Origin: a virus
Length of the DNA: 34,985 bases
Strand: one strand, 5' to 3'
IMG/VR virus record: IMGVR_UViG_3300010413_000212
Span: 1-34,985 of that record
The notes under the pieces were generated by a model. That model did not search any database. It was not told the origin of the DNA and worked only from the letters and a program-made list of their open reading frames with translations. A program made the translations under genes and the position numbers. Positions 1 to 34,985 of the stretch are shown one piece after another. Positions within the stretch are counted from its first letter, which is position 1. Each line of letters begins with the position of its first letter.

Positions 1-101
1 TAATACATACGATCTGCTTCAGATGTGGCAAAGTTTGCTTGTTGAACATAGTGGTTGATAAGTCTTTGTGATTTGATTTGTTTTAATTGTTTTTCGCTCA
101 T
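1..101 (-). CDS. Partial leftward gene, N-terminal 33 residues, unknown function
   Basis: Read on the minus strand, an ATG at 101-99 follows an excellent Shine-Dalgarno (GGAGG at 108-112) and opens a frame running off the window edge. The peptide begins MSEKQLKQIKSQRL and is rich in Q, K and N. No family is recognised. The gene diverges from the terS-like gene at 240, and a TTGACA-type promoter lies at 134-163 facing it. The strong start signals and absence of stops are the only support. Confidence 0.6.
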   Translation of the reverse strand, partial: MSEKQLKQIKSQRLINHYVQQANFATSEADRMY

Positions 102-133
102 AGTGAGCCTCCTTTTATTTTTGATTCTACTAA

Positions 134-163
134 CATATAACATACAACGTAATACATTGTCAA
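134..163 (-). promoter_or_regulatory. Leftward sigma70-type promoter
   Basis: On the minus strand TTGACA (163-158) is followed after 18 bases by TATATG (139-134). It is placed about 30 bases upstream of the GGAGG and ATG of the leftward gene ending at the window edge. Confidence 0.5.
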
Positions 164-205
164 GTACTTTATTAAAAAAATAAAAAAAGTTAAAAAAAAT
201 TTATC

Positions 206-233
206 TTGACAAATTGACAATTTATGGTAGATT
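206..233 (+). promoter_or_regulatory. Rightward promoter for the terS-like gene, possibly leaderless
   Basis: TTGACA at 206-211 is followed after 16 bases by TAGATT (228-233). A second TTGACA at 214-219 overlaps it. The sequence AAATTGACAATTT at 211-223 is a perfect inverted repeat around one central base and could be an operator. A transcript from this -10 would start at about 240, the A of the ATG, and no Shine-Dalgarno precedes that ATG, so the mRNA may be leaderless. Confidence 0.45.
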
Positions 234-239
234 GTATGC

Positions 240-698
240 ATGGCTGATGAAAAGCGTAAATATAAACCTCGTAAAAAGCGCAAAGAGATTGAAGAAATTG
301 CCGCACAACATACACCAAAAAAACCGCAGGACGCTACCAGGGATATTGTAAGGCTTAAGGTAGCTAATCCAGATTTAACCCACGCTGAGATAGGAAAGAT
401 AGTAGGAAGAGACCGAAGTGTAGTAACCAGGTGTTTACAGAGATACAACATAGAGAAAGAGAGAGTAAGCAGTTACAGGAAGCTCAGAGAGACGATTCTG
501 GCGGGTTTACAGGATAAAATCCTATCAAATATAACAGAAGAGAACATAGCAGACGCAGGATTGAAGGAAAAAGTATTAAGCGCGAGCATACTTTACGATA
601 AAGAACGTCTTGAAACTAACAAGAGTACTCAAAACATCGCCTTATCCAAAAGTGTAGAGAAGTTATTCCGGCAATTCAAGGATGTAACAGTTGAATGA
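240..698 (+). CDS. Helix-turn-helix DNA-binding protein, probable terminase small subunit
   Basis: A 152-residue protein with a very basic N-terminus (residues 5-15, KRKYKPRKKRK). A helix-turn-helix-like segment follows at about residues 46-70 (DLTHAEIGKIVGRDRSVVTR), then a long helical C-terminal half. Small terminase subunits recognise the packaging site through an N-terminal HTH and oligomerise through helices, and this architecture and size fit. The gene lies about 2 kb upstream of the large subunit, separated by a non-coding gap and a leftward gene, which is unusual because terS and terL normally adjoin. An alternative is a transcriptional regulator; the position makes the terminase role likelier but not proven. 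Confidence 0.55.
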   Translation: MADEKRKYKPRKKRKEIEEIAAQHTPKKPQDATRDIVRLKVANPDLTHAEIGKIVGRDRSVVTRCLQRYNIEKERVSSYRKLRETILAGLQDKILSNITEENIADAGLKEKVLSASILYDKERLETNKSTQNIALSKSVEKLFRQFKDVTVE

Positions 699-902
699 TA
701 CACTCAAATTAAGGAAAAAAATTCGCATTATTATAATATATTTATTAGTAACTTTAATCCAATGTATTATATTATTATTACTATAGAGTTTATAATAGAA
801 TTATTTATTTCAATAAACAAAGCCACGCTATATGTATTAGAAGCTATACTTAATAAAACTAAAAGAATTAACAGACACAGAGAGATGTAAGAAGAAATAA
901 GC

Positions 903-1007
903 GTGAATAATAGGTAAATAATAGCGAATACTTGTAAATACTTATAAAGACCTGTAAATAGTACGTAAATAGAACTGAAAATAGTGTTGTAAATATTACT
1001 GTAAATA
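903..1007 (+). repeat. Helically phased GTAAATA iteron-like array
   Basis: Exact GTAAATA words begin at 914, 934, 954, 965, 989 and 1001. Degenerate versions (GTGAATA 903, GCGAATA 924, ATAAAGA 944, GAAAATA 977) fill the gaps. The resulting ten positions are about 10 to 12 bases apart, roughly one helical turn, so bound protein would line up on one face of the DNA. This is typical of iterons or cooperative operator arrays. Confidence 0.6.
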
Positions 1008-1304
1008 GTATTGGTTTCCTTTCAGTCTAAGCCAAAACAAAAGAATAAATAGCTTAATGAGACATAATATGTATTATCGGAAGTAAAAGGCATGTGTTTT
1101 TTTAGATAGTGTCAGAGATATGGGTATAAAAACAGGGTATTGCAGGGATACAAGGGGTAAAATAGCAACATATTATTAGGGAATGAGGCTATTCTTAAGC
1201 ATAGGGGGTATGGGTCAATCACTGTATCATATGTATGTATAGAAGGTCTCTATTCCACAAGCAATTTAAAGGGGCTTTTTATTGATATTTGAGTTAATTA
1301 TAAC

Positions 1305-1381
1305 GGCAATTATTGCCATATATATGGGGTTTATAGGGGTAAAAAGTTAAAAGTAACGGCAAAAAGGTATTTTTATTGCCG
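1305..1381 (+). repeat. Two GGCAA/TTGCC inverted repeats upstream of a small gene
   Basis: GGCAAT-T-ATTGCC at 1305-1317 and CGGCAA (1357-1362) with TTGCCG (1376-1381) have the same arm sequence. The second can form a hairpin ending just before the nine-G tract that serves as the ribosome binding site of the next gene. They could be operator half-sites or RNA structures controlling translation. Confidence 0.35.
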
Positions 1382-1394
1382 ATAGGGGGGGGGC

Positions 1395-1520
1395 ATGCCA
1401 TTAAAGAAGGGTAAAAGTAAAAAAGTAGTAGGCCAGAATATAAAAGAGTTAGTAAAATCAGGTCGTCCTATTAAGCAGGCGGTAGCTATAGCTATGAAGA
1501 AAGCAAGGAAGAAGAAATGA
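1395..1520 (+). CDS. Small basic phage protein (41 aa)
   Basis: Starts MPLKKGKSKKVVGQNIKELV and ends in a basic KKARKKK tail, about one third Lys/Arg. This is the compact, highly conserved MPLKKGKSKK-type protein often found near terminase/portal genes of phages; its function is not established to my knowledge. DNA or RNA binding is plausible from charge alone. The start is preceded by an uninterrupted run of nine Gs (1385-1393) acting as Shine-Dalgarno, and its stop overlaps the next start (ATGA). Confidence 0.8.
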   Translation: MPLKKGKSKKVVGQNIKELVKSGRPIKQAVAIAMKKARKKK

Positions 1521-1702
1521 ACAATAGAATGGCGCAGAAAATAATACGGGAAAAGCAGAGCTTTAAGGCTGTTTATTTAGCTTTAGAGAATGCTCTAATG
1601 GCTATTGAGGCTATGAATAGGCAAATAGGGGCATTAGACAAGCGTCTTAAGAAGGTTGAGAGATCATTTAGATTTAAGCTTTTCGATTTCTTCTTGAAGT
1701 AA
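1517..1702 (+). CDS. Small helical/coiled-coil protein (61 aa)
   Basis: Overlaps the upstream small basic gene by four bases (ATGA), so the two are translationally coupled. The sequence is mostly helical, with a heptad-like stretch around residues 22-50 (ALMAIEAMNRQIGALDKRLK) and a basic, aromatic C-terminus. No family is recognised. It may act with the preceding basic protein. Confidence 0.6.
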   Translation: MNNRMAQKIIREKQSFKAVYLALENALMAIEAMNRQIGALDKRLKKVERSFRFKLFDFFLK

Positions 1703-1804
1703 GGGGTAAGGTCCGTCGCTGGCCGGTATATATGTACATTAGCCTTTCCACCCACAAGTAAAATAAAGGGTTTTTTGGATTATAGTTAAAACGGGAAAAG
1801 GGAT

Positions 1805-2611
1805 TTACCATGATAGAGCGATAGAATCTATGGTATCAGAAGATCCGTTCACTATATCTGTGTAGCCTAGGGCGCTTGTATCGATTCTCAGCCAGTATAT
1901 TCTTATGGTAGTGGAATTTAGTCTTATGGCTTTATTACATATACAGACATATCCCGCGGGATCCATGCTTCCTGAAATAATTATAGCGTCATTTGTGTTT
2001 GGGATATACGCGCTCATAGTATCAAATACTGCGTCTTCCGTGGTAGATGTTAATAATATTGTGGAAGCGGGGTATCTTCCGCGAGAGGAATAAAAAACTC
2101 CTGAAGTAGAAACAGTATTATCACTTGCGCCTGGAGTCAGGGTTATTTTCCCCGTGGCTTCCCCGCACGCGATTGTCAGGTCTCCTCCATTCGCTACGGA
2201 TAATGTGGCATAACTTCCGGCGTCATAGGATATTCTGAATTGGGGGGCTGTTGTTGATAAAACATGAAGCATATTTGATGGTGTTGTGCCGATTCCGACT
2301 TTCCCGCCTCCGTTATTTAATATTAAATTGCCGGTACCGGTTGTTCCGGATGATATCATTGAATTCGAGCCGTTTATCCACAGATACATAGCTCTGGCGG
2401 CACCGGTAGTGTCAACAACAGTTATGCCTTCATTATAAGCGTCAGAATTTTGCACCACATGAATTTTGCCGAGAGTCGGGTTTGTCGTGCCGAAACCGAC
2501 ATTACCGCCGTTAAAATATGTAATATCGTTGGAAATTTTATATAAACTACTGGTAGTATAAGAATTTTCTAGCCAGTCTACAATTATATTTCTTATATCA
2601 GATTCTTTCAT
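1805..2611 (-). CDS. Tail-fibre-like beta-structured protein on the opposite strand
   Basis: A 268-residue leftward gene facing away from the late operon. It has repeated G-[FI]-GTT-x-P motifs (NVGFGTTNPT near residue 37; KVGIGTTPSN near 104), the signature of beta-prism or beta-helix shaft segments in phage tail fibres and other surface fibres. They are followed by Gly/Thr/Ser-rich beta-repeats and a C-terminal region (from about residue 170) that could be a globular tip. It lacks an intramolecular chaperone autoproteolysis motif that I can recognise. By eye it is richer in G+C than its neighbours, which with the reversed orientation suggests recent acquisition. The minus start at 2611 has no clear Shine-Dalgarno; a TATAAT lies at 2631-2626. 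Confidence 0.65.
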   Translation of the reverse strand: MKESDIRNIIVDWLENSYTTSSLYKISNDITYFNGGNVGFGTTNPTLGKIHVVQNSDAYNEGITVVDTTGAARAMYLWINGSNSMISSGTTGTGNLILNNGGGKVGIGTTPSNMLHVLSTTAPQFRISYDAGSYATLSVANGGDLTIACGEATGKITLTPGASDNTVSTSGVFYSSRGRYPASTILLTSTTEDAVFDTMSAYIPNTNDAIIISGSMDPAGYVCICNKAIRLNSTTIRIYWLRIDTSALGYTDIVNGSSDTIDSIALSW

Positions 2612-2618
2612 TTTATAC

Positions 2619-2651
2619 TTGACAAATTATACTATTTTGTGGTATACCACA
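2619..2651 (+). promoter_or_regulatory. Divergent late promoter region with palindromic operator
   Basis: Rightward: TTGACA (2619-2624), 18-base spacer, TATACC (2643-2648). The -10 lies inside a perfect 14-base palindrome, TGTGGTATACCACA (2638-2651). Leftward: TATAAT on the minus strand at 2631-2626, about 15 bases before the tail-fibre-like gene start. One dimeric regulator bound at the palindrome could control both directions. Confidence 0.55.
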
Positions 2652-2667
2652 TTTGGGGTAATATTAC

Positions 2668-4149
2668 ATGAACCTTACGGAAAGTCAACAAGAAAAATTA
2701 TTAAATAAGTGTTTAAGAGACATAATCTGGTTTGTTGATGAATTTATCATAGAACCCTACAATAAATCCACGGGAGCGAATTATTTTATAACTAATCAGC
2801 AGAAAGACGGCCTGAAGGCCGTGCAGGATTTGGTAATAGATAAATTAAACGGCAAAAGAAGGGACATTTTGGGAGTTTCCATAATGGCAGGGAAAGGGGT
2901 TGGTAAAGACGCCGTCGCGAGTTGGGTGATTATCTGGTTTATGTTTGTATTCCCAAGACCTAAAATACCATGCGTGTCAGTTTCTGCTGACCAGTTGGAT
3001 AAAGTCCTCTGGAGTGAAATTTCCAAATGGCTCAGTCATTCCACGATTAAAGAGTATTTTGTACTTCAAACTGATAAAATGTTCCGCAAAGACGTCGATC
3101 CTGACGTAAGAGGGAAAGAATGGTTTGCTTTTAAAAAAGCCGCTAATCCCAAAATGGCTCCCAATGAACAAGTCGAAACGCTTCAAGGATTGCATGAAGA
3201 CTGCCTTTTACAGATAATTGACGAAGGAAGCGGTATTCTTGATCCTGTTTTTCATGCTCTTGAGAATAATATGACTGGAATTTGCAATTTAATGCTCCTT
3301 ATTTTTAACCCGATGCACACTCAGGGGTACGCGGTTGAGACCCACCTGGGTTCAAGTGAAGACTGGATAACTTTAAAATGGAACGCTGAGGAGTCTGAGA
3401 TTGTAAATCAGGAACGAATTAAGAAAATGGAACGCCGCTATGGACGAGACTCTAACACCTTTAGGATGAATGTACTCGGCCTGCCTCCGTTATTTGACGA
3501 AGAGACTTTAATTAATATGGATTGGGTAATGTCAGCGGTAGGGAAGTATACCGAGGTTGAGGATGGGACGAAGGGGCTCGGCGTGGACTGTGGGGCTGGC
3601 GGAGATTCGAGTATAATAGCTATGAAAGTTGGAAATAAAATACTACCGTTTAAGAAAAAAAAGACAGATGACTCGGTGATGCTGGCGAATTGGGTAGGAA
3701 ATGTTATAGATATCGAACATCCTGATTTCGTAAGGGTTGATACCATCGGTATAGGATGGGCGGTAGAGGGCGCGTTAAGGGACAAAAAAGGCCCGATGAT
3801 AGAGGCTGCTGACGTAAGGCGTAATTCAGATGAGCCCGAAAGGTTCTGTAATAAAAGGGCTGAAATGTACTGGAGGCTTAGAGAGCAGTTTGAGAAAGGT
3901 CTCATAAGTCTTCCAGCGGAAGATATTAATGATCTTATTGAACAAATAGCCGCTACTAAATATGAAATAGATAACAAAGGACGGATAAAGATTGTGGAGA
4001 AAAAGAAAATCAAGGCTGAGATAGGCCATTCTCCAGACGAATTAGACGCCCTTGCACTTTTATATTATTACCCTGAAAATTGCGAAAGCAAAAGAAAGGG
4101 ATTGATTACAATGGCTTTAAGCCTAAAAAGGGGCTGGATGAGTGGATAA
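2668..4149 (+). CDS. terL: Terminase large subunit (packaging ATPase and nuclease)
   Basis: A 493-residue protein that pumps DNA into procapsids and cuts concatemers. The N-terminal ATPase has an AGKGVGKD Walker A at residues 74-81 (with Asp where Thr/Ser is usual), and a LLQIIDE Walker B with catalytic Glu at 180-186. The C-terminal RNase-H-like nuclease shows acidic residues in GLGVDCGAGGDSS (D307), VRVDTIGIG (D358) and SPDELDALALL (D457/D460). Length and order match phage large terminases. A GGGG at 2655-2658 precedes the ATG at 2668. Its stop overlaps the portal start, as expected for the head of a late operon. Confidence 0.93.
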   Translation: MNLTESQQEKLLNKCLRDIIWFVDEFIIEPYNKSTGANYFITNQQKDGLKAVQDLVIDKLNGKRRDILGVSIMAGKGVGKDAVASWVIIWFMFVFPRPKIPCVSVSADQLDKVLWSEISKWLSHSTIKEYFVLQTDKMFRKDVDPDVRGKEWFAFKKAANPKMAPNEQVETLQGLHEDCLLQIIDEGSGILDPVFHALENNMTGICNLMLLIFNPMHTQGYAVETHLGSSEDWITLKWNAEESEIVNQERIKKMERRYGRDSNTFRMNVLGLPPLFDEETLINMDWVMSAVGKYTEVEDGTKGLGVDCGAGGDSSIIAMKVGNKILPFKKKKTDDSVMLANWVGNVIDIEHPDFVRVDTIGIGWAVEGALRDKKGPMIEAADVRRNSDEPERFCNKRAEMYWRLREQFEKGLISLPAEDINDLIEQIAATKYEIDNKGRIKIVEKKKIKAEIGHSPDELDALALLYYYPENCESKRKGLITMALSLKRGWMSG

Positions 4150-5836
4150 TGTAGAATTTTTAACCGAAGCGCGGAAAAGACTCAAAATACTTTCCGACGC
4201 CGATCAGGAAAACAAAGATAATTTTGTAGAGGACATGAAGTTCGCATTCAATATTGAGGAAGGTCACTGGAATACTGAGGATATAAACGAACGCGATGAA
4301 GAGGGACGTCCTCATCTTACCATGAATAAATTGTCAAAATACGTGGCAATTGTTGTTAATTCCATAAAAACTCAACCTGTATTAGATGAAATCATCCCTG
4401 TTGACGATCAGGGTGATATTGCTATCGCGCGAGTATATAACGATTTAATCGAGCATATAGAATATCAGAGTGAAGCCGAGAATGTATACTCGCAAAGCGC
4501 GGAACATGCCATTGCGGGCGGTTTTGGATGTTGGAGGATATTAACCCAATACACTGACGATGGATTTGACCAGGAAATTATTTTAAAGTCTATAGACAAT
4601 CCTCTTATGGTTTATCTTGATCCGAGAAGAAAATTCGCGTTCATACGTGAAGTTATGTCTATAAGGGATTTCGATGAACAATATCCTGATGCGGATAGAT
4701 CGGATTTTGAGTCAGATGCTGGGGGAGATGTTTGGGAATTGTGGTATGAAGGCGATAAAATTTCAGTCGCGGAATATTTTGTTAAAGAACCGTATACACG
4801 GAAGATTGTTCTCGCGGAAGCGGAAGATGGAAGACGTGCTATAATTGAAGAAACGTCTGAAAATAAAGAGGCGTTAAAAGCGTTTCGTATCATAAAAGAA
4901 CGTAAGATCCAGTCTCATAAAGTAATGTGGTATAAGATAACAGGAACGGAAATACTTGAGAAGAAAGAATGGCCGGGGAGTGAAATCCCAATTATTGAAG
5001 TTGTAGGGCATGAGGTGAAATTAGAGGGCAAAAGTCATAAAATGTCGCTTATAAAAGACGCTAAAGATCCTATGAGGATGTATGATTACTGGATTACTTC
5101 AATGACTGAAAAAATTGCCCTTGCTCCGAAAGCTCCATATATGGTGACTCAGCAGCAGATTTCAGGGTTTGAAGAATTTTGGAATAATGCCAATACGAAA
5201 AATCTTCCATATTTGCCGTATAATCCATCGTCACAGGGGCCTCCCCAGAGAACTCCAGCAACACCTATAGACCCTGGCGCGATGGCATTGCTCCAGTTGG
5301 CAAATAATGACATTAAAGATGTACTTGGTATGTATGAGTCAAGCATGGGTATGCCGAGCAATGAAAGATCGGGGAAGGCAATTAACGCGAGAGCCGCAAG
5401 ATCAGACCTTCAAACTTATACGTTTCAAGATAATTTGAAGAAAGCAAGAAGGAAAACAAAAAAAATGCTTATAGAGCTTATCCCGAAAATTTATGATAAT
5501 CAAAGGGTTGTAAGGCTTAGAAATAAGTCTGAGCAGGACGGGCAGGGAGCGTTTTTACAGTTAAATTGGCCTACAATGACCGAGGGAGTGCTTATGAATG
5601 ATTTGAGTGTGGGCAAGTACGATATAAGAACGAAGAGCGAGATGACTCCATCACGAAGACAACAGACTTTGGATACTCTTTCTCAATTTATGCAGTATGC
5701 TAAAGACTTCGCTGGCCCGATACTGGCTGAGGCGGTTAAATATGTGGATGCGCCTGGGGGTGAGGAGTTGTCGAATACAATAAAAGCAATGATGCAGCAG
5801 GGAGCGCAGAATGGATTACAAAAACCTACAACTTGA
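4142..5836 (+). CDS. Portal protein, P22 gp1-like
   Basis: A 564-residue protein starting at GTG (4142), eight bases inside the terL end, with AAGGGG upstream. It forms the dodecameric portal through which DNA enters and leaves the head and on which terminase docks. The N-terminal pattern (helical start, then GHW, GRPHLTMNKL and VVNSIKTQP at about residues 38-82) and the mid-region (EHAIAGGFGCWRI; NPLMVYLDP) are characteristic of P22-type portals. The C-terminal Gln-rich helical end is shorter than the long barrel of P22 itself (725 residues). Confidence 0.9.
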   Translation: MDNVEFLTEARKRLKILSDADQENKDNFVEDMKFAFNIEEGHWNTEDINERDEEGRPHLTMNKLSKYVAIVVNSIKTQPVLDEIIPVDDQGDIAIARVYNDLIEHIEYQSEAENVYSQSAEHAIAGGFGCWRILTQYTDDGFDQEIILKSIDNPLMVYLDPRRKFAFIREVMSIRDFDEQYPDADRSDFESDAGGDVWELWYEGDKISVAEYFVKEPYTRKIVLAEAEDGRRAIIEETSENKEALKAFRIIKERKIQSHKVMWYKITGTEILEKKEWPGSEIPIIEVVGHEVKLEGKSHKMSLIKDAKDPMRMYDYWITSMTEKIALAPKAPYMVTQQQISGFEEFWNNANTKNLPYLPYNPSSQGPPQRTPATPIDPGAMALLQLANNDIKDVLGMYESSMGMPSNERSGKAINARAARSDLQTYTFQDNLKKARRKTKKMLIELIPKIYDNQRVVRLRNKSEQDGQGAFLQLNWPTMTEGVLMNDLSVGKYDIRTKSEMTPSRRQQTLDTLSQFMQYAKDFAGPILAEAVKYVDAPGGEELSNTIKAMMQQGAQNGLQKPTT

Positions 5837-6011
5837 TTGGAACGGTGATACCGGCAATCTTGATTATATGGGGCAGCATATAGACACTTACGCGTCTACG
5901 GCTGACAAATACTGGAAAATTACTAAATTCACATGGGATGTGAATGGGAATATGACTGAGAAGGTATGGATAGAGGGTGTCTGGGATGATAGGGCGACGA
6001 TATTCTTATGA
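5811..6011 (+). CDS. Small conserved phage protein (66 aa), YWKITKF type
   Basis: Overlaps the portal gene by 26 bases and the next gene by four. It is an aromatic, beta-rich peptide with the pattern ADKYWKITKFTWDVNGNMTE and a C-terminal WDDRATIFL. Similar short proteins follow portal genes in other phages, where they have no assigned function. The context suggests a head or connector component. No catalytic motif is visible. Confidence 0.75.
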   Translation: MDYKNLQLDWNGDTGNLDYMGQHIDTYASTADKYWKITKFTWDVNGNMTEKVWIEGVWDDRATIFL

Positions 6012-6229
6012 TGCATGTAATGCTTGAAAGAGAAAGGCCATTTTTTTTAGATAAAAATGAACTTCTTTACATCCGAGGTTATTGGATTGATTTTGATGCT
6101 GTGTATCTTGGGGATGGCATTATACAGAAACAGGGGTGGTGGAAAAGAAAAGCAAAACTCAAAAGATATAAGAAATACCCAGTAAGGCGAATGAACGGAA
6201 AAGGGTTTAGGCATATAAATTTTAAGTGA
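6008..6229 (+). CDS. Small basic protein (73 aa), unknown function
   Basis: Begins at an ATGATG overlapping the previous stop. The N-terminal half is hydrophobic/aromatic (LLYIRGYWIDFDAVYLG) and the C-terminal half strongly basic (KRKAKLKRYKKYPVRRMNGK), suggesting nucleic-acid or capsid-interior contact. No family is recognised. It belongs to the tightly packed group between portal and scaffold. Confidence 0.6.
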   Translation: MMHVMLERERPFFLDKNELLYIRGYWIDFDAVYLGDGIIQKQGWWKRKAKLKRYKKYPVRRMNGKGFRHINFK

Positions 6230-6236
6230 GGTTAAT

Positions 6237-6434
6237 ATGGATGTAAATAGTGAATTGGCTTATAAGAAATTTTCAGGATATGAGTCTCTGGAAGGTTTGC
6301 AGGAAGGGGATATGGTGGAGATAAAAATTAAAAGAGGCGGTATTGAACAAATTGCCCTTGAATGGGAACCAAATGAAGGTGAAGAAGTAAAATCAGGCAA
6401 TATAATATTTCAAGTACAAACAGGAGCGATATAA
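6237..6434 (+). CDS. Small acidic beta protein (65 aa), unknown function
   Basis: Starts seven bases after the previous gene, behind AGTGAGG. The sequence has alternating beta-type segments and an acidic middle (EWEPNEGEEVKSG). The last A of its TAA stop is the first base of the next ATG. No function is recognised; it is probably virion-associated by position. Confidence 0.6.
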   Translation: MDVNSELAYKKFSGYESLEGLQEGDMVEIKIKRGGIEQIALEWEPNEGEEVKSGNIIFQVQTGAI

Positions 6435-6748
6435 TGTTTGAATACAAAACAAGTGCAAGTGAACCGGATGATATAATAATTGACGGAGATGCCTTATACG
6501 ACGTTAATACAAGAAGCGTTAGAATTAATGTTAAATACAGATTTGGCATAGCTGACTTGGGTGGAAGTTGGGAATATTGGGAGTACGAAAAAAGAGAAGC
6601 TATTTCAGGCGTTGATACTAAGAATATGGCGAATGTCACATCTGAAATACAAGCTCTTTACACTCAATATTCAGCTATTTATACAGATCATTCGAGTAAT
6701 TTAAGTAAAGTAAAGAATTTTGATGGTGCAGTTATCCCGGTTCCGTAA
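6434..6748 (+). CDS. Structural-region protein (104 aa), unknown function
   Basis: Directly coupled to the genes on either side by one-base overlaps. The N-terminal 60 residues look beta-rich (DDIIIDGDALYDVNTRSV) and the C-terminal 40 helical (TKNMANVTSEIQALYTQYSA), a small head-domain-plus-helix layout. No family is recognised. Its place just before the LamG-like protein suggests a linker or adaptor for the appendage. Confidence 0.6.
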   Translation: MFEYKTSASEPDDIIIDGDALYDVNTRSVRINVKYRFGIADLGGSWEYWEYEKREAISGVDTKNMANVTSEIQALYTQYSAIYTDHSSNLSKVKNFDGAVIPVP

Positions 6749-7452
6749 TGGCAGTATTATTTCAATGGGAAGGTACATATGATGATACAACCGCTGATTC
6801 CGGGGAGACAATATCAGGAACGGGATTAGCAGCCGGGGGCGGTGATGCTGGTTCAGATACGAGTAGTTTACAAGATTTGGGAGACAGAATGGCAATCACT
6901 GGCCTTGGAGCTGTTTCCAGTATTCTTGAACAGAGTGGAGACGCGGTTTTAAATTTTAATCAAGGAACTATTTATTTTAGATTCTTTTTTGATACAAATA
7001 ATGTTACAAGAAATATATTTGGATTTTATACAGGCGGTGGAAACACTTATTTTTATGGTCAATACAATAGTGCTAATAGATTATATTTATATATGCAGGA
7101 TGCAAGTTCGCATTCTGTAATAGCATATAGAAGTTGGACTCCAACAGCGAGCCAATTTTATGATGTTAGATTAACATTTGATAATGATTCAGATAATAGT
7201 GTTGGAGTTTCTTTTGATGGAGATAGTTTCGCGATAACATCTCAATCCGGTGCTGAAAGTAATTTAGTAATATCTGAATTTGACAGTACTTATTTTAACA
7301 TAGGAACCAGGGATAATTTCGACACTTTTGATGGTGAAATAAGTAGATTTTTAATAAGTGATGTATATGAAGATTTAACTTTAGGCGCGGCAGCGGGCGG
7401 GGCTGAAAATTCTATGTATTATTTAATTAATTCGAGTGGAGGATGCCAATGA
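6748..7452 (+). CDS. LamG/concanavalin-A-like jelly-roll virion protein
   Basis: A 234-residue protein with the pattern of a LamG-like jelly roll. It has strands TIYFRFFFD and IFGFYTGGGNTYFYGQYN, then RLYLYMQD, FYDVRLTFDND, VGVSFDG and the typical terminal segment FDGEISRFLISDVYEDL. Such folds bind glycans or mediate adhesion. The N-terminal 60 residues are Gly/Ala/Asp-rich and look like a linker. There is no signal peptide, so a virion appendage is more likely than a secreted protein. It overlaps the next appendage gene by ten bases. Confidence 0.65.
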   Translation: MAVLFQWEGTYDDTTADSGETISGTGLAAGGGDAGSDTSSLQDLGDRMAITGLGAVSSILEQSGDAVLNFNQGTIYFRFFFDTNNVTRNIFGFYTGGGNTYFYGQYNSANRLYLYMQDASSHSVIAYRSWTPTASQFYDVRLTFDNDSDNSVGVSFDGDSFAITSQSGAESNLVISEFDSTYFNIGTRDNFDTFDGEISRFLISDVYEDLTLGAAAGGAENSMYYLINSSGGCQ

Positions 7453-8987
7453 TTTGGATGGATGTTGACGCGACATTAGCTGAAGTTCCAATTACATATA
7501 CAGCTATCATTGATGATACTGATTTTAAAACCAGAGAAGATGGGCTGACTTATAATCAGGCTGGACTTGATTTGGTATGGAATTTTATCACAACCGCTGG
7601 AGCACAGACTCAAACGGCTGTAACTCCAACAACCGGAGGCGGAGATTATGATTGGACTAACCAGGGGAATGGACAATATTCTATAGGTATTCCAGCTAGT
7701 GGAGGAGCAAGCATAAATAATGACACTGAAGGTTTTGGATGGTTTTCAGGATTTGCCACCGGTGTATTACCGTGGTCAGGGCCGATAATAGGATTCAGGG
7801 CGAGCGGCACTAATGATAAACTTATAGACTCTGCTTATTCCGCGACAAGAGGTCTTTCGGGTACGGCACTTCCGGATGCCGCTGCTGATGCGGCGGGGGG
7901 ATTGCCAATAAGTGATGCCGGAGGTCTTGATCTTGACGCGCAAATAGGCACTGACATTGACGCTATATTAGTTGATACTAATTCATTAAATGATACTAAA
8001 ATACCGCAAACATTAAATTTAACAGCGAGTGGGAATATAGGTATAGACTGGGCAAATGTGGAGAATCCTACAACCGCGGTTGATTTAAGCGCGACTGACA
8101 TTCAATTATGCGATACTACTACGGATATCACAAATCAGGTAGATGCAAATATTACTCAAATTACAGGCAACAGTGCGGCGGCTGCAAATTTAAGAAGTTC
8201 TTGTGATAATTATAGTGCTACAAGAGGACTCGCCGGTACAGCTCTTCCCGCAGCGGCGGCGGATGCGGCAGGGGGTATCCCGATTAGCGATGCTGGAGGG
8301 TTAGATCTTGATGCATACGTGAAAAGATATAATATAAATTGTGAGACTAATGTATTCGCTTCTATAGACCAGGCCGATACTGTTAGCATACTTGTGTCAA
8401 TGCACTTATGGACTTCAAGAGGTTCTATCCCAACGGCTGCAGAAATAACCCCCGGAACGGTCACAATATATAGGAAGGCGATAGGCGGAACTTCTTTCGT
8501 GACTATCGTAAATGGCGCGGCGTGCAGTGAGGCCGATGGAATAATTTATTACCAAGAAATTTTTGATAGTTTGACGGGATATGCCGAAGGCGATTCAATA
8601 CTTGTGAGATTCAAGGGTCAAGCTGTAGTTATAGACGGTATAACCTATGCCATATCCGATAGCACATGGGGCATTTATAGATATGGCGAAATAAGGCAAA
8701 CTATGAGGGGTACGGATGCGGCGAATATACTTGCAGAAGTTGTGGACGACGCGACTAAAATTGATGCGAGTGCTTTAAATGCTTTAACAGCTAAAACTCC
8801 ATCGAAAGATTATCTAACTGGAACTAACAATGCTGACGGCGATATCGAAGCCGATGAAATGACTGGCAATATTTCAGCTACATTGAGTGCCGAAACAATC
8901 ACAGCGATAGCAGATGAGGTAAGTACTGATAGTTTCGGTACAGTAATTAAAAAGTATTTGGTAGCGTTCATAAACGCTTTTAAATAA
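7443..8987 (+). CDS. Repeat-stalk appendage protein (514 aa)
   Basis: Contains two copies of a ~35-residue Ala/Asp/Gly unit, with cores ATRGL[SA]GTALP and DAAGG[LI]PISDAGGLDLDA, at about residues 136-175 and 260-295. Other phage fibre or stalk proteins carry the same unit, often in longer arrays. The N-terminal ~130 residues (DDTDFKTREDGLTYNQAGLD) resemble an attachment domain, and a beta-sandwich-like segment (about 300-420) follows the second repeat. The two repeats have diverged at DNA level, unlike other repeats in this genome. It lies between portal and scaffold, where P22 has no appendage gene. Confidence 0.65.
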   Translation: MPMIWMDVDATLAEVPITYTAIIDDTDFKTREDGLTYNQAGLDLVWNFITTAGAQTQTAVTPTTGGGDYDWTNQGNGQYSIGIPASGGASINNDTEGFGWFSGFATGVLPWSGPIIGFRASGTNDKLIDSAYSATRGLSGTALPDAAADAAGGLPISDAGGLDLDAQIGTDIDAILVDTNSLNDTKIPQTLNLTASGNIGIDWANVENPTTAVDLSATDIQLCDTTTDITNQVDANITQITGNSAAAANLRSSCDNYSATRGLAGTALPAAAADAAGGIPISDAGGLDLDAYVKRYNINCETNVFASIDQADTVSILVSMHLWTSRGSIPTAAEITPGTVTIYRKAIGGTSFVTIVNGAACSEADGIIYYQEIFDSLTGYAEGDSILVRFKGQAVVIDGITYAISDSTWGIYRYGEIRQTMRGTDAANILAEVVDDATKIDASALNALTAKTPSKDYLTGTNNADGDIEADEMTGNISATLSAETITAIADEVSTDSFGTVIKKYLVAFINAFK

Positions 8988-9023
8988 ATACACGCTTTAA
9001 GGCGGACTCAAAAGAGGTATAAA

Positions 9024-9878
9024 ATGTCAGAAGAACAAACGGCAGAAGCCGGAAGCACACAGGAAGATCAGCCTGTAGAAATTTATTCTGAAGGTGAATT
9101 GATACAAGATACCGAAAAACCTGAAGAAGAACCAACCGAACCGGTTGAAGCGTCCGAAGAGGATGGAAGTGTCACGGAAGAAGAACCCGTGAAAAAGAAG
9201 AACAGGGTTGATGCTAAAACGCGTATTACTCATTTAACAAGCAGGGCTTTATCGGCTGAACATAAAGTTAAACAGCTGGAAGAACAATTAAAAAAAGCCA
9301 ATGAAAATGCGGGTCAAAGGCCGATAATGCCTGACCTTGAGAGTTTCACTGATGAATATGGAGAAGTTGACAAAAAGGCTTATAGTGAAGCTATACAGAA
9401 TTATGAAGATAAAGTGTATGACTGGCGTGAAAGTCAGAAAATGCAGTCTAATTCCGAGAGACAAGCGCAGATCGACCATGACGCGAAGGTGGAAGCATTC
9501 AAGGAAGCGTCAGAGATTACTGCCGCTAAATATCCTGATTATTATGAAATGATCAATAAAGAAGTGTTTTCATCAACTTTACAGGCGGCATTGCTTGAAA
9601 GTCAAGACACTGAACTCGCGTACTATTTAGGCAAAAATGAGAATATAGCGAAAAAGATAAGCGGTATGAACCCGAATGAAATGCAAAGGGAACTTGGAAG
9701 GCTTGAAATTAAAATTTCAGGTCTTGGGAAACAGCCTTCAAATGCACCGGATCCAATAAGTCCCGTGGGAAGTTCCGAAGGGGCGCATAAGAAAGACCCC
9801 AGCAAAATGACTGATGAGGAATGGTTTAAACATATGAAGGCACAAGAAATCGAAAAAATTAAATCGAGAGGATACTAA
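9024..9878 (+). CDS. Capsid scaffolding protein
   Basis: A 284-residue, highly charged protein just before the coat gene. Residues 1-60 are very acidic. A basic patch (VKKKNRVDAKTRI) and a coiled coil (about 75-92, AEHKVKQLEEQLKKANENAG) follow, then more helix, then a C-terminus with the helix-turn-helix-like MTDEEWFKHMKAQEIEKIKS, comparable to the coat-binding tail of P22 gp8. Its stop touches the coat ATG. It would direct procapsid assembly and leave before packaging. Confidence 0.85.
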   Translation: MSEEQTAEAGSTQEDQPVEIYSEGELIQDTEKPEEEPTEPVEASEEDGSVTEEEPVKKKNRVDAKTRITHLTSRALSAEHKVKQLEEQLKKANENAGQRPIMPDLESFTDEYGEVDKKAYSEAIQNYEDKVYDWRESQKMQSNSERQAQIDHDAKVEAFKEASEITAAKYPDYYEMINKEVFSSTLQAALLESQDTELAYYLGKNENIAKKISGMNPNEMQRELGRLEIKISGLGKQPSNAPDPISPVGSSEGAHKKDPSKMTDEEWFKHMKAQEIEKIKSRGY

Positions 9879-11092
9879 TGGCACACACACTAAAAAATAT
9901 GTCGGATGGTGATATTGTCCGATTGTGTTCTTTTGAATTTCATAACGCTTTAACGTTTTTGAAAACAATTGACAGACAATATGACGCCCGATTTAATGGA
10001 TCAAATGGTAAAAATGATGGCCAGATTTTAATTAGACGGCCTAATCAATTTTCAGTTAATACGGGTGCTGTTCTTGATCTGCAGGATGTGACGGAAGAAA
10101 CCGTAACTCTAACGGTCGGAACACAGAAACATATCGATCTCGCGTTATCTTCGGCAGAAGAAACCCTGTCCGCTGACATGGTGCAGGAGAACTGGATAAG
10201 ACCGGCAATGCGGTCGCTTGCCGCGCAAGTAGAATATGATGTATTGTCAAACGTTTATCAGGATGTTTTTAACTTTACAGGCACAGCAGCTACGACTCCA
10301 GCGTCACTCGCGGCTATTACAAACGCGAACGCAAGATTGACTCAAAATCTCGCACCAAGAGAAAACAGGTATGTACTTATGGATCCGCTTGCTATGGCAG
10401 GCGTAACAGGTTCAATATCCGCTTATTTCCATAAGGCTAACGAGGTAGAAAGAGCTTTCAACTCGGCTTTAGTTGGTCATGCTTCTAATATGGATTGGCT
10501 TGAGTCTACAATGGTTCCAAGTCATACATGTGGTACACGTGATGACACGACTCCTGTATGCAATACTTCTACGGGTATAACAAGCGGAAGCGCGTCTATT
10601 GTAACCACGGGTTTTGATAATGCCGCGACTATAACAGTTGGTGATATTATAACAATTGCTGATGTTTACGCGGTTAATCTTGAAACTAAGGACAGGCTTT
10701 CTCATCTTCAACAATTTGTTGTGACTGCGGCTATAACATGTGACGGGACCGATACTCTTACAGTTTCTCCAACACCTGTGACTTCAGGAGCAAAACAGAA
10801 TGTAAGTCTCGTTTCAGCAGGCGCGAACAAAGCTATAACCGCCACTGTAGCGGGTGCGGCTTCCACTTCAACACCTCAAAACATGGCTTACCATAAGGAC
10901 GCTTTTACCTGTGCTTTTGCTGATTTAACAACTCCGAAAAGCGGAAAGTGTTCGAAGATAAACATCGAAGGTATACCAATGAGATATTGGAGATCGAGTG
11001 ATATAGTAAACGACCGTCATATTGACAGAATTGACGTTTACTATGGATACCTTACTCAGATGCCGGAGTGGGCAGTACGAGTGAGGGGGTAG
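9878..11092 (+). CDS. Major capsid protein, P22 coat-like
   Basis: A 404-residue protein with the P22-coat layout: N-arm (MAHTLKNMSDGDIVRLCSFE), then IRRPNQF, LSSAEETLS and the long-helix/P-domain segment. An inserted Ig-like I-domain lies at about residues 235-300 (GDIITIADVYAVNLETKD, typical of this family), and the A-domain ends in DVYYGYLTQMPEWAVRVRG. The family has an HK97 fold and builds icosahedral heads with a scaffold. It follows the scaffold gene directly, with GAGAGG before the ATG. Confidence 0.92.
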   Translation: MAHTLKNMSDGDIVRLCSFEFHNALTFLKTIDRQYDARFNGSNGKNDGQILIRRPNQFSVNTGAVLDLQDVTEETVTLTVGTQKHIDLALSSAEETLSADMVQENWIRPAMRSLAAQVEYDVLSNVYQDVFNFTGTAATTPASLAAITNANARLTQNLAPRENRYVLMDPLAMAGVTGSISAYFHKANEVERAFNSALVGHASNMDWLESTMVPSHTCGTRDDTTPVCNTSTGITSGSASIVTTGFDNAATITVGDIITIADVYAVNLETKDRLSHLQQFVVTAAITCDGTDTLTVSPTPVTSGAKQNVSLVSAGANKAITATVAGAASTSTPQNMAYHKDAFTCAFADLTTPKSGKCSKINIEGIPMRYWRSSDIVNDRHIDRIDVYYGYLTQMPEWAVRVRG

Positions 11093-11113
11093 ATAATAAT
11101 AAGGAGGAATAAA

Positions 11114-11659
11114 ATGGGTGTAGTTTATTTAGATGATGGAAACGATGATGGTACTGTCTTTGGCCAGGACTCATCGGAAAAAATAGCGTTTTACGGCGCG
11201 ACTGCTACAACACAGCCAGCCACTATTTCGACTGTGGATACCACTACGGTTACGACTGTAGATACTACTACTATTACGACCGTGGACACAACTACGATAA
11301 CGACTGTGGATACTACTACGGTTACGACTGTAGATACTACTACTATTACGGCTGTTCAAGTAGCGACTGCAACTACAACACATTTAATAGCGGCAGCTAA
11401 TTTATTGATTACTGATTCACAATTGCAGGCTGAAACTATTAACAAACTTGTTGCTGATTCAAGGGCACAGGCAGTGGCCATAAATACGTTGATTACTGAT
11501 TCACAATTGCAGGCTGAAACTATTAACAAACTTGTTGCCGATGCTCAATTGAGCGGGGAAACAATGAATAAAATTGTTGCTGATTCAAGAGCTGCGCATG
11601 TCGCGACTAATGCCCTTATAAGCAGATTGCAGACGCTTGGTTTAATCGCGTCGTCATAA
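11114..11659 (+). CDS. Repeat-rich head decoration/fibre protein
   Basis: A 181-residue protein starting behind AAGGAGG. The N-terminal 35 residues (YLDDGNDDGTVFGQDSSEKI, then AFYGAT) match the short domain that begins many phage head-fibre or decoration proteins encoded next to the coat. Residues ~38-80 are five 8-residue units of the type TTVDTTT[VI]. Residues ~90-165 carry two copies of LITDSQLQAETINKLVAD, helical and probably coiled coil. DNA repeats are close to perfect (50 exact bases at 11405-11454 and 11489-11538). Probably a trimeric fibre on the capsid surface. Confidence 0.65.
   Translation: MGVVYLDDGNDDGTVFGQDSSEKIAFYGATATTQPATISTVDTTTVTTVDTTTITTVDTTTITTVDTTTVTTVDTTTITAVQVATATTTHLIAAANLLITDSQLQAETINKLVADSRAQAVAINTLITDSQLQAETINKLVADAQLSGETMNKIVADSRAAHVATNALISRLQTLGLIASS
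11234..11538 (+). repeat. Tandem DNA repeats within the head-fibre gene
   Basis: Units of 24 bases coding TTVDTTT[VI] form a higher-order repeat in which about 45 bases recur 72 bases downstream (starting at 11234 and 11306) with one mismatch. Further on, a 50-base block (11405-11454) recurs exactly at 11489-11538, 84 bases apart. Synonymous changes are nearly absent, implying recent duplication. Confidence 0.85.
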
Positions 11660-11674
11660 AAAAAGGAGAATTCT

Positions 11675-13003
11675 ATGGGAGCAACTTACAAGACGCCTGC
11701 ATCGTTCGAAAAAGGACGGTCATTATTTATAGCAACTGCGTCATATGAATCCGTGAAAATGGGTTTTGCCTATGCACTGGCTTTAACTGTAGCTGAATTG
11801 ACAAAACAGGGGATACCATACGAACTTGGATTGATGGAGGGAAATTGTCATGTGGATGATGGCAGAAATACTTTAGTGCGCGATTTTCTTAATGGAAATT
11901 GTACGGATATGTTATTTATTGATGCTGATATGATGTGGTCCGCGGGGGATGTAATTAAAATTCTTAACCATAAGGATGAATTAGTTTGCGGGGCGTATCC
12001 AAAAAAATGTACTCCGCATTCCTATCCTATTGGAAGAATTTTTGAAACTCGTCCTAATGGACTTCTGGAGGTGTCTTATGCTCCCACTGGATTTATGAGA
12101 ATAAGACGGAGTGTATTTGAAAAATTATTACCATTTCAGTCTAAACATGGGAAAGAGAACCCTACCGCTGTGTTTTTTGAAAGAAGATTTAACGGTGCGA
12201 CAAGAGACGGGGGAGACGTTACTTTTTGCCGTAAATGGATATCCGCGGGTGGCAAGGTAGTTGTCGATCCTACTTTTGTCTTTTCTCATATAGGTGAAAA
12301 TAGATGGACTGGAAAATTTATTGATTATTTGTCAAAAGATGAAAATCGCGCGAAACATATAGCGGAATGTAAAGATCCATTGATTTATAAACCTATTATA
12401 CATGGGAGTAGAGATGTTATGCTCTCGCGTCTTATACAAAGAATACAGAGTGGAGATGATCAGCTTGATACGTTTATGCAGTTATCGGATTGTTATGGGA
12501 ATAAACCATGGGCGGCGACTGCTGAATATTTATATATTATGCACGAAATGGTAAAAAATTTACCAAGTGATGCTGTAATATTTGAAGCTGGCAGCGGATT
12601 AACCACGGCAGTTTTAGCGTCTACTGGAAGAAAAGTAATATCATTTGAAGAATTTAAAGAGTTTGCGGAAAAGACTAACGAATTGTTGGTTTCATGCGGG
12701 CTTGATGCGGAAATAAATATAGCTGGTTTTGATGATAAATGGTATAAAGCCAAAGAGAAAGCACGAACTATTAATGCGGATATGATGGTAATAGATGGAC
12801 CGAGAAGGTCTAACGAAAATGGTTCACGTGAAATTGATAGATTATGGCCTCTTAAAAACAAAGGTGTTTGCAAGACTAACGCTGTAGTTATAATTGACGA
12901 TATTGCGAAATTGGATGCCAAAGGTAAATTTGAAAAATGTGGAACAGAGAGACTGTTCGTTGCGGGAAGATTAGAAAGCGAGGAAAATAATGTTAGTAAG
13001 TGA
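11675..13003 (+). CDS. Glycosyltransferase fused to a SAM-dependent methyltransferase-like domain
   Basis: A 442-residue two-domain enzyme. Residues ~15-215 form a GT-A fold glycosyltransferase: a GRNTLVRDFL helix, DMLFIDADMMW with the DxD metal/nucleotide-sugar motif at 83-85, VCGAYPKK, and a late GGDVTFCRKW acidic motif. Residues ~275-440 resemble a class I methyltransferase: motif I VIFEAGSGLTT at 301-311, an acidic residue after strand 2 (ISFEE, 322-326), and MMVIDGP at 370-376. A linker joins them. It sits between capsid and tail genes, so glycosylation and perhaps methylation of virion proteins or of receptor-mimicking glycans is plausible. Substrates are unknown. It overlaps the next gene by 14 bases. 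Confidence 0.75.
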   Translation: MGATYKTPASFEKGRSLFIATASYESVKMGFAYALALTVAELTKQGIPYELGLMEGNCHVDDGRNTLVRDFLNGNCTDMLFIDADMMWSAGDVIKILNHKDELVCGAYPKKCTPHSYPIGRIFETRPNGLLEVSYAPTGFMRIRRSVFEKLLPFQSKHGKENPTAVFFERRFNGATRDGGDVTFCRKWISAGGKVVVDPTFVFSHIGENRWTGKFIDYLSKDENRAKHIAECKDPLIYKPIIHGSRDVMLSRLIQRIQSGDDQLDTFMQLSDCYGNKPWAATAEYLYIMHEMVKNLPSDAVIFEAGSGLTTAVLASTGRKVISFEEFKEFAEKTNELLVSCGLDAEINIAGFDDKWYKAKEKARTINADMMVIDGPRRSNENGSREIDRLWPLKNKGVCKTNAVVIIDDIAKLDAKGKFEKCGTERLFVAGRLESEENNVSK

Positions 13004-13643
13004 TGCGGTAGCAAGAGCATTGAGATTATGCGGAGTTAGAAATGTATCTGATTCTCAGCGTATTGCCGAAGGCATGAACGCCCTTAATTTAATGCTTAAA
13101 TCATGGGGAGAGCATATGCTTATACCGACGAAAGAAAGCTTTACATTAACGGTAGATACCTATGAATATACGATAGGAGATGGAGCGGATTTTGACACTA
13201 CGAGACCTATGAGTATTTTATCAGCGTATATTGAAGACAGCTCTGGATATGATTACGAGGTCGATGTTTCGATGTCGCCTATAGATTATGATAAAATTAC
13301 AGATAAAGATTATTCAACAAGACCTGAAAAACTTTATTACGCGGCTGAATTTAATAGCCAATATGGAAAAATCTACTTTGATTCAGCTCCAGATACGGCT
13401 GAAACTTTTTACCTTACATCGTTTAAAGGATATACGGAATATACATCGACAAGTGATGTTTTAGTACAGCCTCCTGAATATGAAAAAGCAATAATTTATA
13501 ATCTTGCCATAGACCTTGCTCCTGAATATAGTGTGCAGCTCATGCAGACTGTGATAAATCAGGCTATTATGTTAAAAGATGAGATTAGTAAAAAGATATA
13601 TAAAGTTCCAATGAGTAAAATAGATGGAGAACTTTTAAGATAA
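12990..13643 (+). CDS. Head-tail connector / tail accessory factor, P22 gp4-like
   Basis: A 217-residue protein. The N-terminal pattern VARALRLCGV, SQRIAEGMNALNLMLKSWGE and the following FTLTVDTYEYTIGDGADFDT with TTRPMSIL match the P22 gp4 family, which binds under the portal and closes the head after packaging. The spacing (helical ~50 residues, a beta domain, then helical C-terminus) and length agree with the family. It lies directly upstream of the gp10-like hub, the same order as in P22. Confidence 0.82.
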   Translation: MLVSDAVARALRLCGVRNVSDSQRIAEGMNALNLMLKSWGEHMLIPTKESFTLTVDTYEYTIGDGADFDTTRPMSILSAYIEDSSGYDYEVDVSMSPIDYDKITDKDYSTRPEKLYYAAEFNSQYGKIYFDSAPDTAETFYLTSFKGYTEYTSTSDVLVQPPEYEKAIIYNLAIDLAPEYSVQLMQTVINQAIMLKDEISKKIYKVPMSKIDGELLR

Positions 13644-16415
13644 ATGTATATTGGCGAAAGTTTTAAAATAAAACAATCTAAAGGATGGAACGCTAATCCT
13701 GACATAGATGACGTTTCTCCAGAGTCAATGATTGATTGTGAGAACATCAATATTCATCATGGGGGAAGACAGCCTCGTGGGGGATGTGAACTCGTTACGG
13801 ACATGGGGACTGAAGAAATAAGGGGAGTTTTCCAGTTTATACGTGAGAATGGAGACGTGGCAGAATCTTATGTAATTGACGAAGGTTCTGATAATATAGG
13901 AGATGAAGATGGAAATTATCTTGTTTCCGAAGGGTCTTATATTATGTGCTGTGAAAATGACGGTACAATATCGGTCAATTATGATACTGATTTAAAAACT
14001 GGCCTTACGGCTGATACTTATTATAACTTTGAAGTTTTTTATGATGAATTATATATATCAAATGGGGTAGACAAGCCTCAAGTATACGGGGCTAATTTAG
14101 ATTATACATGGGACATCGGTTCACCAATAGCGTGTACAGGCGCATTGGCAGGCGCGGCAGGGAATGTAGACAATGGTACTCATTCTTATAAAGTTACGTT
14201 TGTAACAGCCGATGGTGAGTCTTCAGCGGGAGTTAAGTCAAATGTCGTAACAGTAGCCAATAAGGCAGTAGATGGGCAGGTAAGTTTGACAAGTATACCG
14301 GTAGGCCCGTCAGGTACAACTTCAAGAAAAGTATATAGAACTGTCGCTGGTGACACTGGGGATTATTTACTTCTTACTACAATAGCGAACAATACAACTA
14401 CAACTTATACGGATAATACCGCAGACTCAGGACTTGGAGCGGCTTCTCCATCTACAAGCCTCGCTTTTCTACCGACTGACTGGCAGAGCAGTTGGCCTAA
14501 ATATTTTTTAAAACACGGCAGGGGATTGCATAAAAGATTATGGGCTTATGGGGTAGTGAGTTACCCGAATGTGTTATATGCTTCATTGAATGGGCTTGCT
14601 GATTTCAGCGATTCCAATGTAACTACTGTTAAAATATTATCCGATGAAATAACAGGCGCCGTGGATTTTGGTGGAAATTTGATTGTATTTAGCAGAGACA
14701 AAACTTACATATTGGATGATGCTGCCATTAGTGTATCGAATTGGGGTTATGGCGGCGGAGCAGCTCACCAGAAACTAATAGTCAAAACCCCGAACGATGT
14801 TGCCGTGATGGATGAATCAGGAAATATTTTTTCTATAAGGGCTTCTCAACAATATGGCGATTATGAGATTGCGTCTTTAACTAAACCTCATTACATAGAT
14901 AAATGGATAGATGAGAATGTCGATTTAGAACGAATTGAAAAATTTCATGGTATTTATGATCCATTTTTAAGGGCTATTAAGTGGTTTATGGTTTCTTATG
15001 GTCATAGCTCTCCTGATATTTGTCTGGTATATTTTATAGATTACGCGATGTGGACGCGTCATAATTTTTTAAATATATTTGAAACTAATATTTATCATCT
15101 TTGTTCGGGACTAATAAAAATAAATGACGCGGTATGGAAAATTTATACGGGTAATTCCAATGGAGAAATTTATAGTCTTGAATCTGAAACTTTAACAGAT
15201 AATGATGTGTATTATAGAAAATATTTTAAAACGCCTTTAATTTCTATGAATAATTCCCGTATGTCAAAAATGTTTGATAGAATAATATTGGTTATTAAAC
15301 CACAGGGTCAGGAAAAATTAGTGGTTAAAGTTATCGTGGATGATTCGGATATAAATGATTATCAAATAGTAATGTCCGGCCGAAGTGATTTTATGCAGAA
15401 TGTTGTAATGTATTCCGGTGTGACCGGATTAAGATTACAATTGGAAATTTCAAGTTATGATGATAATGATTTTTTTATAAGTGATATAATGATAGATTAT
15501 AAACAATTGGGATATATTGATAATTATATTTATGTGCAAACTATTGCTGGTTTAAATAAAGGATATATTTTTTCCGGTTATGCGGCAATTGCTTATTTAC
15601 AGGATTGCGATGAATATGATTCAGTTGCAAATAGTTGGATTAGCATGACTGACATGGATACTACTGGTAGAATATATTTAGCAGCTTCAACAATTTTAAA
15701 TAAAGGATATGTTTATGGAGGCTGGGACCCAACGCTTTTTCTGAGAAATAATTGTGATGAATTTGATCCTTCATTGAATAGTTGGTTGGCAAAAACTAAT
15801 ATGATAAGTGGGAGAGCTTATCATTCTGCCTCTACAATTTTAAATAAAGGATATGTTTATGGCGGGAATGATGGAAGTTACACTAGAGCTTGTGATGAAT
15901 ATAATTCAATAGATGATGAATGGACGAACAAAGCAGATATGCCTGTCTCGGCAAGAGGATTGTTAGCAGCCTCTACAATTTTAAATAAAGGATATGTTTA
16001 TGGCGGTACAACAGGATCTGCTACTCAAGATTGCGATGAATATGATTCAGTTGCAAATAGTTGGGCAAGTATGACAAATTTACCTTCTCCTGCAAGATCT
16101 TATCCGGGTGGAGCAACTATTTTAGAAAAAGGTTATATATTTGGTGGACTTTACGGCACTACTTATTTACAGGATTGTGATGAATTTGATTCTATAGGCG
16201 ATAGTTGGGCAAGCAAAACTGATATGATTTTGCCGGGGAGAAGAATATACGCAGCCTCTACAATTTTAAATAAAGGATATGCATATAATGGAGAATCGCT
16301 TGTTATTACTCTTTTGCGTGATTGTGATGAATATGATTCAGTTAATGATAGCTGGGTCAGCAAGGCAGATATACCATTGCCCGCGAGAAAAAGTTCTGCT
16401 GGTACAACTATTTAG
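13644..16415 (+). CDS. gp10-like tail hub fused to a C-terminal six-bladed kelch propeller
   Basis: A 923-residue protein starting immediately after the gp4-like gene. Residues 1 to ~630 look like the P22 gp10-type packaged-DNA stabilisation hub, with a Phe/Tyr-rich beta-propeller (SYPNVLYASLNGLADFSD is typical) and an inserted fibronectin-like segment at ~165-255 (GTHSYKVTFVTADGESSAG). From ~636 there are six kelch units of ~47 residues. Each has K-G-Y-x-[YF]-x-G, then D/R/N-x-C-D-E-[YF] and a Trp six residues later. The last unit breaks off so that its end can complete the first blade (velcro closure). A receptor-binding propeller on the hub is not part of P22 gp10. Confidence 0.75.
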   Translation: MYIGESFKIKQSKGWNANPDIDDVSPESMIDCENINIHHGGRQPRGGCELVTDMGTEEIRGVFQFIRENGDVAESYVIDEGSDNIGDEDGNYLVSEGSYIMCCENDGTISVNYDTDLKTGLTADTYYNFEVFYDELYISNGVDKPQVYGANLDYTWDIGSPIACTGALAGAAGNVDNGTHSYKVTFVTADGESSAGVKSNVVTVANKAVDGQVSLTSIPVGPSGTTSRKVYRTVAGDTGDYLLLTTIANNTTTTYTDNTADSGLGAASPSTSLAFLPTDWQSSWPKYFLKHGRGLHKRLWAYGVVSYPNVLYASLNGLADFSDSNVTTVKILSDEITGAVDFGGNLIVFSRDKTYILDDAAISVSNWGYGGGAAHQKLIVKTPNDVAVMDESGNIFSIRASQQYGDYEIASLTKPHYIDKWIDENVDLERIEKFHGIYDPFLRAIKWFMVSYGHSSPDICLVYFIDYAMWTRHNFLNIFETNIYHLCSGLIKINDAVWKIYTGNSNGEIYSLESETLTDNDVYYRKYFKTPLISMNNSRMSKMFDRIILVIKPQGQEKLVVKVIVDDSDINDYQIVMSGRSDFMQNVVMYSGVTGLRLQLEISSYDDNDFFISDIMIDYKQLGYIDNYIYVQTIAGLNKGYIFSGYAAIAYLQDCDEYDSVANSWISMTDMDTTGRIYLAASTILNKGYVYGGWDPTLFLRNNCDEFDPSLNSWLAKTNMISGRAYHSASTILNKGYVYGGNDGSYTRACDEYNSIDDEWTNKADMPVSARGLLAASTILNKGYVYGGTTGSATQDCDEYDSVANSWASMTNLPSPARSYPGGATILEKGYIFGGLYGTTYLQDCDEFDSIGDSWASKTDMILPGRRIYAASTILNKGYAYNGESLVITLLRDCDEYDSVNDSWVSKADIPLPARKSSAGTTI
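15603..16290 (+). repeat. Near-identical DNA repeats in the kelch region of the hub gene
   Basis: A 29-base block coding TILNKGYVYG is identical at 15690-15718, 15834-15862 and 15975-16003, with its first 22 bases again at 16260. A 36-base block coding DCDEYDSVANSW is identical at 15603-15638 and 16029-16064. Blades differ mainly in the loops between these blocks. Confidence 0.85.
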
Positions 16416-16423
16416 GAGGATTT

Positions 16424-16666
16424 ATGGCTAATAAAGAAATAAAAGATTATGATCAGGTCGCGAGTTCAACACTGGATGACTTACTGGTTTGTCAGCAATC
16501 TGGTGTTACGAAAAAACAAACTCTTTCTCAGGTTTTTTCCAATGTTGCTAATTTAACGGCGGCAAGCACGCTGGACGGAACCGAAAGAATTTTCATAAGG
16601 GCTTATGGGGTAAATTCTTATATTACATCTGATGATTTAGCGGATTATATTTTGAGTGCTTTATAA
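16424..16666 (+). CDS. Short fibre-anchor domain protein (80 aa) without an adhesin
   Basis: Starts behind AGGAGG. Its first 40 residues (KEIKDYDQVASSTLDDLLVC, QQSGVTKKQTL) align with the N-terminus of the next gene (NEITDYTAVVTPATTDKFIC, QQRGTTKQITA). Residues 42-80 look like a second copy of the same ~40-residue fold. Such modules attach fibres to tails. Here the protein stops where the neighbour continues into kelch repeats, so it may be an adaptor or a fibre that has lost its head. It is linked to the next gene by a one-base overlap. Confidence 0.65.
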   Translation: MANKEIKDYDQVASSTLDDLLVCQQSGVTKKQTLSQVFSNVANLTAASTLDGTERIFIRAYGVNSYITSDDLADYILSAL

Positions 16667-17763
16667 TGGCAATAAATGAAATTACAGATTATACAGCAGT
16701 TGTGACACCAGCAACTACGGATAAATTCATCTGTCAACAACGCGGGACTACAAAGCAAATAACGGCCGCGGATATGTTTGATGTAATAAATTATTTTAAC
16801 AACGTTTCTTCTGACGATTTGTATACAGTCGATACTTTTTTGGGTACTCAGTCAGGAAGCGCGGTCAAGATAACAATTTTGCAGCTTATTACGTATATGA
16901 AAACGAAAAGTTATGCTTGCATTTATGGTGGTTATGATCAATATGGGGTGACACAAGATTGTGACGCTTATCATGTATCAACTAATACATGGGCAAATCA
17001 AACGTCAATGTCAACAGCGGCAAGATTTGAATTGGCCGCCTCTACAATATCAGGTAAAGGATATATTTACGGAGGGTATGCGGCTGCTAATTCTATATTA
17101 TGTGATCAATATAATTTATCGGGAGACGCATGGACTTCTAAAACGGATTTAATTAGCGCAAGAGCTTTTTTGGCAGCGTCTACCATAAACGGGTATGGGT
17201 ATATTTATGGCGGACAAGGAACATCTGTTTTGGATGATTGTGACGAATATGACGCCACGGGTAATAGCTGGACAAATAAGGCCGATATGCCTGATTATGG
17301 CAGGATACAGCATGCGGCTTCCACGATATTAGACAAAGGCTATACATATGGAGGTTATGCTGGAGCAGCGCTCCAAGATTGTAACGAATATAATCCTTCA
17401 ACAAACGCATGGGCTAACAAAGCAAGCTTTACAAGTATTGCTAAGTATTGGCTTGCGGCTTCATCTATGCATGATAAAGGATATATTTATTGTGGATATA
17501 ATTCAGGGTCATACGGACATTGCGATCTTTTTAATTCTGTTACTAATACATGGACTTCGAGAAGGGCAAATTCTATATCAAGATATGGGATAGCGGCTTC
17601 ATCAATATTGAATAAAGGTTACATATACGGAGGTCTTGGAGGCGATGGTTCATATATGCGTACATGCGACCAATTCAAACCTTCAGCTAATTATTGGTAT
17701 AATAAAGCAGATATCCCAACAAATGCAAGGTATGGCATGGCGGCGTCAACTATATATGTATAG
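16666..17763 (+). CDS. Tail fibre with six-bladed kelch receptor-binding domain
   Basis: A 365-residue protein. The N-terminal ~85 residues are the anchor domain shared with the upstream 80-residue protein. From ~residue 86 six kelch units follow, each with a [KY]-G-Y-x-Y-x-G-like strand, a conserved Cys-Asp and a Trp (first: ACIYGGYDQYGVTQDCDAYH). The end ARYGMAASTIYV supplies the closing strand. Each blade carries one Cys at the same place, as in the hub protein's propeller. Kelch propellers bind proteins or glycans; the likely role is host recognition. Confidence 0.75.
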   Translation: MAINEITDYTAVVTPATTDKFICQQRGTTKQITAADMFDVINYFNNVSSDDLYTVDTFLGTQSGSAVKITILQLITYMKTKSYACIYGGYDQYGVTQDCDAYHVSTNTWANQTSMSTAARFELAASTISGKGYIYGGYAAANSILCDQYNLSGDAWTSKTDLISARAFLAASTINGYGYIYGGQGTSVLDDCDEYDATGNSWTNKADMPDYGRIQHAASTILDKGYTYGGYAGAALQDCNEYNPSTNAWANKASFTSIAKYWLAASSMHDKGYIYCGYNSGSYGHCDLFNSVTNTWTSRRANSISRYGIAASSILNKGYIYGGLGGDGSYMRTCDQFKPSANYWYNKADIPTNARYGMAASTIYV

Positions 17764-17772
17764 GGAGGTTTT

Positions 17773-18411
17773 ATGTTAAATGATTTTTTAAAAGACCATC
17801 AATTATTTAATTCTGAATTTCAGGATGATTATTTTGTTACTCAAAAATCAGGTACTGATTGGGGACAATATAAACAGGCCATAAGAGAGCTTTATAAACG
17901 AGTACGGGGGCTGAGGGAGTCTTATTGTGATTACGAAAAGTTATTAGTGGAAATTGAAGAAAAAAAATTGATGAGTCAAGCCGAAGGATTCGAAGCTAAA
18001 TATGCCGAGATTGAACATCGTCGTAAAGTTATGCAGATAGAAGAAGCTGAGAGAGTCATTCGTGATACCGAAAGAGAATTTAAAAGATTTTACCAGCAAG
18101 CCTATATTTTAAAACAAAGAATTGGAGATGTTGATAGGGAAAGAAGGAAAAAGTTAGACCGGGAACAATTTGAATATAAAGTAAAAGAAATGCTTGTAAC
18201 TGATTGGATGCTTGACGGAAAGTGCTCTCGTGAAACGCATGAACTTTTACATTCGTTGCCTATTGATGTTAGGAAACAAATTATAGAAGATTCCAAAGAC
18301 AAGGAAACTCAATTCAATATGATTGAAGATTATATAAATAAAGATAATGATTATTTTAAAGATTGTAAGGAATTAGATATTGACATTAAATGTCTATTGA
18401 AGGAGGTGTGA
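17773..18411 (+). CDS. Long coiled-coil protein (212 aa), unknown virion or assembly role
   Basis: Starts behind GGGAGG. Nearly all residues are charged and helical. A coiled coil runs from about 30 to 140 (YEKLLVEIEEKKLMSQAEG and AERVIRDTEREFKRF), followed by a smaller helical C-terminus with SRETHELLHSLP. It occupies the place where P22-like phages encode tail-needle or ejection-assembly proteins, but I see no sequence signature of either. It overlaps nothing and ends one base before the next ATG. Confidence 0.6.
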   Translation: MLNDFLKDHQLFNSEFQDDYFVTQKSGTDWGQYKQAIRELYKRVRGLRESYCDYEKLLVEIEEKKLMSQAEGFEAKYAEIEHRRKVMQIEEAERVIRDTEREFKRFYQQAYILKQRIGDVDRERRKKLDREQFEYKVKEMLVTDWMLDGKCSRETHELLHSLPIDVRKQIIEDSKDKETQFNMIEDYINKDNDYFKDCKELDIDIKCLLKEV

Positions 18412-18412
18412 T

Positions 18413-19357
18413 ATGGCAGGGCCATTGCAATTTATAACTGATATTCTCAGTGGAGGTACAAATACAACAGTTGAAGCTCCTGAAATGAGTGATGAAGAAA
18501 AGCAATTTTTGAATCAAATAAATGAGGCTTTAGCAAGCCAACAGGCTTATTATGATCAAATGATGCCTATATTTGCTCACCAGATGCACTATAAGTTAGT
18601 TGGAGAAGAAGGCTCTGTGCCCCAAGATTTATTAGATCAGCAAAGCGAATTACAAAGTGAAATTGATAAATTGAATGAAAAGGTCTCTGGCGGTGGATGG
18701 GGTTTCGAAAATGTGACGAAGGATAAAATCGCAGATTTAGAAGATCAGTTGAATAGTGTGAATAGTCAAATTGAAGGTTATCAGAAAACTCAAAAATGGG
18801 TAAAGATGACAGATGAAGAATGGTATAATGATTCTCAAACTACTGATACTGAACGGAGGCAATGGGATATCTATCAAGGTCAAATGGATAGATACCAGAA
18901 AGCACTCGCAGGCGAACTCCCTTTAACCGAACAAATGACGCAACAAAAAGCTGATGAGTTCAAACAACTAAAAGGCATGTTGGGAATTACAGGAGATACG
19001 CCGGAAACAGCAAGGGCACAGGACACAATATCAGCTCAGCAATTAGCGGCTTTCAATAAGAAATGGAGCGCTGCAGAAGAACAGCAGCGTTATAATGAAT
19101 TAGGTACGGCAGGGCAGGGATATACCAATATAACAGCTCTTGCTCAGAATGTTCCAGCTCAAAATGTCGGCACTATGCAGAATTTAGGAAATATTTACGG
19201 CAATACCATACAGGGGTATGGATCATTATTGCAGCCATACCAGGCTTATAATCAAATGGCCTATAACGCACAGGCGCAAAATCAAGCAACACAAGCACAG
19301 ATGTATGGATCAACATTGAATTTGGCTGGATTATTAGGAATGGCAGCAATAGTATAA
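18413..19357 (+). CDS. Probable internal/ejection protein (314 aa, Gln-rich)
   Basis: Behind AAGGAGG. The N-terminus has a short hydrophobic helix (PLQFITDILSGG), then helical, Gln-rich coiled coil (about 35-150). The C-terminus is rich in Q, N, A and Y with a final hydrophobic LNLAGLLGMAAIV. Proteins of this look (alpha-helical with a glycine/alanine-rich membrane-seeking end) are ejected into the host envelope by podoviruses to form a DNA conduit. Its place immediately before two other candidates supports that role. Not proven by motif. Confidence 0.6.
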   Translation: MAGPLQFITDILSGGTNTTVEAPEMSDEEKQFLNQINEALASQQAYYDQMMPIFAHQMHYKLVGEEGSVPQDLLDQQSELQSEIDKLNEKVSGGGWGFENVTKDKIADLEDQLNSVNSQIEGYQKTQKWVKMTDEEWYNDSQTTDTERRQWDIYQGQMDRYQKALAGELPLTEQMTQQKADEFKQLKGMLGITGDTPETARAQDTISAQQLAAFNKKWSAAEEQQRYNELGTAGQGYTNITALAQNVPAQNVGTMQNLGNIYGNTIQGYGSLLQPYQAYNQMAYNAQAQNQATQAQMYGSTLNLAGLLGMAAIV

Positions 19358-19368
19358 GGAGAAAAAGC

Positions 19369-20412
19369 ATGACAGGATTTAATTATTCACCACCGAGACC
19401 TATACAATATGGGAATATGAACCCATTGCAGGGATTGTCTGGAAGTGTAGCGCAAGGTATCCAGTTAGGTTCTATGATGGATTCTAAAAAAACTAATATC
19501 GGGTTGCAAGACCCTGACAATGTCGATATCGATGTTAATCAAACTTTACAGGATGTCACGCAGGATTTAAATACTTATAAAGAATATTATAAAAAAGCGA
19601 ATAAAGCAGTAGACGAAAATACGCGTCAGCAAATTATATCAAATGTGAAATTTCAAACTCCAATAGTAGCACAAATGGCAGAGAACGGGATTGATCCTAA
19701 AACAGCGGAAGAGGCTTTAAATAAAATGAAAAGGAATGATCCGAACGCGTATGCCGATTTGAGTGTTATAGCTGATCGGATGGGAGGATGGGGCAGTCCT
19801 GGAGGAAAAGCTATAAAAGAAAAAGCTGCTCAAATGAAAAGTTCATATGACCAACAACGCGCGGGGATGTTATGGCCGACTGTAAAAAGCATAGATGATT
19901 TATGGGAGAATTATGACAAATTAGCATCGAAAGGTATTAAGGTAGATTCCGAAACAATGAACGTGGTAAATAAAAGAAATAAATATTTACGTGAATTAGC
20001 CCAGATTGATCCTGATGGATTTAAAAAATATATGGCAGATTTTGAAAGCAAAAAAGGAAGGCAGGGCGGAGGAGCTAACCAGACCGGAAAAAGAGATTCA
20101 TGGTTCAAAACATTACAAAGCATGGCCGAAAAATTGGATTTTGTTAAAGACCCTTACGCTGAAAAATTAAGAGAGGCCGCGACTAATGTGACCAAGCATG
20201 CAGGTGCAATGCGTGAGTCTGAGATGAGAGATATGTATGAAGTATTAAACGAGGGACAACAAAGATTAGATCAGAAAAACAAAGGCGGCAGGGGTGGTAG
20301 CAGAAATTATACAGACGCGCAGAAAAGAAAAATGTTTTATGAAGAATTACGTAAGGCGAATGGGGATAAAGAACTGGCAAAGCAAGCCCTGATTGAGAGG
20401 TTAAGCAGATAA
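19369..20412 (+). CDS. Probable internal/ejection protein (347 aa)
   Basis: Behind AAGGAG. It begins MTGFNYSPPRPIQYGNMNPL, a proline-rich start common in second ejection proteins, and continues as mostly helical, lysine/glutamate-rich sequence (ALNKMKRNDPNAYADLSVIA). A Gly/Arg-rich linker lies near 230 and another, GGRGGS, near 310. No catalytic motif is visible. The stop overlaps the ATG of the 1183-residue gene by one base, indicating coupled production in the same virion set. Confidence 0.6.
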   Translation: MTGFNYSPPRPIQYGNMNPLQGLSGSVAQGIQLGSMMDSKKTNIGLQDPDNVDIDVNQTLQDVTQDLNTYKEYYKKANKAVDENTRQQIISNVKFQTPIVAQMAENGIDPKTAEEALNKMKRNDPNAYADLSVIADRMGGWGSPGGKAIKEKAAQMKSSYDQQRAGMLWPTVKSIDDLWENYDKLASKGIKVDSETMNVVNKRNKYLRELAQIDPDGFKKYMADFESKKGRQGGGANQTGKRDSWFKTLQSMAEKLDFVKDPYAEKLREAATNVTKHAGAMRESEMRDMYEVLNEGQQRLDQKNKGGRGGSRNYTDAQKRKMFYEELRKANGDKELAKQALIERLSR

Positions 20413-23400
20413 TGCTTGAAATTGATTTTAGTTTTTTAGATAATCCTGAAGACCAAAAGAAAATTAAATCTTTCGAGGAAAAATACAAAAAGACTAAAGA
20501 GCCTGTTGAAGATTTTGATTTTAGTTTTTTAGATAATCCAAAAGATCAAGCTAAAATATCCACTTTACAAAAGAAATATATAACTACTGACCCTTCATGG
20601 GGCGCGCAGCCTATACCTACTGAAGAGACATCTAACTTGAAAGACATTGATAAACTGGTTGACATGAAAGATTTAAAAGATGAAGTTGAATCCGAATATC
20701 AAAAAAAGATCAATCCTTTAGTTGAAAAACGTAACGAAAGGACTTTAACTCCAGAAGAAAAACAACAAATGATTGACATCGAAAGTGAGCGTCAGAAAAA
20801 ACGTGAAGGATTAGCTAAATCTAAAGAACTTATAAGCGGCGAAGAAAGTTTTGTTAAAGAGTCTGCCCCTGGGGTTTTTAAAGAAAAAGACACTGGAAAA
20901 ATAATATACGAAAAACCAATTGAATCAGATTTGCTTGATGATCCTATTTTTAATGCTATAACGTTTGGTGCTGGTATAGGTGTCGGCACTGCCAAAGCCA
21001 TGCAATTAGGCGGATGGGGCGTTGCGAAAGAGGGGCTGAAGGGTATTTTAAGTGATTTGTCATGGGGTTTGACCGATGTCGCGAAGCTTGGCGTTAAAGG
21101 AGTTAAGGCATTAGAAGGAAAATTAATTAAGAGTAAAGTTTTAGAAAAAGAATTGCAGGGAAGAGCGTTAGAGCAGGCCATGTTAAATGATTTAAAAAAC
21201 GGTACAAATGAGGCCGAATTACTTAAAAAATCTTTTGCCGTAAAAGACGCTGATAAAATAGCTCAGGATTATTATTTAAAAAAGCAAAGAAAAGGATTGA
21301 AAGATAAACTTGCCATTCAAATTTGGGACAATAATCATAATGCGAGAAAAGCGTTAGAAGATGTTGTTAAAAAAGCCAATAAAACAATTGCCGAAGGTAA
21401 ACTTCCAGCTAAGGAAATTGCTGATATAGAATTGATTTCAAAGTCCGCGGAACACGCTGTTCAAAGACGTGTATTGCAGTCGGGTGCTGGCGAGAAAGCT
21501 ATGGAGACTATGAAATATGTTGACAAGGAAGTTCTTGGTCCGCTAACTAAGCCGGAGATTGAAATACTTGGTAGTGTTAGAAACTCTTTGAGGGAAAGTG
21601 AATTATCTGGACGTGAAGTATTCGATAAAAGTATTAAAGGTGCGACTAAAAAGTATGACGCGGAAATAAAAAAAATAGATGATTTAGTTGATAAAGGTAT
21701 AATTTCACCAGAGCAGAAAGGAGAAATTTTATCAACTATAAAACCTCCTGAAAAAACTCAACGTACAATTTCTACTCGTTTAACGAAAGAAGAAAATGAT
21801 GTATATATTAAATATAGAATGACAGACCGTATAAAACAAGCAAATGAAAAACTACAAAAAGTATATGACGGTCAATTAGAAAAATTATATAAAGAAGGAA
21901 TACTTTCAAAAGAATCACTTGATTACATGAGAGCTAACGGGATGAATTATGATCCTCGTATAGCAATGAAATATTTAGATCCTGCAGAAAAAGCAAGGCA
22001 TGGGGGGAAGGGATCAAATAGCGGTTTGCCTTATCTCGAAACTGGTACGGATGATCCTTTATATAATGACGTAAGATATGCTTTGAATGATTATGTAGGT
22101 AGAACTGAATCCATGATTTACCGCAACAGAGCGAATAAAGCATTGCATGATTATGCCTTGAAAGACCCAGATACAAGCATAGCGAGGGTTTTAAAAGACG
22201 GTGAGACTATAGGCCCCAAGGAAGACACGGTAAAAGCTTTCATTGATGGACAGGAAAAGAAAATAGTTATGCCGGCGAAGTTGGCAAAAGAATGGAACGG
22301 AATGGATCCTCTTTTAACCGAAACTCAAGCTAAATGGGCAAGTATAATCTCTGGAAATAAAATATTAAAATTATTCGCTACTGGTATCAACCCAGTATTT
22401 GCCATAAGGAACATAATTAGAGACGCGGCTTATATATATATGAGTCCTGAATATAAATCCGCTTTTTTACCTAAGGCAATAGGGCAAATGCTGACAGACT
22501 ATAAGCAAACAGCTAAAGCGGCTTTTACTAACACAGGGCTGGCAAGAGATTACGTGGAATTAGGCGGAGGCATGGGACGTGAGTCCTTGACTTTTTCCAG
22601 CCAGACAGGTGCTAAATCCATGAAGCATATAGAGGATTTTCTTGGTAAAGCTGGCGAAGTCTCTGAAAGATGGACACGATTAGCTCATATGAATAGAGTT
22701 TTAAAAAATGGCAGGAGTAAAGCAGCCGCGGCTTTTATCGCAAGAGATGCATTAGATTTTAATCAAGGCGGGCAGGTCGTTAAAGCGTTGAACGCTATGC
22801 TCCCTTATGTCAACGCAGGGATGCAGGGCACGCGAGGCATGGGTAAATTTTTCATGAAAGACAAGGGTTTGTTCGGTTGGAAATTAGCGAATTTAGCTGG
22901 TCTTAGCATGGCACTTTATGGCTGGAATAATTACGGAGATCATAAAGCTGATTATGACAAACTTTCTCCACATTTAAAGGCTTCAACGTTTGCATTTTGG
23001 ACTCCTTTTACTTATAAGGACGAAAACAACGAAACTCAAAGATTTTTCTTGCATTTCCCGAAAGACCCTTTTCAATCTGCTTTTACGTCTGTTTGTGATA
23101 ATGTAATTCAAGGAATGGTTGGGCATGATGTTGACCTCAGACAAAGCGCGTCGGCTATTTCCAATTTTCTCAGTATAGTTCCCACGAGTTCGGGCATGAT
23201 GCCCCCTTTAGCGAGAGCCTTCGCGGGGTATGAATTTAATAAAGATTTGTTTAGAAACGAGGATATATGGAAACCCGAAGAGGTCGCTCCCGAAGAGCAA
23301 TATTATTCTACAACACCTGAAATTTATAAAAAAGTAGGGCAGACAGCGAAGACTTCACCTGTTAAATTAAAGTATATGATGGAACAATTCTTCTCAAGTA

Positions 23401-23963
23401 ATAATCTTTTTGCGACCGCGTTCGGATTGGGATTGGATAAGATATTAAAAGAGGGTACGGAAGAAGATCAAAAAAGATGGAATGATATACTCTCAAAAGA
23501 AATTGGGTTGGGGATTTATCGGCGCACATGGATGGATTATAAAAAATACTATAAGGCAAAAGACGAAAAATTAAATATTCAAACCGAACAATGGATTAAC
23601 AAGAGAAAGCAAAACGAAGCCATGAAAAAAGGTGAAATGTACATAGGCGAAGAGGAAGAATTCGGATTAACGAAAAAAGGGCTTTCCAAACGTTATAAGC
23701 AAAGATTGAAATCTACGAATATTTTGGATTCTATCGAAAATAAAAAAGATTATAAAATATGGCAGAATATAATGTTTGAAAGCACCTCTCCACAGTCCGC
23801 GGCGGCACAGGTTTACAAGGTGTTTGGTCAAGAATCCGATTATGAAGAAAGAATAAAACCATTGATAGGTAAATTGAAGAAAGCGTATCCAAGAAATTTT
23901 GTTAAGAAATTTTTTAAATATTTAAATTACTATGAAAGAAAAGGATTGGAAGAGGGGCAGTAA
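20412..23963 (+). CDS. Giant internal virion protein with polyvalent-protein (LPD38-like) domain
   Basis: An 1183-residue protein. Residues ~4-17 and ~36-48 are two copies of DFSFLDNP[EK]DQ, coded by an identical 25-base stretch (20422-20446, 20515-20539). The centre is helical. The segment around 650-690 (KLFATGINPVFAIRNIIRD, then AAYIYMSPEYK) is typical of the large polyvalent-protein-associated domain LPD38, found in proteins delivered together with phage or plasmid DNA. Long hydrophobic or amphipathic helices (GYGWNN-type, around 830-850) follow. I infer injection with the genome and a role in DNA translocation or early protection. No lytic transglycosylase motif was recognised. Confidence 0.7.
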   Translation: MLEIDFSFLDNPEDQKKIKSFEEKYKKTKEPVEDFDFSFLDNPKDQAKISTLQKKYITTDPSWGAQPIPTEETSNLKDIDKLVDMKDLKDEVESEYQKKINPLVEKRNERTLTPEEKQQMIDIESERQKKREGLAKSKELISGEESFVKESAPGVFKEKDTGKIIYEKPIESDLLDDPIFNAITFGAGIGVGTAKAMQLGGWGVAKEGLKGILSDLSWGLTDVAKLGVKGVKALEGKLIKSKVLEKELQGRALEQAMLNDLKNGTNEAELLKKSFAVKDADKIAQDYYLKKQRKGLKDKLAIQIWDNNHNARKALEDVVKKANKTIAEGKLPAKEIADIELISKSAEHAVQRRVLQSGAGEKAMETMKYVDKEVLGPLTKPEIEILGSVRNSLRESELSGREVFDKSIKGATKKYDAEIKKIDDLVDKGIISPEQKGEILSTIKPPEKTQRTISTRLTKEENDVYIKYRMTDRIKQANEKLQKVYDGQLEKLYKEGILSKESLDYMRANGMNYDPRIAMKYLDPAEKARHGGKGSNSGLPYLETGTDDPLYNDVRYALNDYVGRTESMIYRNRANKALHDYALKDPDTSIARVLKDGETIGPKEDTVKAFIDGQEKKIVMPAKLAKEWNGMDPLLTETQAKWASIISGNKILKLFATGINPVFAIRNIIRDAAYIYMSPEYKSAFLPKAIGQMLTDYKQTAKAAFTNTGLARDYVELGGGMGRESLTFSSQTGAKSMKHIEDFLGKAGEVSERWTRLAHMNRVLKNGRSKAAAAFIARDALDFNQGGQVVKALNAMLPYVNAGMQGTRGMGKFFMKDKGLFGWKLANLAGLSMALYGWNNYGDHKADYDKLSPHLKASTFAFWTPFTYKDENNETQRFFLHFPKDPFQSAFTSVCDNVIQGMVGHDVDLRQSASAISNFLSIVPTSSGMMPPLARAFAGYEFNKDLFRNEDIWKPEEVAPEEQYYSTTPEIYKKVGQTAKTSPVKLKYMMEQFFSSNNLFATAFGLGLDKILKEGTEEDQKRWNDILSKEIGLGIYRRTWMDYKKYYKAKDEKLNIQTEQWINKRKQNEAMKKGEMYIGEEEEFGLTKKGLSKRYKQRLKSTNILDSIENKKDYKIWQNIMFESTSPQSAAAQVYKVFGQESDYEERIKPLIGKLKKAYPRNFVKKFFKYLNYYERKGLEEGQ

Positions 23964-24191
23964 ATGGATGTAAATATGATATCAGTTATTGGTTTTGTAT
24001 TTCTCTATGGAGTTATAGGGATAATTTGGGCAGTACGGCTGGAGGGGAAGGTGAAAAGCATACGAGAAGTGTTCAATATGTTCCTGGAAAATGACAGAGA
24101 AAACAGTAGAATAATTAAAGAATCTATTGATAAGCTTTTCGAGTGTCAGCGTAAACTCGAAGAGATCGTCAATAGAATGTATGGTAGATGA
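23964..24191 (+). CDS. Small membrane protein, holin candidate
   Basis: A 75-residue protein with one transmembrane helix at residues ~5-24 (ISVIGFVFLYGVIGIIWAV), then a charged coiled coil. The next gene, an M23 peptidase, overlaps it by four bases (ATGA). A single-helix protein immediately before a lysin fits a pinholin or antiholin. Its coiled coil would also suit a spanin-like role. Not diagnostic by sequence. Confidence 0.6.
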   Translation: MDVNMISVIGFVFLYGVIGIIWAVRLEGKVKSIREVFNMFLENDRENSRIIKESIDKLFECQRKLEEIVNRMYGR

Positions 24192-24625
24192 TTAAAAGAT
24201 TACCAAATATTCAAGTAATAACCGATAGGTTTGGTTCTCCGAGACATTATGGTTCACATCGTGGTGTTGATTTAAGGTCAGTTCGATTTTTAAAAGGCAC
24301 TGGCTATGTGAAACAATGGGCGTTGCAACAGGTTATAACTCCTGAATCGTGCATTGTAGATAGATTTGGTACTGATAATTCTGGAAATAAATTTGTAGTA
24401 GTAAGACCTTTTGAAACTAATTTTACTGAGCTTAAATTCATTCATGTAAATTTCAAGGAACTACAGGAAGAGCAGGTTTTAATAAAGCATGAATTTATAG
24501 GTTATACTGAGATTGGTGGTACATCGAAAGCGCATCATTTACATTTTGAAGTATGGAAAAGGAATATAGCAATAGATCCTGTTGTTTATTTTATCGCAAT
24601 GAACATAAAGTATAAATTTAAATGA
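24188..24625 (+). CDS. M23 (LytM-type) zinc metallopeptidase, endolysin
   Basis: A 145-residue single-domain peptidase. Zinc ligands are visible: GSHRGVD (H24, D28) and HHLHFEVW (HxH at 117-119), with an additional conserved His at 86 (KFIHVNF) and RFGSPRHYGSH as the usual entry loop. M23 enzymes cut peptide cross-bridges of peptidoglycan. No signal peptide is present, so it needs a holin to reach the wall. It lies between two small membrane proteins and overlaps both by four bases. Confidence 0.85.
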   Translation: MIKRLPNIQVITDRFGSPRHYGSHRGVDLRSVRFLKGTGYVKQWALQQVITPESCIVDRFGTDNSGNKFVVVRPFETNFTELKFIHVNFKELQEEQVLIKHEFIGYTEIGGTSKAHHLHFEVWKRNIAIDPVVYFIAMNIKYKFK

Positions 24626-24813
24626 AAAAACGAGCTTTGAAATATAAGGATGAATCAATAAGAGAGGCTTTGAGAAAAGTAAATAATCCATGGGACATGA
24701 TAGCTTTTCTTTTTGTGTATAGATCAAAAGAAATAATGTTTATGATAATTCTTGTTTTACTTACGATTATTTTTTTTCCAGATCTTGTTAAGATAATTGG
24801 AGGTATATTATGA
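24622..24813 (+). CDS. Small membrane protein, second holin/antiholin candidate
   Basis: A 63-residue protein with a charged N-terminal 30 residues and one transmembrane helix at ~39-62 (MFMIILVLLTIIFFPDLVKI). It is coupled by four-base overlaps to the M23 gene and to the lipase gene. Topology, inferred from charge, is N-in. Function is assigned only from the lysis-cassette context. Confidence 0.6.
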   Translation: MKKRALKYKDESIREALRKVNNPWDMIAFLFVYRSKEIMFMIILVLLTIIFFPDLVKIIGGIL

Positions 24814-25499
24814 CCGATAAAGAACTCATGCAGGCTTGTATTAACGAATATGATGGAGAATATGGCAAAGTTAGAAAAGTATATGATTTAAGAAAGAAAT
24901 TTAAAAAAGATCATGTTCAAGGTTCTTTTGGGTGGATTGACGGTGAACCCGGCACTATTTATATTAACTTTTGCGGTAGTAAAGAATTGCTTGATTGGTG
25001 GGATAATTTTAAATTCTGGAAAAAAAATTTCTGGACAGAAAAGCAGTGGAAAAAAATTATACCTTACGAATGTATGGAGAGCAAGATTAAAGTTCATGCT
25101 GGATTCATAGGTCAGTGGAAACAAGTAAGATCAATTATACATGAAGAAATTCAGAAATATAACAAGATAATCGTAACCGGCCATAGTCTTGGTGGCGCGA
25201 TAGCTAATCTTTGCGTACTTGATATACAATATTTTAATCCAGACAAAGAATTGTCAGTTAGAACTTTTGGCGCACCTGATGTTGGGAATAAGTATTTTGT
25301 TAAAAGTTTTAATAAAAGAATAAAAAATTCAAAACAATATATAAATGGTGATGATATAGTTACTAAAGTCCCGCCATGGTTGTTCGGGTATAGAAAAGTT
25401 ATTAAAGTAATTAAGATAGGCGTAAGTCACTGGTATTTTAAAATATCAGGAACTCACCTCGACCACTACCCACGAAAATATATTAAAAATATGTCTTGA
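24810..25499 (+). CDS. Class-3 lipase-like alpha/beta hydrolase
   Basis: A 229-residue protein with hallmarks of the lipase class 3 family. It has VHAGFIGQW (residues ~95-103), the nucleophile elbow VTGHSLGGA (S126), RTFGAPDVGNKYF (152-163), YINGDDIVTKVPP with the acid at D182, and a C-terminal His (THLDHYP, H216 or H219). It acts on acyl esters, most likely phospholipids or outer-membrane lipids. No signal peptide is visible, so release through the holin is assumed. The start follows GGAGGT and overlaps the preceding gene by four bases. It is the last gene before the terminator at 25565. Confidence 0.82.
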   Translation: MTDKELMQACINEYDGEYGKVRKVYDLRKKFKKDHVQGSFGWIDGEPGTIYINFCGSKELLDWWDNFKFWKKNFWTEKQWKKIIPYECMESKIKVHAGFIGQWKQVRSIIHEEIQKYNKIIVTGHSLGGAIANLCVLDIQYFNPDKELSVRTFGAPDVGNKYFVKSFNKRIKNSKQYINGDDIVTKVPPWLFGYRKVIKVIKIGVSHWYFKISGTHLDHYPRKYIKNMS

Positions 25500-25534
25500 C
25501 AGAATTTATCCTATTGTTACAAAGAGTTAAAATT

Positions 25535-25726
25535 TACTGCAAAGTATAACTATAACTCCTTTCGCCCCTGCCTGTCAGGGGTTCTTTTTTGTGCAATCTC
25601 TAACTCTATCTGTCTTAGTTCATTATTAAGTCTATCAGCTTCGAGTAAAAATTGCAACATTTTTTCTGCTTCTTTTTTCTCACCATATTTACAAATATTA
25701 TAAAAACTATCCCATAATGTTTCCAT
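25535..25726 (-). CDS. Small leftward protein (63 aa) with coiled coil
   Basis: Begins METLWDSFYNICKYGEKKEA at 25726, one base after the upstream leftward gene stops, and uses a GGAGGT within that gene's last codons. Residues ~17-50 are strongly helical (LLEADRLNNELRQIELEIAQ). Its C-terminal codons are written across the opposite-strand terminator, giving RTPDRQGRRSYSYTLQ. No family is recognised. Tight coupling and the strong start suggest a real gene, perhaps a partner of the 266-residue protein. Confidence 0.6.
25565..25590 (+). terminator. Intrinsic terminator ending the late operon
   Basis: CCCCTG (25565-25570) and CAGGGG (25576-25581) form a perfect six-pair GC-rich stem with a CCTGT loop, followed by TTCTTTTTT. 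It lies 66 bases after the lipase stop. There is no T-run on the other strand, so it acts on rightward transcripts only. Confidence 0.9.
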
Positions 25727-25727
25727 G

Positions 25728-26528
25728 TCATACCTCCATGTTTCTTAATTTTAATCTATTTAATATTTCAGCGTTTGATTTTGCTAATTTTTCACGAACT
25801 TGTTTACTTCGTTCTATTTGCAACATAAGATTGCTTTTAGATTTAGGAATTGTTATATTCGAAATTCTATCGAGTTTTTCTAAAAACTTAATATCATTTT
25901 TAACATTTCTCAATTTTTCTTGAATAGAACGATCTATAATTACAGATATTTCTTTAATTATATCATGGTCTATTATGTTATAACTAAAAGCTAAAACAAT
26001 ACATGCAAATCTTTTTAATATATTTATTGTTATTTTGTTATTTAACAAAGAGCCTATGCCGAATTTCAAAGTATTTTGAGCATATAGGGTATCTTTTGTT
26101 TTTATATTTCCGAAATATAATTTGTTGAGTTTTCTTTTTTTAAATAACTCATAGACTTCTTCCTGCATTCTATTGATTTTTTCTTCCTGGGCTTTTATTT
26201 TTTCAATGGGTTCCCGTTCCATTTGCATTCTTAAATGCAGCCTTTCTTCTTTATCAAGTTCGTTTTTCTTTTGTTGATAAGCCTTTTCAGGCTCTGAGCC
26301 TATTTCGCTCATGGCTTCATTAAAGAATTCGGTTACTACGGCATTAAATTCAACAATTGATGATTCGCTTGCTCCTGAGCAAGCAATCAATCCGAGTATT
26401 CCATCACTATATTGCTTGAACCCGAATGAATTTCTTTCATTCTTTAAGATTGTTATAGCATCGGCAATAAAATCGTTAAATATTTCAATCTCATCTTTAC
26501 TTGATAATCTTTTTATTTCTTCTATCAT
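25728..26528 (-). CDS. Leftward helical protein (266 aa), unknown function
   Basis: Starts behind GGAGGT and a consensus leftward promoter at 26557-26585. The sequence is nearly all helical: charged N-terminus (IEEIKRLSSKDEIEIFNDFI), a coiled coil at ~90-135 (LDKEERLHLRMQMEREPIEK), then a hydrophobic core (ILKRFACIVLAFSYNIIDHD) and another charged helix. No enzymatic motif, signal peptide or HTH is evident. The two-gene leftward operon isolated between late and early blocks looks like an accessory (moron-type) or regulatory unit. Confidence 0.7.
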   Translation of the reverse strand: MIEEIKRLSSKDEIEIFNDFIADAITILKNERNSFGFKQYSDGILGLIACSGASESSIVEFNAVVTEFFNEAMSEIGSEPEKAYQQKKNELDKEERLHLRMQMEREPIEKIKAQEEKINRMQEEVYELFKKRKLNKLYFGNIKTKDTLYAQNTLKFGIGSLLNNKITINILKRFACIVLAFSYNIIDHDIIKEISVIIDRSIQEKLRNVKNDIKFLEKLDRISNITIPKSKSNLMLQIERSKQVREKLAKSNAEILNRLKLRNMEV

Positions 26529-26556
26529 ATCGTACCTCCATGTTTATTCTACCAAT

Positions 26557-26585
26557 AGTATATAAAATATATTAAATAAAGTCAA
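26557..26585 (-). promoter_or_regulatory. Strong leftward promoter
   Basis: On the minus strand TTGACT (26585-26580), a 17-base spacer and TATACT (26562-26557), about 30 bases upstream of the leftward 266-residue gene. Nearly consensus. Confidence 0.75.
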
Positions 26586-26608
26586 TAAAAAAAATAAATA
26601 AAAAATAC

Positions 26609-26635
26609 TTGACAAAATTAAATATATTTTATAAT
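26609..26635 (+). promoter_or_regulatory. Rightward early promoter
   Basis: TTGACA (26609-26614) and TATAAT (26630-26635). The spacer is 15 bases, shorter than ideal; TAATGT at 26632-26637 gives 17. AAAGGAG and a TTG start codon follow. It diverges from the leftward promoter 24 bases away. Confidence 0.7.
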
Positions 26636-26665
26636 GTCTAAATATAAAGAATAAAGGAGAAAGCA

Positions 26666-27049
26666 TTGAGAGATAAAGTATTGACAAATCATGTTGGAAA
26701 AGCGGTGAACAATAAAATAGATAAAATTAAATCTAAAATTCATTGGCTTTTTTGGGATGCTCTGATAATGGGTAATCCGTCTGTCGACACAAGGGAAAGT
26801 TTAAATCTTATAGAGAAAAAGATTAATAAAATATTGGAGGATGCCATGAATAACATTGAAGTAGACGAATGGGAAATATTGAAAGAAGACTTCGAGAGAG
26901 AACAGAAGTCAAAGGTCCCCGAACAATGTCGAGAATGTGAACATCTTGACGCCGAGATTGATTATTTTGCTAATCAGGAATTAACTCCGTGGTGTCAATT
27001 GCATGATGACACCTGTAAGGACAGTGTTAAAATTTGTGAGGAGGAATAA
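26666..27049 (+). CDS. Early protein with C-terminal Cys cluster (127 aa), nested start
   Basis: TTG start at 26666 behind AAAGGAG, the first gene after the early promoter. The N-terminal ~60 residues are basic and helical (VGKAVNNKIDKIKSKIHWLF). The C-terminal half is acidic with CRECEHLD, TPWCQLHDDTCKD and ICEEE, six cysteines that could bind metal. An in-frame ATG at 26846 has its own perfect GGAGG five bases upstream, so a 67-residue form containing only the Cys region may also be made. Similar acidic Cys-containing short proteins occur in phages without known function. Confidence 0.7.
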   Translation: MRDKVLTNHVGKAVNNKIDKIKSKIHWLFWDALIMGNPSVDTRESLNLIEKKINKILEDAMNNIEVDEWEILKEDFEREQKSKVPEQCRECEHLDAEIDYFANQELTPWCQLHDDTCKDSVKICEEE

Positions 27050-27050
27050 A

Positions 27051-27674
27051 ATGAAAATGCAAATTAAAAATTATATTACAAATGATATTATTTTTGAAGG
27101 TAGGTATATTAGCTTAAGATTAGCATTAGAAAAAAATAAGTTTATTCTTGAAGGTGCTTATCTTAGAGGTGCTGATCTTAGAAGTGCTGATCTTGAAGGT
27201 GCTAATCTTAGAGGTGCTTATCTTAGAGGTGCTGATCTTAGAAGTGCTGATCTTGAAGGTGCTAATCTTAGAGGTGCTTATCTTAGAGGTGCTTATCTTG
27301 AAGGTGCTGATCTTGAAGGTGCTGATCTTAGAAGTGCTGATCTTGAAGGTGCTAATCTTAGAGGTGCTAATCTTAGAGGTGCTTATCTTGAAGGTGCTTA
27401 TCTTAGAGGTGCTTATCTTAGAGGTGCTTATCTTGAAGGTGCTTATCTTAGAGGTGCTGATCTTGAAGATAAAATATATCTTAATATAAAAGGATCGAAA
27501 CATGAGTTATATTGCATTGGAAATCAAATACAAATAGGATGCATAGTTCAACCAATAGAAAAATGGGAGTGCAATTATAAAGAAAAAGGAAAAAATAATG
27601 ATTATACAGAGAAAGAAATAGAGGAATATTATAATTATATTCAAATATGCAAGAAATTAAATATGAAAGTTTAA
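27051..27674 (+). CDS. Pentapeptide-repeat protein (207 aa)
   Basis: The true start is taken as ATG 27051, five bases after GAGGAGG (in-frame upstream codons lack one). After ~30 residues (IKNYITNDIIFEGRYISLR) come about 22 pentapeptides of the type A-[DNY]-L-[RE]-[GS], then ~60 residues with KGSKHELYCIGNQIQIGCIV and a helical end. Pentapeptide repeats fold as a right-handed square beta-helix. Some members mimic DNA and inhibit or protect gyrase. Here the Asp/Arg pattern could do either. The C-terminal domain is of a kind seen on other phage pentapeptide proteins. Confidence 0.85.
   Translation: MKMQIKNYITNDIIFEGRYISLRLALEKNKFILEGAYLRGADLRSADLEGANLRGAYLRGADLRSADLEGANLRGAYLRGAYLEGADLEGADLRSADLEGANLRGANLRGAYLEGAYLRGAYLRGAYLEGAYLRGADLEDKIYLNIKGSKHELYCIGNQIQIGCIVQPIEKWECNYKEKGKNNDYTEKEIEEYYNYIQICKKLNMKV
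27145..27468 (+). repeat. 15-base tandem repeat coding the pentapeptides
   Basis: About 22 units of the form GGTGCT[GAT]ATCTT[AG][GA]A with almost no synonymous change. The regularity makes long open frames in other phases of both strands, which are not genes. Very prone to slippage and unequal recombination. Confidence 0.9.
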
Positions 27675-27697
27675 GAATCTATCAAAGGAGAAAAAGA

Positions 27698-27907
27698 ATG
27701 AAAATAATAATAATTTTATTAATTATGTGTTCTTTGTATTGTGAATATGAAGACAGACAGGAATGTGATCCTGAAATACATTCTTCGAAATGTCATCAAT
27801 ACGAAGAAATGGACAATGATTTTTATAAATGTGTGAAAGACGATGGTGAATATTATTTCGAAGAATGCCCAACAGTTACAACAACAGTATCAATTAAAGG
27901 AGAATGA
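27698..27907 (+). CDS. Small Cys-rich exported protein (69 aa)
   Basis: ATG 27698 follows AAAGGAG; upstream in-frame codons were rejected. Residues 1-15 (MKIIIILLIMCSLYC) form a short hydrophobic export signal or lipoprotein-like signal, though the residue before each Cys is not a standard lipobox residue. The mature part is acidic and contains C23, C33, C46 and C55 approximately, capable of disulphides. Similar small exported early proteins sometimes alter host surfaces or block superinfection; nothing here proves that. Confidence 0.6.
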   Translation: MKIIIILLIMCSLYCEYEDRQECDPEIHSSKCHQYEEMDNDFYKCVKDDGEYYFEECPTVTTTVSIKGE

Positions 27908-27908
27908 A

Positions 27909-28475
27909 ATGTGCCAATTTAAATCGTTTATATGTACAGAGAAAAAATTATACGTAACAATTGGGGTCAATTCGCATGAAGACATAATTGATATTTTTAA
28001 TTTAAAAGATGATCCTGAAAAAATTGTAAGATTAGAATTGATACCTAATAAATATACTTTAGAGGAATTTAAGAATGTTGATAGATGGAAATTTAATGTT
28101 GATCAAGATAAACTTCCTGGTTGGTTTATTCCTATGGAATGGGAAGAAGAATGTAAGAAGTGGATGAAAAAGAATATTATTTTTGAAGATAAAAAAATAA
28201 TACATGAACAAATTGAAGTATATTGCGGCAAATGTGAAAAGATGGTAGGGAACGGGTCTATTACAATTTTATTGGGTTCAATATCAAAAGTCTATGGTTT
28301 TGCGTCAATAGCAGAAGTCTATGGTTCCGCGTCAATAGCAGAAGTCTATGGTTTTGCGTCAATATCAAAAGTCTATGATTCCGCGTCAATAGCAAAAGTC
28401 TGTGGTTCTGCATCAATAGCAAGAGTACGTGGTTCTGCATCAATTAAAACTGATTATAGAATTAAAGGAGAATAA
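27909..28475 (+). CDS. MCxF-type phage protein (DUF7666-like) with C-terminal 9-residue repeat solenoid
   Basis: Start chosen at 27909, six bases after AAAGGAG; the ATG at 27904 opens only a short frame. The N-terminal ~115 residues (MCQFKSFICTEKKLYVTIGV, then NSHEDIIDIFNLKDD and DRWKFNVDQDKLPGWF) match a recurrent phage family that I know only as of unknown function. From ~residue 127 there are six units of the type V-Y-G-[SF]-A-S-I-A-[EK], a left-handed beta-solenoid pattern. Other members carry the same kind of tail in variable length. Not an acyltransferase, since no catalytic loop is present. Confidence 0.75.
   Translation: MCQFKSFICTEKKLYVTIGVNSHEDIIDIFNLKDDPEKIVRLELIPNKYTLEEFKNVDRWKFNVDQDKLPGWFIPMEWEEECKKWMKKNIIFEDKKIIHEQIEVYCGKCEKMVGNGSITILLGSISKVYGFASIAEVYGSASIAEVYGFASISKVYDSASIAKVCGSASIARVRGSASIKTDYRIKGE
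28290..28451 (+). repeat. 27-base tandem repeat coding the 9-residue solenoid
   Basis: Six units of 27 bases starting at 28290, 28317, 28344, 28371, 28398 and 28425. They share GTCTATGGTT, then [TC][TC]GCGTCAATAGCA with few changes; the last two units drift most. Confidence 0.88.
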
Positions 28476-28476
28476 A

Positions 28477-28632
28477 ATGGCACTATACGCATGTAACGTA
28501 AAAGACGAAAAGATAAAACAGCAAGTTAAATATTATCTTAATTTTTTGTCTGAGAAGTTAGAAAAAGATAGGGGAGAGCTTATAATAGAAATGGCTAAGT
28601 TTTACATAGAGCAAAAGAAAATAAAAATATGA
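28477..28632 (+). CDS. Small helical protein (51 aa)
   Basis: Starts at ATG 28477 behind AAAGGAG, one base after the upstream stop. It has the pattern KDEKIKQQVKYYLNFLSEKL followed by ELIIEMAKFYIEQKK, mostly alpha-helical and amphipathic, which might be a small ribbon-helix-helix or dimerising helix pair. No family recognised. Confidence 0.55.
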   Translation: MALYACNVKDEKIKQQVKYYLNFLSEKLEKDRGELIIEMAKFYIEQKKIKI

Positions 28633-28639
28633 GGTTATT

Positions 28640-28825
28640 ATGGATGTCCAAATTATAACAAAAATGTTTAATGCCAAATATGAAAATCCAGTTGTAGAAT
28701 ATTTTAAAAATTTAAGATTTAGGGATAGATTTGAACTTTGTCAAAAAGCGAATTGGTCTATCAAAAGACTTTACATGGAAGTATTAAAACTTATGTGGGA
28801 GGAAGATATTGAATATAATCAATGA
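28640..28825 (+). CDS. Small protein (61 aa), unknown function
   Basis: ATG at 28640 behind GAGGTT. Aromatic, mixed-charge sequence (VVEYFKNLRFRDRFELCQKA), probably helical, with a possible short HTH-like part NWSIKRLYMEVLKLMW. It overlaps the following nuclease gene by 17 bases, whose ribosome binding site GGGAGGA lies inside this gene. Confidence 0.55.
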   Translation: MDVQIITKMFNAKYENPVVEYFKNLRFRDRFELCQKANWSIKRLYMEVLKLMWEEDIEYNQ

Positions 28826-29612
28826 AATCGATAATTATCTTCTTAACAAGGAAAGAGAAAAGAAAAAACGAGAGTCTTATTATCCATCGGAAGTTAGTCA
28901 TTGTATTCGTCAGTCTTATTACAAATGGACTGACGAAAAGATTAGCGATCCAATACCGGCTGGCGGTTTGTGGAAAATGGCCATGGGTAATAAAATTCAT
29001 GATCTTATCAATGAATTTCTTATAAAAGCAGGATGGGAAATTAAAGGAGAAGTTGAATTTAAACAAGATATTGGACTTAAGTATCCACTTTCTGGACGAA
29101 TTGATAATATATTTATTCATGATGGTATTGAAAAAGGAATAGAGGTTAAGAGTAGTTATGGAAATGGTATTAGAGAAATGAAAAAAACAGGCTGGCCTCG
29201 CAAGGATGATGCTGAACAGGTGTTTGTTTATATGTTTTTTGCGAATATTAAAGAATTTTATCTTGTCTATATAGCAAGAGACGATGGGTATAGAATGCAG
29301 TTCCAATTTGATTATCGAGATGATAAACTTTGCTGTAATGGTCGGCCAGTTAAAACTACAAAAGAAGAGCTGATCGATCGCTATAGACAATTAGAGCAAT
29401 ATATTTATAAAAAGCAATTGCCAGGTAGACAATATAAAGCCGCCATTAAAAATGGTGAAATTAAGAAAATGTTTCAAAAAGACAATATAAAGTATAGTAC
29501 GGAATGGCAATGTGGATATTGCATTTATAGAAGTCATTGCTGGAAAGACGAATTGATTAAGTATAAAGATTCAGATAATAGTATAATATTTAAGGAGGAA
29601 GAAAATGGGTAA
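28809..29612 (+). CDS. Cas4/RecB-like PD-(D/E)XK exonuclease with Fe-S cysteines
   Basis: TTG start at 28809 behind GGAGG. A 267-residue protein with PD-(D/E)XK motifs: G-x-x-IH at ~60-64 (H64), SGRIDNIF with D99, IEVKSS with E112 and K114, and a helix Q (AEQVFVYM, Q137). One Cys at 32 (SHCIRQSYY) and three near the C-terminus (CGYC and HC at 235, 238, 244) form the four-Cys arrangement that holds a 4Fe-4S cluster in Cas4 and AddB-type nucleases. There are no cas genes nearby. In phages such enzymes act in recombination or in degrading host DNA. It is coupled to the ssDNA-binding-type gene downstream. Confidence 0.82.
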   Translation: MNIINEIDNYLLNKEREKKKRESYYPSEVSHCIRQSYYKWTDEKISDPIPAGGLWKMAMGNKIHDLINEFLIKAGWEIKGEVEFKQDIGLKYPLSGRIDNIFIHDGIEKGIEVKSSYGNGIREMKKTGWPRKDDAEQVFVYMFFANIKEFYLVYIARDDGYRMQFQFDYRDDKLCCNGRPVKTTKEELIDRYRQLEQYIYKKQLPGRQYKAAIKNGEIKKMFQKDNIKYSTEWQCGYCIYRSHCWKDELIKYKDSDNSIIFKEEENG

Positions 29613-29913
29613 GCCACCAGTAGCAAAAAAGAAAATGGGTAATGTAGAGTTGGCGTTATGGGAGAGTATATTTGAAGGTAAAAAGACATATTCATATTCA
29701 ATACAAAAGAATAGATTTAACAAAGCCGAAAACAAATGGGAGACGAGCAATTTTTTTACACCTGCTGATATGACTGACCTCTTGGCATTGGTACAGGATA
29801 CAGTTTTAAGCAATATTAGGAAAGAAGTTATTGAACCGAAAAAGACACCGGTTGAAAAAGTAAAAGATGAATTCTATGGGCAGGAAATTCATGGAGATGA
29901 CATCCCATTTTAA
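29605..29913 (+). CDS. Small ssDNA-binding-type protein with SSB-like C-terminal tip
   Basis: A 102-residue protein overlapping the nuclease gene by eight bases, behind AAGGAGG. The body (SIQKNRFNKAENKWETSNFF, then TPADMTDLLALVQD) resembles small PC4-like ssDNA-binding proteins of phages. The last residues HGDDIPF match the acidic DDIPF tip by which bacterial SSB recruits replication and repair enzymes. I infer that it coats ssDNA made by the neighbouring nuclease or the replication fork and docks partners. No OB-fold signature is certain. Confidence 0.68.
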   Translation: MGKPPVAKKKMGNVELALWESIFEGKKTYSYSIQKNRFNKAENKWETSNFFTPADMTDLLALVQDTVLSNIRKEVIEPKKTPVEKVKDEFYGQEIHGDDIPF

Positions 29914-29923
29914 GGAGATACAA

Positions 29924-30085
29924 ATGGATATAGGATTAATTGTTTATATATGTTTGCTGATATTATATATGATCAATATTATATTAGCCGTAAAAACAGA
30001 GAATTGGCTTGCATTTTGGGGTTGGGGTGCGGCAGTGATATGCTATTCCGCACTTTATTTCAAATACCTTTCTAATTCGCCCTGA
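29924..30085 (+). CDS. Small membrane protein with two helices (53 aa)
   Basis: Start at 29924 behind AAGGAG. Hydrophobic segments ~4-22 (GLIVYICLLILYMINIILA) and ~29-46 (AFWGWGAAVICYSALYF), joined by a short charged turn (VKTENW). A two-helix hairpin of this size is common for phage inner-membrane proteins. Function unknown. Confidence 0.6.
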   Translation: MDIGLIVYICLLILYMINIILAVKTENWLAFWGWGAAVICYSALYFKYLSNSP

Positions 30086-30153
30086 GAGGCCATTTTAAGC
30101 CATGTAGTAAGGTTTTATTTTGCAAGTAATACAAAACCATGGTGAGGTATGAA

Positions 30154-30303
30154 ATGAATCGTTTATTATTGATTTTCAATATTTTATTACTTTGTTTTGT
30201 AATAATGTCTACAAAGAGTAACGCTATAGATAATACTACTTATTATCTGGAACAGATTTGCAACAAGTTAGATACTATTATTTATTTATTGAACAGGAGG
30301 TAA
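30154..30303 (+). CDS. Small secreted protein (49 aa) with signal peptide
   Basis: ATG 30154 behind GAGG. Residues 1-23 (MNRLLLIFNILLLCFVIMST to SNA) form a signal peptide with a plausible cleavage after KSNA. The mature ~25 residues (IDNTTYYLEQICNKLDTIIY) form an amphipathic helix with one Cys. The next gene's Shine-Dalgarno AGGAGG overlaps the end. Too short for an ORF scan at 60 residues; the start signal and signal peptide support it. Confidence 0.55.
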   Translation: MNRLLLIFNILLLCFVIMSTKSNAIDNTTYYLEQICNKLDTIIYLLNRR

Positions 30304-30304
30304 A

Positions 30305-30490
30305 ATGAAATACAATATAGACAAGAAAGTAATAGAAAATAGTACAGATTCAGCAACAAAGAGATTTTTCGAGACTTTAATGGAAAATGGATATGGCAGT
30401 ACAATAGGCGGGGTTGCTAAATGTCTTACGGAAGTCTATGACATAGATATCCTGAAGATTCTGCCTGAAGATTATTTTTTTAAGGCATAG
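30305..30490 (+). CDS. Small protein (61 aa), unknown function
   Basis: ATG at 30305, one base after the upstream stop, with AGGAGG inside the previous gene. Mixed helical sequence (KVIENSTDSATKRFFETLME and IGGVAKCLTEVYDIDILKIL). It may be a small regulator; no motif recognised. Confidence 0.55.
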   Translation: MKYNIDKKVIENSTDSATKRFFETLMENGYGSTIGGVAKCLTEVYDIDILKILPEDYFFKA

Positions 30491-30500
30491 GAGATCTAAA

Positions 30501-30701
30501 ATGAGTTGGATAAGTATTGAAGATAAATTACCAAAAGAACATGAATATTATCTTGTAGCTAACGATTCAGGAGATGTTTTTGTAGCACATTATTCATTTG
30601 GACGCTGGACACCTGGATATTATAATAACGTATTTTGCGATATAACTCATTGGATGGAATTGCCGAAACACCCGAAGTATTATGGAACATTAAAAATTTA
30701 G
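30501..30701 (+). CDS. DUF551-type small protein
   Basis: 66 residues. The start WISIEDKLPKEHEYYLVAND and the end DITHWMELPKHP are the defining ends of the DUF551 family, very common in phages and prophages and of unknown function. Central Asp/Phe/Tyr residues (VFVAHYSFGRWTPGYY) fit its small beta fold. Start behind AGGAGAT. Confidence 0.85.
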   Translation: MSWISIEDKLPKEHEYYLVANDSGDVFVAHYSFGRWTPGYYNNVFCDITHWMELPKHPKYYGTLKI

Positions 30702-30740
30702 GAGGGATGAAATGAATAAAATTATTAAAGGAGAAAAAGT

Positions 30741-30956
30741 ATGAAAATTAAAAAAATTTTATGGCAACACAGGAGAGATTTTAAGGCAATTTATGAATGT
30801 GAACATTGCGGACATGAGCATGAGGGAGATGGATATGATGATTCAAATTTCCATGAAAATGTAATACCAACATTTAAATGTCAAAATTGCGAAAAAACAT
30901 CTGATGAAAGTTATAGACCATTGACAACAAAATATCCTGACGGATTTAATATTTAA
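30741..30956 (+). CDS. Zinc-ribbon protein (71 aa)
   Basis: ATG 30741 behind AAAGGAG. CEHCGHEHEG and FKCQNCEK give two CxxC knuckles, about 26 residues apart, forming a zinc ribbon. The intervening GYDDSNFHENVIPTF is characteristic of a phage zinc-ribbon family. DNA/RNA or protein binding is presumed; no enzymatic role. A ten-codon frame (30712-30744) overlaps its start and could couple translation. Confidence 0.75.
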   Translation: MKIKKILWQHRRDFKAIYECEHCGHEHEGDGYDDSNFHENVIPTFKCQNCEKTSDESYRPLTTKYPDGFNI

Positions 30957-31011
30957 AAAAGGCAGTTTATTTTTTATAAGGAACATGAATAAAGAATTTA
31001 GGAGGTATAAA

Positions 31012-31083
31012 ATGAGCTGGGAATTAACTTTAGCAATAGCATTTGTTTGTATTGTAGTTATACTTAGAATTTTAGAGCTATGA
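31012..31083 (+). CDS. Tiny single-helix membrane peptide (23 aa)
   Basis: MSWELTLAIAFVCIVVILRI, ending LEL, with a perfect AGGAGGT six bases before the ATG. One transmembrane helix covers almost the whole peptide. Similar one-helix mini-proteins are encoded in many phages. The start signal is as strong as any in the region. Confidence 0.5.
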   Translation: MSWELTLAIAFVCIVVILRILEL

Positions 31084-31182
31084 AGATGTTAAAAATGAAA
31101 TTAATAATGATAATTATAGTTTTATTAACATAAACAACTGATAAGAATACCCTGCATTTTTATGAGTTGTGAATACAACTTG

Positions 31183-31236
31183 AAGGACTGATTCTTTGCG
31201 AGCAGGGAAAACGCAAGGGATTAGTCCTTTTTATTT
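31183..31236 (+). terminator. 18-pair hairpin with U-tract: attenuator/terminator before the replication gene
   Basis: Arms 31183-31200 (AAGGACTGATTCTTTGCG) and 31212-31229 pair over 18 positions with only three G-U wobbles and an 11-base loop. They are followed by TTTTTATTT and, directly after, the GGAG of the next gene. Unlike a final terminator it sits in a leader, so it may limit transcription or processing before the replisome-organizer gene. Confidence 0.8.
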
Positions 31237-31246
31237 GGAGAAAAGG

Positions 31247-31915
31247 ATGGCACAAAGACGAATGTTCAGTAAAACGATAACTGAAAGTGACTTATTTCTT
31301 GATATGCCTTTAACAACGCAGGCATTATATTTTCATTTAGGGATGCAGGCTGATGATGATGGATTTGTATCTCCTAATAGAATAATGAGAATGATAGGTA
31401 GTCAGGCAGATGATTTAAAAGTACTTTTTACTAAACATTTTATCATTCCATTTGAAAATGGGGTTGTAGTTATTAGACATTGGAAAGAAAATAATTATAT
31501 TCAAAATGACAGAAAAAAGGATACTATTTATTTAAATGAACTTAATAGATTAGATATTGATAACAATGTATACAATTTGTATCCAGAATGTATCCAAAAT
31601 GTTCACGTAGGTAAGGATAGGATAGGTAAGGATAGGATAGGTAAGGATAGGATAGGTAAGGATAAAGAGAGTGCTCTCTTTAAAAAACCTTCTTTAGAAG
31701 AAATTAAAGAATATTGTATAGAAAGAAATAATTCTATCGATAGTGACATTTTTTACGATTTTTACGAAAGTAAAGGCTGGTTCGTCGGTAAAAGCAAGAT
31801 GAAAGATTGGAAGGCCGCCGTTAGAAACTGGGAGCGCCGTGAATTCGAAAAGAAAAAAGATAATCTCCCCCCGTCAATTCGTTATAAGGAGCAGTATGAA
31901 AATGATGATATCTGA
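31247..31915 (+). CDS. Replisome organizer-like DNA replication protein
   Basis: Start set at ATG 31247 behind GGAG; an in-frame TTG at 31196 lies inside the hairpin and is unlikely. A 222-residue protein: N-terminal winged-helix-like domain (MFSKTITESDLFLDMPLTTQ, then ALYFHLGMQADDDGFV and FTKHFIIPFENGVVVIRHWK) as in phage replisome organizers. A flexible linker of repeated GKDRI (~120-138) and a C-terminal domain (FYDFYESKGWFVGKSKMKDW, KAAVRNWERRE) follow, as in the same family. It binds the origin and recruits host helicase/loader. It overlaps the next gene by 20 bases. Confidence 0.85.
   Translation: MAQRRMFSKTITESDLFLDMPLTTQALYFHLGMQADDDGFVSPNRIMRMIGSQADDLKVLFTKHFIIPFENGVVVIRHWKENNYIQNDRKKDTIYLNELNRLDIDNNVYNLYPECIQNVHVGKDRIGKDRIGKDRIGKDKESALFKKPSLEEIKEYCIERNNSIDSDIFYDFYESKGWFVGKSKMKDWKAAVRNWERREFEKKKDNLPPSIRYKEQYENDDI
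31610..31664 (+). repeat. 15-base tandem repeat in the linker of the replication gene
   Basis: GGTAAGGATAGGATA occurs three times exactly (31610-31654) and a fourth time in part, coding GKDRI units. Repeats of the same kind occur in linkers of related proteins, where their number varies. Confidence 0.9.
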
Positions 31916-32420
31916 ATTTATGGACAACTTAGAGGACAGTTACTCTGGAAAATTTAAAGATACTGAGCATAGAGACATAAGACACTTGATAGGCGACCTT
32001 GATGATGACCAGAGACAGAGTTTGTACTCTTTTATTAAAGTTAATTACACTCAGCAATCTTTGCCTAAATACGGCCATATTTTTAAATTTATGCAGAATT
32101 TGGGATTTTTGAAAAGTAAGATTCCTGCCAATGCGTCTCAACTGCATCCACAAAGTCCATACCAAATGGTGCTTAAGTATAAGGACAGGCCTATAGAATG
32201 GCTATGCGAAGCTTGCAGGAAAATACAACAATTACCAAATGAGCGTCTAACAAGCCAGAGAATTAGTTTTAATTATTTCTGGAATTATCTTCTCTGTGTG
32301 CCGGATAATTTTAGAAATTTAATGAAAGAGTATATTGTGGAACAGGAATATTCTAAAATTTATGATCTATTGGCAGAGAAAGGAATAAAAAAAGACAAAA
32401 AAAATTTATTTAATGCTTGA
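31896..32420 (+). CDS. Probable replication accessory protein (174 aa)
   Basis: Start at 31896 behind AAGGAG, inside the end of the replisome-organizer gene. Mostly helical, acidic N-terminus (EFMDNLEDSYSGKFKDTEHR), then YIVEQEYSKIYDLLAEKGIK near the C-terminus. There is no Walker motif, so it is not a DnaC-type loader. Coupling to the replisome organizer suggests a helicase-recruiting or modulating partner; function is inferred only from position. Confidence 0.6.
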   Translation: MKMMISEFMDNLEDSYSGKFKDTEHRDIRHLIGDLDDDQRQSLYSFIKVNYTQQSLPKYGHIFKFMQNLGFLKSKIPANASQLHPQSPYQMVLKYKDRPIEWLCEACRKIQQLPNERLTSQRISFNYFWNYLLCVPDNFRNLMKEYIVEQEYSKIYDLLAEKGIKKDKKNLFNA

Positions 32421-32443
32421 CATAATATATCAATTGGTATATT
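32417..32443 (+). promoter_or_regulatory. Promoter with an overlapping 20-base palindrome
   Basis: TTGACA (32417-32422) overlaps the end of the upstream gene. TATATT (32438-32443) or TATTGT (32440-32445, 17-base spacer) provides the -10. AATATATCAATTGGTATATT (32424-32443) is a palindrome with one mismatched pair centred on CAATTG, placed exactly between the boxes, as expected for a repressor operator. Confidence 0.6.
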
Positions 32444-32494
32444 GTTGAGTTATAGAGGATATAAACGAAGTAAATTTTTAAGGAAGGTTAGACA

Positions 32495-32806
32495 ATGAAA
32501 TATTTTTTCATTGATGGAGGCGATCGGGTACATTCTAAAAATGATATATTGGATATGATTCATGATGGTGATATAGAAAATGGCACGATATTATATGATC
32601 AAAAGCGTGATATAGGTGGCGAAATGTGTTGTAAATACTGGGATGAATTTGTGGAAAAAGGCGATACATGTGGACAAGGCTGTAAGCAATATAATCCTTG
32701 CAATGGGATATCGGGGCGATGCGTACAATTGGTTAATGGATTTATACATACTGGTAATAAGTCGATAGTGTTGGATGGTAAAATAAAGATGTTAGAAAAA
32801 GAATAG
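32495..32806 (+). CDS. Cys-rich small protein (103 aa), unknown function
   Basis: First gene after the palindromic promoter, behind AAGGAAGG. The N-terminal 40 residues are acidic/mixed (VHSKNDILDMIHDGDIENGT). The centre is Cys-rich (CCKYW, CGQGC, NPCNG, GRC), about six cysteines within ~30 residues, likely metal-binding. No family recognised. Confidence 0.65.
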   Translation: MKYFFIDGGDRVHSKNDILDMIHDGDIENGTILYDQKRDIGGEMCCKYWDEFVEKGDTCGQGCKQYNPCNGISGRCVQLVNGFIHTGNKSIVLDGKIKMLEKE

Positions 32807-32881
32807 TGTCAGAAAAATTTATTTCACTTAATAAAGTATATACGAAGTTATTAAAATATAATAGGAATATAAAATGCAATT

Positions 32882-33070
32882 ATGAAAGCATATAAAATTT
32901 ATACAGGATTTGGAGATTATCAGAATCATTTAGTGATTGCTGATAATATGGCTCAAGCAGAAAGAATATTCGAGGCCAAATACTGGCCTACTGAAATAAA
33001 AGAAATAGAGCTAATCAGTAATTATGTCCAAATTCAAAAATATGATGAACAGGCGAAGGAAAATGGGTAA
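32882..33070 (+). CDS. Small protein (62 aa), unknown function
   Basis: ATG at 32882 with a weak AGGAA about 15 bases upstream, following a spacer of 75 bases that I see no other content in. Alpha/beta sequence (KIYTGFGDYQNHLVIADNMA, then AQAERIFEAKYWPTEIKEIE) similar in feel to short phage proteins that pair a beta hairpin with a helix. It overlaps the zinc-ribbon gene by eight bases. Confidence 0.55.
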   Translation: MKAYKIYTGFGDYQNHLVIADNMAQAERIFEAKYWPTEIKEIELISNYVQIQKYDEQAKENG

Positions 33071-33257
33071 GATAGAAAACATAGAAAAGAATTTGCCTCA
33101 TTATGCGGAAGAGGTTATGTGTATTAAATGTTTGAAAAGATACATGTGTGTATGGCCGGTTGGTGTCGCATTAAAGAAGTTGGAATGTGAGAATTGCGGT
33201 TCTGGATATATTATAAGAACTAATTGTGACGAACATAAAGATTATGAGGAAGAATGA
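33063..33257 (+). CDS. Zinc-ribbon protein (64 aa)
   Basis: Start at ATG 33063 behind AAGGA; the longer in-frame extension lacks a ribosome binding site. CIKC and CENC knuckles flank a hydrophobic middle (YMCVWPVGVALKKLE), with CGSGYIIRT after the second. A common small zinc ribbon in phage early regions, presumably a nucleic-acid or protein adaptor. Confidence 0.65.
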   Translation: MGKIENIEKNLPHYAEEVMCIKCLKRYMCVWPVGVALKKLECENCGSGYIIRTNCDEHKDYEEE

Positions 33258-33278
33258 AAACTATGAGGAGGTATAATT

Positions 33279-33482
33279 ATGAAAAAATTATTTAAAATAA
33301 CAATAGAAGAAGGTAGATTATCTGTTATAAAAAATTTATGGATAATAGAAGAGAATGTGGAATTGGCTATAAATTTAGTTAGAAGTAATTACCCATTGTT
33401 TTTGTCTGACCATATTTTAAGTATTGCAACAATAGCGAGTACAGATTCTGAGATTGAAAATATGTTGTTAACAAACGTCTGA
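33279..33482 (+). CDS. Small protein (67 aa) overlapping a tRNA-like element
   Basis: Behind GAGGAGGT. Beta-alpha pattern (KLFKITIEEGRLSVIKNLWI, then ELAINLVRSNYPL), similar in layout to the 62-residue protein at 32882, so the two could be distant paralogues. Its stop codon lies within the first arm of the tRNA-like structure. Confidence 0.55.
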   Translation: MKKLFKITIEEGRLSVIKNLWIIEENVELAINLVRSNYPLFLSDHILSIATIASTDSEIENMLLTNV

Positions 33483-33559
33483 CTCTGGGTATGGGATCTC
33501 ACACCCATGAGAAAAGATTTGAGAGTATCTTTTGAGGAGTTCGATTCTCCTCTCAGACA
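33477..33559 (+). ncRNA. tRNA-like structure with canonical T-arm
   Basis: The 3' part has a textbook T-arm: AGGAG-TTCGATT-CTCCT (33535-33551). GTCTGA at 33477-33482 pairs with TCAGAC at 33553-33558 as an acceptor-like stem, with A as discriminator. Between them lie a hairpin ATGGG/CCCAT or TGGGT/ACCCA (33486-33508) and a 7-pair hairpin AAAAGAT/ATCTTTT with an 8-base loop TTGAGAGT (33512-33533). Total length 83, but D-arm and anticodon loop are not standard and no CCA is encoded. It is a degenerate tRNA or a tRNA mimic. Confidence 0.5.
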
Positions 33560-33580
33560 AAGGATGAAATGAGGAATAAG

Positions 33581-33598
33581 AATGCAAAAAGAACAGAT
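33581..33598 (+). repeat. Left 18-base direct repeat flanking the LRR gene
   Basis: AATGCAAAAAGAACAGAT, identical to 34335-34352. Here it forms only the first codons of a short broken frame (MQKEQIRN then stop). Confidence 0.85.
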
Positions 33599-33611
33599 AA
33601 GGAATTAAATA

Positions 33612-34334
33612 ATGTGTAACTTTTTAAGCATAGCAAGTGATCCTATTAAGGATAGGATATTATTTTTTGACGAAAAGATAAGAATGGAATTAGAAAAAAA
33701 TAATCCCAAAGAATACGATTATGATTCTCATAGTTCAGTAATTAACTATTTTGGGTATAGCGCAAAAGAGGAAGATAGATTGAATAAGTATGAATATAAT
33801 CCATTTACGGGAGTTTTTAAAACCGATCAGATAAATAACGAAATAGATGATAATAATAAAATAAGAAAATTTTGTAAAGAATATAATTTTGATAAAATTA
33901 TAGAAAGTGGATTATATGATCTTAATCTCTATAATTTGACCTCACTTCCTGAGAATATAAAATTTCCAGATACAATAAAAGGTTCTCTTTTTCTCAACAG
34001 TTTGACCTCACTTCCTGAGAATATAAAATTTCCAGATACAATAAAAGGTTCTCTTAATCTCAACAGTTTGACCTCACTTCCTGAGAATATAAAATTTCCA
34101 GATACAATAGAGGGTTTTCTTAATCTCTATAATTTGACCTCACTTCCTGAGAATATAAAATTTCCTAAAAAATTAAAAGGTTCTCTTAATCTCAACAGTT
34201 TGACCTCACTTCCTGAGAATATAAAATTTCCAGAGACTATAAAAAAGGTTCTTTATCTCAGTAATTTGACCTCTCTTCCTGAGAATATAAAATTAAATAA
34301 AAATATAAAATATATATTAAAAGAAGAGATATAA
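33612..34334 (+). CDS. MCxF-type phage protein with leucine-rich repeats (240 aa)
   Basis: The N-terminal ~95 residues (MCNFLSIASDPIKDRILFFD, DYDSHSSVINYFGYSA, NKYEYNPFTGVFKTDQIN) match a phage protein family that I know only as of unknown function. Then come six 22-residue units of the type [SN]LTSLPENIKFPDTIKGSLF, a leucine-rich-repeat pattern. Both this and the 28-kb gene begin MC-x-F and end in repeats, suggesting parallel design. The Shine-Dalgarno AAGGA is weak. The gene is bracketed by direct repeats copied from the following gene's start. Confidence 0.7.
   Translation: MCNFLSIASDPIKDRILFFDEKIRMELEKNNPKEYDYDSHSSVINYFGYSAKEEDRLNKYEYNPFTGVFKTDQINNEIDDNNKIRKFCKEYNFDKIIESGLYDLNLYNLTSLPENIKFPDTIKGSLFLNSLTSLPENIKFPDTIKGSLNLNSLTSLPENIKFPDTIEGFLNLYNLTSLPENIKFPKKLKGSLNLNSLTSLPENIKFPETIKKVLYLSNLTSLPENIKLNKNIKYILKEEI
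33935..34330 (+). repeat. 66-base tandem repeat coding LRR units
   Basis: Units begin at 33935, 34001, 34067, 34133, 34199 and 34265, each with TTTGACCTCACTTCCTGAGA or a one-base variant. The first three are nearly identical over their full length. Confidence 0.9.
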
Positions 34335-34352
34335 AATGCAAAAAGAACAGAT
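34335..34352 (+). repeat. Right 18-base direct repeat flanking the LRR gene
   Basis: Second copy of AATGCAAAAAGAACAGAT, here part of the intact ribbon-helix-helix gene start. Confidence 0.85.
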
Positions 34353-34488
34353 GAATATAAAAGTTGGCAAGAAATTAAAAGAAAATTTAGAGATACTTGC
34401 AAAGAATAACGAAATTACATTAAGTGAACTTGTGCGGACTATATTGCAGGCTTATATCAATAAATTATATTCAGGAGAAATAAAATAA
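34336..34488 (+). CDS. Ribbon-helix-helix (CopG/Arc-type) regulator, 50 aa
   Basis: MQKEQMNIKVGKKLKENLEI continues as LAKNNEITLSELVRTILQAY, the beta-strand, helix, turn, helix arrangement of RHH DNA-binding dimers. Length fits. It begins one base after the LRR gene stops, with weak AGAGATA upstream. It would be an early-region repressor; possible targets include the palindromes at 32424 or 2638, which is speculation. Confidence 0.65.
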   Translation: MQKEQMNIKVGKKLKENLEILAKNNEITLSELVRTILQAYINKLYSGEIK

Positions 34489-34691
34489 AAACAATAGATG
34501 TCAGCGACGAGATTTACGAAAAAATTAAAGATCAATTGTTGGAAGAAGAACAGGCTAAAATAGAACAATCTAGACCGTTTTTAAAAATGCAGAATCCTTC
34601 AGTTGATGTCTGGCATATTCAGGGTGTCACTTATAGTTGCGATACCATAGTCTTGCATGGCGTGATAATGAAGAAGTTTACGCAATTATGA
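34485..34691 (+). CDS. Coding frame (68 aa) with no AUG start, apparent AUA start or start-loss pseudogene
   Basis: An open frame IKTIDVSDEIYEKIKDQLLE, ending VIMKKFTQL, begins at ATA 34485, seven bases after AGGAG within the previous gene. Composition and the DVSDEIYEKI start resemble phage proteins that normally begin MKTIDVSDE. Either translation begins at AUA, or a former ATG has mutated, or sequence error is present. No ATG or GTG in frame offers a better start. Confidence 0.4.
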   Translation: MKTIDVSDEIYEKIKDQLLEEEQAKIEQSRPFLKMQNPSVDVWHIQGVTYSCDTIVLHGVIMKKFTQL

Positions 34692-34745
34692 GTATATTGA
34701 CATGAGGTCAATCTCTGGCAGGAGTTGACATAAATGGCTGATTGG

Positions 34746-34793
34746 TTGCCCGACCGGATGTTTAAGTGTCAGTTCGACTCTGACACGGGCAAA
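34746..34793 (+). ncRNA. Minimal tRNA-like minihelix with T-arm
   Basis: T-arm: TGTCAG-TTCGACT-CTGACA (34767-34785), with a perfect acceptor-like stem TTGCCCG (34746-34752) / CGGGCAA (34786-34792) directly stacked on it and A at 34793 as discriminator. Only ~14 bases separate the acceptor strand from the T-arm, so D- and anticodon arms are absent. It resembles a tRNA top half. Confidence 0.45.
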
Positions 34794-34951
34794 TGAAAAT
34801 TGAAGTTTATAAAATAATATTATTTATATTGTTATTTAAAATTTTGAAGGAAATATATATTAAATATTTTTGGGCAAAATTATTGATAAGATGTATTTAC
34901 AATAAGAATATGAAATTATTTAATATTTTTGAGAAATTATTTTTAATATGA
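34793..34951 (+). CDS. Possible hydrophobic-basic peptide (52 aa)
   Basis: An open frame (MKIEVYKIILFILLFKILKE) with one likely membrane helix. It has no Shine-Dalgarno, and its ATG is the last base of the tRNA-like element. Its end overlaps the next ATG. Extreme AT content makes chance possible. Confidence 0.3.
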   Translation: MKIEVYKIILFILLFKILKEIYIKYFWAKLLIRCIYNKNMKLFNIFEKLFLI

Positions 34952-34985
34952 AAAAAGAACAAAAGATATATGATTATGATGTATC
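34948..34985 (+). CDS. Partial gene running off the window (12+ residues)
   Basis: ATG 34948 overlaps the previous stop (ATGA) and encodes MKKEQKIYDYDV. There is only a weak ribosome-binding sequence. The MxKEQ start resembles the RHH gene at 34336 and the broken frame at 33582. Too short to assign. Confidence 0.35.
   Translation, partial: MKKEQKIYDYDV

Follow-up and report, generated by a model that had tools for sequence, protein, structure and literature searches.

How could a phage vary two neighbouring tail proteins that both end in kelch repeats, some of which are identical in their DNA? The question is raised by the IMG/VR record of an uncultured virus, 34,985 bases long (the window, by which we mean this whole stretch), whose portal is P22-like (P22_portal 5e-136). 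A hub ORF at 13644-16415 (923 aa) is followed by a fibre ORF at 16666-17763 (365 aa), with coordinates as in an earlier note on this DNA. That note suggested that kelch blades are shuffled by recombination, changing the host range without a reverse transcriptase. The genes and their parts are as follows.

12990..13643 (+): head-tail adaptor beside the hub, weakly P22 gp4-like (phrog_12985 6.7e-31; head-tail adaptor Ad3 1.8e-9; PF11650 P22_Tail-4 0.0059, under the cut-off)
13644..15551 (+): hub stem, 636 aa, nozzle-like in position (64% aa identity to the L007 hub stem; homologous hubs without kelch in other phages, L082-L088)
15552..15695 (+): hub kelch blade 1 (blade HMM)
15696..15839 (+): hub kelch blade 2 (blade HMM)
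15840..15980 (+): hub kelch blade 3 (blade HMM)
15981..16121 (+): hub kelch blade 4 (blade HMM)
16122..16265 (+): hub kelch blade 5 (blade HMM)
16266..16412 (+): hub kelch blade 6, end of the protein (blade HMM)
15828..15865 (+): 38-nt exact block over the a-b turn, blades 2/3 (second copy 15969-16006)
15603..15638 (+): 36-nt exact block, blade 1, strand c and c-d turn (repeated at 16029-16064, blade 4)
15690..15718 (+): 29-nt exact block over the a-b turn (other copies 15834-15862 and 15975-16003)
16424..16666 (+): 80-aa ORF, fibre-stem-like, without propeller or tip, kept in the L007 group (62% identity to L007 7834-8076; fibre N-terminus matched weakly, 1.5e-4)
16666..16905 (+): N-terminal stem of the fibre, 80 aa, by inspection (a similar stem bears other tips in L082 and L084)
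16906..17049 (+): fibre kelch blade 1 (blade HMM, AlphaFold2 model)
17050..17187 (+): fibre kelch blade 2 (blade HMM, AlphaFold2 model)
17188..17328 (+): fibre kelch blade 3 (blade HMM, AlphaFold2 model)
17329..17469 (+): fibre kelch blade 4 (blade HMM, AlphaFold2 model)
17470..17607 (+): fibre kelch blade 5 (blade HMM, AlphaFold2 model)
17608..17754 (+): fibre kelch blade 6 (blade HMM, AlphaFold2 model)
17773..18411 (+): conserved gene of unknown function downstream of the kelch genes, phrog_1409 (similar gene at this place in L008 and L064)

Two six-bladed propellers with one variable face

Both tail ORFs end in six kelch blades, as the earlier note had it. Specifically, Pfam kelch families match hub and fibre above the cut-off (Kelch_3 1.5e-24, Kelch_4 1.7e-24), and a blade HMM finds six blades in each. 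AlphaFold2, given an alignment of 25 sequences, models the fibre as a six-bladed, four-strand propeller (pLDDT 95, pTM 0.93), which superposes on the human kelch domains of KLHL17 and KEAP1 with TM 0.91-0.94 and rmsd 1.5-1.8 A. It replaced a first model from 11 sequences that had given TM about 0.25 and local matches only. The closed ring is thus modelled for the fibre, and the blade count of the hub comes from the blade HMM. The hub stem has no match in Pfam, and its best match in the PDB, a weak one (E 0.015), is a virion-associated phage protein. Each of the 25 related propellers that are complete has six blades, so that a changing blade number was not borne out; the count leaves out L013 and L045, which are cut by contig ends, and L063, which is distant and matches irregularly.

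Variation between blades is concentrated on one side of the ring. The columns with the highest entropy in a set of 132 blades are 10, 25, 57 and 58, all of them in the b-c and d-a loops (loops assigned from the AlphaFold2 model), and of the 40 positions that vary most, 36 lie in one or the other of these loops in the fibre model. Both loops open to the same side of the propeller because the strands alternate. When the ligand-contact residues of KEAP1 are taken from a published list (PMC4506958), the ten that can be mapped fall in blade columns 10, 23, 25, 57 and 58; they thus coincide with the variable columns (Mann-Whitney p=3e-7), with the reservation that positions are not independent. Replacement in the variable columns of the window's hub blades is modestly above synonymous change in the framework (0.67 vs 0.55), and in several other genes it is not above it.

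The hub blades do have the like framework and differing loops described earlier, and the surface has the look of a fast-changing recognition face. A fixed blade number together with fixed loops across relatives, and no variation among reads, had been named as the finding that would speak against host-range variation here: the blade number is indeed fixed, but the loop sequences are not. Our results suggest that this face of both propellers, which varies strongly from blade to blade and among relatives on a framework that stays alike, is a host-recognition surface that changes fast without a reverse transcriptase. It corresponds to the side on which human KEAP1 binds its partner. The variable face presumably binds a host receptor, and the window's own hub and fibre would be expected to vary within their population.

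Likeness among the hub blades and its origin

Exact blocks of 38, 36, 31, 29, 29 and 28 nt are found between blades in the hub DNA. Blocks of at least 17 nt span 263 of the 861 nt of the hub propeller, compared to no more than 175 nt across 300 synonymous-codon shuffles and no more than 123 nt across 300 back-translations. Coverage is a stronger statistic than the longest block, because the controls reach 35 nt (shuffle) and 39 nt (back-translation), against 38 nt in the hub. The exact repeats between hub blades are therefore real, and they exceed what synonymous-codon shuffles give. In the fibre propeller there is no exact inter-blade block of at least 17 nt. The same difference is seen in the codons: synonymous codons agree at 72% among hub blades, compared to 43% expected from codon usage, and at 47% among fibre blades, i.e. 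concerted evolution within the gene is visible in the hub and not in the fibre. The hub blades are 38-60% identical as proteins. Hub stems of the window and of L007 are 64% identical as proteins and their synonymous codons agree at 45%, which means saturation. With 72% agreement, the hub blades have therefore been homogenised or re-amplified after the split of the window and L007. In two T4-like phages, L012 and L048, a blade resembles those of sister genes about as much as those of its own gene. Their synonymous identity is partly due to codon usage (expected about 0.58 / 0.49 with own codons) and still exceeds this expectation both within and across genes.

Could unequal recombination between the repeats move or swap whole blades and so alter the host range, as first proposed? 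The exact repeats of the hub exceed chance, and runs of synonymous identity are longer than random in the hub (p=0.001) and longer than expected in genes of L010 and L046; this patchy similarity is consistent with some intragenic recombination. Moreover, in L048/L058 and in L012/L048 blades at the same position are not clearly closer than blades at different positions, despite flanks that are 82-95% identical. Against these observations stand the constant six blades and the lack of apparent exchange between hub and fibre in the window, where synonymous identity is 47.5% vs 42.5% expected and the longest common block has 15 nt. Recent hub-fibre exchange in the window was rejected on these values. 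Between L007 and L008, the closest contigs compared, no block has moved: loop codons are replaced in place, and donor tracts in the loci compared reach at most 12 nt. Recombination within the gene thus keeps some support from the original proposal, and the shuffling of whole blades is unlikely. Two further analyses were discarded, a blade tree of the window and L007 with poor support and a nearest-blade test that exceeded shuffles overall but was driven by consensus-like blades.

Replacements in the loops and modular tips

Recent change can be followed in two virus contigs, L007 and L008, which are 99.6% identical over 7628 nt. The 31 differences are distributed very unevenly, 19 in the 852-nt fibre propeller and 12 in the 6776 nt elsewhere (Fisher p=3e-11). 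Fifteen codons of the propeller are changed, all by replacement and none synonymously, and 14 of the 15 are in the b-c or d-a loops; no ORF of L007 2199-9176 has a synonymous difference between the two contigs. The changes are nearly all at codon position 1 or 2. Transversions make up 13 of the 19, an excess that is weak (p=0.04-0.08). A third contig, L009, bears the L007 fibre with one difference in the propeller. The hub propeller is near-constant in the three contigs, with three conservative replacements, so the burst belongs to the fibre and recent variation of the repeat-bearing hub is not shown by this trio. In contrast, the differences between the hub stems of L007 and L009 form a patch in which most changes are synonymous, such as ordinary homologous recombination would leave. 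It must be kept in mind that the evidence for recent change is a single pair of contigs, assembled from mixed populations.

The kelch parts also diverge faster than their surroundings and come and go as modules. The T4-like L048, L050, L054 and L058 have flanks that are mostly 82-97% identical around a kelch gene of 54-81% identity. L073 is without kelch genes at both slots, the hub homologues L082-L088 have the stem without kelch, and a different tip sits on a fibre of similar stem in L082 and L084. A tblastn search found no close cultured phage relative, and exact DNA matching returned no near relatives of the window. The sole match in genome contigs, L064, is filed as a Thermoplasmatales archaeon; at 5043-7569 two kelch genes of six blades each lie side by side in it, and the next gene is similar to window 17773-18411. 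L064 is phage-like and possibly mis-binned. The hub of L007 has a Laminin_G_3 (ConA-like) domain inserted in its stem at residues 111-260. The window hub lacks this domain; a LamG-like match below the cut-off is found in an ORF of its own at 6748-7452 of the window.

Another history would be that a blade was recently amplified in the ordinary way and its copies then diverged neutrally, the loops varying because they are unconstrained and host range playing no special part. Propellers are continuously re-amplified from single blades in all major lineages (PMC9218822), and replacement between blades at the variable columns is near saturation and in many genes not above synonymous change. However, relaxed constraint would hardly yield 15 replacement and no synonymous codons when the surrounding ORFs, about 7 kb, have no synonymous change, and the variable columns match the ligand face, not all loops. 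We regard this history as improbable. It is very unlikely that the difference between L007 and L008 is an assembly artefact, i.e. that a consensus of mixed strains exaggerates the burst. Both are metagenome contigs and the repeats of a propeller are hard to assemble, but both reading frames are intact, the replacements are confined to loops, L009 independently backs the L007 fibre, and mixed strains would still imply real variants.

Clustering of the changes in surface loops, mostly at codon positions 1 and 2 and with many transversions, could also be expected from a diversity-generating retroelement (DGR) or other adenine-directed mutagenesis acting on the propeller. DGRs mutate the adenines of a template (PMC10743442). 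In the changed stretch 145 of 152 adenines are unchanged, which argues against a DGR. A reverse transcriptase (PF00078) has no match in 20 records of up to 106 kb, some of which may be fragments, in agreement with the claim that none is involved. No template repeat, as a second copy, was found in L007, in L008 or in 20 kb of the L009 contig. Such mutagenesis is extremely unlikely here. Gene-conversion donors of the L008 loop changes were also looked for and rejected, since no tract is longer than 12 nt in the loci compared.

Strong diversifying selection, caused by variation of the host surface, is most likely what drives the diversification of the loops, although the one contig pair, L007 and L008, does not separate selection on ordinary mutation from a targeted process.

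Comparison with known recognition systems

In our opinion the kelch domains are probably modular receptor-binding propellers with a homogenised framework and a diversifying face, similar in working to the HNWD genes of Podospora anserina but with a fixed blade number and on phage tails. If this is true, both propellers would be exchangeable C-terminal recognition tips, one on the tail hub and one on the short fibre, and each tip would keep its ring of six blades. Occasional intragenic recombination or repeated re-amplification would uphold the likeness of the framework, which shows in the synonymous identity of blades within the window hub and, in T4-like phages, across sister genes. Diversification in place would affect the b-c and d-a loops, all on one face. 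A more far-reaching version makes the propellers the phage equivalent of variable immune receptors: a non-retroelement process targets the loop codons of the kelch ligand face, and recombination between blades and sister genes repairs the framework, giving rapid receptor switching at a fixed ring size. We consider this version unlikely.

In the HNWD genes (het-d, het-e and het-r) WD40 repeats are homogenised by concerted evolution, and a few codons per repeat diversify, in the d-a loop and the b-c turn of the interaction face (PMC1805685, PMC12222747). The variable columns of the phage blades are in the same two loops, and the variable codons occupy binding-face columns there. Repeat number in HNWD varies and rearranges (PMC2873952), whereas no polymorphism of this type is found among the 25 complete phage propellers. 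In addition, the phage domains are kelch folds on tail proteins, while HNWD are WD40 domains of fungal NACHT/STAND receptors. The phage tips are therefore likened to HNWD in strategy and are not members of the family. With the KEAP1/KLHL kelch domains they share the fold, and the columns of the KEAP1 ligand contacts match the variable columns of the phage blades; however, sequence identity is about 20%, and the eukaryotic proteins are adaptors with a conserved binding face. Phage kelch proteins are also present in the jumbo phages CBB, PhiPA3, Noxifer and EL, and their sequence matches to ours are weak (about 27% identity). According to a published account of CBB, its kelch proteins are clustered and one was detected in the virion; the passage on them describes neither a homogenised framework nor a variable face (PMC5259590). 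DGR targets such as tentaclins likewise serve phages in recognition and have a hypervariable surface (PMC10743442), but reverse transcriptase, template repeat and adenine specificity were not found in the sequence examined here. In recently amplified, highly repetitive propellers the blades are near-identical and traceable in DNA (PMC9218822). The likeness of the hub blades is also traced at the DNA level, but their proteins are 38-60% identical and one face is singled out to change. If our reading is correct, phages and Podospora allorecognition genes diversify the same two propeller loops, having arrived independently at fast-changing recognition. It would also mean that, in addition to DGRs, there is a path to receptor-binding diversity free of reverse transcriptase, used by viruses whose search for close cultured relatives gave none.

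Repeat proteins are unusually abundant in the record. About 21 near-identical 15-bp units occupy 27152-27464 within a pentapeptide-repeat ORF (27003-27674), so that tandem repeats fresh at the DNA level are present in this ORF too. A 66-bp tandem repeat in 5.7 copies lies at 33920-34294 in ORF 33612-34334; its units, LNLNSLTSLPENIKFP, have a leucine-rich look and no Pfam match. Other ORFs with tandem repeats are at 28278-28444 (27-bp units) and 11225-11588 (24-bp and 42-bp units). The phage also has a class 3 lipase-like ORF at 24810-25499 (PF01764, 1.4e-24).
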